A stretch of DNA of 49,029 bases from an uncultured Erysipelotrichaceae bacterium (GTDB lineage Bacteria > Bacillota_I > Bacilli_A > RFN20 > CAG-826). A program made the position numbers and the translations under genes. Below, piece after piece: positions 1 through 49,029 of the stretch. The notes under the pieces are model-generated. The model saw only the letters and a program-made list of their open reading frames with translations, searched no databases and had not been told where the DNA came from. Numbering within the stretch: the stretch's first letter is position 1; each line of letters begins with the position of its first letter. The stretch is from NCBI GenBank assembly GCA_900316365.1, contig ONCO01000009.1, positions 1-49,029 of the forward strand, in the 5' to 3' direction.

Positions 1-198
1 GACTTTCTGCGGGTTGCCGGCATTATCGGTTAAGGCCTGGGTATCGGCGATCATGATATACATCTCGTCGAACTTGCCTTCGTTCTGTAATTCGACCCTA
101 CGTCTTAAGGAACCGACGTAATGGCCGATATGAAGTCTGCCGGTTGGGCGGTCGCCCGTCAGCATGATTAATGGTTTTTTATTTTCAACGTTTTCCAT
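1..198 (-). CDS. trpS: Tryptophanyl-tRNA synthetase, N-terminal 66 residues (cut by window edge)
   Basis: This class I aminoacyl-tRNA synthetase charges tRNA-Trp with tryptophan in the cytoplasm. Only the first 66 codons lie in the window. They contain the TrpRS signature [17 protein letters not shown] at residues 15-31, which includes the ATP-binding HIGH box, followed by [11 protein letters not shown], the start of the tryptophan-binding region. The ATG at 198 has no Shine-Dalgarno sequence. A -10 element (TAGAAT, 208-213) sits nine bases upstream, so the mRNA is probably leaderless. No T-box leader is possible in that space. The rest of the gene continues leftward beyond base 1. Lysyl- or tyrosyl-tRNA synthetase is excluded by the GDRPTG motif. 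Confidence 0.93.
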
Positions 199-207
199 AA
201 CTTGGAC

Positions 208-216
208 ATTCTAACA
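208..216 (-). promoter_or_regulatory. Extended -10 promoter of trpS
   Basis: On the minus strand the bases read TGT followed by TAGAAT, an extended -10 element. There is no convincing -35 hexamer. Nine bases separate it from the trpS ATG, so transcription should begin about two or three bases before the start codon. Confidence 0.5.
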
Positions 217-260
217 CGCGCGCAAGGAATTGTGTTTCCCCTAATCGAATAAGGGGGCCA

Positions 261-290
261 ATAAAACAAAAGACAAGCCTCAGCTTGCCT
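261..290 (-). terminator. Rho-independent terminator after tRNA-Ala
   Basis: On the minus strand an 8-bp stem (AGGCAAGC / GCTTGTCT, one G-T pair) with a TGAG loop is followed by TTTGTTTT. It closes the tRNA-Ala transcript before trpS. Confidence 0.75.
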
Positions 291-340
291 CATTTCAACG
301 AGTGAGCCCCAATTGGTGCTCGGTTCGATTGCTATCAATT

Positions 341-416
341 TGGTGGACCGTAAGAGGCTCGAACTCTCGACCTCCTCCATGCCATGGAGGCGCTCTCCCA
401 ACTGAGCTAACGGCCC
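341..416 (-). tRNA. tRNA-Ala (anticodon GGC)
   Basis: A 76-nt cloverleaf with encoded CCA can be folded by eye. The acceptor stem is GGGCCGT/ACGGTCC, the anticodon stem CCTCC/GGAGG and the loop ATGGCAT, giving anticodon GGC, which reads GCC/GCU. The G3:U70 wobble pair, the main identity element of alanine tRNA, is present. It has its own promoter at 451-479 and terminator at 261-290. Confidence 0.95.
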
Positions 417-450
417 AAATGTTTTTGCTGCGCTTTTAGGCGCGTACATA

Positions 451-479
451 AGAATATTCGCGCCCGTTTTGGATGTCAA
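451..479 (-). promoter_or_regulatory. Sigma-A-type promoter of tRNA-Ala
   Basis: The minus strand has a perfect -35 TTGACA (474-479), a 17-base spacer and a -10 TATTCT (451-456). The predicted start is about 25-30 bases before the tRNA. Confidence 0.8.
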
Positions 480-538
480 TTACTTTTTGAAATCAAAGGC
501 CGATTTCTTTACTATTTCACGCACGCGCATATATGTAA

Positions 539-544
539 TATAAT
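539..544 (+). promoter_or_regulatory. -10 element for the 574 gene
   Basis: A consensus TATAAT lies about 30 bases before the ATG at 574. The best -35 at 17 bases spacing is only TTCACG. No good Shine-Dalgarno sequence is visible in the short leader. Confidence 0.45.
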
Positions 545-573
545 GTGCGCATTGCAATTATCGGGATTCTTTT

Positions 574-1434
574 ATGTTAGATTTCTACAACTTCCTCTCC
601 TGGCTTTCAGGGACTTTCGATGAAGAACCAGGAAACTATGGTTGGTTCCATTTGATGTTTGTCGCCATCGTCGTCGTCCTGACATTCTTGGTCTGCCATT
701 TCTTCAAGGACGCGAAGGACAAGACCTATAGACGCATAGTCTTAATCACTTGGCTCGTCATCGTGCTATTCGAGGTCTATAAAGAGATCATTTTCTCTTT
801 CCATATCAACGAGGAGGACATCCTCAAATCGACTTGGGGCTATCAATGGTATGCCTTCCCATATCAGCTTTGCTCCACCCCTCTTTACGTCCTTCCGCTC
901 ATCGCCTTCCTTCCGGATAGCAACAAGGTCTGCTATTGGATCAGACGCGCTTGCATGTTCTATACCGCGACTTTCGCCTTCTTCGGCGGACTTGTCGTCT
1001 ATATCTATCCAAACGACGTCTTCATCGAAACCATCGGCATCTGCATCCAGACCATGGTCCATCATGGTTCCCAGGTCTTGCTCGGCATCTACACCGCCGT
1101 CTATATGCGCAAGAGCTTCAAAATCAAAGAAGCCTGGACCGCCGTCTGCGCTTTCGCCGTCCTTTCTGGCATCGCCATCCTCCTCAACGAGACCGTCATT
1201 CACCTTATCCCGGAAGGCACGACTTTCAACATGTTCTACATCTCCCGTCACTTCGACTGCACGCTTCCGATCCTTTGCGACGTCTATAAAGCGGTGCCTT
1301 ATGCCTTATTCTTACCAATCTATTTGCTTGGCTTCACTTTAGTCGGAGCGATCATCTTCTTCTCCGAATACGGCATCATCCACCTCGTTTACCATAAGGA
1401 ATTCGCCAAAGCAAAGGAAAATGAGGCTAATTAA
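574..1434 (+). CDS. YwaF/TMEM164-like integral membrane protein
   Basis: This is a 286-residue polytopic membrane protein of unknown biochemical function. Hydrophobic segments at roughly residues 27-45, 57-75, 100-115, 128-148, 155-175, 190-208 and 240-265 suggest seven or eight helices. Conserved-looking polar positions inside the membrane (a Glu-Lys-Glu near residue 71, the pattern FPYQLCS, and MVHHGSQ with paired histidines) resemble the TIGR02206/YwaF family, related to eukaryotic TMEM164. The family link is by pattern and is moderately certain. The next gene starts 14 bases before this one ends, so the two are translationally coupled. The protein starts with few N-terminal charges and has no cleavable signal peptide. 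Confidence 0.65.
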   Translation: MLDFYNFLSWLSGTFDEEPGNYGWFHLMFVAIVVVLTFLVCHFFKDAKDKTYRRIVLITWLVIVLFEVYKEIIFSFHINEEDILKSTWGYQWYAFPYQLCSTPLYVLPLIAFLPDSNKVCYWIRRACMFYTATFAFFGGLVVYIYPNDVFIETIGICIQTMVHHGSQVLLGIYTAVYMRKSFKIKEAWTAVCAFAVLSGIAILLNETVIHLIPEGTTFNMFYISRHFDCTLPILCDVYKAVPYALFLPIYLLGFTLVGAIIFFSEYGIIHLVYHKEFAKAKENEAN

Positions 1435-2131
1435 GAAGTTACTTTTCCCTCTCTTTTTGCTAATTGAAGCAACCCTCTTTTTCGTAATCCTCTTTGCCCC
1501 ATTAAGTTTCCTTGCCGGCAACATACTCCGTTTCTCCACCGTCGGTATCGCCACGATATTCGGCTGGATCTTCTTGGACCAAAAGCCATATTTCGTCATC
1601 TGCGCGGCCTTAACCTTCACCTGCATCGCCGATTTCTTATTGGAGATTGTCGACCCGCCTGAAAGAAGCGCCGCCACGACGTGCTTCCTATTGGCCCAAT
1701 TCGTCTATGCAGGCTATATCTGCTCCTTCGCCTACAACACCGCCGAAACGGTCGTGCATTTAAGCGTGCGCGGCCTTTTGACCATCGCCGCGGGCATCAT
1801 CGTCTTCAAGGTCTTAAAGGACAAAGCTGACTATCTCTCCCTTGTTTCTGTGGTCTATTTCGCTAACCTCCTCTTGAACATCATCTTCTCCTTCATCCAT
1901 TTCAAGGACCATCCTCTGCTCGCTATAGGCTTCCTCTGTTTCGCCCTATGCGACCTTAATGTAGGGCTATCCGTGGGCGTCTCCGCCGGCTATATCGATA
2001 TAAGGGGCCCTCTATACGATTTCCTCTTCCGCTCCCACTTCGACTTCATCTGGCTCTTCTATATACCAAGTCAAACGCTTCTATCTAGCGAGATCTACTT
2101 CCAACAAAGAAAAAGCAGAGCCTCGTTGTAA
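1421..2131 (+). CDS. YhhN-family (TMEM86/lysoplasmalogenase-like) membrane protein
   Basis: This 236-residue, largely hydrophobic protein has about eight predicted helices. Two spaced acidic motifs, TCIADFLLE (near residue 68) and CFALCDLNVGLS (near residue 170), match the pattern of the YhhN/TMEM86 family, whose animal members hydrolyse lysoplasmalogens. Whether bacterial members have that activity is not established. Its start overlaps the preceding membrane-protein gene by 14 bases, so both form a two-gene operon. The stop codon lies inside the loop of a bidirectional terminator. The substrate is unknown; a lipid-related role is only inferred from the family. Confidence 0.62.
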   Translation: MRLIKKLLFPLFLLIEATLFFVILFAPLSFLAGNILRFSTVGIATIFGWIFLDQKPYFVICAALTFTCIADFLLEIVDPPERSAATTCFLLAQFVYAGYICSFAYNTAETVVHLSVRGLLTIAAGIIVFKVLKDKADYLSLVSVVYFANLLLNIIFSFIHFKDHPLLAIGFLCFALCDLNVGLSVGVSAGYIDIRGPLYDFLFRSHFDFIWLFYIPSQTLLSSEIYFQQRKSRASL

Positions 2132-2147
2132 GGCTCTGCTTGTTTTA
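2111..2147. terminator. Bidirectional terminator between convergent genes
   Basis: A 9-bp perfect stem (GCAGAGCCT 2115-2123 / AGGCTCTGC 2131-2139) with a 7-base loop is flanked by AAAA on the left and TTGTTTT on the right. It can terminate the rightward YhhN operon and, in reverse, the leftward lipoprotein locus ending at 2145. Confidence 0.85.
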
Positions 2148-3083
2148 ATTCCCCATAAAGGTCGATGCCGATATCGGGAGAACGTAGATGTAGAATGCCG
2201 TGTACTGTATGTCGTAATAGAAATAGATGCAAGGCGCGCTGCTTTGGGTTTTGAAGCCCAAGTAGGTGGTGAAAGCCTCATCCTCTCCCTTGCCGGTCAA
2301 AACCGTATATCCGGCGTTTTGGCACGTGAGCGCGTAACGAGCGCCGATATCATATGGGTCGGCCACGCCGGTGACGGCGATGCCGACATAAGGTTTGTTG
2401 GCGCTGGAGGAATCGCCTTCCTGTTCCCAGGCTTGCATGGACTCGCCATCCTGAAGCGCGTATTCGGGAACATTGCTGCCGATGACTTTGCTAATCAAAT
2501 CAGTCGGCCAAGCGTTCTTAGGAACGACGACATATGGATAAGCGTAGATGCCTAAGGCCTCTTTGCCGTTATCCGCGCCTTCAAGAACCCACATCTCCAC
2601 GCCGTGAGACCCGGTTTCAAAGTCGCAGACATAGGCGGAATAGGACTTGTTGTAAGTGACCGCCCAGTTACTGAGGGTCAATTCATAGATGTAATCGGTG
2701 ATCGCGGCCTGAATGACTTTGTCGCCGCCTTCTTCGCCCGGTTCGTTGGTCGTGGACGTATGGCCTTCGAAGAAGCAATAGACCCAAAGGGTTGGATCGC
2801 CATAGCTATCCACCCCTTCTTTGGTGCGGAAGGTATCATGCCTGGCTTCTGGGATAACCATGCCCAAGGTGCGAACCATGGTTTCCCTGGTCTCGGCGTC
2901 CCAAGCGGTTCCATTATCAACACAAGAAGATGAGGTAACCGGCTCTTGGCTAGAGGCGACCTCTTGGCTGGACGTCGGGTCGATTGGAGTCGAAGAAGGG
3001 TCCACAGGATTGGTTTTATCGCAGCCGCTTAGGAGCAAAAGCGAAAGGGCCGCTAATAGATAGGATTTCTTCATACTCGTCAT
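2145..3083 (-). CDS. Serine-rich lipoprotein with two copies of an unrecognised repeat domain
   Basis: This is a 312-residue predicted lipoprotein. The signal peptide ends in the lipobox LLSGC (Cys21), followed by a Pro/Ser/Thr linker (about residues 22-52) that should hold the folded part away from the membrane. The remainder appears to be two related units of roughly 110 residues. They share an IPE/VPE motif (VIPEAR and NVPEYAL), an aromatic beta-rich stretch, and a helix followed by NWAV or GYTV. The same unit pattern is seen in the lipoprotein at 6301-7122, so the two are paralogues. I do not recognise the domain. The ATG at 3083 overlaps the preceding stop (TAATG), while the ATG at 3074 gives a more typical MKKS lipoprotein start. 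It is the last gene of the leftward surface locus. Confidence 0.75.
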   Translation of the reverse strand: MTSMKKSYLLAALSLLLLSGCDKTNPVDPSSTPIDPTSSQEVASSQEPVTSSSCVDNGTAWDAETRETMVRTLGMVIPEARHDTFRTKEGVDSYGDPTLWVYCFFEGHTSTTNEPGEEGGDKVIQAAITDYIYELTLSNWAVTYNKSYSAYVCDFETGSHGVEMWVLEGADNGKEALGIYAYPYVVVPKNAWPTDLISKVIGSNVPEYALQDGESMQAWEQEGDSSSANKPYVGIAVTGVADPYDIGARYALTCQNAGYTVLTGKGEDEAFTTYLGFKTQSSAPCIYFYYDIQYTAFYIYVLPISASTFMGN

Positions 3084-6000
3084 TATTCAGCGGTGATATC
3101 CCAGTTATCGAAAGTGTAAAGATCATGCCAGGAACTACCCATTTCGATGGTGATTAAGATGCTTCCATCGTTATTGATGACCATGGTCATGCGATCGTTA
3201 TCTTCGTTAAGGAGCGAATAGGTATTTCCATCAACGCTCTGAAGTACGAAGGTGGTGTCGACGCCCATAAGGTCGTCGACCATATTGAATTCGGTATCGG
3301 AAACAAAGGTATATGTCCAGGTGGCGTAATATGCGCAATCCATGTTGGAATAGGAATGTCCGACTAATTCGCTCGGGAAGGAAGCGGCTGGAGCTTCGGA
3401 ACTAACGGTGACGGTCGCTTTGCCAACGATGCCGGATCCATCTTTCGCAGTGGCGATGATTTCCGCGGTTCCTGCTGATTTTCCGGTGACTTTGCCGCTA
3501 GAAGAAACGGTGGCAACGGCAGGTTTAGAGCTAGACCAGGCGACGCCTTTATCATCGGCATCGCTTGGGTTAACGGTGATGCTAGCCTGGGTGGTTCCGC
3601 CGATGGCGATGGTGTCGTTGCCCAAGGTAACGGAGATGCTGGTGACGAGTTTCGGAGCGGCGACGGTGATGGTGATGGTCGCGGTCAAGCCGGACTCGCT
3701 GGTCGCGGTGACAACAACGCTGCCAGAGCCTTTGCATTTGAAGGACTTGCTGCCTTCCTCAATGTCGGTGGAAGCGACTTCCTCGCCCTCATCGCCGGCG
3801 AAAGCGATGACTGAGGTATCAGCTACTTCGAGTTTGAAGGCCTGCGCGGTCGCGCCGTTTGGGCCAAAGGAAGCGGAGATGTATCCGTTATCGCCAATCT
3901 TGAGGGAGGATTTGGAGCAGGATAGGCTCATGCTGGTAGCCGCGACATACTTAGTTAAGGTTTCGTTCTGGCTATAGACATTAGCCTTGTAATTCTTGCC
4001 AGCGACGTCGAGGTTATAGCTGTAATCGGCTTGGTTGGTGAAGGAAGAGGAGACTTTGATCTTGAGATAGCCGGCGGTGTTTTTATCGGTAAAGGTTCCG
4101 AAGATGGCATAGCCATCATCGTCATTGCCGGAATAAGGAAGGGTGAATTCGGCTTCGCCGTCGAAACGGATCTTTACCTCGGAGGCGCTGACTTCGAAGA
4201 AGTTTGGCTTGTAGTCACCTTCTTTCCAAATGCCGATCAGGCCGGTAGCGACGCTATCCTCTGGGAGGACGGTGATGGTGATTTCGTTGGATTTGACCTC
4301 TTCGTCGGTCGCGCCATAGGCGCTGGTAGCGTAAATGGTGACCTGGCCAGGAGTAAGCGGCGTCAAGACGCCGTTCGCGCCGATGGTCGCGACAGAGCTA
4401 TCGCTGACGTGCCAGGTGATGGACTTGTTGCTCGCATTGTTTGGAGTGACGGAACCATTAATCTGGAGAGTGTTGCCCATCTTGACGCTGGTGGCGTTAT
4501 TCGCCGCGGCGATGCTGACGGAGGTAACTGGGTTGTTTGGAGCCTCATAGTGGGAATGGCACTGGTCATTGGCGATGAAGGCCACGCCTTTGAGGGACAT
4601 CTCATAGGCGGTGCCGATCATGTTGCTATAGAGGTGGATTCTGACTTTGGAGGCAGGAGCAAAGCTCTTTTCCATCAAGTGGAGGTTATCTGGGGAGTTA
4701 TGTTCCTTGACCTCGTCGGTGATATCAGCGACCTCGGTCCAAGTCTGACCATCATTGGAGGTTTCGATGGCAATCTTGGTGAGGTAGTTCTCACCGACAT
4801 AGTAGTTGCTGAATAAAGCGCCGTAATAGAAGGAGATGCCAGAGACCTGCTGATCGGAGAAGTCGAAGGTGGCCACCGCATCACCCGGGAATTCCTTATT
4901 CATGGTTTCCTGCTGTGAGCTCTTCATGACCATGACGTTAGCGCCGTTGAAGATTGGGCTAGATTCGGTGCCGGTAAGGATTCTGACGCCTTCGTTGACG
5001 GTGACGTCGAATGGTTTGGTGTTGTTGATGCTGTTGGTGGAGGCGACATTGCCATCGATCAAGGTGCCATCGAAGGTTAAGTTATAGACCGCGCCGTCAA
5101 GATTCTGAGAAGCGAGTGGGTTAACGTGGACCTTGATGTGGTTGCTCTCGACTGGGGTCGCACCAGCTGGGGCTTCGGCGACGGCATAGATTTCGCAATC
5201 ACCGGCGGAAGCGCCGACGATTAAGCGGGCATGGGTGTTGTTATAGCCGACAAAGGCGACGTCTTCATTGGTGGAGACGTAAGTGATGCCGTTATGTCTG
5301 ACTTGTCTAGCTTCTTCAACGCCATCTGGGGCATCCCAAGTAGCAGAGAGGTCAAATGGAATACCTTCTTCGATTTCAACGACATAGGTATCGTCATTCT
5401 TTAAGGCATTCTCATCGACATCGATGGTCAAAGAGGCAGGATAGACCTGGACCTGAGGTCCGCTCCAACCTTTGTATTGCCAATACTCTTTGACGTTATT
5501 CGCATTCGGAGCTTCTGGAAGGGTGCCGGTCCAGGAGGTGGTGCCAATCTGATATAACTGAGCGGCGACGATGTTCTTGTCGGTGTCGATATCGACGTCG
5601 AAGCCACCGATTTTATTAAAGGTTAAGGTAGTTGGGTCAATGGTGAAGAAGATGGTGTTGATGGAGACGTCATACGCCCAGGCGTAAGCTTCCTCGACGA
5701 TCTCTTGGACCGCTTCGGCGTTGACGATATAGAAGACGCCTTCCATGTACTGGACTTTGGCTTTGTATTTGCTAATGCCGGCCATGACCTCACGGATGTC
5801 GAGGGAGTTCATGTTGCCAAGACCAACCTTCGCGCCGTTATAGCCTTCCTTTAACCAGGAGTTCACTTCACCGGCATTGGCAGCCTTGAAGTATTGATAA
5901 GATTCGCCCTGGTAGTCATGGAAGTATTGGGAATAGTTCTCATCAAAGACGATCTGGTAGTCGTTATAGTAGGCCTCATATTCGCCAGTCTCGAAATCGT

Positions 6001-6283
6001 TGGCTAAGGCGCCGCTATAGACGGTCATATTGCTGTAATCCGCCGCTAAAGCGCGAGTCAAGGCTTCCTGGACGGTGATTACGCTGCCACCACCCTGGGA
6101 AGAGGATGGAATGGTCGCGGAGCTCTCAGAGACTGGGAGAGAAGAGATAGCATCAGAAGCGCTTGGGATGGAAGTCGCTGGATTATCGATGCTAGAAGAT
6201 GGGGTGTCGTTATTGTTCTCGCCGCAGGAGACAAGACCCATTAACGCGGCGGTAGAGAGAAGAAGCAAACTGCTCTTTTTCAT
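3083..6283 (-). CDS. Large multidomain Big2 (Ig-like) surface lipoprotein
   Basis: This protein of about 1066 residues is a predicted surface lipoprotein with lipobox GLVSC (Cys20) and a Ser-rich linker. The segments I see, in order, are: an unrecognised N-terminal domain (about 70-290); a degenerate Ig-like domain (about 290-400); a beta-sandwich region containing KIAIETSNDGQTW, reminiscent of discoidin/F5-8C carbohydrate-binding modules (about 405-575); a clear Big2 domain with the pattern VTPNNASNKSITWHVSDSSV (about 590-680); a unit starting GLIGIWK (about 685-785); two further Big2-like domains, the second with SSKPAVATVSSSGKVTG (about 790-985); and a C-terminal domain starting SELVGHSY. 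I see no catalytic motif, so adhesion or glycan binding is the likely role. The second ATG (6283) is chosen because AAAGGA lies eight bases before it; an ATG at 6289 is too close to that site. Confidence 0.8.
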   Translation of the reverse strand: MKKSSLLLLSTAALMGLVSCGENNNDTPSSSIDNPATSIPSASDAISSLPVSESSATIPSSSQGGGSVITVQEALTRALAADYSNMTVYSGALANDFETGEYEAYYNDYQIVFDENYSQYFHDYQGESYQYFKAANAGEVNSWLKEGYNGAKVGLGNMNSLDIREVMAGISKYKAKVQYMEGVFYIVNAEAVQEIVEEAYAWAYDVSINTIFFTIDPTTLTFNKIGGFDVDIDTDKNIVAAQLYQIGTTSWTGTLPEAPNANNVKEYWQYKGWSGPQVQVYPASLTIDVDENALKNDDTYVVEIEEGIPFDLSATWDAPDGVEEARQVRHNGITYVSTNEDVAFVGYNNTHARLIVGASAGDCEIYAVAEAPAGATPVESNHIKVHVNPLASQNLDGAVYNLTFDGTLIDGNVASTNSINNTKPFDVTVNEGVRILTGTESSPIFNGANVMVMKSSQQETMNKEFPGDAVATFDFSDQQVSGISFYYGALFSNYYVGENYLTKIAIETSNDGQTWTEVADITDEVKEHNSPDNLHLMEKSFAPASKVRIHLYSNMIGTAYEMSLKGVAFIANDQCHSHYEAPNNPVTSVSIAAANNATSVKMGNTLQINGSVTPNNASNKSITWHVSDSSVATIGANGVLTPLTPGQVTIYATSAYGATDEEVKSNEITITVLPEDSVATGLIGIWKEGDYKPNFFEVSASEVKIRFDGEAEFTLPYSGNDDDGYAIFGTFTDKNTAGYLKIKVSSSFTNQADYSYNLDVAGKNYKANVYSQNETLTKYVAATSMSLSCSKSSLKIGDNGYISASFGPNGATAQAFKLEVADTSVIAFAGDEGEEVASTDIEEGSKSFKCKGSGSVVVTATSESGLTATITITVAAPKLVTSISVTLGNDTIAIGGTTQASITVNPSDADDKGVAWSSSKPAVATVSSSGKVTGKSAGTAEIIATAKDGSGIVGKATVTVSSEAPAASFPSELVGHSYSNMDCAYYATWTYTFVSDTEFNMVDDLMGVDTTFVLQSVDGNTYSLLNEDNDRMTMVINNDGSILITIEMGSSWHDLYTFDNWDITAE

Positions 6284-6300
6284 ATACATAGTCCTTTCTT

Positions 6301-7122
6301 TTATGCTCTATAGATATCGAGGGTGACAACCGGGCGGTCGGTTTCAATGTTGGCCGCCATCGCAGTGTCGACATCGTAATAGGTAAGCTGGTTATATAAG
6401 CCCCAGGATTCCTGGTATCCGCTATAGGAGTCGTAATAAACCTGCATATCCCAACCTTCTTTCTTTAAGGTGTTGATATATGCGCTATAGGTTTCGGTGT
6501 CGACGCCATAGCAGGTAAGCTGCAAGACGGTGATGCCATAGAGGCTACCAGTGCCAAAGGTGTAGAAATCGGCAGCCAATGCCGGAAGCTCATGACCGCA
6601 GAATTCCATGACTTTGTCATTTGGGAAGACGCTGACCTTATCGTGGTAGAGCCATGCGGCGATCGTGACCGCCTTTTTACCGTTTGGATTATTCGCGGCG
6701 AAAGTCACGAGCAAGAAGGTATCGAAGGAGACGCGGACATTACCGACAAAGGAATTGCCGTCGGCTTCCACCGTCCATCCTCCAACCTTAAGCCCGACCT
6801 TATATAAAGCCGCCTTATCTTCGGAATCTTCGGTAAAACAAGTGATACGGGTATAGGTGACTCCGGATTCTGTCATTTCGTTTTGCGATTCGTACGAAGT
6901 CGCCTCAAGAAGCGGTAAATTGACCGCATATTGTCCTAAAGTCACAGCTAAGTCGGCATCGACTTGCTCGTTCCATCTGATCTGTTTGATATCGCTAGAA
7001 ACAGGTTCGAGAGAACTGCTTACCGGGTCGATTGAAACGTCATTGCTACTGACTGGATCAACCCCGCCGCAGGCGCTTAAAATCCCCGCGGCCAAAACAA
7101 AACATATTATTCTATTCTTCAA
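6301..7122 (-). CDS. Serine-rich lipoprotein, paralogue of the 2145-3083 product
   Basis: This 273-residue predicted lipoprotein has lipobox ILSAC (Cys18) and a linker with the repeated motif DPVSS. The body is two similar units: one has LPLLEA, a central TYTRITCF strand and VGGWTVE; the other has LPALAA, TVLQLTCY and KEGWDMQ. The shared pattern is LP-x-L-x-A ... LTC/ITCF ... GW. The domain is not one I can name. The start codon is TTG at 7122, chosen because a strong Shine-Dalgarno sequence (GGGAGGTGG, 7128-7136) sits just upstream and no in-frame ATG lies near. Only 17 bases separate it from the next gene, so it is probably cotranscribed with the Big2 lipoprotein downstream. Confidence 0.75.
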   Translation of the reverse strand: MKNRIICFVLAAGILSACGGVDPVSSNDVSIDPVSSSLEPVSSDIKQIRWNEQVDADLAVTLGQYAVNLPLLEATSYESQNEMTESGVTYTRITCFTEDSEDKAALYKVGLKVGGWTVEADGNSFVGNVRVSFDTFLLVTFAANNPNGKKAVTIAAWLYHDKVSVFPNDKVMEFCGHELPALAADFYTFGTGSLYGITVLQLTCYGVDTETYSAYINTLKKEGWDMQVYYDSYSGYQESWGLYNQLTYYDVDTAMAANIETDRPVVTLDIYRA

Positions 7123-7202
7123 TCAAACCACCTCCCTAATAGTGGCGTAGACCTATAGGTCCACATTTTTTCCGAACGTAATTTTTGAACTGCTCCAAAA
7201 AT

Positions 7203-7237
7203 TGTCAATCAAAATCTTAACTTATTTTTCAAGTTAA
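7203..7237 (-). promoter_or_regulatory. Inverted repeat and TTGACA upstream of the lipoprotein operon
   Basis: In the 225-base gap upstream of the TTG-start lipoprotein gene, the minus strand carries a perfect 7-bp inverted repeat (TTAACTT / AAGTTAA, 7217-7237, 7-base spacer). Next to it is a -35-like TTGACA at 7203-7208. The -10 at 17-18 bases spacing (AAAATT/AAATTA) is poor. The repeat could be an operator; no regulator is identified. Confidence 0.35.
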
Positions 7238-7304
7238 CATCGTTACTTCTTTATCGATAAATCGGTAACGAACGGAAAAAGCCCGCTTTAGTCGAAAGAA
7301 GGAA

Positions 7305-7331
7305 GAAAAAAGACCTGCCGAAGCAGGCCTT
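7305..7331 (-). terminator. Terminator after the CBM lipoprotein gene
   Basis: The minus strand has a 9-bp stem (AAGGCCTGC / GCAGGTCTT, one G-T pair) closed by a stable C(TTCG)G tetraloop and followed by a T run. It separates the GH3/CBM pair from the three downstream lipoprotein genes. Confidence 0.85.
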
Positions 7332-7347
7332 CAAAGAGGATTATTTT

Positions 7348-8490
7348 TTACTCTTCGTTGCTGATGAGGTTGGCTGGTTTGGCGGTTGGCCAAGTGACTT
7401 CGGAGGTGCTATAGACCTTCAAGCAGTCGACCATCGGAGCGGTCGAGAGAGCGGTACCGTACATTTTTTCCATGTTATCGGTAATCATCTCGATCTTGTT
7501 CGCACCGGCTTTGAGGGTAACTTCGGCCGTGAGAAGATAATCGCTGAAAGGCTTCCAGCCATCGCCCTGCGGTGGGACATTCTCGAAGGTGATGGAGCCA
7601 TAGTTCATGGCAACGCCATTAACCTTAACCTTATACATATCCGCGTCGATTTGTACCGGAGTCTTGTATTCGGCAGAGAGTCTCATGTAGATGGTGGCTT
7701 TGGTGTCCTCGACGTCGACGTTAAGATCAAAGACAAGGTTATTGCCCTTCTCATAGAGGTGATGGACGAAGTAGCCATTGCTGGCTTTAGCCTCTTTAGT
7801 ATCGTCCTTCTGAATGAGGTTACGGCCATTTGAACCACCGCTATAGGTGGCACCCTGCATGCCTAAGCCATTACGGTCTTCGGTGATGCATGGGCAATAT
7901 TCGGCCTCGAAGGTCTTGGCTTTGACTTTCTTGGAGCCGACAGCGCCCCAAGAAGCATAGAGAGTTAACTTCTGTTGGACCGGTTGAGTGAAGTCGTAAT
8001 ATTGCGGACCGTTCGCGGAGAGCATCCAGCCGGTGAAGGCGAAGCCGCTTCTATTTGGGTCGCTAGGTTCAGCGATAGCCTGCCCTTCGGTGACTTTGGT
8101 CACGGTAGGCTGCGGAGCGCCTTCGTAGTTGAGGTTGAAGGTTACGTCAAGGATCTCAAACCAACCAGCATAAAGGTTGGTGTTCTTGGTGATCGTCTTA
8201 TTGAAGTCGTAAACGTTAAGGCAATCTGCATCCTTGAACCAATTGTTGAAGACGTGACCATCCCAAGTAGGATCATCTGGACGGGCGACCTTTTCGCCTT
8301 TATTAACCGTCTTGGTCTCGATGACGTCATCTTTGGTGCCATCATTCTTATGGAAACTGACGGTGAAAGTGCTAGCTTCCTCGCTGCTGCTAGGAACATC
8401 TACCGGCTTGCTTTTTTCGACAGGCTGGACGCAGGCAGATAAACCCAAAGCGGCGAAAAGAAGCGTCGCGGTTAAGAGTTTCTTTTTCAT
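7348..8490 (-). CDS. Lipoprotein with two InlB-type repeats and a CBM6-like domain
   Basis: This 380-residue predicted lipoprotein has lipobox LSAC (Cys20) and a short Ser/Glu linker. Two Listeria-Bacteroides (InlB B-type) repeats follow at about 43-113 and 114-182. They are recognisable from the endings NWFKDADCLNVYDFNKTIT..LYAGW and GWMLSANGPQYYDFTQPV..LYASW. From about residue 190 the region begins FEAEYCPC and contains GGSNGRNLI and LKAGANKIEM, a pattern typical of family 6/35 carbohydrate-binding modules. A role as a glycan-binding surface protein is inferred. A good Shine-Dalgarno sequence (AAAGGAGAT) supports the ATG at 8490. It lies 72 bases downstream of the GH3 gene, in the same direction, with a stem-loop between them. 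Confidence 0.8.
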   Translation of the reverse strand: MKKKLLTATLLFAALGLSACVQPVEKSKPVDVPSSSEEASTFTVSFHKNDGTKDDVIETKTVNKGEKVARPDDPTWDGHVFNNWFKDADCLNVYDFNKTITKNTNLYAGWFEILDVTFNLNYEGAPQPTVTKVTEGQAIAEPSDPNRSGFAFTGWMLSANGPQYYDFTQPVQQKLTLYASWGAVGSKKVKAKTFEAEYCPCITEDRNGLGMQGATYSGGSNGRNLIQKDDTKEAKASNGYFVHHLYEKGNNLVFDLNVDVEDTKATIYMRLSAEYKTPVQIDADMYKVKVNGVAMNYGSITFENVPPQGDGWKPFSDYLLTAEVTLKAGANKIEMITDNMEKMYGTALSTAPMVDCLKVYSTSEVTWPTAKPANLISNEE

Positions 8491-8520
8491 ATTCGTATCT
8501 CCTTTCTAAGGAATAGTTGC

Positions 8521-8550
8521 AAGGGACCACCGGTTACCCGGCAGTCCCTT
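8521..8550 (-). other. Stable intergenic stem-loop between the GH3 and CBM lipoprotein genes
   Basis: The minus strand folds into a 13-bp uninterrupted stem (two G-T pairs) closed by a GTAA (GNRA-type) tetraloop. No T run follows, so it is not a typical terminator. It may protect or process the mRNA, giving the two genes different expression levels. Confidence 0.6.
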
Positions 8551-8562
8551 TGGTTGGAGAGT

Positions 8563-11500
8563 TTAGGCCTTCTTCTTTTTGAAGACCAAGATGAGGGCGA
8601 CGGCGATGCCCGCCATGATGGCGACGCCGCCAGCGCTTAAGCCGATGACCATGCCGACATTGACGCCGCTTTCTGGCGCTGGGGTGTCATCTGGGATGAC
8701 CTCACGGACGAAGAGCTCGAAGCTTCTGCCAAGGTAAGTTGGGTTCTCATCGCCTTCGAGGGTTAATTCGACTAAGACGTGGACAAACTGGTTGGCGGTG
8801 ACGCTCGGCGTGCCTTTGATGGCGCCGTCTTCTAAGACCAAGCCTTCGGGTAATGGAGTGACTGGGTCGATGACGAGCGCGCATTCGGTGATGGCCTTAT
8901 CGTTATAGGTTCCACCGGCCTTTAATTCGTCTGGGATGGTGATTTCGATGTTGACCTCTTCGCCTTTCTTGCAGGAGAAGATGCCTCTTTCAACGCCGCT
9001 TAATTCAAGGTCGGCCTTGAGGTAGAAGGATCTGGCCATCGCGCCAGAGTTAGCGCACATCCATAAGCACTCTTTGGCGTTCTGACGGACGGCGTACCAC
9101 CAGGAGTAGGATTCGACTTCCTCGCCAGTGGCTTTGGAGGTGTAGACTGGGCAGCCTTTGCCATCGAAGGCGTCGGCGTCCCATTTAGCATTGACGTCTG
9201 GGGTGTAGTCCTGAGAATCGAGCTGGTTGTTGCAGCCGGCAAGGATTCTTGGGTTGACGTTCTCATAGGAATGGACGTTGATGTCGCTGTTGCCGCGGTG
9301 GGTCATATCGGAGATGATGGATCCCTTGAAGCCCCACTCCTGACGCAAGACTTCGGTGAGTAATGGGTAGGAAGCGGCAGTCTCCATCAAACCAAGACGG
9401 TTGTAGGAGGACATGATGCCCATGGATTTACCTTCCTGGACGATCATCTGGAATGGTTTGAGATAGAGTTCGCGGAGGGCCTGCTCGGTTAAGAAGCAAG
9501 AGACGCCTTCACGGTTCTTTTCCTGGTCGTTGACGGCGAAATGCTTGAAGAAGCAGTAGAGACCTTTGTCGGTCGCGCCGGCGACGACACGGCCACCGAT
9601 GCGGCCAGTGAGGAATGGGTCAGCGGAATAGTATTCGAAGTTACGGCCGCCGAATGGGGAACGATGGAGGTTGACGCCTGGACCGCACCAGCCATACTTT
9701 TCGCCACCGCCCCAACCGGAGCCCTGCTGATGGCCTTCGATACCGATGCATTCGCCTTCCTGGAAAGCGAGTTCGACGTTATAGGTCGCGGCAATGGTGC
9801 CTTCACCGCACCACCACATGGTGCTGAATTTGGATGGGCCGTCGGAGTCGGAGCTGCTTGGCTTGCCCAAACGGGAGATCGCTGGGTTGTGGGTGGAGCC
9901 GCCGGTGACGAAGCCGTCCATTTCGGCATAGGTGAGCTGATTCATGAATTCGTCCCACTTTGGATCATCCATTGGGACGCCGACCATTTCAGCGAACTTG
10001 ATATCGCTGGAGGCCGCGGAGGTGGAGGCTGGCTGAGTCCAGCCGAGCTTTTCGATGTCTTCCTTGGTCTTCTTGACGACCTTTGGCATGTACTCATAGG
10101 TCTCGGTCAACTCGATGTCATCGAGGGTGAAGACGTGGGTGTAGAACTCTTCGACGCGGCTGCCTTCCTTGAGAGTACGATCAGCCATGGTCGGATGGGA
10201 TGGGAAGGTGGTATCTGGGTGATCGCGATGGAACTGATCGAAGCCAACGTCTAATTCTCCTGGGAGGGAGGAATAGAAGCCCGCATCGGTGAAGCGGTTC
10301 TTGACTTCGTGTCCGGTGACGCGGTCAGTATCGTACTTGATGCCGCCCTTCATGACTCTGGTCTCGACGGTTTCGTAGGCGACGTGAGCGTTCTTATTGA
10401 TGGTGATCTGATAGTTACCACCTTCAAGTTCATAGCCCATGAAGCCGTTTTTGTTGGCGTCGAAGCAGTCGTAGTTAGCGACGTCCTGGAGATAGAAGCT
10501 GAGCTTTAAGGTCTGCTCTTCGCCAGGATCGAGCATCTTGGTCTTGTCGAAGGCGCATAAGACTTCGCTGGCCTTCTCGATTCCGCCTGGGGTGTATGGG
10601 GCGTGCCAGTAGACCTGGACAACGTCCTTACCGGCAACGTCGCCGGTGTTCTTGACCTTGACGGTGATGTTGACTTTCTCGCTGGACTTATGGAGCAAGG
10701 CACCTCTGGCATCGCAATCAACGATGGTCTGCTCAAAGGTGGTGTAGCTTAAGCCGTGGCCGAATGGATAGATGACGCCGTGGTCACCGTTATACCAATC
10801 ATCGGCTTCGGTTTTGTTCTTAGCGAGTTTATCGGCGTAGATGGTTTCGTAGTAACGATAGTCCATGTAGACGCCTTCTTCATAAGAGACATAGGAAGAA
10901 GCGCGTACGCCGTTAAGGCCGCCTTTGACGACCTTATGTTCTTCATCGGCCCAGTAGACGGAGCCGTCGGCTTTCCTGACGGTGCTCGAAGAGTTGACCG
11001 GGGAGCCGTCGGCATTAAACATCGTGTCGGCCGCGTATTCGACCTTGGTTTCTGGATCGATGTTGGTCTGGGAGTTATCGGCGAAGTTCTGGAAAGTTGG
11101 GTTGAGGGTGAAATCTCTTTCCCAAGTATCAACAGTCTTACCGGATGGGTTGACGGTACCATTGAGGATTTCGCCAACCGCCGCGGCGCCGTTCGCGCCT
11201 GGGACACCCATCCAAAGGATCGCGTCGACTTTGTCATCGGCATCGAGCTTCGCGCATTCGAAGGCGTTGCCGGAGTTGATGAGGACGACGATCTTCTTGA
11301 AGCCCTTGGTCTTGATCATCTCGAGGAGGTCTTCCTCGTTTTTGGAGAGCTCAAGGTAATGTCTTTCGCTGAGTTCTTTAGACTCCGGGGTGCATCTGTT
11401 GTTGGAGTCGTGCTTCTGGTCATGGTCGCGGGCATCGTAGGTCTTGCAGTCGGCGCCTTCGGTGCCACCACGAGCGAGGACCATAATGGCCGCGTCGTTA

Positions 11501-12030
11501 TATTCGTCAATGCTTTCTAAAACGTCATCGGTGTACTTAACCAACGAAGTTTCGCCTACGGTCGCTTCAGAAATACCTTTCCAGTTAGAGTTACCGTTGG
11601 TACGCTGAACCTCAGACTTGGTATCGTCTTTGTAGAACGAAGTAAGCTTAGGGTTAATCTCATAGCCCGCATCTTTAAGGGATTTTTGGAGATCAACCTG
11701 GGTGATGCCGCTGGCAACAGAGCCAGAGCCGGAGCCACCGCCACCATACTGGAGGTCGACGCTGGCTTTGCCGAAGATGGAGACTTTGCTGATATCTCCG
11801 CCAAACGGGAGGGCGTTGTTGCGATTCTTAAGAAGAACCATACCTTCGCGGCAGAGTTCTTTGTTAAGTTCCATCGCCTTTTGGTTGTACGCGGTCTGTT
11901 CCGAGTACTGCAGATCGGCAATAAAGGTATTGCGTTTCTGCTGGTTGAAGGTCGGGGCGTTATTGCCTGGGGAAGCCATAGCAAGTCCTAGTACGGACAT
12001 TGCCCCTAACAAGAGTAGTTTCTTTTTCAT
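8563..12030 (-). CDS. Membrane-anchored, circularly permuted GH3 glycoside hydrolase
   Basis: This 1155-residue exported protein belongs to glycoside hydrolase family 3 (beta-glucosidase, beta-xylosidase and relatives). The GH3 C-terminal domain comes first (about 45-390, beginning CREGMVLLKNRNNALPF), then a fibronectin-III-like domain (about 420-540), then the GH3 TIM-barrel (about 680-960). This reversed order is known from a subset such as Ruminococcus and Butyrivibrio beta-glucosidases. The likely nucleophile is Asp908 in GSIISDMTHRG; the motif GGTEGAD near residue 191 matches the usual acid/base loop. A He-PIG-like Ig domain (LPEGLVLEDGAIKGTPS) precedes a C-terminal transmembrane helix ending KKKKA, and an N-terminal signal peptide (MKKKLLLLGAMSVLGLAMA) starts at the chosen ATG. 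The product therefore sits on the outer face of the membrane. Substrate is unknown. Confidence 0.88.
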   Translation of the reverse strand: MKKKLLLLGAMSVLGLAMASPGNNAPTFNQQKRNTFIADLQYSEQTAYNQKAMELNKELCREGMVLLKNRNNALPFGGDISKVSIFGKASVDLQYGGGGSGSGSVASGITQVDLQKSLKDAGYEINPKLTSFYKDDTKSEVQRTNGNSNWKGISEATVGETSLVKYTDDVLESIDEYNDAAIMVLARGGTEGADCKTYDARDHDQKHDSNNRCTPESKELSERHYLELSKNEEDLLEMIKTKGFKKIVVLINSGNAFECAKLDADDKVDAILWMGVPGANGAAAVGEILNGTVNPSGKTVDTWERDFTLNPTFQNFADNSQTNIDPETKVEYAADTMFNADGSPVNSSSTVRKADGSVYWADEEHKVVKGGLNGVRASSYVSYEEGVYMDYRYYETIYADKLAKNKTEADDWYNGDHGVIYPFGHGLSYTTFEQTIVDCDARGALLHKSSEKVNITVKVKNTGDVAGKDVVQVYWHAPYTPGGIEKASEVLCAFDKTKMLDPGEEQTLKLSFYLQDVANYDCFDANKNGFMGYELEGGNYQITINKNAHVAYETVETRVMKGGIKYDTDRVTGHEVKNRFTDAGFYSSLPGELDVGFDQFHRDHPDTTFPSHPTMADRTLKEGSRVEEFYTHVFTLDDIELTETYEYMPKVVKKTKEDIEKLGWTQPASTSAASSDIKFAEMVGVPMDDPKWDEFMNQLTYAEMDGFVTGGSTHNPAISRLGKPSSSDSDGPSKFSTMWWCGEGTIAATYNVELAFQEGECIGIEGHQQGSGWGGGEKYGWCGPGVNLHRSPFGGRNFEYYSADPFLTGRIGGRVVAGATDKGLYCFFKHFAVNDQEKNREGVSCFLTEQALRELYLKPFQMIVQEGKSMGIMSSYNRLGLMETAASYPLLTEVLRQEWGFKGSIISDMTHRGNSDINVHSYENVNPRILAGCNNQLDSQDYTPDVNAKWDADAFDGKGCPVYTSKATGEEVESYSWWYAVRQNAKECLWMCANSGAMARSFYLKADLELSGVERGIFSCKKGEEVNIEITIPDELKAGGTYNDKAITECALVIDPVTPLPEGLVLEDGAIKGTPSVTANQFVHVLVELTLEGDENPTYLGRSFELFVREVIPDDTPAPESGVNVGMVIGLSAGGVAIMAGIAVALILVFKKKKA

Positions 12031-12397
12031 CTCTACTTGTTTTCCTTTCCTCTCACTTCGTTGCAGGCGCAAAAGGATTTCAAGCGCCGCAAAGAAGGAG
12101 GCAATTAGATTATCTTTGGCTTTAGTATGTTCTTCTTAGGTGAACAAATGCACGACAATTATGCGTTTCGCGATAAGATTTGTTTCACATGCGTGTGTGG
12201 AGAATAAAGTGAATGTGATATAAATAAGCCTCAGTTCTATCATTTAAAAGGATAAATTAGGTGCGATAACTACACGATTTTCACCACTTTATGCTAACGA
12301 AGAAGTATATCTTGTATTTTTTTATTAAATGGGTGCTATATTGAAAGCAGAAAAAAGGGGAAATACTCTCCAAGTGATTTACAGGAGCATCTCGAAC
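12031..12397. other. Divergent intergenic region between the GH3 and yerC genes
   Basis: This AT-rich gap of 367 bases separates two divergent genes. Rightward, an extended -10 (TGC-TATATT, TATATT at 12337-12342) and a Shine-Dalgarno AGGAG (12383-12387) serve yerC. Leftward, purine-rich GAGAGGAAAGG lies 14-24 bases before the GH3 ATG, and no strong sigma-A promoter is visible. A 19-base imperfect palindrome TGTTC...GAACA occurs at 12128-12146. I see no gene or RNA in it. Confidence 0.5.
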
Positions 12398-12676
12398 ATG
12401 AAAAAAAGAAGCAGCCCAAAACAACTTGATGAACTCTATGAGGCGTTGACCAAAGTCGAGACCAAAGAAGAAGCCAAATTGTTCCTGGATGACTTACTCT
12501 CCAAGAACGAGCTCAAGGCCTTAAGCGGACGTATCCATTCCGCGAAAATGTTCCTCGAAGGAAAGACCTACATGGAGGTCATCGAGGAAACGGAAATCAG
12601 CTCGGCCACCCTTGCCAGGGTTTCCAAATGCGTGAAGAATGGCAAAGGTTATTCCAGAATCCTTAAAAAGTTATAA
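12398..12676 (+). CDS. yerC: YerC/YecD-family TrpR-like DNA-binding protein
   Basis: This 92-residue protein matches the YerC/YecD family, homologues of the Trp repressor fold found in Firmicutes. The pattern LFLDDLLSKNELKALSGRIHSAKMFLEGKTYMEV followed by the helix-turn-helix ISSATLARVSKCVKNGKGY covers nearly the whole chain. It should bind DNA as a dimer; the ligand and targets of this family member are not known. The start at 12398 is chosen because AGGAG lies 10 bases upstream and the family begins near KQLDELYEAL. It is transcribed divergently from the GH3 gene across a 367-base gap, so local regulation is possible but unproven. A terminator follows immediately. Confidence 0.85.
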   Translation: MKKRSSPKQLDELYEALTKVETKEEAKLFLDDLLSKNELKALSGRIHSAKMFLEGKTYMEVIEETEISSATLARVSKCVKNGKGYSRILKKL

Positions 12677-12697
12677 GACGAGAAAAAACACCAGATT

Positions 12698-12727
12698 ATG
12701 GGAACGCAACTTCGCGTTCCCATTTTT
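12698..12727 (+). terminator. Terminator after yerC
   Basis: A 10-bp stem (ATGGGAACGC / GCGTTCCCAT) with a 6-base loop is followed by TTTTATT on the plus strand. It lies between convergent genes. Confidence 0.85.
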
Positions 12728-12750
12728 ATTCTGCCCAAAAGGTATTCGGA

Positions 12751-13419
12751 TCAAATGACTCCGCAAGGAATCAAGACGATTAAGAGAATAGCGACCAAAG
12801 ACCATTCGGCGATAAGGAAGATGTTCCTGGCCTTTGGTTTCATGTTTGGAACATAGTTGCTGGCCAAGAAGAACGGGATGTAGGTGGTGATGAAGACTGG
12901 GAGAACGCCCCACCACTTATAGACCCAGATAAAGGAATGGTTGCTAGTCGCCGCGAGGAAGGATTCGAATAAGGCGAATAAGAGGGCCATTTCGATAGCG
13001 CCGACCAACTTACAGTCAATGCCTTTGAATTTCTCTGATGCGAAATAACGTTTGTTCGTGTCTTCCGGCAGCATCTTATAGGAGATGATGCCCGCTAACA
13101 TAAACATCATCGAAAGTTCCCAGGAGACGCCGATTAAGAGAATGAAGGTCGTAGACTCATTCGAAACCGACCATAACGGATATCCGAAGATTTTGCCGAT
13201 GATCGCGTTGCAGATTTCGTAAAGCCAATGCACGCCATAAAGCGCTAAGCCGGCTTGCACAACTTTCCAGTTTTTCTTGTGTATCTCAGACCAATACACA
13301 TAGAAAATGACCGCTAAGATGAAGATAAACGTCCAGTTGAAATTCTCCGTGCTTCTCACACGAATGCCGTCAACTAAGTCCATGGCTTCTTGCGAGCCAT
13401 CGCCCCAAAATTTGAACAT
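12751..13419 (-). CDS. Integral membrane protein of unknown function
   Basis: I do not recognise this 222-residue protein. It has about six hydrophobic segments (residues 28-46, 55-75, 86-112, 133-153, 165-185 and 200-220) separated by short loops rich in aromatic residues, for example NFNWTFIFILAVIFYVYW. There is no signal peptide and no catalytic motif; a WELSMMFMLAG segment places Glu within a helix. The ATG at 13419 follows a fair Shine-Dalgarno sequence (AGAGGT) and a consensus TATAAT at 13441-13446, so it is monocistronic. It converges with yerC and diverges from the EAL gene. Confidence 0.65.
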   Translation of the reverse strand: MFKFWGDGSQEAMDLVDGIRVRSTENFNWTFIFILAVIFYVYWSEIHKKNWKVVQAGLALYGVHWLYEICNAIIGKIFGYPLWSVSNESTTFILLIGVSWELSMMFMLAGIISYKMLPEDTNKRYFASEKFKGIDCKLVGAIEMALLFALFESFLAATSNHSFIWVYKWWGVLPVFITTYIPFFLASNYVPNMKPKARNIFLIAEWSLVAILLIVLIPCGVI

Positions 13420-13440
13420 ATGTAATTACCTCTGCCGATA

Positions 13441-13446
13441 ATTATA
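13441..13446 (-). promoter_or_regulatory. -10 element of the 12751-13419 gene
   Basis: The minus strand carries a consensus TATAAT 21 bases before the ATG, leaving room for the AGAGGT ribosome-binding site. No clear -35 is present at 16-18 bases. Confidence 0.5.
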
Positions 13447-13694
13447 TGGTTAATATTTAGCATTAGAAAGACGGCAATAATAGCTTAATTAAGGCAAACT
13501 CGCCTCTACTCAATGGAAAATAGTTTTATTGTCGAACCTTCTCCAAAGAGGCAAACTTGAAGATTTTTTGTTTTCCTTGCTGATCAATCTTTCTTCGACG
13601 GCCACACGCTTTTTTGGACTAAACCTTACTTTAAGAATAAGTAATGCAAAGTAAATAAATAGTAATGTTTAGTGCTGTAATGTCATAATAAGTC

Positions 13695-15605
13695 ATGGAT
13701 TGGAATATTGATTTCGCTTTAAGCTCGATTGTCTTTCTTGCATCAATTTTTGTTTTCTTCATGGCGCATAAGCGGCTTAGAATCATCGAAAACAAATCAT
13801 ACACAATCCTGTTCTTCGCTCTTTTCGGCTATTTTATCTTCGAATTAATAAGCACGGCGCTAGATTCGGAGCCGCGGCCGGAAGCGACTCTTTATTACCT
13901 TACATGGATCGCTAATATTGCCTATTTCTTCTTTTTGGGGCTGCAATCCTATTTCTTCTATTTATTCTTTGTCTCGCACATGCACCTGACAAAGTCGAAG
14001 TGGCGCGTTGTTTTCTATTGCCTGTCCACCTTGCCATTGATCGCCGCTTACATCATTCTCTTCCTATCCCCTTCGCTCCATACCGTATTCTGGATAAACG
14101 AAGAAGGCATATATAAAGGCGGCCAGTTATATAAGACATTCGTCATCTTGTGCGGCGTATACCCAAGCCTGGCTTTGCTGACGGTTTTATTTCTTTGGAA
14201 AAGAGCCCCAAAGATGATTGACCTCAAATTAGTTATTTCGTCGTTACTCCTTGTTATTGGTTACGTTTTCCGATTCGCCATGCCGGGAACGGTCATTCTC
14301 CCGACCTTCACCGTTTTATCGGTTATCGTCGCCTATATCGGCATCGGGAATCCACGTTATTACATGAATGAGAAAACAGGGCTTTTCTCGCAAAATGGTA
14401 TGGTCTTGATGCTCGATGAGGCGATAAGAGAAAAAAAGAATGCTCCAGTGTTGCTTCTCGTCATCACCCAATATCAAAAAAGCCGCGATCTATACCGCGA
14501 CAAAGAAATGGACCGTTGGTTGATAAAGATAGCGAAATTCCTAAATTCCCAACCTCTTAAGGTCGCCGTTTCGTATAACCACGAAGGTCGTTTCATGATC
14601 CTCACCAAAAGCGAAGAAGACGCAAGGGAGATGGAATTGCTCATTTTCGATAAACTCTTAAACACCGAGGATAAAGACGTCGCAAGCGGCCTTAACCAGA
14701 ACCTCGGCATCATCGAATGCTTGGATTCCTCCTCCTATGAAAGCGGGGACGAATACTTAAGGAGCATAGAAAGGGCCGTCTCCCTTGCCGAAGCTGGCAA
14801 AGTCATCCCCGTCGATGATGAGGTCCGCGAAAAGCAAAAACGCGAGAGTTATGTCCAAAAGTGTCTAGCCAAAGCAATCAGAGAACAAAACGTCATTGTT
14901 TTATTCCAGCCGCTTAAAGACCTGAAAAACGGCACCTTCCACTCGGGAGAGGCCTTAACTCGCATCTACGGTAAAGATGGGGAAATCATCCCGCCTTCCG
15001 AATTCATCTACTTAGCCGAGCAAAACGGATCCATCCGCGATCTTTCGGATATTGTCTACGAAAAGGTGCTTGATTTCTTAGCGGCCAACCCCGAAGAGAC
15101 AACTCAGATCAAGTCGATTTCTGTCAACTTATCGCCAATCCAATGCTTAGACCCTAACTTGCCAAAAGACTTAATCGCACGCGCTAAAGCCAAAGGCGTT
15201 GCTTTATCCCGAATCAACTTCGAAATCACCGAGTCCGCCTTTATCAACCTCGACTATCTGCGCAAGCAAATGGAGCACCTCATCGAAGCGGGCGGATCAT
15301 TCTCCCTTGATGATTTCGGCACCGGTTATAGCGACCTAGCCCGCGTCACCTCGTTGCCGTTTGAGTCCATCAAATTCGATATCTCTTTGGTCCGTTCCTA
15401 TTGCTCTGGGCAAAACACCTTCCTCCCATATCTTTCCAAAGCGGTCAAAAACAACAAACGCATGATCGTCGCGGAAGGTATTGAAGATGCGGATATCGAA
15501 AAGAAGGTATCCGATTTAGGCATCGACTTCGGCCAAGGTTTCCATTATTCGAAGGTCTTGCCGCCGGATGAGTTCGTCGAATTTATCAAGAATCAGGCCA
15601 ATTAG
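13695..15605 (+). CDS. Seven-TM cyclic-di-GMP phosphodiesterase (EAL domain)
   Basis: This 636-residue membrane protein has seven hydrophobic helices in the first 225 residues, a region (about 230-375) that looks like a degenerate GGDEF domain with no GGDEF motif, and a C-terminal EAL domain (about 390-632). The EAL domain hydrolyses cyclic di-GMP to pGpG. Catalytic positions appear intact: EAL at 419-421 in GEALTRI, NLSPIQ, EITESA, LDDFGTGYSDL, IKFD, AEGIE and GQGFHYSKVLPP. It is therefore probably an active phosphodiesterase whose seven-helix domain senses a membrane or extracellular signal. The gene stands alone; the start has no clear Shine-Dalgarno sequence and follows AT-rich DNA. No diguanylate cyclase lies in the window. 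Confidence 0.88.
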   Translation: MDWNIDFALSSIVFLASIFVFFMAHKRLRIIENKSYTILFFALFGYFIFELISTALDSEPRPEATLYYLTWIANIAYFFFLGLQSYFFYLFFVSHMHLTKSKWRVVFYCLSTLPLIAAYIILFLSPSLHTVFWINEEGIYKGGQLYKTFVILCGVYPSLALLTVLFLWKRAPKMIDLKLVISSLLLVIGYVFRFAMPGTVILPTFTVLSVIVAYIGIGNPRYYMNEKTGLFSQNGMVLMLDEAIREKKNAPVLLLVITQYQKSRDLYRDKEMDRWLIKIAKFLNSQPLKVAVSYNHEGRFMILTKSEEDAREMELLIFDKLLNTEDKDVASGLNQNLGIIECLDSSSYESGDEYLRSIERAVSLAEAGKVIPVDDEVREKQKRESYVQKCLAKAIREQNVIVLFQPLKDLKNGTFHSGEALTRIYGKDGEIIPPSEFIYLAEQNGSIRDLSDIVYEKVLDFLAANPEETTQIKSISVNLSPIQCLDPNLPKDLIARAKAKGVALSRINFEITESAFINLDYLRKQMEHLIEAGGSFSLDDFGTGYSDLARVTSLPFESIKFDISLVRSYCSGQNTFLPYLSKAVKNNKRMIVAEGIEDADIEKKVSDLGIDFGQGFHYSKVLPPDEFVEFIKNQAN

Positions 15606-15660
15606 TCCTATTAAAAGAAAGTCTCATTCCGTCCTTAAGCCAACATTGGCCGTTACTCAT

Positions 15661-15691
15661 CAAAAAGGCACCTCGGAATTCCAAGGTGCCT
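15661..15691 (-). terminator. Terminator of tRNA-Arg
   Basis: The minus strand folds into an 11-bp stem with an AATT loop (15666-15691), then a run of T. In the other orientation it may also end the EAL transcript. Confidence 0.8.
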
Positions 15692-15701
15692 ATACTTTCG
15701 A

Positions 15702-15778
15702 TGGCGCGCTCGAGGCGATTCGAACGCCTGACCCCTTCCTTAGGAGGGAAGTGCTCTATCCAGCTGAGCTACGAGCGC
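15702..15778 (-). tRNA. tRNA-Arg (anticodon CCT)
   Basis: This 77-nt cloverleaf has acceptor stem GCGCTCG/CGAGCGC, discriminator G and encoded CCA. The anticodon stem is CTTCC/GGAAG and the loop CTCCTAA gives anticodon CCT, which reads AGG. The T-arm AGGCG-TTCGAAT-CGCCT is perfect. Confidence 0.95.
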
Positions 15779-15803
15779 GCATATGTGGCCTTTCGGCTCG
15801 GCT

Positions 15804-15809
15804 ATTGTA
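15804..15809 (-). promoter_or_regulatory. Probable -10 of tRNA-Arg
   Basis: TACAAT on the minus strand lies 25 bases before the tRNA and is followed by a GC-rich stretch typical of stable-RNA promoters. The -35 (TTTAAT) is weak. Confidence 0.35.
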
Positions 15810-15830
15810 TAACAAAGCGAATGAGGATTA

Positions 15831-15860
15831 AAGAAAAGCCCTAAGGTTTCTCCTTAGGGC
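15831..15860 (-). terminator. Terminator of tRNA-Pro
   Basis: A perfect 9-bp stem (GCCCTAAGG / CCTTAGGGC, 15838-15860) with a 5-base loop is followed on the minus strand by TTTTCTTT. Confidence 0.85.
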
Positions 15861-15872
15861 ATGCTTTTCAAG

Positions 15873-15949
15873 TGGTCGGAACGATGGGACTTGAACCCAT
15901 GACCTCCTGGTCCCGAACCAGGCGCACTACCAAGCTGTGCTACGTCCCG
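15873..15949 (-). tRNA. tRNA-Pro (anticodon CGG)
   Basis: This 77-nt cloverleaf has acceptor stem CGGGACG/CGTTCCG, discriminator A and encoded CCA. The anticodon stem CCTGG/CCAGG and loop TTCGGGA give anticodon CGG with G37, as expected for proline. Confidence 0.95.
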
Positions 15950-15972
15950 ATGCGCAAATCTGCGCGAGCGAA

Positions 15973-16000
15973 ATTATATCGCACTACCAATTGAAATCAA
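15973..16000 (-). promoter_or_regulatory. tRNA-Pro promoter overlapping the end of polC
   Basis: On the minus strand a TATAAT (15973-15978) lies 16 bases after a TTGATT -35 (15995-16000) inside the last codons of polC. The tRNA starts about 17 bases after the predicted transcription start. Confidence 0.55.
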
Positions 16001-19000
16001 AGAGCGACATCTGATTGGTTTTCCCGAGCCCATCCAAAACGTGTAAATCTTCCAACATCTTGAGGGCGGAATCGCCGATGGAGTAGTTATTACCATTCTC
16101 ATCAACGAGCTTTTTGACGCGTTCTTTTAAGTCTTGCTGGGAGAGGAACTCACCATCTTCTCTGGCCTTAACGATACCGATAGCGGCACTCGTGGCGAAA
16201 CCAGAGATAACTTTAAATGGCGGGATGATGGCGTTCTCCTTTTCATCGATGACCCATTCATCAGGCATGGAACGCATTAAGTCGATGTTCTTGATCGTGT
16301 AGCCACGGTCTCTCATCTCGACGGCGGCCTGGATGGCCTTGATGAGTTCCTTGTCCGTATCCTTGAAGTCGTCATCGTTCTTATGGGCATTGAGCCACAT
16401 CGCGCGTTCGACGAGCTTATTGAAGTCGCCGGACATCACGTCGATCTCGAACTTCTCGCAACGGGTGGAGAAATAGGTCGCATAGAAGGCCAAAGGCTTA
16501 TAGACCTTAAACCAGCCAGCACGGACCGCGCCAATAACGTAGGCGGCCGCGTGGGCGCGCGGGAATAAGTATTGGATCTTGCGGCAAGACTCAAGATACC
16601 ATTCTGGGATACCTTTCTCGGCCAGAGTCGGAATCATGTCGTTGATCTTGGCTAAGTTGGCTAAGCCCTTGTTCTTACGAACGACTTCCATGAATTTGAA
16701 GGCAAAGCCTGGGTCAACGCCTTCGCCGATAAGGTAGTTCATGATGTCGTCACGGCATCCGATAACGTCGTTAAGGGTCGCGGTACCGCTGACGATGAGG
16801 TTTTCGGCGTTGTTATTCCAAACGTCGGTACCATGGCTTAAGCCAGAGATAATGAGTAAGTCGTTGAAGGTTTTCGGCTTCGCTTCTTCAAGCAAACCCT
16901 GAACGAATGGGGTGCCGAATTCCGGCAAGGCGACGGCGCCGGTCTTAAAACCAAGGGGATTTGTCTTCATCTTTAACGCTTTTGGCGAAGAGAAGAGGGA
17001 GAGGACCGCTGGATCGTCACAATGGATTACGTCCGCGACATCAGCGATCTTAATGCCAGTCTGCAAGCATTGCATACGGAGCGCGACTGGGTCAACGTGA
17101 CCGAGTTCGTCGAGCTTGAGTACGCAATCATGCATGGACGCAAATTCGTAATGGGTTGTAAGCCAGGCTGATTCTGGATCGTCGGCTGGATGCTGGAATG
17201 GCGTGAAGTCGAAGATATCCATATCGGCTGGGATAACGACGATACCGCCAGGATGCTGGCCGGTTGTACGTTTGACGCCAGAGCAGCGGGAAGCGAGGTA
17301 AGACATCCACGCCCTCTCGTCTGGAGATGGCGTTGCTTGGCCTAAGACCTCGTTGTAATAACGCTTAACGTAACCGAAGGCGTTCTTTTCTTCAGCGCCA
17401 GCGATAGTGCCCGCCCTGATAACGTGCGGCTCATGGACAACCTCGCCTTTTGCATACATTTCGTTCTCTTCTGGGGTCGAGAGGACCTCGCGAGTGTATA
17501 AGTGACCCCTAGCCTGATAGTCGGCTGGGAAGTTTAAGTCGATATCCGGAACCTTTTCGGCGTGGAAACCAAGGAAGGTCTGGAATGGAATGGATTGGCC
17601 ATCTTTCTTTAACGGCGTGCCACATTCTGGGCAGACCTTATCAGGAAGGTCGAAGCCAGAACGTAAGTTCTTAAACTTCGGATCGTCATTGGCCCATTCG
17701 AAATGGTGGCAATGCGGGCAGAGATAGAATGGCGCGAGAGGGTTGACCTCGGTGATATCCGCCATCGTGGCGGCGAAGGAAGAACCGACGGAACCACGGC
17801 TACCGATGAAGTAGCCATCGTCAGCGGCCTTCTTAACAAGGAGGTGGGCAATCCAATAAGTAACGGCGTAACCGTTGCCGATAATACCATCGAGCTCGCT
17901 GTCTAAACGGGCTTTGACCTTAGGGTCGCAGTTCTCGCCGAAACGGTCATACAGGTTTTTGTAGCAAAGATTACGAAGTAAGACGTCAGAACCAGGGAGG
18001 TTTGCGTCTGGTTTATAGAGCTTATCCTTAAGGATGGTTAGAGGTTCACACTGATCAGCAATCTTGTTGGTATTGGTGATGACAATCTCTCTCGTGATAT
18101 CTGGATCAAGCCAAGAAGAGAAACTATCGAGCATCTCCTGAGTAGAACGGAAATGCTGGTCTGGGTTAGGGAACTTCTCCTTCTTCTTACGGAAGTTACG
18201 CATCAAAGGATGGACGGTTTTTCCTAAGCCTTCGGCGTTGATGTAGATATCGCGGAAGATCTTATCTTCAGGGTCGACATAATGGCAGTCGCCGGTGGCG
18301 CAGACCATCTTGCCCATCTTTCTGGCGGTATTGACGATCTTAAGCAAGACTTCCTTAAGTAGCTCTGGGGTGATCATGCCCATATTGATGAGCCAGGAAT
18401 AGTTCTCGATTGGCTGGACTTCGATGTAATCGTAGAAGGCGATTTCTCTTTCTAAGTCCTCTTGGGTGCCGTTAAGGGCATTCTCAAAGACAAGGCCATT
18501 GAAACAGGCAGAACCGACAAAGAGGTTCTTCCTATTAGCCTCAAGGAAATCACGCGGCACCTTTGGTGTCGGCGGGTTCATACCTGATTGAGCGCTTAAG
18601 AAGGTGGTTTCGGATTCGGAGATGATGCGATATAAGTCCTTAAGACCCTGCGGGTTCTTGGCGATGACGCAGGTATGGTAAGTCCTCATATGGCGATAGA
18701 AGTTCTGACATGGGACTTTGAAGGTCAGCAAATCTTTGACGGTGACGTCAGTTTTGCCGAAGTGCTGCTGGATGAGCGGAATCATCGAAGACCAGATCTT
18801 GGCAAGTGTCTCAGCGTCGTAGTCCGCACGGTGGAATGTACCTTCGATATCGGCGGAGACGCCTAATCTCTTAGCGAGGGCGCCTTCGTTAACACGGGCA
18901 GAATCGGCGAATATGTAGTCAGCGACAGGAAGGGTATCGATAACGACGTTATCAATCGGCGGGAGTCCCCCCTCCTTCATAATGAGGTTAAGGAACGGAA

Positions 19001-20720
19001 CGTCGAATACCGCGTTATGGGCAACGAGGATAGCGTCACCGATATAGTCGCGGATCTTCTTGGCCACTTCTTTCGCCGTTGGAGCGTCTTTGACCATCTC
19101 CTCGGTGATGTGGTTGATTTCCATCGCCTCTTTGGAGAGTTCTCTTTCCGGGTTGATGAATTGGTCATAACGATCGGTGATCATGCTGCCGGAGAACTTA
19201 ACCGCACCAAATTCGATCGGTCGATCATAGGTGTGAGAAAGACCGGTGGTTTCAAAGTCGAACACGACATAATGCGCTTTCGTTAATACATCTTCGCTTA
19301 TTTTGTTAAAAACAGGCACTGGCCAATCGAACATGAAAAGCTCGCAGCCATAGAGCATCTTGAGTGGATCGCACTTCTTTTTCGAAGCGTATTTCTTATT
19401 CGCGGTTTCGCCTGGAGGGAAGCTTTGGATTACGCCATGATCGGTAATGGCAAGAGCCTTCATGCCGAAACGTTGGGCGGTCGCGACATAGTCTTCGATG
19501 TCGCCTAAGCCGTCCATCGCGCTCATCTTGGTGTGTAGATGTAATTCAACGCGTTTCTCTTCAGAAGGGTCTTCTCTTTCTGGCAAAGGAGGGAGAATGT
19601 CCAAATAATGGCCCATGATTTCCCTCTCTTTGGAGAACTTGCTGATATCGATGGATCCGCGGACACGGACACGGTTTCCGACCTTAAAGCCGCCGAGAAC
19701 TTCTTGAGTTAATCCTCTGGAGCTTGAGAAGGCGGTCACATAGATCGCGGATGTATCGTCATGGAAGCCAAAGGTATAGATGGCTTTACCGGTTCTGGTG
19801 GTACGGGAATCAATGGAGAAGATCTCACCGACAAAGTCGACGTTCTCCAAAGGCATAGAGAAGATGTTCTTAATGCGATCGACTGGATGATAATCGCCAC
19901 GCTTAAAGACGCGCTGACGGTTTCTTTCCTCTTCCATGCGCTTCTGGTTCTCTTTCATCTTCTCGATGATTTCCATCTGAGCGGCGAGGAATTCCTTCTC
20001 GTGCTCGTCTTCTGGCTCAGCCTTCTCTTCGGTAGGGGCGTCGGCCTTCTCTTCTTTTTCTTCAGGAGATACTTCTTCGATTGGCTTGGCGAGGACTTCG
20101 GCCACTTCAGCCGGCATCGCCTCATATTGCTCAACGCCAGAAGCTTCTTCATTTTCCTGCTCTACGGGTGCTTCTTTTATAGGATTTTCCACTACCCGTG
20201 GCGCTTCTTTTTGTTTAATTACCTTAGGAGCCTCTTCTTCAAGAGGGGCTTCCTCTAGGACGGTTTCTTCAATTCTTTCGACGACTTCAACGACATCGAA
20301 AGGATAGTTAAGCCACTTCAAGAACTCTTTGAATTCCCTGCTTCTTCTCGCGTGCTTCTCTTTCGCTTCATCGTCAGGGAAAGTAATGACAAGCTCGCTC
20401 TTGGATTTACCCTTCTTAATGGCATAAGGCGGGTTCTTCCTATAAGAAGAGAAATACCAGCCATCATATAAGAGGATGGCATCTTCCGCTCTAACTTCGT
20501 CTCGATAAGAGAAACGCATGTAGTAACGGTAAGTGATGTTCTCTAAAGCGGCTTTGAATTCGGCGAGGTCATCAGGATTCCAAGGCGAATCCTTAACGAT
20601 CTCCATATCCCACATATCATGGTCAAATGGATCGCGGGCAAGCAAATCGAAATCAAGGTCGAACCTTTCCGGGTTTTCGATCTTGATCGATTTTAAGAAT
20701 CTCAACATGTTGTTATTCAT
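15984..20720 (-). CDS. polC: DNA polymerase III alpha subunit, PolC type
   Basis: This 1578-residue protein is the replicative DNA polymerase of low-GC Gram-positive bacteria, with built-in 3'-5' exonuclease. In order: an N-terminal domain; a long acidic Glu/Ala-rich linker (about 145-265); an OB-fold (about 285-370); a PHP domain (VELHLHTKMSAMDG near 393); a DEDDh exonuclease inserted in it (FDFETTG with Asp488, AHNAVFDVPF, HRADYDAE); a CPHC...CPEC zinc site (about 1000-1037); and the polymerase core with GSRGSVGSS and PDIDLNFPADY (near 1060), which holds the metal-binding aspartates. It is longer than B. subtilis PolC (1437). The start at 20720, two bases after the rseP stop, is preferred; further upstream the frame runs into rseP. 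Translation is probably coupled to rseP. The usual proS between rseP and polC is missing. Confidence 0.97.
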   Translation of the reverse strand: MNNNMLRFLKSIKIENPERFDLDFDLLARDPFDHDMWDMEIVKDSPWNPDDLAEFKAALENITYRYYMRFSYRDEVRAEDAILLYDGWYFSSYRKNPPYAIKKGKSKSELVITFPDDEAKEKHARRSREFKEFLKWLNYPFDVVEVVERIEETVLEEAPLEEEAPKVIKQKEAPRVVENPIKEAPVEQENEEASGVEQYEAMPAEVAEVLAKPIEEVSPEEKEEKADAPTEEKAEPEDEHEKEFLAAQMEIIEKMKENQKRMEEERNRQRVFKRGDYHPVDRIKNIFSMPLENVDFVGEIFSIDSRTTRTGKAIYTFGFHDDTSAIYVTAFSSSRGLTQEVLGGFKVGNRVRVRGSIDISKFSKEREIMGHYLDILPPLPEREDPSEEKRVELHLHTKMSAMDGLGDIEDYVATAQRFGMKALAITDHGVIQSFPPGETANKKYASKKKCDPLKMLYGCELFMFDWPVPVFNKISEDVLTKAHYVVFDFETTGLSHTYDRPIEFGAVKFSGSMITDRYDQFINPERELSKEAMEINHITEEMVKDAPTAKEVAKKIRDYIGDAILVAHNAVFDVPFLNLIMKEGGLPPIDNVVIDTLPVADYIFADSARVNEGALAKRLGVSADIEGTFHRADYDAETLAKIWSSMIPLIQQHFGKTDVTVKDLLTFKVPCQNFYRHMRTYHTCVIAKNPQGLKDLYRIISESETTFLSAQSGMNPPTPKVPRDFLEANRKNLFVGSACFNGLVFENALNGTQEDLEREIAFYDYIEVQPIENYSWLINMGMITPELLKEVLLKIVNTARKMGKMVCATGDCHYVDPEDKIFRDIYINAEGLGKTVHPLMRNFRKKKEKFPNPDQHFRSTQEMLDSFSSWLDPDITREIVITNTNKIADQCEPLTILKDKLYKPDANLPGSDVLLRNLCYKNLYDRFGENCDPKVKARLDSELDGIIGNGYAVTYWIAHLLVKKAADDGYFIGSRGSVGSSFAATMADITEVNPLAPFYLCPHCHHFEWANDDPKFKNLRSGFDLPDKVCPECGTPLKKDGQSIPFQTFLGFHAEKVPDIDLNFPADYQARGHLYTREVLSTPEENEMYAKGEVVHEPHVIRAGTIAGAEEKNAFGYVKRYYNEVLGQATPSPDERAWMSYLASRCSGVKRTTGQHPGGIVVIPADMDIFDFTPFQHPADDPESAWLTTHYEFASMHDCVLKLDELGHVDPVALRMQCLQTGIKIADVADVIHCDDPAVLSLFSSPKALKMKTNPLGFKTGAVALPEFGTPFVQGLLEEAKPKTFNDLLIISGLSHGTDVWNNNAENLIVSGTATLNDVIGCRDDIMNYLIGEGVDPGFAFKFMEVVRKNKGLANLAKINDMIPTLAEKGIPEWYLESCRKIQYLFPRAHAAAYVIGAVRAGWFKVYKPLAFYATYFSTRCEKFEIDVMSGDFNKLVERAMWLNAHKNDDDFKDTDKELIKAIQAAVEMRDRGYTIKNIDLMRSMPDEWVIDEKENAIIPPFKVISGFATSAAIGIVKAREDGEFLSQQDLKERVKKLVDENGNNYSIGDSALKMLEDLHVLDGLGKTNQMSLFDFNW

Positions 20721-20722
20721 GA

Positions 20723-22096
20723 TTAGATGAGCCCCACGATATCCTTCACGGCCACGAAGACCATAAGGAGCATTAATAGGCCAAGGCCGATAAAGCTGAC
20801 GATTCCTTTTACCTTGGCAGGAATCTTCTTGCGAGAGACGCTCTCGACGATAGAAACGATGATTTGCCAACCATCAAGGCCAGGGAATGGCAAGAGGTTG
20901 AAGAAAGCTAAGTTGATGGAGATGACGCCGGCATAGAAGAAGATCATGCTGGCACCACCCAAGGACATAACGGTTCCGACTTGGGCCGTCATACCGACGA
21001 TACCAGAGACGTTCTGTAGACCTTGCGGGGTGAATAAGGAGAGCAAGCCTTTGATAATGGCCCCGTTCGCCATCGGCACGCGGTAAGCCCATTCGCGCCA
21101 GGCGGCATTCCAAGAGTTGCGTGCGGCGATGACTTGGATGTTAAAGCCTAATGGCTTCCACTTCTTCTCCGCATTCTCGATATCGCTGACATGGATGACC
21201 TGACGGCTCTCCCAGGATTGATTCCAGTCATTTGGAGCAATGCCGTCCGCACCATCGCTCTTACGGAGGAGGGTGATATCAAGCTCCATCTTCGCATCGC
21301 CTTCCTTGAGCTTATCAAGAGATAAGGAACGATCGGCGAGAAGCTCGATTTCATATGGAACGCCAATGGCTTTAAGCTCTTCATTGGTCTCACGGAGCAC
21401 GCCATCATCTTCGTATAACGGATACAAAGTGAGGTCTTTTAATAAGTCACGGCTGCTGGTGAGGGTATCTGGCGCATAGATGGCCGCGTAATGTCTAGTG
21501 GCACCATCAATGGTGACTTCGACGTCGCCATCGAAGACGCTATAGGTCGCGGAATTCTTCGGGGTGTAGCTCGCGCCGAGATAGACGACATAGTTATCGA
21601 CGTCCGAGAAATAAGAACGGATGACGCTATCTTCATTAGCCTTAACCAAGACATAGGCGGAAGAGACTTGATTGCTGCCATTCGTATAAGAATAGGAGTA
21701 GCCGGAATAATAAACCGGGAAAGCACTGCAGGAGACGAAGATGAGAATAAGGCCCAAGAGGTAGTTGACCACGACGCCAGCCACCATGATGAGGAGTTTT
21801 TGGTAGAGTTTCTTATTCTCCAAGGAACGTTCTTTTGCAGGTTCCTCCACTCCTTCAGGCACCGCCCCTTCTTCGCCATACATTGAGACATAGCCACCGA
21901 CTGGGAAGGCTCTTAAGGTGAAGTAGGTTTCGCCGTCTTTCTTCTTAACGTGAAGAAGCTGCGGTCCGAAGCCGATGGAATATTCAAAGCAATAGACCTT
22001 AAAGAGTTTGGCCATGGCTAAATGCCCGGCCTCATGAAGGGAGATAAGAACGCCGAGGATGATAACTATTACGACGATGTTGATCACGATTTGCAT
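20723..22096 (-). CDS. rseP: RseP/RasP-type site-2 intramembrane zinc protease
   Basis: This 457-residue polytopic membrane protease cleaves transmembrane substrates such as anti-sigma factors and signal-peptide remnants. The zinc motif HEAGH (His21, Glu22, His25) lies in the first helix. The third ligand motif LLPFPGLDG is near residue 410, in the C-terminal membrane part. Between a second helix (about 108-128) and the C-terminal helices lies an extracytoplasmic region of about 230 residues. I cannot find the usual PDZ signature in it; it has Tyr/Ser-rich stretches instead. B. subtilis RasP is about 420 residues. It sits in the conserved order dxr-rseP-polC, five bases after dxr and two before polC. 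Confidence 0.92.
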   Translation of the reverse strand: MQIVINIVVIVIILGVLISLHEAGHLAMAKLFKVYCFEYSIGFGPQLLHVKKKDGETYFTLRAFPVGGYVSMYGEEGAVPEGVEEPAKERSLENKKLYQKLLIMVAGVVVNYLLGLILIFVSCSAFPVYYSGYSYSYTNGSNQVSSAYVLVKANEDSVIRSYFSDVDNYVVYLGASYTPKNSATYSVFDGDVEVTIDGATRHYAAIYAPDTLTSSRDLLKDLTLYPLYEDDGVLRETNEELKAIGVPYEIELLADRSLSLDKLKEGDAKMELDITLLRKSDGADGIAPNDWNQSWESRQVIHVSDIENAEKKWKPLGFNIQVIAARNSWNAAWREWAYRVPMANGAIIKGLLSLFTPQGLQNVSGIVGMTAQVGTVMSLGGASMIFFYAGVISINLAFFNLLPFPGLDGWQIIVSIVESVSRKKIPAKVKGIVSFIGLGLLMLLMVFVAVKDIVGLI

Positions 22097-22101
22097 CTTG
22101 T

Positions 22102-23256
22102 TTACCTCCTTTCGAATCTCTTAGCGCAATACCTTCTGGTCGATTGGTCTAACGTGAGGATTTTGCGTAAAGAGACCTTTTCTTTATCAAAAGCGATTTT
22201 CTCTAAAGCGCGCTCCACTTCCTTTTCGATGTCGGTAAAAGGAATCTTCCCGTCTAGGAACGCATAGACGGCTTCTTCGTTCGCCGCGTTAAGGATCGTC
22301 GTCTCATCTCCCCCTGCTTCATAGGCAGCGACAGCGATGAGAGGAGCCTTAAATCTATTCGGGTCGAATTTATGGAAATGATAATCGCCAAGTTCCGAAA
22401 GCGAATTGGCTTTGACTAAGTCGAAATCGACTTTGCTTTCGTATAAGGCATATTCAATCGGACCATGCATATCTGGAACCGAGACATCCGCTAAATAGGT
22501 GCCATCCTTCATTTTGAGGAGGGAATGTACGTGACTTTCGTCATGCATCAAGATTTCGATCTTCTCGGATGGTAAGTCAAATAAGACCATGGCTTCGATG
22601 ACTTCAAAGCCTTTATTCATCATGGTCGCGGAATCGATGGTGATCTTCGGTCCCATCTTCCAGGTCGGGTGATTAAGCGCCATCTCAGGGGTGACGTTCT
22701 TAAGTTCTTCAAGGGACATATTGCGGAAGGAACCACCACTCGCGGTGATGAGGATCTTCTCGACGTCATTGATATCGACTCTCGATAAGAGTTTGGCGAT
22801 CGCGACATGCTCCGAATCGATTGGATAGAGTTTGCCGTTACCTTCCTTTAGGAACCTCTTGATGAGTTTGCCACCGACGACAAGGGATTCCTTATTCGCT
22901 AAAGCAAGAATCTTATCTCTACGTAAGACGAAGATGCTTGGAACCAAGCCGCTGAAACCGACAAGGGCGTTGACCGCCATGTCATAGTCGCCTTCCTCGC
23001 AAATCTCCCTTAAGCCTTCATCGCCCCAATAGAAATGGATGTTCGGATACTGGGTGATAAGAGAATTGTAATCTTCTTCCTTACGGACACAGATGGAAGT
23101 GACGCTCGGGAAGTCCTTAAGAATCTCGGGGATTTTCTCAACATGAAAACCAACGGAGAAACCCGTTAAGAGAAACGATTGACGGTCACGACGAAGTATA
23201 TCGAGGGACTGGCTTCCTATGCTGCCGGAAGCTCCGAGCAAAAGGATTTTTCTCAT
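22102..23256 (-). CDS. dxr: 1-deoxy-D-xylulose 5-phosphate reductoisomerase
   Basis: This 384-residue cytoplasmic enzyme converts DXP to 2-C-methyl-D-erythritol 4-phosphate with NADPH, the committed step of the MEP isoprenoid pathway. Motifs seen are GASGSIGSQ (NADPH-binding) at the N-terminus, ALANKESLV, IDSEHVAI (metal-binding acid residues), HPTWKMG with ITIDSATMMNKG, and the flexible-loop region HDESHVHSLL. The start at 23256 gives the family's usual MRKILLLG beginning and overlaps the cdsA stop as ATGA. It feeds isoprenoid precursors to UppS, two genes upstream. This indicates that the organism makes isoprenoids by the MEP route. Confidence 0.96.
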   Translation of the reverse strand: MRKILLLGASGSIGSQSLDILRRDRQSFLLTGFSVGFHVEKIPEILKDFPSVTSICVRKEEDYNSLITQYPNIHFYWGDEGLREICEEGDYDMAVNALVGFSGLVPSIFVLRRDKILALANKESLVVGGKLIKRFLKEGNGKLYPIDSEHVAIAKLLSRVDINDVEKILITASGGSFRNMSLEELKNVTPEMALNHPTWKMGPKITIDSATMMNKGFEVIEAMVLFDLPSEKIEILMHDESHVHSLLKMKDGTYLADVSVPDMHGPIEYALYESKVDFDLVKANSLSELGDYHFHKFDPNRFKAPLIAVAAYEAGGDETTILNAANEEAVYAFLDGKIPFTDIEKEVERALEKIAFDKEKVSLRKILTLDQSTRRYCAKRFERR

Positions 23257-24341
23257 GCGACAGGATTGATGCCAGGGAAGAGGCGGAAATAGAAGCAAAT
23301 CATGACGACCATGGAGAAGCCGATCATGCAGAAGATGGCGCTGTCTAAACGATCAAGAACACCGCCGTGAGGACCTAAGACGTTGCTATAGTCCTTGAAT
23401 CCGAAGTGGCGTTTGATAAGTGAGAAGCTGAGGTCGCCAAGCACGCCAAGGAGAGGGAGAAGGATGGAAGAGATGATGATGACGTACCAATGGTCGAGGT
23501 CTAAGAAACCTGGAAGCATTGGGGAACCGCAGGCGGCGCAGATAAGGCCGAAGCCAGCCGCGCAGATGGTGCCGAAAGCCCAACCGATGAAGAAACCTTC
23601 CCAAGTCTTTTTCGGAGAAACGCGCTCATTCATGTGGTGTTTGCCAAAGAGCATGCCGCCAAGATAGGCGAAGATGTCATTGACCATCGAGGCGATGGCA
23701 ATGAAGACAAGGATTTCGGTGGACTGCCAGAACTTATAGACCGGCGAATCGATTTCGCCCAATAACTGGCCTGACGTTTCTATGAAGCGGAGAGGTACGT
23801 AACGAAGATACAAAGCGGACTGTAAGCCAAGACCGCAGAGAAGGATCATCGTAACAAGGTAGCAGACTTCGGTGAAGTCGAAGGTTTCCTGACCGACGGC
23901 GACCCAGAAGAAGACGACGAACATGGAGATGAGGAGGAATGGCGAGACAAAGAGGAAGCGGGAATGTAATTCCAGCGAGAACTTCCATATCTCACCGTTT
24001 TTCTTCGCGTCGACGAAGGCGGAGAAGTTATCGCGGATAATGGTCCAATAAACGACCGCGGCCAAGAAGCCATAGACCAAGAGATAAAGCCACCACTGCG
24101 GCTTCTTCTGGACGGCCATGACGATTTCGCGACCGATTAAAACATAAAGCAAGCCGACGAAGGCGAACCAAACCCAGCCGCCGAAGATCAAAGCCGGAAT
24201 AGCGATCACAGCCATGATTAGCGCGTAAACGACGCGTGAACGGAGCGAGGCCTTAGCCTTTTCGCTGACATGGTTGACTGGGATGTTACCGATGTAATCC
24301 TGGGTAACTTCCTCTTCCTTTTTCATTTCTTCATCACTCAT
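23253..24341 (-). CDS. cdsA: Phosphatidate cytidylyltransferase
   Basis: This integral membrane enzyme makes CDP-diacylglycerol from CTP and phosphatidic acid, the branch point to membrane phospholipids. The 362-residue chain has about eight helices and the full CdsA signature near the C-terminus: SLIKRHFGFKDYSN then GPHGGVLDRLDS. At 362 residues it is about 90 longer than typical CdsA; the extra length is a charged N-terminus of about 35 residues and loops between about 110 and 215. The upstream uppS gene overlaps its start by 8 bases, and dxr overlaps its stop by 4. Confidence 0.93.
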   Translation of the reverse strand: MSDEEMKKEEEVTQDYIGNIPVNHVSEKAKASLRSRVVYALIMAVIAIPALIFGGWVWFAFVGLLYVLIGREIVMAVQKKPQWWLYLLVYGFLAAVVYWTIIRDNFSAFVDAKKNGEIWKFSLELHSRFLFVSPFLLISMFVVFFWVAVGQETFDFTEVCYLVTMILLCGLGLQSALYLRYVPLRFIETSGQLLGEIDSPVYKFWQSTEILVFIAIASMVNDIFAYLGGMLFGKHHMNERVSPKKTWEGFFIGWAFGTICAAGFGLICAACGSPMLPGFLDLDHWYVIIISSILLPLLGVLGDLSFSLIKRHFGFKDYSNVLGPHGGVLDRLDSAIFCMIGFSMVVMICFYFRLFPGINPVA

Positions 24342-25065
24342 TGATGAGACCCCCGAAACGACGGTTTCGATTTTGATATTCTTCCAAGCAGTCGATTACC
24401 TCCTGGCGATGGAAATCTGGCCATTTGACCGGGGTAAAGACAAACTCGGCGTAAGCGTTTTGATAAAGCAGGTAATTGGAGAGTCTTTGCTCGCCGGAGG
24501 TGCGGATCATCAAATCGATGTCCGGAAGTCCTGCGGTATATAAATGCGAGGCAAACACCTCCTCGTTGATGTCTTCTGGATTGATCTTGCCTTCTTTGGC
24601 TTCCAAGGCGAGAGCCCTCGCGGCTTTGACGATGTCGTCGCGTCCGCCGTAATTAAGGCAGACATTGATGACGAAGTTCTTGTTGTCTTTGCTCTCTTCG
24701 ATCGCTTCAAGGCAGACCTTCCTGGTCTTTTCCCTGATGCGAGATAAGTCGCCAGAGATTCTGACTTGGCAGCCCCTCTTCATGAGGTAAGGCATTTCGC
24801 GGTGGAAGAATTCCTCGAGGTAATCCATCAAGTGATCGATTTCATCCTGTGGGCGATTCCAATTCTCGGTGGAGAAGGCGTAGAAGGACATGACATGGAT
24901 GTTGTAGTCCATGCAAGTGTCGAATACCTCGCGCATTCTCTTGCAAGCTTCCTTGTGGCCTAAATGACGAGGCAAACCCTTCGCTTTGGCCCAACGGCCG
25001 TTGCCGTCCATGATGAAAGCAACATGTTCGCACTTTTTTGTTAAAACAAAACTCTTCTCACCCAT
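24334..25065 (-). CDS. uppS: Undecaprenyl diphosphate synthase
   Basis: This cis-prenyltransferase condenses isopentenyl diphosphate onto farnesyl diphosphate to make the C55 lipid carrier for cell-wall synthesis. The 243-residue protein shows MDGNGRWA with the catalytic Asp20, YAFSTENWNRP, and DLMIRTSGEQRLSNYLLYQ with the diphosphate-binding arginines. It implies a lipid-II-based cell wall. The ATG at 25065 has no Shine-Dalgarno sequence; an extended -10 (TGG-TATAAT, 25074-25082) ends eight bases upstream, so the transcript is probably leaderless. A terminator of the frr operon lies just before it, so uppS starts a new unit uppS-cdsA-dxr-rseP-polC. Confidence 0.96.
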   Translation of the reverse strand: MGEKSFVLTKKCEHVAFIMDGNGRWAKAKGLPRHLGHKEACKRMREVFDTCMDYNIHVMSFYAFSTENWNRPQDEIDHLMDYLEEFFHREMPYLMKRGCQVRISGDLSRIREKTRKVCLEAIEESKDNKNFVINVCLNYGGRDDIVKAARALALEAKEGKINPEDINEEVFASHLYTAGLPDIDLMIRTSGEQRLSNYLLYQNAYAEFVFTPVKWPDFHRQEVIDCLEEYQNRNRRFGGLINE

Positions 25066-25073
25066 ACAACAGG

Positions 25074-25082
25074 ATTATACCA
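25074..25082 (-). promoter_or_regulatory. Extended -10 promoter of uppS
   Basis: TGG followed by consensus TATAAT on the minus strand, eight bases before the uppS ATG and right after the frr terminator. The predicted start is zero to two bases before the ATG. Confidence 0.65.
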
Positions 25083-25092
25083 ACAGGGCGAA

Positions 25093-25126
25093 AAGAAAAA
25101 AGGAACAATATAATAATTGTTCCTTT
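25093..25126 (-). terminator. Terminator after frr
   Basis: An 11-bp stem (AAAGGAACAAT / ATTGTTCCTTT, 25099-25126) with a 6-base loop, followed on the minus strand by TTTTTTCTTTT. Confidence 0.88.
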
Positions 25127-25146
25127 CAGACTCGTAATTGTCTCGA

Positions 25147-25692
25147 TTAGATGCTGAGAATCTCTTTAGTCTTTTCGGCAAGGATATCCTCGACGGACTT
25201 GTTGCTCTCAGTGACGACTTTCTGGATCTCGTCCTCAACTCTCTTCTTGTAGTCATCGGACATGGTTTCGTCGATCTTGAGAAGGTCAAGGGCGTCGCGG
25301 CGGACGTTGCGGATAGAAACCTTGGCTTCTTCGGCAAGGGCTTTGGCTTCCTTGGCGATCTGCTGACGGAGCTCGCCGGTGAGCGGCGGGACGATGATGC
25401 GGATGGCGTCGGCTTCGATCTGTGGGTTGATGCCGAGATTCGCGGCGGCGATGGCAGAACCGATGGTCTTGAGGTCTTCACGGCTATATGGTTTGACCAA
25501 AAGCTGACGTGGTTCTGGCATGGAGATGGAGCTAAGGCTGGTGATGTCCATCTTTTCGCCATAGTAGTCGCACATGATGCCATTGAGCATGGCTGGGTTA
25601 GCGCGACCGCTTCTTAATTTGCTTAAGCCGACTTTGAAGGCAGCGATGGATTTCTCCATCTTCTCTTTGGCTTCAATTGCGTATGCATCCAT
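25147..25692 (-). CDS. frr: Ribosome recycling factor
   Basis: RRF splits post-termination ribosomes together with EF-G. The 181-residue protein is close to the family's usual 185 and shows the family patterns KLRSGRANPAMLNGI, DITSLSSISMPEPRQLLVKPY and IRNVRRDALDLLK. A strong Shine-Dalgarno sequence (AAGGAGG) precedes the ATG. It lies 5 bases after pyrH and ends with a clear terminator, so pyrH-frr is a two-gene operon as in most Bacilli. Confidence 0.97.
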   Translation of the reverse strand: MDAYAIEAKEKMEKSIAAFKVGLSKLRSGRANPAMLNGIMCDYYGEKMDITSLSSISMPEPRQLLVKPYSREDLKTIGSAIAAANLGINPQIEADAIRIIVPPLTGELRQQIAKEAKALAEEAKVSIRNVRRDALDLLKIDETMSDDYKKRVEDEIQKVVTESNKSVEDILAEKTKEILSI

Positions 25693-25697
25693 TGTTG

Positions 25698-26423
25698 TTA
25701 ATCCTCCTTGGTGATGGTCGTTCCAACGTCTTCGCCTTTCAAAACTTTCTCGAAGTTGGAGCGTTCGTCCATGTTAAATACGCGGACTTGTATGTCTTTT
25801 CCCTGTAACATCGCCACAGCGGTGAGGTCCATGACCCCGAGCTGTCTGTTGACGACTTCGTGGAAACTAAGACGCTTGATCATCTTGGCGTTCGGGTTCT
25901 TCCTTGGATCGGAATCGAAGACTCCATCAACGCCGTTTTTGGCCATGAGAATGGCATCGGCGCCAACCTCAAGGGCTCTTAAGGTCGCGCAGCTATCGGT
26001 GGTGAAATAAGGGTTGCCAGTGCCACCAGCGAAGACGACGACGCGTCCCTTTTCAAGATGGTGGACTGCTTTGCGGCGGATATATGGCTCGCAGCATTGT
26101 GGGACGTTGATGGCGCTCATGACGCGGCATTCAATGTTCTTGAGTTCGACGGCGTTCTGGATGGCCATGGCATTCATGATGGTGCCAAGCATTCCCATGT
26201 AATCGCCCTGGGCCTGCTCGATGCCGATCTTGTCGCTCATTCTGCCACGCCAGATGTTGCCGGCGCCGACAACGATGCCGACCTGAGTGCCTGCGTCGCA
26301 AGCCTCTTTGACCACGTCAGCGATCATCTCGAGTTTCTTGCGATCATAGATCGAATGGTCATTCTCGTCCTGAAGCGCTTCGCCGGAGACCTTCAGGATT
26401 ATTCTTTTGTACACGCTTTTCAT
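25698..26423 (-). CDS. pyrH: UMP kinase
   Basis: This amino-acid-kinase-fold enzyme phosphorylates UMP to UDP in pyrimidine nucleotide synthesis and is usually hexameric. The 241-residue chain begins YKRIILKVSGEAL and contains VVGAGNIWRGR, GNPYFTTDS and the family's DPRKNPNAK segment. The ATG at 26423 has no ribosome-binding site. A consensus TATAAT ends nine bases before it (26433-26438), so a leaderless transcript of pyrH-frr is predicted. The gene follows the tsf terminator at 26512-26540. Confidence 0.96.
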   Translation of the reverse strand: MKSVYKRIILKVSGEALQDENDHSIYDRKKLEMIADVVKEACDAGTQVGIVVGAGNIWRGRMSDKIGIEQAQGDYMGMLGTIMNAMAIQNAVELKNIECRVMSAINVPQCCEPYIRRKAVHHLEKGRVVVFAGGTGNPYFTTDSCATLRALEVGADAILMAKNGVDGVFDSDPRKNPNAKMIKRLSFHEVVNRQLGVMDLTAVAMLQGKDIQVRVFNMDERSNFEKVLKGEDVGTTITKED

Positions 26424-26432
26424 ATTGGACTA

Positions 26433-26438
26433 ATTATA
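26433..26438 (-). promoter_or_regulatory. -10 element of pyrH
   Basis: Consensus TATAAT on the minus strand, nine bases before the pyrH ATG and downstream of the tsf terminator. No good -35 is seen at standard spacing. Confidence 0.5.
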
Positions 26439-26511
26439 AGCCAAAAGGTGCGCGCCCGCGAGGGGCAAGAGCATTTATGTGTCTTTCCCATCAATTTAGG
26501 CCATTTTGTAT

Positions 26512-26540
26512 AGAAAAAACCGCCTCGCGAGGAGACGGTT
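26512..26540 (-). terminator. Terminator after rpsB-tsf
   Basis: A 9-bp stem (AACCGTCTC / GAGGCGGTT, one G-T pair) with a 5-base loop, then TTTTTT, on the minus strand. Confidence 0.88.
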
Positions 26541-26564
26541 CGTTGGTTGTTTTCGAAGGGCGAA

Positions 26565-27398
26565 TTACTTCGCGATGCCTTCGCCGACCTGGTAGCGGAA
26601 GAACTTGATGACTTTCGCATCGGCAGCCTTGAGGACCTGACCGACGGTCTGGTTTGGATCAAGGATGTAGCCCTGGAGGGTTAAGCAGGAGGTGCTGAGA
26701 ACCTTATCGACTTTGCGTTCGATGATGTTGTTGAGCATAGCCTCTGGTTTGCCAGCGAGCTTTGGATCAGCGGCGACTTCGGCCTTGGCGATGTTTCTTT
26801 CTCTGTCGCGGTCAGCGGCTGGGACATCTTCAAGAGCGATGTAGCTTGGGTTGTTGGCGGCGATGGACATGGCGATTGGCTTGGCGATTTCCGCAACGGC
26901 CTTGTCGAACTGGACGAGGACGCCGATCTTGCCGTTCATGTGGCTATAGACGCCGAAGGACTGGCCTTCTTCGAGTTTGACGATCTCGAAGCGGCGGAGA
27001 TCGAACTTCTCACCCATGGCAACGGTGGCATCGGCGAAGAGGTGGGCGGTGAGCTCACGGGCTTCTTCAACGGTGGCTGGTTCCTTTTCCATGAGGATGT
27101 CGAGGACGCCTTCAACGAGGGCGTGGAACTTATCGGAAGCGGAGACGAAGTCGGTTTCGCAGTTGACTTCGACGATCGCGGCTTTGCCGCACTTATCGCA
27201 GACGCGGAAGGCAGCTAAGCCTTCAGCGGCGGTACGGCTGGCTTTGGAAGCAGCCTTGGCGATTCCCTTCTCACGGAGGAAATCGATGGCCTTTTCGATG
27301 TCGCCGTCGGTGGAAAGAAGAGCTTTCTTGCAATCCATGATGCCGGCTCCGGTGCGATCACGGAGGGCTTTGATTAAATCAATGGTAACGGCAGCCAT
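26565..27398 (-). CDS. tsf: Elongation factor Ts
   Basis: EF-Ts recharges EF-Tu by exchanging GDP for GTP. The 277-residue protein begins with the UBA-like domain containing LRDRTGAGIMDCKKAL and has the core motif VNCETDFVSASDKF. Its C-terminal half carries GEGIAK at the end. The ATG overlaps the rpsB stop by one base (TAATG) with GAGGAG upstream, so translation is coupled to rpsB, the usual partner. A terminator follows 25 bases after the stop. Confidence 0.97.
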   Translation of the reverse strand: MAAVTIDLIKALRDRTGAGIMDCKKALLSTDGDIEKAIDFLREKGIAKAASKASRTAAEGLAAFRVCDKCGKAAIVEVNCETDFVSASDKFHALVEGVLDILMEKEPATVEEARELTAHLFADATVAMGEKFDLRRFEIVKLEEGQSFGVYSHMNGKIGVLVQFDKAVAEIAKPIAMSIAANNPSYIALEDVPAADRDRERNIAKAEVAADPKLAGKPEAMLNNIIERKVDKVLSTSCLTLQGYILDPNQTVGQVLKAADAKVIKFFRYQVGEGIAK

Positions 27399-28420
27399 TA
27401 TTTGGACTCCTCAGCGGCTGGAGCGGCAGCTTCAGCTTCGGCTGGTTTTTCTTCGGCCTTGGCAGCTTCCTGCTGAGCCTTGTAAGCCTGACGGCGGGCC
27501 ATTCTTTCGGCCTGCATCTTGGCATAGCGCTCTTCACGCTCTTTGCGAGCCTGACGGATAGCGGCTTTGCGCTGTTCGTTGGCGATATCGGCGACGCGGA
27601 TCGCATCGACCATGGTGGCCTCAGCGCCTTCGTCTTTGGTGTAAGCAACTTCGGTGACACCACCACGGGCCTCGACAACGGCGTCGGCTAAGACACCAAC
27701 GAGGAGTTTGATGGCGCTGGAAGCATCATTGTTGGATGGGATTGGGAAGTCAACGGTGTCTGGGTCATCGGAGGTGTCGCAGATGGCGAACACTGGGATG
27801 CCAAGCTTCTTGGCTTCGGCGACAGCGTTATGTTCGACGGTTGGGTCGACGAGAACGATGGCGTTTGGAAGACGGCGCATTTCTTTGATGCCTTCGAGGT
27901 TCTTCTGGAGCTTAGCAAGTTCCTTGCGGAGAACGGCGACTTCCTTCTTTGGAAGTTTGTCGAAGGTGCCATCAGCTTCCTGGGCCTCTAAGTCGCGGAG
28001 ATACTTGGTGCGATTGAGGATGGTGCGGAAGTTGGTGAGGGTACCACCTAACCAGCGGTTGGTGATGTAGAAGGAGCCAGAGCGGACAGCTTCGTCGATG
28101 ACGATCTGCTGGGACTGTGGCTTGGTGCCGACGAAGAGGATCTTGCCGCCTTCGGCAACGATCGCTTTGAGGGCTTTGTAGGAAGCGTTGACTCTTTCAA
28201 CGGTCTTGGCAAGATCGATGATGTAGATGCCATTGCGGGCGCCATAGATGAAGCGGCCCATCTTTGGGTTCCACTTTCTGGTCTGGTGTCCGAAGTGAAC
28301 TCCCGCTTCGAGGAGTTTCTTCATGGTGATGATCGGAGCGTTTGGATCATGCATGACCTCGGCCATGGTTGGCTGAGGATTTTCCGCCTCAACGACGGTT
28401 TCCTTGATTTCGTCACTCAT
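27398..28420 (-). CDS. rpsB: 30S ribosomal protein S2 with extended termini
   Basis: S2 is a 30S subunit protein needed for S1-like mRNA binding and subunit assembly. The conserved body starts at about residue 33 (MKKLLEAGVHFGHQTRKWNPKM) and includes RWLGGTLTNF and PVFAICDTSDDPD. The chain is 340 residues against about 245 in Bacillus. The excess is an acidic N-terminal extension of about 32 residues and a basic-then-Glu/Ala-rich C-terminal tail (about 265-340, RKEREERYAKMQAER). The start at 28420 has an ideal GGAGGT seven bases upstream. It is cotranscribed with tsf and preceded by a structured leader. Confidence 0.96.
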   Translation of the reverse strand: MSDEIKETVVEAENPQPTMAEVMHDPNAPIITMKKLLEAGVHFGHQTRKWNPKMGRFIYGARNGIYIIDLAKTVERVNASYKALKAIVAEGGKILFVGTKPQSQQIVIDEAVRSGSFYITNRWLGGTLTNFRTILNRTKYLRDLEAQEADGTFDKLPKKEVAVLRKELAKLQKNLEGIKEMRRLPNAIVLVDPTVEHNAVAEAKKLGIPVFAICDTSDDPDTVDFPIPSNNDASSAIKLLVGVLADAVVEARGGVTEVAYTKDEGAEATMVDAIRVADIANEQRKAAIRQARKEREERYAKMQAERMARRQAYKAQQEAAKAEEKPAEAEAAAPAAEESK

Positions 28421-28558
28421 TTTGGTGACCTCCATTCGTTTATGCCTCCCCTGTTTCGAAGAACTGACCACCGATTCGCTTTTTAAGCTTTTTCGCCCGA
28501 ATCGGAACACGGCGTTCCATCCACAGGGTGCGTATTTGACCCTCTCTAAAGAGAGCCG
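28421..28558 (-). ncRNA. Putative structured 5' leader of rpsB-tsf mRNA
   Basis: The gap upstream of rpsB encodes a leader of about 137 bases from the predicted promoter. It contains three local hairpins: CTCTC/GAGAG around TTTA (28542-28555), GGAAC/GTTCC (28504-28518), and an 8-bp CCGATTCG/CGAATCGG stem with a 19-base loop (28471-28505). The second and third overlap by two bases and may be alternatives. Autogenous control by S2 is known in other bacteria; here it is an inference. Confidence 0.45.
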
Positions 28559-28564
28559 ACTGAA

Positions 28565-28593
28565 AGTATACGCTTTTCTTTCGTAAACGAAAA
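28565..28593 (-). promoter_or_regulatory. Promoter of rpsB-tsf
   Basis: The -10 TATACT (28565-28570) has a weak -35 TTTTCG (28588-28593) at 17 bases on the minus strand. Confidence 0.5.
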
Positions 28594-28642
28594 GGATTTT
28601 TACTCCAGGCCCTTTAAGGGACTTAAAAAGAAACGATAGCCA

Positions 28643-29551
28643 CTACTTTTTGTGAGCTCTCGGGAAAAACTTGTCGTATTGCTCTTGGAGGTTCTTCTTG
28701 GTGATATGGGTATAAACCTGGGTAGTATCGATGGACTCATGCCCAAGGAGTTCTTGGATCATACGTAAATCCGCGCCTTTCTCCAGCAAGTGGGTGGCGA
28801 AAGAATGCCTTAGTTCATGCGGATGGAGGTTGAGATGGATTCCGGTTTTGTTCTGGATTTCGGTGAGGATGAATTCGAGACCCCTGACGGTTAAGCCACG
28901 ACCAGAGGCATTAAGGAAGAACTTGTCGCTTGGTCGAGGGTCTTTGTTTCTCGCCGCCAATACCGGACGGAGTTCTTTCGCGTATTTCACCATCGCATTG
29001 GAGGCGGTTTTGGAGAATGGGACGATACGCTCTTTCTTGCCCTTACCAAAGACACGGATAATGCGTTGGCTATAGTCGATTTCCCTGGCGGTCAGACCAA
29101 CGAGTTCCGATGCTCGAAGACCGGAAGCATATAGCAATTCGAGGATGGCTTGGTCACGGATCATGAGGTCATCGTCACGCTTCTTATTCGCGTCGAAGAG
29201 CTCATCGATTTCGTCTAAAAAGAGCACACGGGGGTATCTAATTTCCGATTTTGGGGATTTCACGAAACGGAACGGATTGAGGGTGACGTAGCCCTTTTTA
29301 ATCATGAAATCGTAGAACCCCCTAAGGGCGGACATCCTTCTTTGGCAGCTCCTCTTGCTGATTCCCCTACTGATCTCGGTCATCAGGAAATTGCGGACGA
29401 TCATCGCGTCGACCTTATCGAAGAGGACGCCTTCGTTATTGATGTAATCGAAAAAGATGTCGATATCCTTCTGGTAGCTATCGACAGTCTTCTCGGAGTA
29501 ATTCTTGACCATCAAGAGGTGGTCGCAATATTCGCGTTCTGGCTTATTCAT
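28643..29551 (-). CDS. xerC: Tyrosine site-specific recombinase XerC/CodV
   Basis: This 302-residue tyrosine recombinase most likely resolves chromosome dimers at dif together with a second Xer protein. It has the N-terminal SAM-like core-binding domain (about 1-95) and the catalytic domain with the full set: Arg146 (SGLRASEL), Lys170/172 (GKGKKERIVP), His245 and Arg248 (HELRHSFATH), His271 (LGHESIDTTQVY) and nucleophile Tyr280. XerC is preferred over XerD because the order dprA-topA-trmFO-xerC matches B. subtilis codV. Its start overlaps trmFO by 8 bases. The usual clpQ-clpY-codY genes that follow codV are absent; rpsB comes next. It shows no sign of being a phage integrase. Confidence 0.92.
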   Translation of the reverse strand: MNKPEREYCDHLLMVKNYSEKTVDSYQKDIDIFFDYINNEGVLFDKVDAMIVRNFLMTEISRGISKRSCQRRMSALRGFYDFMIKKGYVTLNPFRFVKSPKSEIRYPRVLFLDEIDELFDANKKRDDDLMIRDQAILELLYASGLRASELVGLTAREIDYSQRIIRVFGKGKKERIVPFSKTASNAMVKYAKELRPVLAARNKDPRPSDKFFLNASGRGLTVRGLEFILTEIQNKTGIHLNLHPHELRHSFATHLLEKGADLRMIQELLGHESIDTTQVYTHITKKNLQEQYDKFFPRAHKK

Positions 29552-30827
29552 CGAGTTCTGCCTGATACGATTGTACCAAAGCTAGACTTCGCATAATAAG
29601 TTCTTCTCGTTTATCTTTCGGGCAAGGCGGGAGCAAGGCCCAGTTGGCATTCATCGGGGCGAAATGCTTCGACGAGGCCGAAACGATGTAATCATTCAAA
29701 GCGCCCAAAATGGTTTCTCTTGGGAATGGCTTAAATTCTTTGCCGTTTTCTTTCTGGTCGAAATAGATTGCGGCGAGGATGCCCATGGCGGCGCTTTCGA
29801 CATAGCCTTCAACGCCGGAAAGCTGTCCAGCGATATAAACGTCCGGTCTTTCCTTGAGGGTTAAGTCTCTCGATAAGACCTTAGGCGCGTTGATATAGGC
29901 GTTTCTGTGCATCAAGCCATAACGGAGGAATTCCGCATTCTCCAAACCAGGGATCATACGGAAAACCCTTCTTTGTTCTGGATAGGTGAGATTGGTCTGG
30001 AAACCGACGATGTTGTAATAGTCGCCGAGTTTGGTGTCCTGACGGAGCTGGACGACCGCAAAGGCGCGAGAGCCATCAGGTTTCTCTAAGCCAACCGGTT
30101 TTAATGGACCATGACGTAAGGTCTCTGGGCCGCGAGAGGCAATAACCTCAACTGGTAAGCAAGCCTCAAAGTACTTGGTGTCAAATTCGTGGAGCAAGGC
30201 TTTATCCGCGGTCACGAGCGCATTGATGAAGGCGTAATACTCCTCGCGATTGAATGGGCAATTGATATAAGAGGCATCGCCTTTGTCGTAACGGGACTTA
30301 AAGTAAGCTTTCTCGAAATTGATGGAGTCTTTCTTCACGATTGGCGCGGAAGCGTCAAAGAAAGAGAGGCTTTTTTCACCTACAATCTGGCCTAAATTGG
30401 CTAAGAGGGTTTCGCCGGTCAACGGGCCAGTAGCTAAGATTGCCGGTCCTTCAGGAATCTCTAAGACCTCTTCTTCGTGGAGGATGAGGTTGGGGAATGA
30501 CTTGAGTTTGTCGGTGATATAGGAGGCGAAAAGCTCACGGTCAACGCCTAAGGCGTTACCGCTTGGGACCTCACTTACAGCAGCGGCTTCCATCATGATG
30601 GAGCCGAGGATCTTCATCTCGCCTTTAAGCAAACCGCAGGCGTTGGTTAACTCTTTGTTCTTCAAGGAGTTGGAGCAGACAAGCTCGCCAAAAAGGGCGC
30701 TTTCATGCGCGCCGTCTTGGACTTTAGGTCTCCTCTCGTAAAGATGGACTTCATAGCCTTTCTTGAGGAGGTAATATGCAGCTTCGGAGCCAGCTAAGCC
30801 AGCTCCGATAATCGAAATCTTTTTCAT
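29544..30827 (-). CDS. trmFO: tRNA (uracil-54-C5)-methyltransferase, folate-dependent
   Basis: TrmFO (Gid) makes ribothymidine at position 54 of tRNA using methylene-tetrahydrofolate and FAD. The 427-residue chain opens with the dinucleotide-binding motif IIGAGLAGSEAAYYLLKKG and the following YERRP. It contains the family motifs LVCSNSLKN, GPLTGETLL, RGPETLRHGPLKPVGL and GQLSGVEGYVESAAMG. Its ATG overlaps the topA stop by one base, and it overlaps xerC by 8, so topA-trmFO-xerC is one operon. Confidence 0.96.
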   Translation of the reverse strand: MKKISIIGAGLAGSEAAYYLLKKGYEVHLYERRPKVQDGAHESALFGELVCSNSLKNKELTNACGLLKGEMKILGSIMMEAAAVSEVPSGNALGVDRELFASYITDKLKSFPNLILHEEEVLEIPEGPAILATGPLTGETLLANLGQIVGEKSLSFFDASAPIVKKDSINFEKAYFKSRYDKGDASYINCPFNREEYYAFINALVTADKALLHEFDTKYFEACLPVEVIASRGPETLRHGPLKPVGLEKPDGSRAFAVVQLRQDTKLGDYYNIVGFQTNLTYPEQRRVFRMIPGLENAEFLRYGLMHRNAYINAPKVLSRDLTLKERPDVYIAGQLSGVEGYVESAAMGILAAIYFDQKENGKEFKPFPRETILGALNDYIVSASSKHFAPMNANWALLPPCPKDKREELIMRSLALVQSYQAELDE

Positions 30828-32962
30828 TACTCGCCCTTTTTAGCGCCCTTCTTATCATCGAGCCATTCGTGATAACGGCATTTCGGGTAGTTGGTACAGC
30901 CGAGGAATTTCGCGCGTTTGCCTTCTTTGAGGACAAGATAGCCTTCCTTGCAGGATGGGCACTTCTTGACGTAATCGGCTTCGCTATATTGGACTTTAGC
31001 CTTCTTTGGGGCGGCATTTTCTTCCGCTTTGATGTAATCGCAGTTTGGATAGCCGGAGCAACCGATGAAGGTCTTTCCGCGACGGTTCTTCTTGATGACG
31101 AGAGGTTTGCCGCACTTCGGGCAAAGCTCGCCGGTTTCCTTTGGTTCGTCCTCAGGATTCTTCTTCATGTAATGGCACTTCGGATAGTTGGAGCAACCAA
31201 CGAAAGTACCGAACTTAGAACGACGGACGACAAGTGGAGCGCCGCATTCTGGGCAGGTTTCGCCAGTTTCTTCTGGGGCGTCTTTCCACATGACCTTCTC
31301 GACGTCCTGGAACTTCTTCATGAATGGATCGTAGAAGTTATTCATGGCCTCGAGCCACTTCTGTTCGCCTTTTTCGATCTGGTCTAACGTGTTCTCCATG
31401 TTGGCGGTATATTCAGTCGAAACAATCTCCGGGAAGTACTTAGCAAGAACAAGGGTAGTACGGATACCTTGCTCAGTCGGGGTTAAGATACCTCCTTTGG
31501 AGGTAACATATCCGCTCTTCTGAAGGGTTTGGATGGTAGTCGCATAGGTGGATGGACGGCCAATGCCCTTTTCTTCCATGAGCTTAACAACCTTCGCTTC
31601 GCTATAAGCTGCTGGAGGCTGGGTGAATTTCTGTTCTTTCTTCTTCTCGTTGACCTGATAGGATGCGCCCTGACTTAAAGCCGGGAGTTCCTTGGCGGAA
31701 TCCTCGATGAAGGTGTCGATGGCCTCATAACCTTTGAAGAGGGTATGGGAACCGCTGACGGTGAAGGTTAAACCATTGCCAGAGAAAGTGGCTTTGGTCT
31801 CTTCGACGACTTTCGGAGCCATCAAAGAGGCCATGGCTCTGTCATAGATCAAGCGATAAAGCTTCGCTTCATCAGCAGTGACGTATTTGGAGACAATCTC
31901 TGGGGTACGATGGGTGCCGGTAGGACGAATGGCTTCGTGGGCATCCTGGGTAAGGGCGCCTTTCTTGGCGGACTTAACGTAACCTACATATTCTTTACCG
32001 AAGGTTTCGATGATGAATGGTTCGGCGTGTCTCTTAAAGAACTCTGGGCTGATACGGGCAGAGTCAGTACGCATATAGGTGATCAAACCGACATTCTCGC
32101 CGGCAATCTCAAGACCTTCGTAAAGCCTTTGGGCGATGGACTGGGTCTTATTTGGGGAGAACTTATAACGGTTATAGGCCTCCTGTTGCATGGTGGAGGT
32201 GGTGAATGGAAACTTCGGTTCGACCTTCTTCTTGCTGGTATCAAGAGCGGTTAACTCAAGGTATTCAGGGATGCGGTCGAGGATTTCCTTGGCTTCGATT
32301 TCGTTATGGATCTTCACGGCCTTTCCGTCGACTTTAGCTAAGCTAAGGTTGATGGATTTGCCGTTAACAAGGACAGAGATTTCGACGGTCCAATACTCTT
32401 CTGGAACGAAGGCTTTTCTCTCCGCGTCATTATCGACGATCATCTTCAAGGTAACGGACTGCACGCGTCCCGCGGACTTTGAGCCCATCTTCTTCTGAAG
32501 TAAGGAAGAGAGCTTAAAGCCGATGATGCGGTCATACATGCGGCGAGTCATCTGAGAATCGACGAGATTCATGTCGATGTATTTCGGGTTTTCGATGGCC
32601 TCCATGATGGCTGGCTTGGTGATTTCATGGAATTGGAGGCGTTTTGTAGTCGATAAATCGAGATGGAGCACCTCGGCAAGGTGCCACGAAATAGCCTCAC
32701 CTTCGCGGTCAGGGTCGGTTGCAAGAAGGACTTCGTCGGCCTTCTTCGCTTCCATTTTAAGTTCGTTTACGATCTTGGATTTGCCAGAGCTAAGGGTCCA
32801 GTCTGGCTTATAATCATGCTCAACATCAATGCCCAAGCCGCCCTTTCCGTGCATGGAGAGGTCGCGGATGTGGCCTTGGCTGGCAACAACCTTATAGCCG
32901 TCGCCTAAGTAACGGCCGATGGTGATGGATTTGTGTGGTGACTCAACGATAACTAACTTCAT
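30827..32962 (-). CDS. topA: DNA topoisomerase I
   Basis: This type IA topoisomerase relaxes negative supercoils. The 711-residue protein starts MKLVIVESPHKS with a Toprim domain (acidic triad region ATDPDREGEA), then the core with catalytic Tyr296 in GLITYMRTDS. Three C-terminal zinc ribbons (about 560-690) each have a CPxC...GCxxYPxC pattern. The start at 32962 is chosen because homologues begin with KLVIVESP. No Shine-Dalgarno sequence precedes it and the predicted leader is only about 12 bases from the promoter at 32982-33009. Confidence 0.97.
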   Translation of the reverse strand: MKLVIVESPHKSITIGRYLGDGYKVVASQGHIRDLSMHGKGGLGIDVEHDYKPDWTLSSGKSKIVNELKMEAKKADEVLLATDPDREGEAISWHLAEVLHLDLSTTKRLQFHEITKPAIMEAIENPKYIDMNLVDSQMTRRMYDRIIGFKLSSLLQKKMGSKSAGRVQSVTLKMIVDNDAERKAFVPEEYWTVEISVLVNGKSINLSLAKVDGKAVKIHNEIEAKEILDRIPEYLELTALDTSKKKVEPKFPFTTSTMQQEAYNRYKFSPNKTQSIAQRLYEGLEIAGENVGLITYMRTDSARISPEFFKRHAEPFIIETFGKEYVGYVKSAKKGALTQDAHEAIRPTGTHRTPEIVSKYVTADEAKLYRLIYDRAMASLMAPKVVEETKATFSGNGLTFTVSGSHTLFKGYEAIDTFIEDSAKELPALSQGASYQVNEKKKEQKFTQPPAAYSEAKVVKLMEEKGIGRPSTYATTIQTLQKSGYVTSKGGILTPTEQGIRTTLVLAKYFPEIVSTEYTANMENTLDQIEKGEQKWLEAMNNFYDPFMKKFQDVEKVMWKDAPEETGETCPECGAPLVVRRSKFGTFVGCSNYPKCHYMKKNPEDEPKETGELCPKCGKPLVIKKNRRGKTFIGCSGYPNCDYIKAEENAAPKKAKVQYSEADYVKKCPSCKEGYLVLKEGKRAKFLGCTNYPKCRYHEWLDDKKGAKKGE

Positions 32963-32981
32963 AACTTGAAAAACGCCACAA

Positions 32982-33009
32982 AATATAAACACTTATTTTG
33001 GCTTGTCAA
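32982..33009 (-). promoter_or_regulatory. Promoter of topA-trmFO-xerC
   Basis: Perfect TTGACA (33004-33009), a 16-base spacer and TATATT (32982-32987) on the minus strand. Confidence 0.75.
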
Positions 33010-33036
33010 ATGGTCAGCACTGCCTCTTCTCTATAT

Positions 33037-33054
33037 ATAAATAAGGTTATTTAT
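33037..33054. promoter_or_regulatory. AT palindrome upstream of the topA promoter
   Basis: A perfect 18-base palindromic sequence (ATAAATAA-GG-TTATTTAT) lies 28 bases upstream of the -35 and 20 bases after the dprA stop. It may be a protein-binding site or part of a weak dprA terminator; no T run follows. Confidence 0.35.
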
Positions 33055-33073
33055 AAGGGGCTGGAAAATTTTT

Positions 33074-33874
33074 TTAGATTTGCACTTTCCCTAGGCAGTT
33101 GAGGATGTCGTCCACGTTCTCGACCAGTGGCGCTCCTTCCTTGATCAGGAGGTTGCATGCGCTACCTTCGTCACCCCGGAAAGGAACCGCCAAAACGTCC
33201 CTACCCATATCGAGGGCGAAAGAGACCGTGATTAAAGTGCCGCTATGTTGATAGGCTTCACCGACGACAACGGCCCTGCCGACCCCGGCGATGATACGAT
33301 TCCTCATCGGGAACTTATCAGGCGTCGGCTGAGTGTCCCCTGGGTATTCGCTGATAAGGAGGCCTTTCTCCTTAATCTCGCTTTGTAAGACAGCATTCTC
33401 CGACGGATAAACATAATCGATGCCATTGCCTAAGACCGCGACGGCTTTTCCATACGGCAAAGCGGCTTCCCCTGCCGCCTTATCGATGCCGATAGCTAAA
33501 CCCGAAGCGACTGTATAGCCTTTCTGGGCCATGCCCTCACAGAGTTTCTTGGCCATTTGGGCGCCGTAATCACTGGCCATTCTGGCTCCAACATAGGAAA
33601 TGACCTTGCTTTCTTCCTGAAGCAAAGAGATGTTCCCGTAGTAATAAAGCGCGAAAGGCGGCTTGTGAGCGTGACGAAGACCTTCTGGGTAGTCCTTGTC
33701 GATGATGGTGGTTACTCCGCATTTAAGGCCCGCTACAAGCTCTTCTACGACGTTATGCTTAGGCACCTCATGATGCTGCACCGCGTGCATGATCTTCTGC
33801 CAATCGCCCTTATGGATTAATGACAAGGCGATAATGATCTTCCTAACTCGTATCTTATTTTCGGTTTCGTCCAT
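33074..33874 (-). CDS. dprA: DNA processing protein DprA (Rossmann core only)
   Basis: DprA binds incoming single-stranded DNA and loads RecA during natural transformation. The 266-residue protein has a short N-terminal helical part and the extended Rossmann fold: YVGARMASDYG, VASGLAIGIDKAAGEAAL, VLGNGIDYVYPSEN, FPMRNRIIAGV and the SGTLITVSFAL segment. It stops after the core, so the C-terminal winged helix found in many homologues is missing. The ATG is preceded by AGGAGGG, but that site forms one arm of a hairpin (33881-33906), so translation or transcription may be controlled there. It sits between rnhB and topA, as in Bacillus. Confidence 0.93.
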   Translation of the reverse strand: MDETENKIRVRKIIIALSLIHKGDWQKIMHAVQHHEVPKHNVVEELVAGLKCGVTTIIDKDYPEGLRHAHKPPFALYYYGNISLLQEESKVISYVGARMASDYGAQMAKKLCEGMAQKGYTVASGLAIGIDKAAGEAALPYGKAVAVLGNGIDYVYPSENAVLQSEIKEKGLLISEYPGDTQPTPDKFPMRNRIIAGVGRAVVVGEAYQHSGTLITVSFALDMGRDVLAVPFRGDEGSACNLLIKEGAPLVENVDDILNCLGKVQI

Positions 33875-33876
33875 TG

Positions 33877-33906
33877 AAAAACCCTCCTTTATAGATGTAG
33901 GAGGGT
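33877..33906 (-). terminator. Terminator-like hairpin overlapping the dprA ribosome-binding site
   Basis: On the minus strand ACCCTCCT (33899-33906) pairs perfectly with AGGAGGGT (33881-33888), followed by TTTTC. The 3' arm contains the dprA Shine-Dalgarno sequence. It resembles a weak terminator of lepB-rbgA-rnhB that also hides the ribosome-binding site. Confidence 0.6.
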
Positions 33907-33921
33907 AAATGGGCTTTTGAA

Positions 33922-34542
33922 TTAAAAAAGTTTAAGTTGGACCTCGTAGAAGGCTCTTACCGGCGCGAATGACTTGCGGTGAATTCCTTCAATCGGGCCG
34001 AATTCTTTGAGTTCGTCCATATGGAGCTTCGTGCCGTAGCCTTTATGTTTCCCGAAATGGAAATTTGGATATTTCTTCTCAAGTTCTTCCATGTAACGGT
34101 CACGCGAGACCTTAGCAAGGATGCTCGCCGCGGCGATGTTCTCGCATTTGGCGTCGCCTTTAACTAGAGGGAGCAATGGAACGTTATATCCAGATAGAGG
34201 CATGCAGTCGGTGATGATCATCTGATATGGGATCTTCAGCTGAGCGATGGCTTTTCGCATACAAATCTTCGTGGCTTCGTAGATGTTGTACTTATCGATC
34301 TCGTCCGCGGACACGGAGGCGATGCCATAGGATAAGGCTACTTCCTTGATCGTATCGAAGAGTTTGTCGCGTTTCTTCGCACTCAATTGTTTGGAATCAT
34401 TGATGTCTTCGTTATGGTAGCCAGGCGGAAGGATGACCGCCGCGGCGAAAACCGGGCCCGCAAGAGGTCCTCTGCCCGCTTCGTCAACGCCGACGATCGC
34501 GGTTACGGTCTCGCTATAGAATTGGTCTTCGTAATCAAGCAT
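33922..34542 (-). CDS. rnhB: Ribonuclease HII
   Basis: This 206-residue enzyme cleaves RNA in RNA-DNA hybrids, including single embedded ribonucleotides. The signature VGVDEAGRGPLAGPV carries the first two catalytic acids. Further conserved parts are DSKQLSAKKRDKL, ITDCMPL, KGDAKCENIAAASILAKVSRD and the HKGYGTKLH motif. Its start overlaps rbgA by 8 bases. The stop is followed by the hairpin in front of dprA. Confidence 0.96.
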   Translation of the reverse strand: MLDYEDQFYSETVTAIVGVDEAGRGPLAGPVFAAAVILPPGYHNEDINDSKQLSAKKRDKLFDTIKEVALSYGIASVSADEIDKYNIYEATKICMRKAIAQLKIPYQMIITDCMPLSGYNVPLLPLVKGDAKCENIAAASILAKVSRDRYMEELEKKYPNFHFGKHKGYGTKLHMDELKEFGPIEGIHRKSFAPVRAFYEVQLKLF

Positions 34543-35398
34543 TAGGAATCTCCAAGGAGAGACGGCCCAAAACGCCGTCTTTGAATTCCTTCAAAAGGAG
34601 GTAAGCGGCCTTATAGGTGGAAGGCTCGCCTTTATCGAGGAGTCCGCGACGTTTAGCGATGGAAATAAGCACCTCGTGGTCGCTTAACTGGCTAATATCT
34701 GGGATATCGAAACGCGCATTTAAGGCGGACGGGTATCTTTCTTTTAACTTCGCAAGGAGGATTTCCGCGAGTTCTTCGTGCGGCAAAACATCTTCTCTCA
34801 TCGTGCCTAATAAGGCGAGGTTAATCGCAGTCTCTCTATCTTCATAGTTCATCGGAAGAACCCCTGGAGTATCCAACAACATGAAGTCTTCGTTAACGTT
34901 GATCCACTGCTCGCTTCTAGTTAAGCCAGCCTTGTTCTGGACTTTGGCTTTGGCCTTACCTCTTAAGGAGTTGATGAAGGTGGATTTGCCGACGTTAGGA
35001 ACGCCGATGACCATAACGCGAATCGGCTGCTTCTTCATGCCAAGGCGAGCTTCTTTCTCGCGCTTCGCGGCGAATAGAGGCGCAGATGTCTCTTTAAGCC
35101 TTGCGACGATGCGGTCTTTCTTCAAGTTGCCAGCAAAAGCAACGACACCATCTTTCTTGGCTTCCTCAATCCAAAGTTTGGTGACTTCAGGATCGGCGAA
35201 GTCATCTTTGGAGAGGAGGAGCATATGAGTCTTGCTGCCAATTAATTCCTTAAGGAAAGGATTTCGGCTCGCATATGGGGCGCGAGCATCAACAACTTCG
35301 ACTACAAGGTCGACTAATTTAACGTATGGAGCAATCTCACGAAGAGCCTTTTTCATGTGGCCCGGGAAGTAATGGATGTTCTTTTCTTTCGTAATCAT
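34535..35398 (-). CDS. rbgA: Ribosome biogenesis GTPase RbgA (YlqF)
   Basis: RbgA is a circularly permuted GTPase needed for late assembly of the 50S subunit. The 287-residue protein shows the permuted order: DARAPYASRNP near residue 38, then G4-like LLSKDDF, then G1 GVPNVGKSTFINSLRG, then G3 LLDTPGVL. A helical C-terminal domain follows. Its ATG overlaps the lepB stop by 4 bases and rnhB overlaps its end, giving a lepB-rbgA-rnhB operon. Confidence 0.96.
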   Translation of the reverse strand: MITKEKNIHYFPGHMKKALREIAPYVKLVDLVVEVVDARAPYASRNPFLKELIGSKTHMLLLSKDDFADPEVTKLWIEEAKKDGVVAFAGNLKKDRIVARLKETSAPLFAAKREKEARLGMKKQPIRVMVIGVPNVGKSTFINSLRGKAKAKVQNKAGLTRSEQWINVNEDFMLLDTPGVLPMNYEDRETAINLALLGTMREDVLPHEELAEILLAKLKERYPSALNARFDIPDISQLSDHEVLISIAKRRGLLDKGEPSTYKAAYLLLKEFKDGVLGRLSLEIPNA

Positions 35399-36255
35399 TT
35401 ATCAAATCTCCATGGCCAATGAAGGCTACTATACTGCAAATTGCATTTCCTGCCGTCATCGCTGACGCGGCAGACACCGACGACAAGGGCTAATCTTGCT
35501 TGGATGTTTTCTTTCTTGATTGGGCCGACGCTTCTAGAGTCGTAGGAATAGAAGCCATAACGATTATCGCCCAGGATGTAATATTCGTCTTCTCCTAAGG
35601 TAATCGGGTTATTGGCCCAGTTTACGGCGTTTGGATCGTCCTTAGACGGGAGATACTCTTTGTTGATGCCGGCTTCCTTTAATGGGGCATTGTACCTATC
35701 AAGGTCATTTCCTGGCTGCTCCACCACTTCGCCATTAATCAGCAAAATGCCCATCGGGGTATCGTCGGTCCTAAGTTCGACCGTCTCGCCAGGGAAAGCG
35801 ATAACTCTTTTGATCTTTAAGGATGCGCTGGCCTTAAGGGCTCCATCTTGGTAGTCGCCCGGGAAATAGGTCGTGACGATATCGAAACGCTTAAGGTTAT
35901 TGAAAGTGTCCTTCTGCGAATTAAGGAGGCCATAATCCAAGAGGTCGCCATCTTTGCAGACTCTTTCAAACTGATATCTATCTTCGTCTTTATAAAAGGG
36001 CTCATATTTCCCTTCCACCACCAAGCTCTTCGCATCGCGGTTTAAGGTCGGATACATCGACATGCCATTGACGAAGACGTTGTCAGGATAGTTGGTCCTT
36101 AAATAGAAGGTGACGGCCAAGACGCAGAGGGAAATGACGATGACGAGAATTAAGAAAGCCCGCCAGATAATCGCCCAAGGCCTTACTCTCTTCTTCGGGG
36201 CTTCAGTTGGCTTATTCTCGAGCTCGCTTTTTGTTACAAGCACGTCGTTACTCAT
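35395..36255 (-). CDS. lepB: Type I signal peptidase
   Basis: This membrane-anchored Ser/Lys protease removes signal peptides from exported proteins on the outer side of the membrane. The 286-residue chain has one N-terminal helix (about 28-51), catalytic Ser66 in NGMSMYPTL, catalytic Lys149 in KIKRVIAFPGE, and the GDNRYGFYSYDSRSVGPI box. An insertion between the Ser and Lys boxes (about 75-125) is longer than in the minimal Bacillus enzymes. The ATG at 36255 lies six bases after a TATAAT, so the mRNA is predicted to start at the ATG itself. It heads the lepB-rbgA-rnhB operon. Confidence 0.95.
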   Translation of the reverse strand: MSNDVLVTKSELENKPTEAPKKRVRPWAIIWRAFLILVIVISLCVLAVTFYLRTNYPDNVFVNGMSMYPTLNRDAKSLVVEGKYEPFYKDEDRYQFERVCKDGDLLDYGLLNSQKDTFNNLKRFDIVTTYFPGDYQDGALKASASLKIKRVIAFPGETVELRTDDTPMGILLINGEVVEQPGNDLDRYNAPLKEAGINKEYLPSKDDPNAVNWANNPITLGEDEYYILGDNRYGFYSYDSRSVGPIKKENIQARLALVVGVCRVSDDGRKCNLQYSSLHWPWRFDK

Positions 36256-36261
36256 ATGGAC

Positions 36262-36290
36262 ATTATAGGACCCAAGCCGGGTCCTATCAA
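36262..36290 (-). promoter_or_regulatory. lepB promoter with palindromic spacer
   Basis: The minus strand has -35 TTGATA (36285-36290), a 17-base spacer and consensus TATAAT (36262-36267). A 9-bp perfect inverted repeat (ATAGGACCC / GGGTCCTAT, 36265-36287) fills the spacer and runs into both hexamers, so a bound regulator would block the promoter. Confidence 0.75.
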
Positions 36291-36303
36291 CGCGCCCAAG
36301 CGT

Positions 36304-36331
36304 GAAAAAAAGCCCGAATTGACTCGGGCTT
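36304..36331 (-). terminator. Terminator after rplS
   Basis: An 8-bp stem (AAGCCCGA / TCGGGCTT) with a 6-base loop, followed by a long T run on the minus strand. Confidence 0.9.
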
Positions 36332-36353
36332 CTTTCCTACTTTGATAAGTGGC

Positions 36354-36701
36354 TTATTCAGCGGCCTTGATACGGGCAGCCTTGCCGGAGAGCTTACGCA
36401 TGTAGAAGATCTTCGCGCGACGGACTTTGCCACGACGGACAACATCGATCTTCGCGATAGCTGGGGAGTTGACGCAGAACGTACGTTCGACGCCGATACC
36501 AGAGCTGATCTTACGGACGGTGAAGGTTTCACCGACGCCATGTCCACCGCGTTTGATGACAACGCCTTCGTAGACCTGGATACGTTCCTTCTTGTTTTCG
36601 ATGATACGGACGGAGACCGCAACGGTATCGCCAGCACCGAATTCAGGAACGTCATGCTTAAGCTGACGGGCGGTGATTTCTTCGACGATTTGGGTATTCA
36701 T
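36354..36701 (-). CDS. rplS: 50S ribosomal protein L19
   Basis: This 115-residue protein of the large subunit sits at the 30S-50S interface. It shows the family patterns [37 protein letters not shown] and [24 protein letters not shown]. The ATG at 36701 is chosen because AGGAGG lies ten bases upstream and homologues begin there. It is monocistronic, with its own promoter, a leader of about 90 bases and a terminator. In Bacillus it follows trmD in one operon; here the rpsP-trmD block is inverted and rplS stands alone. Confidence 0.97.
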
Positions 36702-36791
36702 CTTGTTCTTTCCTCCTATCAGTGACGTTTTCTCTTCAGGTTCATTCTCCATGTGGACAGCGGAGCCTGCGTATCGTCTCTTAGAGACGCG
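36702..36791 (-). ncRNA. Leader of rplS mRNA (possible L19 leader)
   Basis: The predicted 90-base 5' UTR contains a CGTCTC/GAGACG hairpin with a 3-base loop near its start (36775-36789) and AGGAGG near its end. Ribosomal-protein leaders that bind L19 are known in Firmicutes; I cannot confirm a match to that motif by eye. Confidence 0.3.
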
Positions 36792-36797
36792 TTAAGG

Positions 36798-36826
36798 AGT
36801 ATATACATTCACTCTCGCTTTGGCAA
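36798..36826 (-). promoter_or_regulatory. Promoter of rplS
   Basis: TTGCCA (36821-36826), a 17-base spacer and TATACT (36798-36803) on the minus strand. Confidence 0.8.
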
Positions 36827-36866
36827 GCAATATATGGATTCTTCTCGTGTAAGGACACCACTACTA

Positions 36867-36883
36867 GGTATCTAATAGATACC
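36867..36883. promoter_or_regulatory. 17-base palindrome between divergent rplS and rpsP promoters
   Basis: GGTATCTA-A-TAGATACC is a perfect inverted repeat with a single central base. It lies 40 bases upstream of the rplS -35 and 45 upstream of the rpsP -35, suitable for a dimeric regulator of both. Confidence 0.45.
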
Positions 36884-36928
36884 AAGGGCCCGAAATATAA
36901 CTATATTAAGGATGTTAAGTTATTTTAC

Positions 36929-36957
36929 TTGACACCACCATCTAGGACGCCTATCAT
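36929..36957 (+). promoter_or_regulatory. Promoter of rpsP-khpA
   Basis: Perfect TTGACA (36929-36934), a 17-base spacer and TATCAT (36952-36957). The short leader contains AAGGAG before the rpsP ATG. Confidence 0.85.
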
Positions 36958-36983
36958 TGCCTCGTTAAAAAAGGAGAAACACT

Positions 36984-37271
36984 ATGTCCGTCAAGATTAG
37001 ATTAACCCGCATCGGCCGTCATAAGGATCCGTTCTATCGTATCGTTACTGCCGATAGCCGCTTCGCCAGAGATGGCCGCTACATCGAGCAGATCGGTACC
37101 TTTGATCCAAACCTCAAAGAGAACGCCGCTGACATCAATGAAGAATTAGCTCTCAAGTGGCTCAAGCTCGGTGCTACCCCAAGCGACTCCGTCCGTACCC
37201 TCTTCCAGCAGAAGGGCATCATGGCCAAGTTCGCCGAAGGAAAAGTCAAATCCAAAAAAGAAGGTAAATAA
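36984..37271 (+). CDS. rpsP: 30S ribosomal protein S16
   Basis: This 95-residue small-subunit protein has the family beginning [19 protein letters not shown] and the segment [14 protein letters not shown], followed by [19 protein letters not shown] good AAGGAG Shine-Dalgarno sequence precedes the ATG. It heads a rightward block that in Bacillus follows ffh in the same direction. khpA starts two bases after its stop. Confidence 0.97.
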
Positions 37272-37273
37272 CA

Positions 37274-37558
37274 ATGAGAGACTATGAGGCGTTGCTTCAC
37301 CCCCTCATCGATCCGCTCATCGAAAAACCAGAGGCTGTCATGATTCGCGAGCTTCCAGGAAGCACCGAACGTGACGTCACCGTGTTGATCGTTGCGGAGG
37401 ACGACGACACCGCTCGCCTTATCGGCAAGCGCGGCGCAGTCGCCAATGCCTTACGCGAAGTCGTTTCTATCGCCGGCAAAGCCGACGACAGCAACTGCAG
37501 GATCCACCTGAAGTTCGAAAGCTTCGACGAAGATAAGAAAGATAACGGCGAGGATTAA
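37274..37558 (+). CDS. khpA: KH-domain RNA-binding protein KhpA (YlqC)
   Basis: This 94-residue protein is a single KH domain with the GXXG loop in RLIGKRGAVANALREV (GKRG). KhpA binds RNA and in Firmicutes works with KhpB (Jag/EloR) in control of cell elongation and mRNA stability; KhpB is not in this window. It lies two bases after rpsP, the standard neighbour. The C-terminus is acidic (DEDKKDNGED). A terminator overlaps the end of the gene. Confidence 0.93.
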   Translation: MRDYEALLHPLIDPLIEKPEAVMIRELPGSTERDVTVLIVAEDDDTARLIGKRGAVANALREVVSIAGKADDSNCRIHLKFESFDEDKKDNGED

Positions 37559-37576
37559 TTCCCGCCGTTTTCCTTT
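37544..37576 (+). terminator. Terminator after khpA
   Basis: AACGGCG (37544-37550) pairs with CGCCGTT (37563-37569), with an inner GGA/TCC extension, then TTTCCTTTCC. The 5' arm is inside the last khpA codons. Confidence 0.65.
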
Positions 37577-37578
37577 CC

Positions 37579-37587
37579 TGCTAAACT
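37579..37587 (+). promoter_or_regulatory. Extended -10 promoter of rimM-trmD
   Basis: TGC followed by TAAACT, seven bases before the rimM ATG and just after the khpA terminator. The -35 is poor (TTCCCG). No Shine-Dalgarno sequence is present. Confidence 0.45.
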
Positions 37588-37594
37588 AAGAAAT

Positions 37595-38107
37595 ATGGAA
37601 TTTGTCAGATTAGGCCACATTAGAAAACCATTCGGCGTCAAAGGTGAAGTCACCTGCTTTTCGATGACCGAATTCGCCAAGGAAAGATTCAAGAAGGGAA
37701 CCACTCTTTCCTTATTAAACGAAAAAAGCGGAGAGAGGAAAGAAGTCACCCTTAAATCCTTCCGTGATTCCGGTTCCTATTACTTCCTCGGCTTTGAGGG
37801 CATCGATACCCCAGAACAGGCCGAAGAACTTCGCGGACTCTATGTCGAGATCGACAAAGAGCACGCTCCGATTCCAGAAGGTTATATCCGTTTCCAGGAT
37901 TTGATGGGCTGCAAAGCTATCAATAAAGACACCAAAGAGGTCTTAGGCACCATCGTTGATGTACTCTCCTACTCACCGACCAAAAACCTCCGTGTTAAAA
38001 GAGAAAACGGCAAGACCTTCACCGTTCCTTTCGTCAAACAATTCATCGGCGAAATCGACTTAGAAAACAAAACCGTCGAAATCGAGGTAGTCGAGGGCCT
38101 CTTATGA
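37595..38107 (+). CDS. rimM: Ribosome maturation factor RimM
   Basis: RimM helps assemble the 30S head near S19. The 170-residue protein has the N-terminal RimM domain starting VRLGHIRKPFGVKGEV, and a C-terminal PRC-barrel with FQDLMGCKAI, GTIVDVLSYSPTKNLRVKR and VPFVKQFIGEIDLENKTVEI. The ATG at 37595 has no ribosome-binding site and an extended -10 ends seven bases upstream, so a leaderless mRNA is predicted. trmD overlaps its stop as ATGA. Confidence 0.95.
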   Translation: MEFVRLGHIRKPFGVKGEVTCFSMTEFAKERFKKGTTLSLLNEKSGERKEVTLKSFRDSGSYYFLGFEGIDTPEQAEELRGLYVEIDKEHAPIPEGYIRFQDLMGCKAINKDTKEVLGTIVDVLSYSPTKNLRVKRENGKTFTVPFVKQFIGEIDLENKTVEIEVVEGLL

Positions 38108-38877
38108 AAATAAAGATCCTCACATTGTTCCCTGAGATGTTTGATGGTTTTCAAACTAACTCAATCATGAAGAGGGCCCTAGGAAAAGGGGTCGCTGAGA
38201 TTGAGGTCATCAACATCAGGGACTACACCACAAATAAATATGGCAGAACCGACACCCCACCAATCGGCGGAGGCGCTGGTTTGATTGAGCAATGCCAGCC
38301 GATCGTGGACGCCATGAGAGCCAACTCTACCGAGGCCACTCACAAGATCTTGATGAGCCCTCGCGGAGTCACTTATGACGAAAAGAAGGCCAAAGAGTAT
38401 GCAAAACTCGACGAGTTGATGATCATCTGTGGCCATTACGAAGGCATCGACGAAAGGGTTAATTCCTATGTCGACGAACTCGTCTCCATCGGCGACTACG
38501 TCCTTACCGGCGGAGAGATTCCCGCCATGGCCATCGCCGACTCGGTCATCCGCCTTTTAGACGGCGCGATCACCGCGGAAAGTTTGGAGGATGAATCTTT
38601 CAATGATTCCGCCTTGGAATATCCGCAATACACCGAACCATACGAATACGAAGGCCAGACGGTTCCTGACATCCTCTATTCCGGAAACCACGAAGCCATC
38701 GCTAAATGGAGGAGGAAGCAATCCTTACTTCTCACCAGAAAGCATCGCCCGGACCTCTTTGCCAAATTAGAGCTCAGCAAGCAAGATAAAAAACTCCTTG
38801 CCGAAGCCGAAAGCGGCGAAACTCCAAAATGGGAAAAAGACGCCTTGGAAAAGGGTCACAAATTCATCAAGAAATAA
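38104..38877 (+). CDS. trmD: tRNA (guanine-37-N1)-methyltransferase
   Basis: TrmD methylates G37 of tRNAs that read CNN codons, such as tRNA-Pro, preventing frameshifts. The 257-residue SPOUT enzyme begins KILTLFPEMFDGF, and has GGGAGLI, CGHYEGIDERV, and the trefoil-knot S-adenosylmethionine site SIGDYVLTGGEIPAMAI. The start overlaps rimM by four bases. A strong bidirectional terminator follows. The tRNA-Pro encoded at 15873-15949 has G37 and is a likely substrate. Confidence 0.96.
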   Translation: MKIKILTLFPEMFDGFQTNSIMKRALGKGVAEIEVINIRDYTTNKYGRTDTPPIGGGAGLIEQCQPIVDAMRANSTEATHKILMSPRGVTYDEKKAKEYAKLDELMIICGHYEGIDERVNSYVDELVSIGDYVLTGGEIPAMAIADSVIRLLDGAITAESLEDESFNDSALEYPQYTEPYEYEGQTVPDILYSGNHEAIAKWRRKQSLLLTRKHRPDLFAKLELSKQDKKLLAEAESGETPKWEKDALEKGHKFIKK

Positions 38878-38880
38878 TAC

Positions 38881-38916
38881 AAAACGCCTCCTTTTGACTC
38901 AGGAGGCGTTTTTTCG
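38881..38916. terminator. Bidirectional terminator between trmD and ffh
   Basis: A 12-bp stem (38881-38892 with 38901-38912) with an 8-base loop and T runs on both strands. It serves the rightward trmD block and the leftward recG-ffh run. Confidence 0.9.
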
Positions 38917-38980
38917 ATGTCATTTTAGGCCTTGATGTAACTATGGTAATTGATGTCTTGGCATCAGCGAAAGCAAAGCC

Positions 38981-40339
38981 TTAACGAATCTTAGACTTTA
39001 TGTCTTTCGGGAATCCATTGATGCCCATCTTGCCAGATTTTTGATACTGACGAAGCTGTTTCATCATCTGTTGAGATTGCTCGAACTTTCTGATGACGCG
39101 ATTAACGTCGGCATTGGTCTTACCGGAGCCTTTGGCGATACGGTTCTTCTGAGAGAAACGGAGAGTCTCCGGATGGGCCCTCTCGTATTTGGTCATGGAG
39201 TTGATGATGGCCTCGAAGACCTTCATCTCACGTTCGGCGGTTTCCTTCTGCTCATCGCTCAGCTTTGGCATGCCCGGAATCATGCTGGCGATAAAGCCAA
39301 GGGAACCGATCTTCTGGACCTGCTTCATCTGCTTGAGCATGTCATCCAAGGTGAAGGTTCCATCCATCATCTTCTTGGCGGCCTTCTCAGCTTGTTTCTC
39401 GTCGATTTGCTCCTTGGCTTTCTCAACGAGGGTGACAACGTCGCCCATGCCGAGGATTCGGTCGGCCATACGATCAGGATAGAAGATATCTAAGTCGCTT
39501 AACTTTTCGCCGACACCGGCGAATTTGATTGGAATACCAGTGAGATATTTGATAGAGAGGGCGGCACCACCACGGGCATCGCCGTCTAACTTAGACATGA
39601 TAAGACCGCTTAATCTGAGGTCTTGGTTGAAGGTATTGGCAACGTTTACGGCGTCCTGACCACTCATCGCGTCAACGAGCAAGAGGACTTCATCAGGATG
39701 GGTTTCTTTGATGATGTCTTTGAGCTCGCCCATGAGTTTCTCATCGATGGCGAGACGGCCAGCAGTATCGAAGATGACTACGTCATAGCCTTCATCGCGC
39801 GCCTTATCCTGCGCCATCTGGGCGAGGACGACTGGGCTCTTCTTTGGGTCGACTTCAAAGAAGTCCACGCCGATTTCATTAGCGATGGTTCTTAACTGGT
39901 CGATAGCGGCTGGACGATAAACATCTAACGGCGCAAGTAATACTTTCTTGCCTAATTTGTCTTTTTGGAGCTTCGCAAGCTTACCAGCGGAGGTGGTTTT
40001 ACCAGCACCCTGCAAACCAACAAGCATGATGGTTGTCGCACCATTCTTCTTGTAGACGATGTCGGTATTGTCTTTGCCTAATAACTCCTCAATCTCATCA
40101 TGGCAGATCTTAACGAGCATCTGAGATGGGTTGACCTTGTTATAGACATCCTGGCCAAGAGCCTTTTCCTTAACATCGTTAGTGAAGGACTTAACAACCT
40201 TGAAGTTGACGTCGGCCTCAAGCAAGGCGACGCGAATCTCCTTAAGCATTTCGTCCATGTTCTTCTCGGTTAAGCGAGATTGGCCACGGAGCTTTTTAAA
40301 GATCGCGCTGAAGCGGTCAGTTAATGATTCAAATGCCAT
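38981..40339 (-). CDS. ffh: Signal recognition particle protein Ffh
   Basis: Ffh is the SRP54 GTPase that, with SRP RNA, delivers nascent membrane proteins to FtsY. The 452-residue chain has the N domain, the G domain with GLQGAGKTTSAGKLA, DTAGRL and MSKLDGDARGG, and the methionine-rich M domain (about 300-440) with SMIPGM and a GKTNADVNRVIRKFEQ helix. Its start overlaps ylxM by 11 bases; the order ftsY-ylxM-ffh is conserved in Bacilli. Confidence 0.97.
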   Translation of the reverse strand: MAFESLTDRFSAIFKKLRGQSRLTEKNMDEMLKEIRVALLEADVNFKVVKSFTNDVKEKALGQDVYNKVNPSQMLVKICHDEIEELLGKDNTDIVYKKNGATTIMLVGLQGAGKTTSAGKLAKLQKDKLGKKVLLAPLDVYRPAAIDQLRTIANEIGVDFFEVDPKKSPVVLAQMAQDKARDEGYDVVIFDTAGRLAIDEKLMGELKDIIKETHPDEVLLLVDAMSGQDAVNVANTFNQDLRLSGLIMSKLDGDARGGAALSIKYLTGIPIKFAGVGEKLSDLDIFYPDRMADRILGMGDVVTLVEKAKEQIDEKQAEKAAKKMMDGTFTLDDMLKQMKQVQKIGSLGFIASMIPGMPKLSDEQKETAEREMKVFEAIINSMTKYERAHPETLRFSQKNRIAKGSGKTNADVNRVIRKFEQSQQMMKQLRQYQKSGKMGINGFPKDIKSKIR

Positions 40340-40670
40340 TTTTTAATCCCTCCACGTACTCGTCAAATGCCTTTAAACGCATAGACGGGTCTTCTATTTT
40401 GCAGATTTTAGCCAGGGCGTCCTCTTCTTTCTGCTTTTTGCTAACGAGGCCTAGCTTGCTCTCGAATTCTTCCATTTTGGCGAGCGCATTCTTAATCGCC
40501 TCGCTCACAGCGGCGCGGGAGATGCCATCTTGCTCGGCAATCTCAGCGAGGGAAAGGTCATAGAAATAATAGTTCTCCATGATTCTCGCCTGAGTCTCGG
40601 TTAAGAGAGCGCCGTAAGCGTTGATGAGGGCGATGGCTCTCTGCCTTTCTTTTAACGAAGTCGCACTCAT
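40329..40670 (-). CDS. ylxM: YlxM-family helix-turn-helix protein
   Basis: This 113-residue protein belongs to the YlxM/p13 family, encoded next to ffh in Firmicutes; the Streptococcus mutans member modulates SRP GTPase activity. It has the sigma-factor-like helix-turn-helix YDLSLAEIAEQDGISRAAVSEAIKNALAKM in its N-terminal half. It overlaps ftsY by 4 bases and ffh by 11, so all three are tightly cotranslated. Confidence 0.9.
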   Translation of the reverse strand: MSATSLKERQRAIALINAYGALLTETQARIMENYYFYDLSLAEIAEQDGISRAAVSEAIKNALAKMEEFESKLGLVSKKQKEEDALAKICKIEDPSMRLKAFDEYVEGLKNGI

Positions 40671-41647
40671 TTTTCCTCATCCCCCATCAGCAAGCCATAG
40701 AGGTACTTATCGAGGTCGAATTCCTCGAGGTCTTCCATCTTCTCGCCCAAACCGATAAAGCGGACCGGAACGCCAATCTCATCACGGATAGAAAGGATGA
40801 TGCCACCTTTGGAGGTGCCATCCATCTTGGTGATGACAATACCGGTTAATTCAGTGACTTCCTTAAACGATTTGGCCTGAATGACGCCATTTTGTCCGGT
40901 TGTACCGTCAATGATAAGGAAGGATTCATGCGGAGCGCCTGGAATCTCTCTACCCAAAACGCGGTTGATTTTACCAAGCTCCAACATGAGGTTCTTTTTG
41001 GTCTGGAGACGTCCAGCAGTATCAACAATCATGAGGTCGATGCCATGCTCAAGGGCGTATTTGGCGCCATCATAAGCAACGGAAGCTGGGTCGCCATTTT
41101 CGGCACCGGTGACGATTGGACATTTGAGTCTTTCGGCCCAAACCTTAAGCTGCTCGACAGCGCCGGCACGGAACGTATCACCGGCAACGAGCATTACTTT
41201 CTTGCCCATTTTCTGATATCTAGCAGCGAGTTTAGCGATACTTGTAGTCTTTCCGACGCCATTAACGCCGACGACAAGAAGAACGGTTGGTCCTTCCGCG
41301 GCGAAGTGGATTTCGTTTTCAATCGCCTGTCCACTCGTAGCATAAGAGACGAACATCTCATCGATCATCATCTCATTGATCTTCTTCGGATCTTTGACGC
41401 CTTCTTCCTTCGCCTTATCGAGCAATTCCTCGATTAAGCGGATGGAAAGCTCAACGCCGACATCGGCTTCGATGAGGATCTGCTCGAGTTCCTCGAAATA
41501 GTCTTCATCGACTTCGGAATAACGCTTCGAGAGGTTATCAAGCTTAGAAGCGAAGTTCTTGCGGCTCTTCTCTAAGCCAGCGGAGTATTTATCGACAGTC
41601 TTATCTTTCTTGCCGAATTTGTTTTTAAGAAACGAGAACAAACCCAT
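40667..41647 (-). CDS. ftsY: Signal recognition particle receptor FtsY
   Basis: FtsY is the SRP receptor GTPase at the membrane. The 326-residue chain consists of a short basic N-terminal segment in place of the long acidic A domain of E. coli, then the NG domains: [15 protein letters not shown] (P-loop), [13 protein letters not shown] and [11 protein letters not shown]. rnc ends two bases upstream and ylxM overlaps its end. In Bacillus smc lies between rnc and ftsY; it is absent here. Confidence 0.96.
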
Positions 41648-41649
41648 AG

Positions 41650-42345
41650 TTATTTCTCCTCTCCTCTCGGGGCCATCTTCTTTAAGGCGTCATCCGCCGC
41701 GGCGGTCTCGGCAGCTTTCTTGCTAGAGCCGGTGCCACGACCAAGTTCCTCGCCTTCGAAGTAAACTGCGGCGACGAAAGTCTTCTTATGGCTTAAGCCA
41801 GATTCATCGATGATTTTGTATGTGACGGACTCTTTGTGGTCGGCCTGCATGAATTCCTGGAGCAAGGATTTCGGGTTTTGTTCCTGATGGATTTTGCCGT
41901 TCTTCACATCCTCCTCGAAGATCTTTCGGACGAGTTTGTATGTGAAATCTAAGCCTTGATCAAGGAAGACCGCACCAACGAAGGACTCGAAAACATCCTC
42001 TAAGATATTGAGGGAATCCGAGATGTTGCCCTGGAAGGAAACACCAACGCGGATGAACTTATCTAGACCTAGCTTTTTGCAATAATCCGCCTCGGACTGA
42101 GTACGGATAAATTGGGCTTTTAAGACAGAGAGTTCGCCCTGAGCCATCTCTGGATGGTAGATATAGCAAAGCTCACTGACGACCATGCCAATAATCGAAT
42201 CGCCCAAGAACTCTAATCTCTCGTAGTCCTGGTGACGGGTTCCTGCCATGCCATTATAGGAACTATGAGTAAAGGCTAAATGGTATAAGCCCTCATCATG
42301 CGGCAAGAAATTAAATTTACGGTATAAAGGGGAAAATTCACTCAT
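41650..42345 (-). CDS. rnc: Ribonuclease III
   Basis: This dimeric double-strand-specific endoribonuclease processes rRNA precursors. The 231-residue protein has the nuclease signature ERLEFLGDSIIG (Glu45, Asp49) and DVFESFVGAVFLDQG, and a C-terminal dsRNA-binding domain (about 155-225) ending in the GRGTGSSKKAAETAAADDAL helix. Its start overlaps plsX by 8 bases. The fabD-fabG-acpP genes often found between plsX and rnc are missing here. Confidence 0.96.
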   Translation of the reverse strand: MSEFSPLYRKFNFLPHDEGLYHLAFTHSSYNGMAGTRHQDYERLEFLGDSIIGMVVSELCYIYHPEMAQGELSVLKAQFIRTQSEADYCKKLGLDKFIRVGVSFQGNISDSLNILEDVFESFVGAVFLDQGLDFTYKLVRKIFEEDVKNGKIHQEQNPKSLLQEFMQADHKESVTYKIIDESGLSHKKTFVAAVYFEGEELGRGTGSSKKAAETAAADDALKKMAPRGEEK

Positions 42346-43318
42346 TCGCTAAACCCTCCTTAATCTTTTCGACAATATTGTTCTTCGCCAAGGTATAGGC
42401 GACTTCGATCGCGCTAGAAACTGCCTCTCCATCGCTACTTCCATGCGCTTTGACGACAACGCCATTGACGCCAAGGAGCAACGCTCCTCCGACTGATTCA
42501 TAGCCCATCGTCTGGGACATCTCTTTGAAGCCCTTCTTGGAGAAGAGATAACCAATCTTGGAGAAGATGTTCCTCTTAAAGGAACGCTTGATCATCTCGC
42601 CCATGAATTTGGCTACGCCTTCGCTTCCCTTGAGGAAGATATTTCCGGAATAGCCATCGGTAACAACGACATCGGCCTGACCGCTTAAGACCTCTCTCGC
42701 CTCAATGTTTCCGCCGAAGTTAATTCGCTTATCTTCGGAGAGAATCTTGTAGGCGATTTTGCCTTCAGGAGAGCCTTTGTCTTCTTCGGTGCCATTGGCC
42801 AAAACGAATACCCGTGGTTCTTCAATCCCATAGATATAACGGGAATATAAGGACCCCATGGTAGCGAATTGGGCAATTTCCTCACCAGAGTTCTCGTTGC
42901 TCGCGCCGACATCAAGGATGACGACTTTCTTGTCCTTCATGGCGGTTGGGAATGGGGCAACTAAGGCCGCCCTTTTAACGCCAGGGATGTTACGGATGGT
43001 AACCGTCGCATCGCTGAGGAATGCGCCAGTACCACCGCAGGAAATAACGCCATCAGCTTCGCCGAGTTTGACCAGCTCGACGGCCTTAAACATGGAACTC
43101 TCCTTTAAACGGAGTGCGTCTAAAACGCCAGCGTCCGCTGGAACAACTTCGCGGGCATCAACGATTCTGCAATCTTTGATTTCCGCTAATTCTTCTTTTT
43201 TTCCAACAAGGAGGAATTCGACTTTGCCAGGATGTTTGTTTTGGAAAATTCGAACGCCTTCTAGGGTGGCCTTACTACCCAGGTCTCCACCCATCATGTC
43301 GATCGCTAGCCTTATCAT
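42338..43318 (-). CDS. plsX: Phosphate acyltransferase PlsX
   Basis: PlsX makes acyl-phosphate from acyl-ACP (or the reverse) for phosphatidic acid synthesis. The 326-residue protein begins IRLAIDMMGGDLG and contains SCGGTGAFLSDAT, ILDVGASNE, DVVVTDGYSGNIFLKGSEG and GVNGVVVKAHGSSD, all family features. AAAGGAG precedes the ATG. Together with FakA encoded further upstream it can channel exogenous fatty acids into phospholipid, supporting CdsA. Confidence 0.95.
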   Translation of the reverse strand: MIRLAIDMMGGDLGSKATLEGVRIFQNKHPGKVEFLLVGKKEELAEIKDCRIVDAREVVPADAGVLDALRLKESSMFKAVELVKLGEADGVISCGGTGAFLSDATVTIRNIPGVKRAALVAPFPTAMKDKKVVILDVGASNENSGEEIAQFATMGSLYSRYIYGIEEPRVFVLANGTEEDKGSPEGKIAYKILSEDKRINFGGNIEAREVLSGQADVVVTDGYSGNIFLKGSEGVAKFMGEMIKRSFKRNIFSKIGYLFSKKGFKEMSQTMGYESVGGALLLGVNGVVVKAHGSSDGEAVSSAIEVAYTLAKNNIVEKIKEGLANE

Positions 43319-43359
43319 TAAAATCTCCTTTTACTGGGCAAAAGGAATAATAACACATA

Positions 43360-43381
43360 AAAGGTCTTTATATAGACCTTT
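43360..43381 (-). terminator. Weak hairpin at the recG stop
   Basis: AAAGGTCT pairs with AGACCTTT around ATATAA on the minus strand, next to the recG stop codon. The tract after it (TATG) is not T-rich, so termination may be partial and plsX may be read through. Confidence 0.4.
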
Positions 43382-45383
43382 ACTTTAACGGCGCCGAATC
43401 GATGGACTCTTTTGCGAGCTTGAGAATGTATTCGAAAGGATATTCCTTATCGTGGGCAAGAATGTAGGCGGCATCGTCTCTCGCACATTCAAACATCTTG
43501 AAGTCTTGGACGATATTGACGAAATGGAAGTCTGGAAGACCGGCTTGTTTGACACCAAGAAGTTCGCCTGGACCTCTTCTTCTAAGATCCTCTTCAGCAA
43601 TCTTAAAACCGTCATCCGTGGCGGTAAGTACTTGTAATTTGTCGAGTTCTTCCTCGTCGTTGCCTTCATAGAGCAAATAGAAAGTAGACGGCGTGCCATC
43701 ACGTCCGATACGTCCTCTTAACTGATGGAGAGAGGATAAAGCAAACCTGGTTGGCTCATAGACAAGCATCAAATCTGCATTCTTGACATCGATACCGACT
43801 TCAATGACGGATGTCGAGACCAAAATCGGGCAAAGCCCTGTTTTGAACGCAAGTATGGCAGCTTCTTTTTCGTCTTCTTCCATCTTGCCGTGCATCAAAG
43901 CGACTTTGCCTGGATATAAAGCGTTATATTTCTCAAAGATCGTCTTAACAGAGGCGTCTTTTTCATTCTCATCAACCTCTTCGATCTTCGGGGCAACGAT
44001 ATAGACTCGATGGTTGTTCTCCAAAGATTTATTGATGGCTAAAAGACTCTCTTTAACGGTTGGTTTGATAATTTTTGATACAACTTGGCGTTTTTTCGCC
44101 GGGAACTCGGTTAAGGTCGAGACATCCAAGTCACCATAGATCGTTAAGCTAAGGGTGCGAGGTATAGGTGTAGCCGACATAAGCAAAACATCGGCGAACT
44201 CGCCTTTAGATGCGAGGGTAGTTCTCTGGTTAACACCGAACTTATGCTGCTCATCAATAATGGCTAAGCCCAATTTGGCGTAATGAACCGACTTTGAGAA
44301 TAATGCATGCGTGCCCACGATGATATCCGCGGTCGCATCCTCGATATCATTAAGGGTTCTCCTACGATCTCCGGCCTCCATTTTGCCTTTAAGCAAGACG
44401 ACTTGGACCTTAGTTCCTTCATATAAGGCCTTCAAGGTCTGGTAATGCTGCTCTGCTAAGGTTTCAGTTGGAGCCATGAGCGCGCCTTGCGAGCCTCTGA
44501 GGTAATTCGCGTATAAAAGTGCACCAGCGACTAAGGTTTTGCCGCTCCCGACATCGCCTTGGAGTAAGCGATACATCAAAGAATCAGCCTCCATATCCAT
44601 AAGAGACTCATCAATAGCCTTTCTTTGGCTGTTGGTAAGCGCATATGGAAGAGAGGAGATAAACTTCTCAAACTTATCTCTATCGATATAGCCCTTGCCC
44701 CTCACGGTTAAGGACTTATTCTCTTTTCTGATTAACTGGTTCTTAAGGGAGAAGATCAAAGCTTCCTCGTATTTAAGGACGCGAAGGCCTTGTCTTACAT
44801 CTTCGAATGACGTTGGGAAGTGGCATTTGTAAAAAGCGTCACCCCTACCCGCCAAACGATACTTTTTCATGAATTCGAGGGGGACGTGGTTGTAAATTTG
44901 ACCAATTTCACGGAACGACTTTTTGACTAACGCGGCGAATAAATGCTGCGGATAATCGCTCGGAAGGGAATAGACAGGAACCAAAGCCTGCTCTTCCCCG
45001 ACGCGGCCTTTCTTAAGGCCAAGCACATTCATCTCGTGCTTCTTCGCATCATATGAGACCTGGAGGGTAAATGGGTCAGTGGTGTTAAGGCTCTTGCCTA
45101 AATATGGCCTATTCCACGCAACGCATTTGTAATCATGGTTATAGGCGTCCCTAAACATAAAGGTGGTATTAGAGACGTTCCTAAAACGAAGGACCTTTGG
45201 CTCGGTAATCAATTTGCCATAGATTACAGCTCTCTCCTTATCAGCAAGACGGATCAATCTATCGGGATCTGTATAAATAAAAGACTCGTAACGACGAGGT
45301 AAGTGCTCAATGACATCTAGGTAAGAAAAAATACCCATTTGACCGAGCAGATAATTAAGTCGCGGAGAATTGGTCAGCTTCAC
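43380..45383 (-). CDS. recG: ATP-dependent DNA helicase RecG
   Basis: RecG remodels stalled replication forks and Holliday junctions. The 667-residue protein has the N-terminal wedge (OB) domain and the two helicase lobes: LLQGDVGSGKTLVAGAL (Walker A), IIDEQHKFGVNQR (motif II), MSATPIPRTLSL (III) and the motif V/VI region STSVIEVGIDVKNADLM...HQLRGRIGRDG. The start codon is GTG at 45383. It has no Shine-Dalgarno sequence, and an extended -10 ends six bases upstream, so the mRNA probably begins at the GTG. It follows the fakA terminator and leads recG-plsX-rnc-ftsY-ylxM-ffh. Confidence 0.95.
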   Translation of the reverse strand: MKLTNSPRLNYLLGQMGIFSYLDVIEHLPRRYESFIYTDPDRLIRLADKERAVIYGKLITEPKVLRFRNVSNTTFMFRDAYNHDYKCVAWNRPYLGKSLNTTDPFTLQVSYDAKKHEMNVLGLKKGRVGEEQALVPVYSLPSDYPQHLFAALVKKSFREIGQIYNHVPLEFMKKYRLAGRGDAFYKCHFPTSFEDVRQGLRVLKYEEALIFSLKNQLIRKENKSLTVRGKGYIDRDKFEKFISSLPYALTNSQRKAIDESLMDMEADSLMYRLLQGDVGSGKTLVAGALLYANYLRGSQGALMAPTETLAEQHYQTLKALYEGTKVQVVLLKGKMEAGDRRRTLNDIEDATADIIVGTHALFSKSVHYAKLGLAIIDEQHKFGVNQRTTLASKGEFADVLLMSATPIPRTLSLTIYGDLDVSTLTEFPAKKRQVVSKIIKPTVKESLLAINKSLENNHRVYIVAPKIEEVDENEKDASVKTIFEKYNALYPGKVALMHGKMEEDEKEAAILAFKTGLCPILVSTSVIEVGIDVKNADLMLVYEPTRFALSSLHQLRGRIGRDGTPSTFYLLYEGNDEEELDKLQVLTATDDGFKIAEEDLRRRGPGELLGVKQAGLPDFHFVNIVQDFKMFECARDDAAYILAHDKEYPFEYILKLAKESIDSAPLK

Positions 45384-45389
45384 AATGAT

Positions 45390-45398
45390 ATTTTAGCA
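45390..45398 (-). promoter_or_regulatory. Extended -10 promoter of recG
   Basis: TGC followed by TAAAAT on the minus strand, six bases before the GTG start. No clear -35 is seen. Confidence 0.5.
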
Positions 45399-45429
45399 AA
45401 CTATGTATGCGTTAGAGGCCCGAAATAAC

Positions 45430-45457
45430 AAAAAGACCGAAGGTTTTTCCTTCGATC
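45430..45457 (-). terminator. Terminator after fakA
   Basis: A 9-bp stem (GATCGAAGG / CCTTCGGTC, one T-G pair) with an AAAAA loop, followed by TTTTTG on the minus strand. Confidence 0.85.
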
Positions 45458-45470
45458 GTTTGAGTCGTTG

Positions 45471-47210
45471 TTATTCGATGCCGACAAGGAAACTGTAGAC
45501 TGGCTGGTTGCCCATCTTAACGTCGATATCCATGTCATCGCCGTATTCAGAGACAAGTTCCTCGTTGATGGCAGCGGCTTCTTCTTCGCTGACATCGCTA
45601 CCGGCATAGACGGTAAGGACGGTGCAATCCTCATCAACCATGGAAGCGACGAGCTCTTTGAGAGCGTCGTTCTTCTCTTTGACGCAGTTGACGATCTTCT
45701 TGTCCATCATCGCCATGTAATAGTCCTTGGTGATGTGTACGCCATCGATATCGGTATCCTTTATCGCATAGGTGACGGAACCAGATTTAACAGATTTCAA
45801 GGCAGCTTTCATGTCATTGTAGACGTCATCTGGCTCGCCTTCTGGATTAAACATCATAAGGGCGGAGATACCTTGCGGGATGGTCGTGGATGGAACGACA
45901 CGGGCGACGGTGTCATCTTCGTCGAAGACTTCGCACGCCTGGCTAGAAGCCATGACGATATTGGAGTTATTCGGGAGGATATAGACGTTCTCCGCGTGGC
46001 ATTTCTTAATGGCTTCGATGAAGTCCTGGGTGGATGGGTTCATCGTCTGGCCACCGCTGACGATAACGTTCGCGCCGAGTTCTTTGAAGATCTCATCGAG
46101 ACCTTCGCCAGAGCTGACGGCGATGATACCGAACTTGGCTTTAGGACCCTTAGCTTCCGCGGCCGCGGCTTCTTCAGCGGCCTTCTTTTTCGCATCGGCG
46201 ATGTTACCAGCCATATCGGTCGCGGTTCTGCCGTTCTCGATATTGTGATGCTCTTCGGACATGTTCTCGATCGTAATAGTTACGAATTCACCGAAGTTTT
46301 GGGCATAGTTGAGCATGTTGCCCGGGGTAAGGGTATGGACGTGGACCTTGACGATATCATCATCACGGACGAGAACCAAGGATTTACCATGGGTCGCTAA
46401 GAAGCGACGGAATTTCTTTTCATCGAATGGCTTCTTGCCATCTTCTGGTTTGCCGATACGAAGGATGAACTGGGTGCAATAGCCGTAACCTTCTTCGTCT
46501 TCGGAGAGCTGAGCGCCAGCATAGAGGGCAACCTCCTGTTGCTCAAGGGTTGGAACTTCGCTGCCGGAGGTCTCGACGTTCTCGATACGCTCGACCATTT
46601 TGCCATGGGCGGCGCTATTCATACCTTCGAAGATTCTCCATAAGCCGGTACCGCCGCTATCGACGACGCCGACATCTTTTAAGACTGGGAGAAGCTCTGG
46701 GGTGTGATCAAGGGACTTCTTGGATTCCTCGAGGAGGATATCCATGAGATCTTCGACGCTATTAGGAACTTTCTTTAAAGCGCATAAGGCTTCGCTGGAT
46801 TCGCGGATGACGGTGAGGATCGTACCTTCGACCGGTTTCATAACCGCTTTATAGGCAACTTCCTTCGCGGACTTAAAGGCACCAATCAAATCTTCGATGG
46901 TGGCTTTCTTTTTGCCCTTAAGACCTTCGGCGAAACCGCGGAAGATCTGGGAAGTGATAACACCGGAGTTACCTCTGGCGCCCATGAGCAAACCACCGGA
47001 GAAGGCTTTGGCCAAATCGTAGACGTTGTCGTCGTTGCGATTCTGGATTTCCTTCATACCTGACGTGAAAGTCAGGTTCATGTTCATACCGGTGTCGCCA
47101 TCTGGGACAGGGAAGACATTTAAACGGTCAATCTCAGGGTAATGGTTGTAGAGGTTATTAGCCCCTGAGATATACATTTTCTTTAATATTTCTGCGTCAA
47201 TAGTTTTCAT
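45471..47210 (-). CDS. fakA: Fatty acid kinase catalytic subunit FakA (YloV)
   Basis: FakA phosphorylates fatty acids presented by a FakB (DegV-family) carrier, giving acyl-phosphate for PlsX/PlsY. The 579-residue protein has an N-terminal Dak2 kinase domain (about 1-200) with NVFPVPDGDTGMNMNLTF and GARGNSGVITSQIFRG, whose aspartates bind Mg-ATP. A middle domain holds DDIVKVHVHTLTPG, and the C-terminal part (about 345-579) is a DegV/EDD-like fold with GGQTMNPSTQDF. Its ATG overlaps the yloU stop by one base. No FakB is encoded in the window. Confidence 0.95.
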   Translation of the reverse strand: MKTIDAEILKKMYISGANNLYNHYPEIDRLNVFPVPDGDTGMNMNLTFTSGMKEIQNRNDDNVYDLAKAFSGGLLMGARGNSGVITSQIFRGFAEGLKGKKKATIEDLIGAFKSAKEVAYKAVMKPVEGTILTVIRESSEALCALKKVPNSVEDLMDILLEESKKSLDHTPELLPVLKDVGVVDSGGTGLWRIFEGMNSAAHGKMVERIENVETSGSEVPTLEQQEVALYAGAQLSEDEEGYGYCTQFILRIGKPEDGKKPFDEKKFRRFLATHGKSLVLVRDDDIVKVHVHTLTPGNMLNYAQNFGEFVTITIENMSEEHHNIENGRTATDMAGNIADAKKKAAEEAAAAEAKGPKAKFGIIAVSSGEGLDEIFKELGANVIVSGGQTMNPSTQDFIEAIKKCHAENVYILPNNSNIVMASSQACEVFDEDDTVARVVPSTTIPQGISALMMFNPEGEPDDVYNDMKAALKSVKSGSVTYAIKDTDIDGVHITKDYYMAMMDKKIVNCVKEKNDALKELVASMVDEDCTVLTVYAGSDVSEEEAAAINEELVSEYGDDMDIDVKMGNQPVYSFLVGIE

Positions 47211-47581
47211 TATTCAGCATCCTTTACGTCCATGACGTAGACGTTTACGGAGTCGAATCGCATTTGGAACGTTTTCTCTAAGACGTATTTAACGTTCTTC
47301 TGGACCTCAGAACAAACTTCGGTAAGCTTCACACCGTAAGCGACATATAAGTACAGGGAAACATCGTAACCTTTCGGGGTTTTGACGGCATAGATTCCCT
47401 TCGCGTAATCTTCTTTGTTAAGGCCTTTCTGGATTTGCTCTGGAAGACGGTCGATAAAGGAAGGTCTTGGCGCTAGGCCAACGACCCCATAGCACATAGT
47501 CGCCGCTTCACCGGCAACTGAGGCGATCGCATCAACAGAAATGCTGACTTCGCCAAACACTGCTTTGGAATTCTTTTTCAT
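47210..47581 (-). CDS. yloU: Asp23/YloU-family protein
   Basis: This 123-residue protein belongs to the Asp23/Gls24/YloU family, membrane-associated or cytoplasmic proteins linked to envelope stress; its biochemical role is not established. It begins GEVSISVDAIASVAGEAATMCYGVVGL and has the amphipathic beta-strand pattern VSLYLYVAYGVKLTEVCSEVQKNV. AAGGAG precedes the ATG, and a promoter lies at 47616-47643. The pairing with fakA is conserved in Firmicutes. Confidence 0.92.
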   Translation of the reverse strand: MKKNSKAVFGEVSISVDAIASVAGEAATMCYGVVGLAPRPSFIDRLPEQIQKGLNKEDYAKGIYAVKTPKGYDVSLYLYVAYGVKLTEVCSEVQKNVKYVLEKTFQMRFDSVNVYVMDVKDAE

Positions 47582-47615
47582 GCTTTTGGTCTCCTTCGAG
47601 AAAAAAGGCTTGTCT

Positions 47616-47643
47616 ATTATCTCACTTTAATGCCCTTTTGCAA
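47616..47643 (-). promoter_or_regulatory. Promoter of yloU-fakA
   Basis: TTGCAA (47638-47643), a 16-base spacer and GATAAT (47616-47621) on the minus strand. Confidence 0.55.
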
Positions 47644-47648
47644 ACTAC

Positions 47649-47666
47649 CCATCCCTAAAGGGATGG
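47649..47666 (-). terminator. Weak terminator hairpin after the isomerase-like gene
   Basis: A 7-bp stem (CCATCCC / GGGATGG) with a TTTA loop lies just after the stop codon. The tract after it has only a short TTT, so it may be a partial terminator. Confidence 0.4.
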
Positions 47667-47673
47667 TATTACG

Positions 47674-48861
47674 TCACGAATTGACGATATCCATCAACGC
47701 CGAGAGCGTTGAGGCGACATCATCATACGTGAAAACCATGTGATTGCCCGCCGGATGCTCAAGGCAATCGGAAATATCGTCTTCAAACTTAACCCTGATT
47801 TGGGTACGGCAGATATCATCCTCTTCGAGGTTATTAAGGATTTTGCCTTTCTTTAAAACAACGCGGTCTAGCTCTGGAGCGATCTTAACCATCGTCACTT
47901 CTTGTTTTGCTAACTTAAGACGGATGCCAAATCCCATACCAGACTCGAAATGGGTCATAAGGGAATAGGTATTGCCCATGGAGAATGGGCAAGTGCAATG
48001 GGCATAAACCGCCTCTTTATGAGTTACATCCATCCTTTCTGGATTGGCCATGAAGCTTGGTTTATCCGTCAAGGCCTGGATTAGATACATGGTTAAAAGA
48101 GATGGCACATCGCCTTCACAGGCAGCCGTGAAGCCCGCGTCATTTAAAAGGGCGAAAGCCAAACAGGAAGTATTCTGGTATTTATCCAAGAGGTCGAAAC
48201 ACCTTAAGGTAAAACCGTCGATGGAATACTTCTTTTTGATGGCTAATAAAGCCGAATGGATATAGAGGGAACCACGTAAAGTCTCTAAGCGTTCCGTCTT
48301 CTTTCTAAGCTTAAAGAAGGTCTTCTCATCGCCTAGGTTTTGATTATTAATTTCCTTCTCTAATTCGGAAGTAGTGATCCTAACAATATCGATTCCAAGT
48401 TTCTTTTTAACGAGTCTAGGATCGCATTGGGAGGCGATAAGCCAATCAGATGGACCGCCGATCAAACCAAGACGTTTACCTTTGACTTTCTTAAGCAAAG
48501 AATAGGCCCTTCCACAGGAAAGAAGATATTCCATGGCGTCTTTATCGTTCCCATTCATGAAGACGCTCTTAAGGCCTTTTGAGGCTAAAAATGATTGGAT
48601 TTCTAAGCTGGCCGCGAAGGAATTCCTATTGCCTAATGGACAAATAAAATATGGACCTGGATAACGTTTATAGATCGCCTTGAATTTGGCCTCGCTACCG
48701 CCACTAGCGATAACGAAAAGCGGGAAGGCTTTCGGGGAATCGACGAAGTTGATTCTTTTCTCTGGATCAAGTTTGGCCAAGAAATCATAGACCTCATCTT
48801 TCAAAGAGGAATCCTGCCCAGCCAAAAGAGACGACAGGGTTATGAGTTTAATATCTACCAT
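47674..48861 (-). CDS. L-fucose/L-arabinose isomerase-family protein
   Basis: This 395-residue cytoplasmic protein matches the fold of the L-fucose isomerase-like family, which interconverts aldoses and ketoses with Mn2+ or is of unknown sugar specificity. Family features are LRCFDLL, SCLAFALLNDAGFTAACEGDVPSLLTMYLIQAL (metal-binding Glu and Asp), FMANPERMD, and AHCTCPFSMG with a likely metal-binding His. A Rossmann-like N-terminal half includes LGLIGGPSDWLIAS. It is shorter than true FucI (about 590) and lacks sugar-pathway neighbours. Upstream is a 5S rRNA gene, downstream yloU. No Shine-Dalgarno sequence precedes the ATG; a 9-bp inverted repeat (48872-48893) lies there instead. Confidence 0.8.
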   Translation of the reverse strand: MVDIKLITLSSLLAGQDSSLKDEVYDFLAKLDPEKRINFVDSPKAFPLFVIASGGSEAKFKAIYKRYPGPYFICPLGNRNSFAASLEIQSFLASKGLKSVFMNGNDKDAMEYLLSCGRAYSLLKKVKGKRLGLIGGPSDWLIASQCDPRLVKKKLGIDIVRITTSELEKEINNQNLGDEKTFFKLRKKTERLETLRGSLYIHSALLAIKKKYSIDGFTLRCFDLLDKYQNTSCLAFALLNDAGFTAACEGDVPSLLTMYLIQALTDKPSFMANPERMDVTHKEAVYAHCTCPFSMGNTYSLMTHFESGMGFGIRLKLAKQEVTMVKIAPELDRVVLKKGKILNNLEEDDICRTQIRVKFEDDISDCLEHPAGNHMVFTYDDVASTLSALMDIVNS

Positions 48862-48871
48862 AACTATAGAT

Positions 48872-48893
48872 TACCTTAACAAAGGTAACCTAT
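48872..48893. promoter_or_regulatory. Inverted repeat upstream of the isomerase-like gene
   Basis: GGTTACCTT pairs with AAGGTAATC (one G-T pair) around TGTT, ending ten bases before the ATG. It could be an operator or a leader hairpin. Confidence 0.35.
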
Positions 48894-48928
48894 TCAATTT
48901 ACTAAGGCTTGATAGTGTATAACAAAAC

Positions 48929-48950
48929 GAAAAAAAGCCCCGGAGGGGGC
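48929..48950 (-). terminator. Terminator downstream of 5S rRNA
   Basis: GCCCC pairs with GGGGC around CTCC, followed by TTTTTTT on the minus strand. A further T-rich tract (48953-48964) directly follows the rRNA. Confidence 0.75.
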
Positions 48951-48964
48951 CGTAAAAGAAAAAA

Positions 48965-49029
48965 GCCCGGCAGCGCGCTATTCTCGCCCCTTCCGGGGAT
49001 ACCTTCGCCACTACGGTGCTTAACTGCTG
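48965..49029 (-). rRNA. rrf: 5S ribosomal RNA, 3' half (cut by window edge)
   Basis: The last 65 bases, read on the minus strand, align by eye with the 3' half of bacterial 5S rRNA. Recognisable parts are CAGTTAAGC, CCGTAGTGGCGAAGGTA, the CCCC/GGGG helix IV and CGAGAATAG (as GAGAGTAG), ending TGCCGGGC. The 5' part, and presumably the 23S and 16S genes, lie to the right. T-rich sequence follows its 3' end. Confidence 0.88.

Follow-up and report, generated by a model that had tools for sequence, protein, structure and literature searches.

Two adjoining predicted surface units, a GH3–lipoprotein pair and a conserved three-lipoprotein set, rather than one five-gene glycan locus in an Erysipelotrichaceae genome

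Five leftward genes in a 49,029-nt stretch of DNA from an uncultured Erysipelotrichaceae bacterium (the window) had been described, in an initial annotation, as five exported proteins of one surface glycan system. Comparison with related genomes and inspection of the intergenic regions instead provide good support for two units: unit 1, composed of an exported GH3 enzyme (8563-12030, minus strand) and a lipoprotein with InlB-type repeats (7348-8490, minus strand), and unit 2 (2145-7122, minus strand), which codes for three lipoproteins named LPA, LPB and LPC. The explanation we favour, with moderate confidence, is that two independently inherited transcription units abut at this site, a surface glycan-trimming pair and a three-lipoprotein surface complex.

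All five predicted genes were found as minus-strand open reading frames between positions 2145 and 12030, in the 5′ to 3′ order GH3, InlB-repeat lipoprotein, LPA, LPB and LPC. The GH3 gene is separated from the InlB-repeat gene by 72 bases, and the latter from LPA by 225 bases. Within unit 2, LPA and LPB are 11 bases apart, while LPB and LPC overlap by a single base, the LPC start codon lying over the LPB stop codon. The lipobox cysteine is at residue 20 in the InlB-repeat lipoprotein, 18 in LPA, 22 in LPB (20 from the second methionine) and 21 in LPC, and is followed in all four by a serine-rich linker, as had been reported for cysteines near residues 18–21. The source assembly (1.47 Mb, ~94% complete) contains about a dozen GH3 genes, and ABC-type permeases are encoded elsewhere in it, on other contigs. 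Pfam scans of selected window genes detected no transporter or sugar enzyme besides the GH3, which agrees with the absence of such neighbours noted before.

The two units are separated by a terminator-like hairpin with a T run at the end of unit 1 (7309-7332, minus strand; MFE -15.5 kcal/mol over 7295-7350, z -3.3), and a second terminator-like hairpin lies at the end of unit 2 (2113-2141, minus strand; MFE -19.9 kcal/mol, z -4.3). A promoter-like sequence, TTGACA-16-AAAAAT, precedes unit 2 (7181-7208, minus strand); it is a consensus match only, and promoter-like sites in the region were no more numerous than in shuffled sequences. LPA has a TTG start codon preceded by GGGAGGT. In vivo, a transcription boundary presumably lies between unit 1 and unit 2. 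Two further elements were observed on the minus strand: a perfect 12-bp palindrome, GACCTATAGGTC, just upstream of the LPA ribosome-binding site (7150-7161), possibly an operator, and an inverted repeat lacking a T run, AAGGGACTGCCGGGTAACCGGTGGTCCCTT, between the GH3 and InlB-repeat genes (8521-8550), a possible processing or attenuation site.

Upstream of unit 1 lies a gene that we take to be polC, as we do rimP, nusA, infB and rbfA in the related loci, from their recognised sequences and without a profile search. In the window, polC ends the row rpsB-tsf-pyrH-uppS-cdsA-dxr-rseP, and is separated from LPA by an EAL gene, a TrpR-type gene and unit 1. The EAL-domain protein (13695-15605, plus strand), beside polC, has an N-terminal membrane region and is a candidate cyclic-di-GMP phosphodiesterase. 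A membrane protein with no Pfam match (12751-13419, minus strand) has relatives on two LP loci (L141 and L155), and a TMEM164-family membrane protein is encoded near the LPC end (574-1434, plus strand).

In single-sequence searches of 61 genomes, LPA and LPC were near neighbours in two (G005 and G022), with an LPB relative in between. A search with an LPB alignment identified 18 loci in MAGs; the MAGs carrying related loci are labelled Bacilli, Erysipelotrichales, Mollicutes or Firmicutes, and several come from faeces. When 279 genomes of the order were searched, the N-terminal half of LPB was present in roughly 40, the majority of the remaining matches being to Big_2 domains only. Of 295 genomes spread over the phylum, 11 carried the LPB N-terminal domain, and all of these belong to the same order. 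Thirty-nine LPB loci were read in their genomic context. LPA was directly upstream of LPB, on the same strand, in 27 of them, and LPC was downstream in 19, all of which also had LPA and hence the full trio; in about one third, LPB was found without LPA, some of these loci being at contig ends. The trio order is kept across families of the order at ~20–35% sequence identity. Unit 1, however, adjoins LPB at one of the 39 loci, that of the window. This conservation of the trio without unit 1 argues for two units, as does the finding that LPA and LPB lie close behind polC in one locus (L040) and come after rimP-nusA-infB-rbfA in another (L026), without an intervening unit 1. The LP genes may have resided near the polC row for a long time, with unit 1 arriving beside them later.

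The reverse was also seen, which further supports the split. The GH3 and InlB-repeat lipoprotein pair was found again at seven loci in five further genomes (G024, G030, G042, G018 and G021), in none of which did single-sequence searches find LPA or LPC. Of 41 genomes searched for both, two contained close GH3s and a full-length LPB, 11 the GH3s only, three LPB only and 25 neither, so that no association was detected (Fisher P 0.64); together with the hairpin between the units, this also favours two units.

Co-occurrence therefore rejects a single locus of five genes, although each subset does co-occur in relatives. It is unlikely that all five make up a single locus for capturing and trimming glycans, recently assembled in this lineage, in which LPB would bind and the GH3 would trim. 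The adjacency of the genes, their common strand, the export of all five products and a CBM32-like jelly roll in LPB would fit such a locus, as would genome G022 (locus L026), where GH130 and GH2 genes and an ABC transporter cluster with permease genes come after LPC; the latter arrangement is in keeping with a role of unit 2 in glycan handling and counts against the split reading. Set against this are the single locus in 39, the hairpin, the lack of association across 41 genomes, and the conservation of the trio next to housekeeping genes or to a MoxR-DUF58-BatA operon. The idea of a cell-surface glycan apparatus is a fair one for the GH3 and InlB-repeat pair; the trio forms a separate, conserved operon.

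The GH3 of unit 1 starts at an ATG at 12030 and is 1155 aa long. Pfam placed Glyco_hydro_3_C and Fn3-like domains ahead of the Glyco_hydro_3 N domain (78-339, 483-560 and 797-957 in the numbering of the 1169-aa open reading frame, all above cut-off), and a transmembrane segment spans residues 1122-1153, ending in KKKK; the description of this protein as a membrane-anchored permuted GH3 was therefore correct. In an alignment to PDB 5k6l, the structure of GlyA1, a permuted GH3 from the rumen (PMC5104943), the nucleophile D908 aligned with Asp-709 and the acid/base E191 with Glu-143. From its sequence, the window enzyme is a GlyA1-type permuted GH3 and a predicted β-glycosidase. Since both catalytic residues match those of GlyA1, and given what is known of the family, the best reading of unit 1 is that it trims β-glycosides at the cell surface.

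The InlB-repeat lipoprotein (380 aa) contains two Flg_new (InlB-type) repeats, recognised by Pfam, and a C-terminal module (FEAE...DCxK) that is its most conserved part. This module looks like a putative sugar-binding jelly roll. The CBM6-like identity originally given to it went unconfirmed: neither Pfam nor PDB profile searches gave a CBM6 or CBM35 match. A scan of viral contigs found no viral relatives of the protein. In the relatives, unit 1 runs as exported GH3, repeat lipoprotein and a second transmembrane-anchored GH3 (L087, L088, L089, L091, L092 and L095; the seventh locus, L090, is interrupted by a contig end), and a LytTR regulator and a GHKL histidine kinase adjoin it in several of them. 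The third gene is missing from the window, and no ortholog of it was identified elsewhere in the source genome, the closest GH3s being ~40% identical to it. A literature search yielded papers on GH3 enzymes such as GlyA1 and no published operon of this kind. The GH3 unit is ordinary.

The proteins of unit 2 are another matter, and the earlier remark that two members consist of domains without a name is correct and is the more interesting half of that description. These two are LPA (6301-7122, minus strand; 273 aa) and LPC (2145-3083, minus strand; 312 aa), which are homologous (hhalign 99.6%), each being a tandem repeat of two units. Neither had a convincing match to a Pfam family, and PDB sequence profile searches with both gave weak, unrelated matches only. 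In the structural model of LPC (mean pLDDT 71.6), each repeat consists of a helix, two strands, a helix and four strands. Foldseek returned nothing for LPC at E <0.001. The best match to a repeat was DcrB (PDB 6E8A; Z 7.4, 93 residues aligned, 3.9 Å), with a Z below 8 that may reflect only a common arrangement. The better fold matches to the model included DcrB, PA94/EagT6, BamC, MTC28 and PsbP, with Z from 7.4 down to 4.5, and unrelated proteins scored nearly as high. Several of the named proteins fall in related fold groups, and the match gains credibility from this. Tentatively, then, the LPC model resembles the Mog1/PsbP/DcrB fold.

These matches raise the question of whether the trio might be an envelope-assembly or quality-control device, with DcrB/EagT6-like or BamC-like chaperone repeats working with a MoxR-DUF58-BatA/VWA system. 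In five loci (L028, L029, L030, L126 and L132), LPC stands in convergent orientation to a small lipoprotein gene and a VWA/BatA/DUF58/MoxR operon, and LPB clusters with small lipoproteins encoded next to that operon. However, these are just five of 39 loci, with the Bat genes on the opposite strand, and no sequence in either the LPA or the LPC alignment matched the Pfam DcrB family (PF08786) in hmmscan. A literature search on MoxR, DUF58, BatA, lipoprotein and Big2 produced nothing relevant to the trio. We regard such a device as improbable.

LPB (3083-6289, minus strand) is 1068 aa long, or 1066 from its second methionine, the length first reported. It comprises an N-terminal domain (residues ~70-262), a jelly roll (~397-575), Big_2 domains, recognised by Pfam and up to 36–39% identical to solved ones, and a small β-rich C-terminal domain (model mean pLDDT 73.8). 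The N-terminal domain had no convincing match in Pfam or among PDB sequences; its strand order raised the suspicion of a LolA/LppX-type fold. Homology of this domain with the LPA and LPC repeats was ruled out (hhalign probability <1%). The jelly roll matched the K2 adhesin domain of Kgp (3KM5; Z 11.1, 145 residues, 3.2 Å) and the CBM32 of CpGH89 (4A42; Z 9.6, 112 residues, 2.7 Å), which suggests that LPB binds a ligand; judging from the model, this could be a protein as well as a sugar. The small lipoproteins next to the Bat operon in L029 (10296-11541, minus strand) and L126 (12545-13093, minus strand), which fall in the LPB cluster, are similar to the C-terminal domain of LPB. In four other loci (L145, 7047-8654; L150, 6755-8314; L151, 6628-8178; L153, 9983-11653), a short form of LPB is followed, in place of LPC, by a different and unnamed family of exported proteins.

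A Big_2 arm bearing a cleaved-adhesin/CBM32-like domain at the membrane surface, in bacteria whose MAGs include gut and faecal ones, would also suit a unit for adhesion to the host or to neighbours, with Ig-like repeats as its framework. We consider this doubtful, since conservation over most of the length of LPB, plus two partners, exceeds what an adhesin stalk needs. There is also a slim chance that the trio is an undescribed surface machine confined to this one order within the Bacilli, with two paralogous repeat subunits of Mog1/PsbP/DcrB-like fold serving a long Ig-like arm, possibly in MoxR-Bat-linked envelope assembly.

Under the favoured two-unit explanation, the InlB-repeat lipoprotein would hold a glycan at the membrane surface while the anchored GH3 would remove β-linked sugars from its non-reducing end. 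The released sugars would be imported by transporters encoded elsewhere, in line with the ABC-type permeases on other contigs of the genome. In unit 2, the conserved gene order is what suggests that LPA, LPB and LPC would act together, as a complex, at the outer surface of the membrane. LPB would be a long extracellular arm that binds its ligand through the jelly roll, and LPA and LPC, as paralogues made of tandem repeats, would be the subunits that assemble the complex or keep it together. LPA, LPC and the LPB N-terminal domain are without a family name despite their conserved gene order, and the trio offers a defined protein set for testing what is held on the surface of these bacteria.

Among known systems, GlyA1 (PDB 5K6L; PMC5104943) shares with the window GH3 the domain order sandwich-Fn3-barrel, the nucleophile Asp and acid/base Glu, and an origin in digestive-tract bacteria. 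The window enzyme, however, is exported and has a C-terminal transmembrane anchor, and the Trp that follows the nucleophile of GlyA1, Trp-710, which stacks on the sugar (PMC5104943), is replaced by Met-909. Unit 1 resembles Gram-positive polysaccharide utilisation loci in that an exported glycosidase lies beside a putative glycan-binding lipoprotein, with a second GH3 and a LytTR pair added in the relatives' loci; it differs in having no transporter among the scanned neighbours. For unit 2, the DcrB/PsbP/Mog1 fold proteins share the tentative fold match of one LPC repeat, whereas they have no sequence match to LPC, which is made of tandem repeats and belongs to Bacilli lipoproteins. Finally, CBM32 and the Kgp cleaved-adhesin domains have a jelly-roll fold that residues 397-575 of LPB probably share, judging from the model, although the Pfam F5_F8_type_C score of LPB (20.4 bits) falls under the cut-off (28.2).
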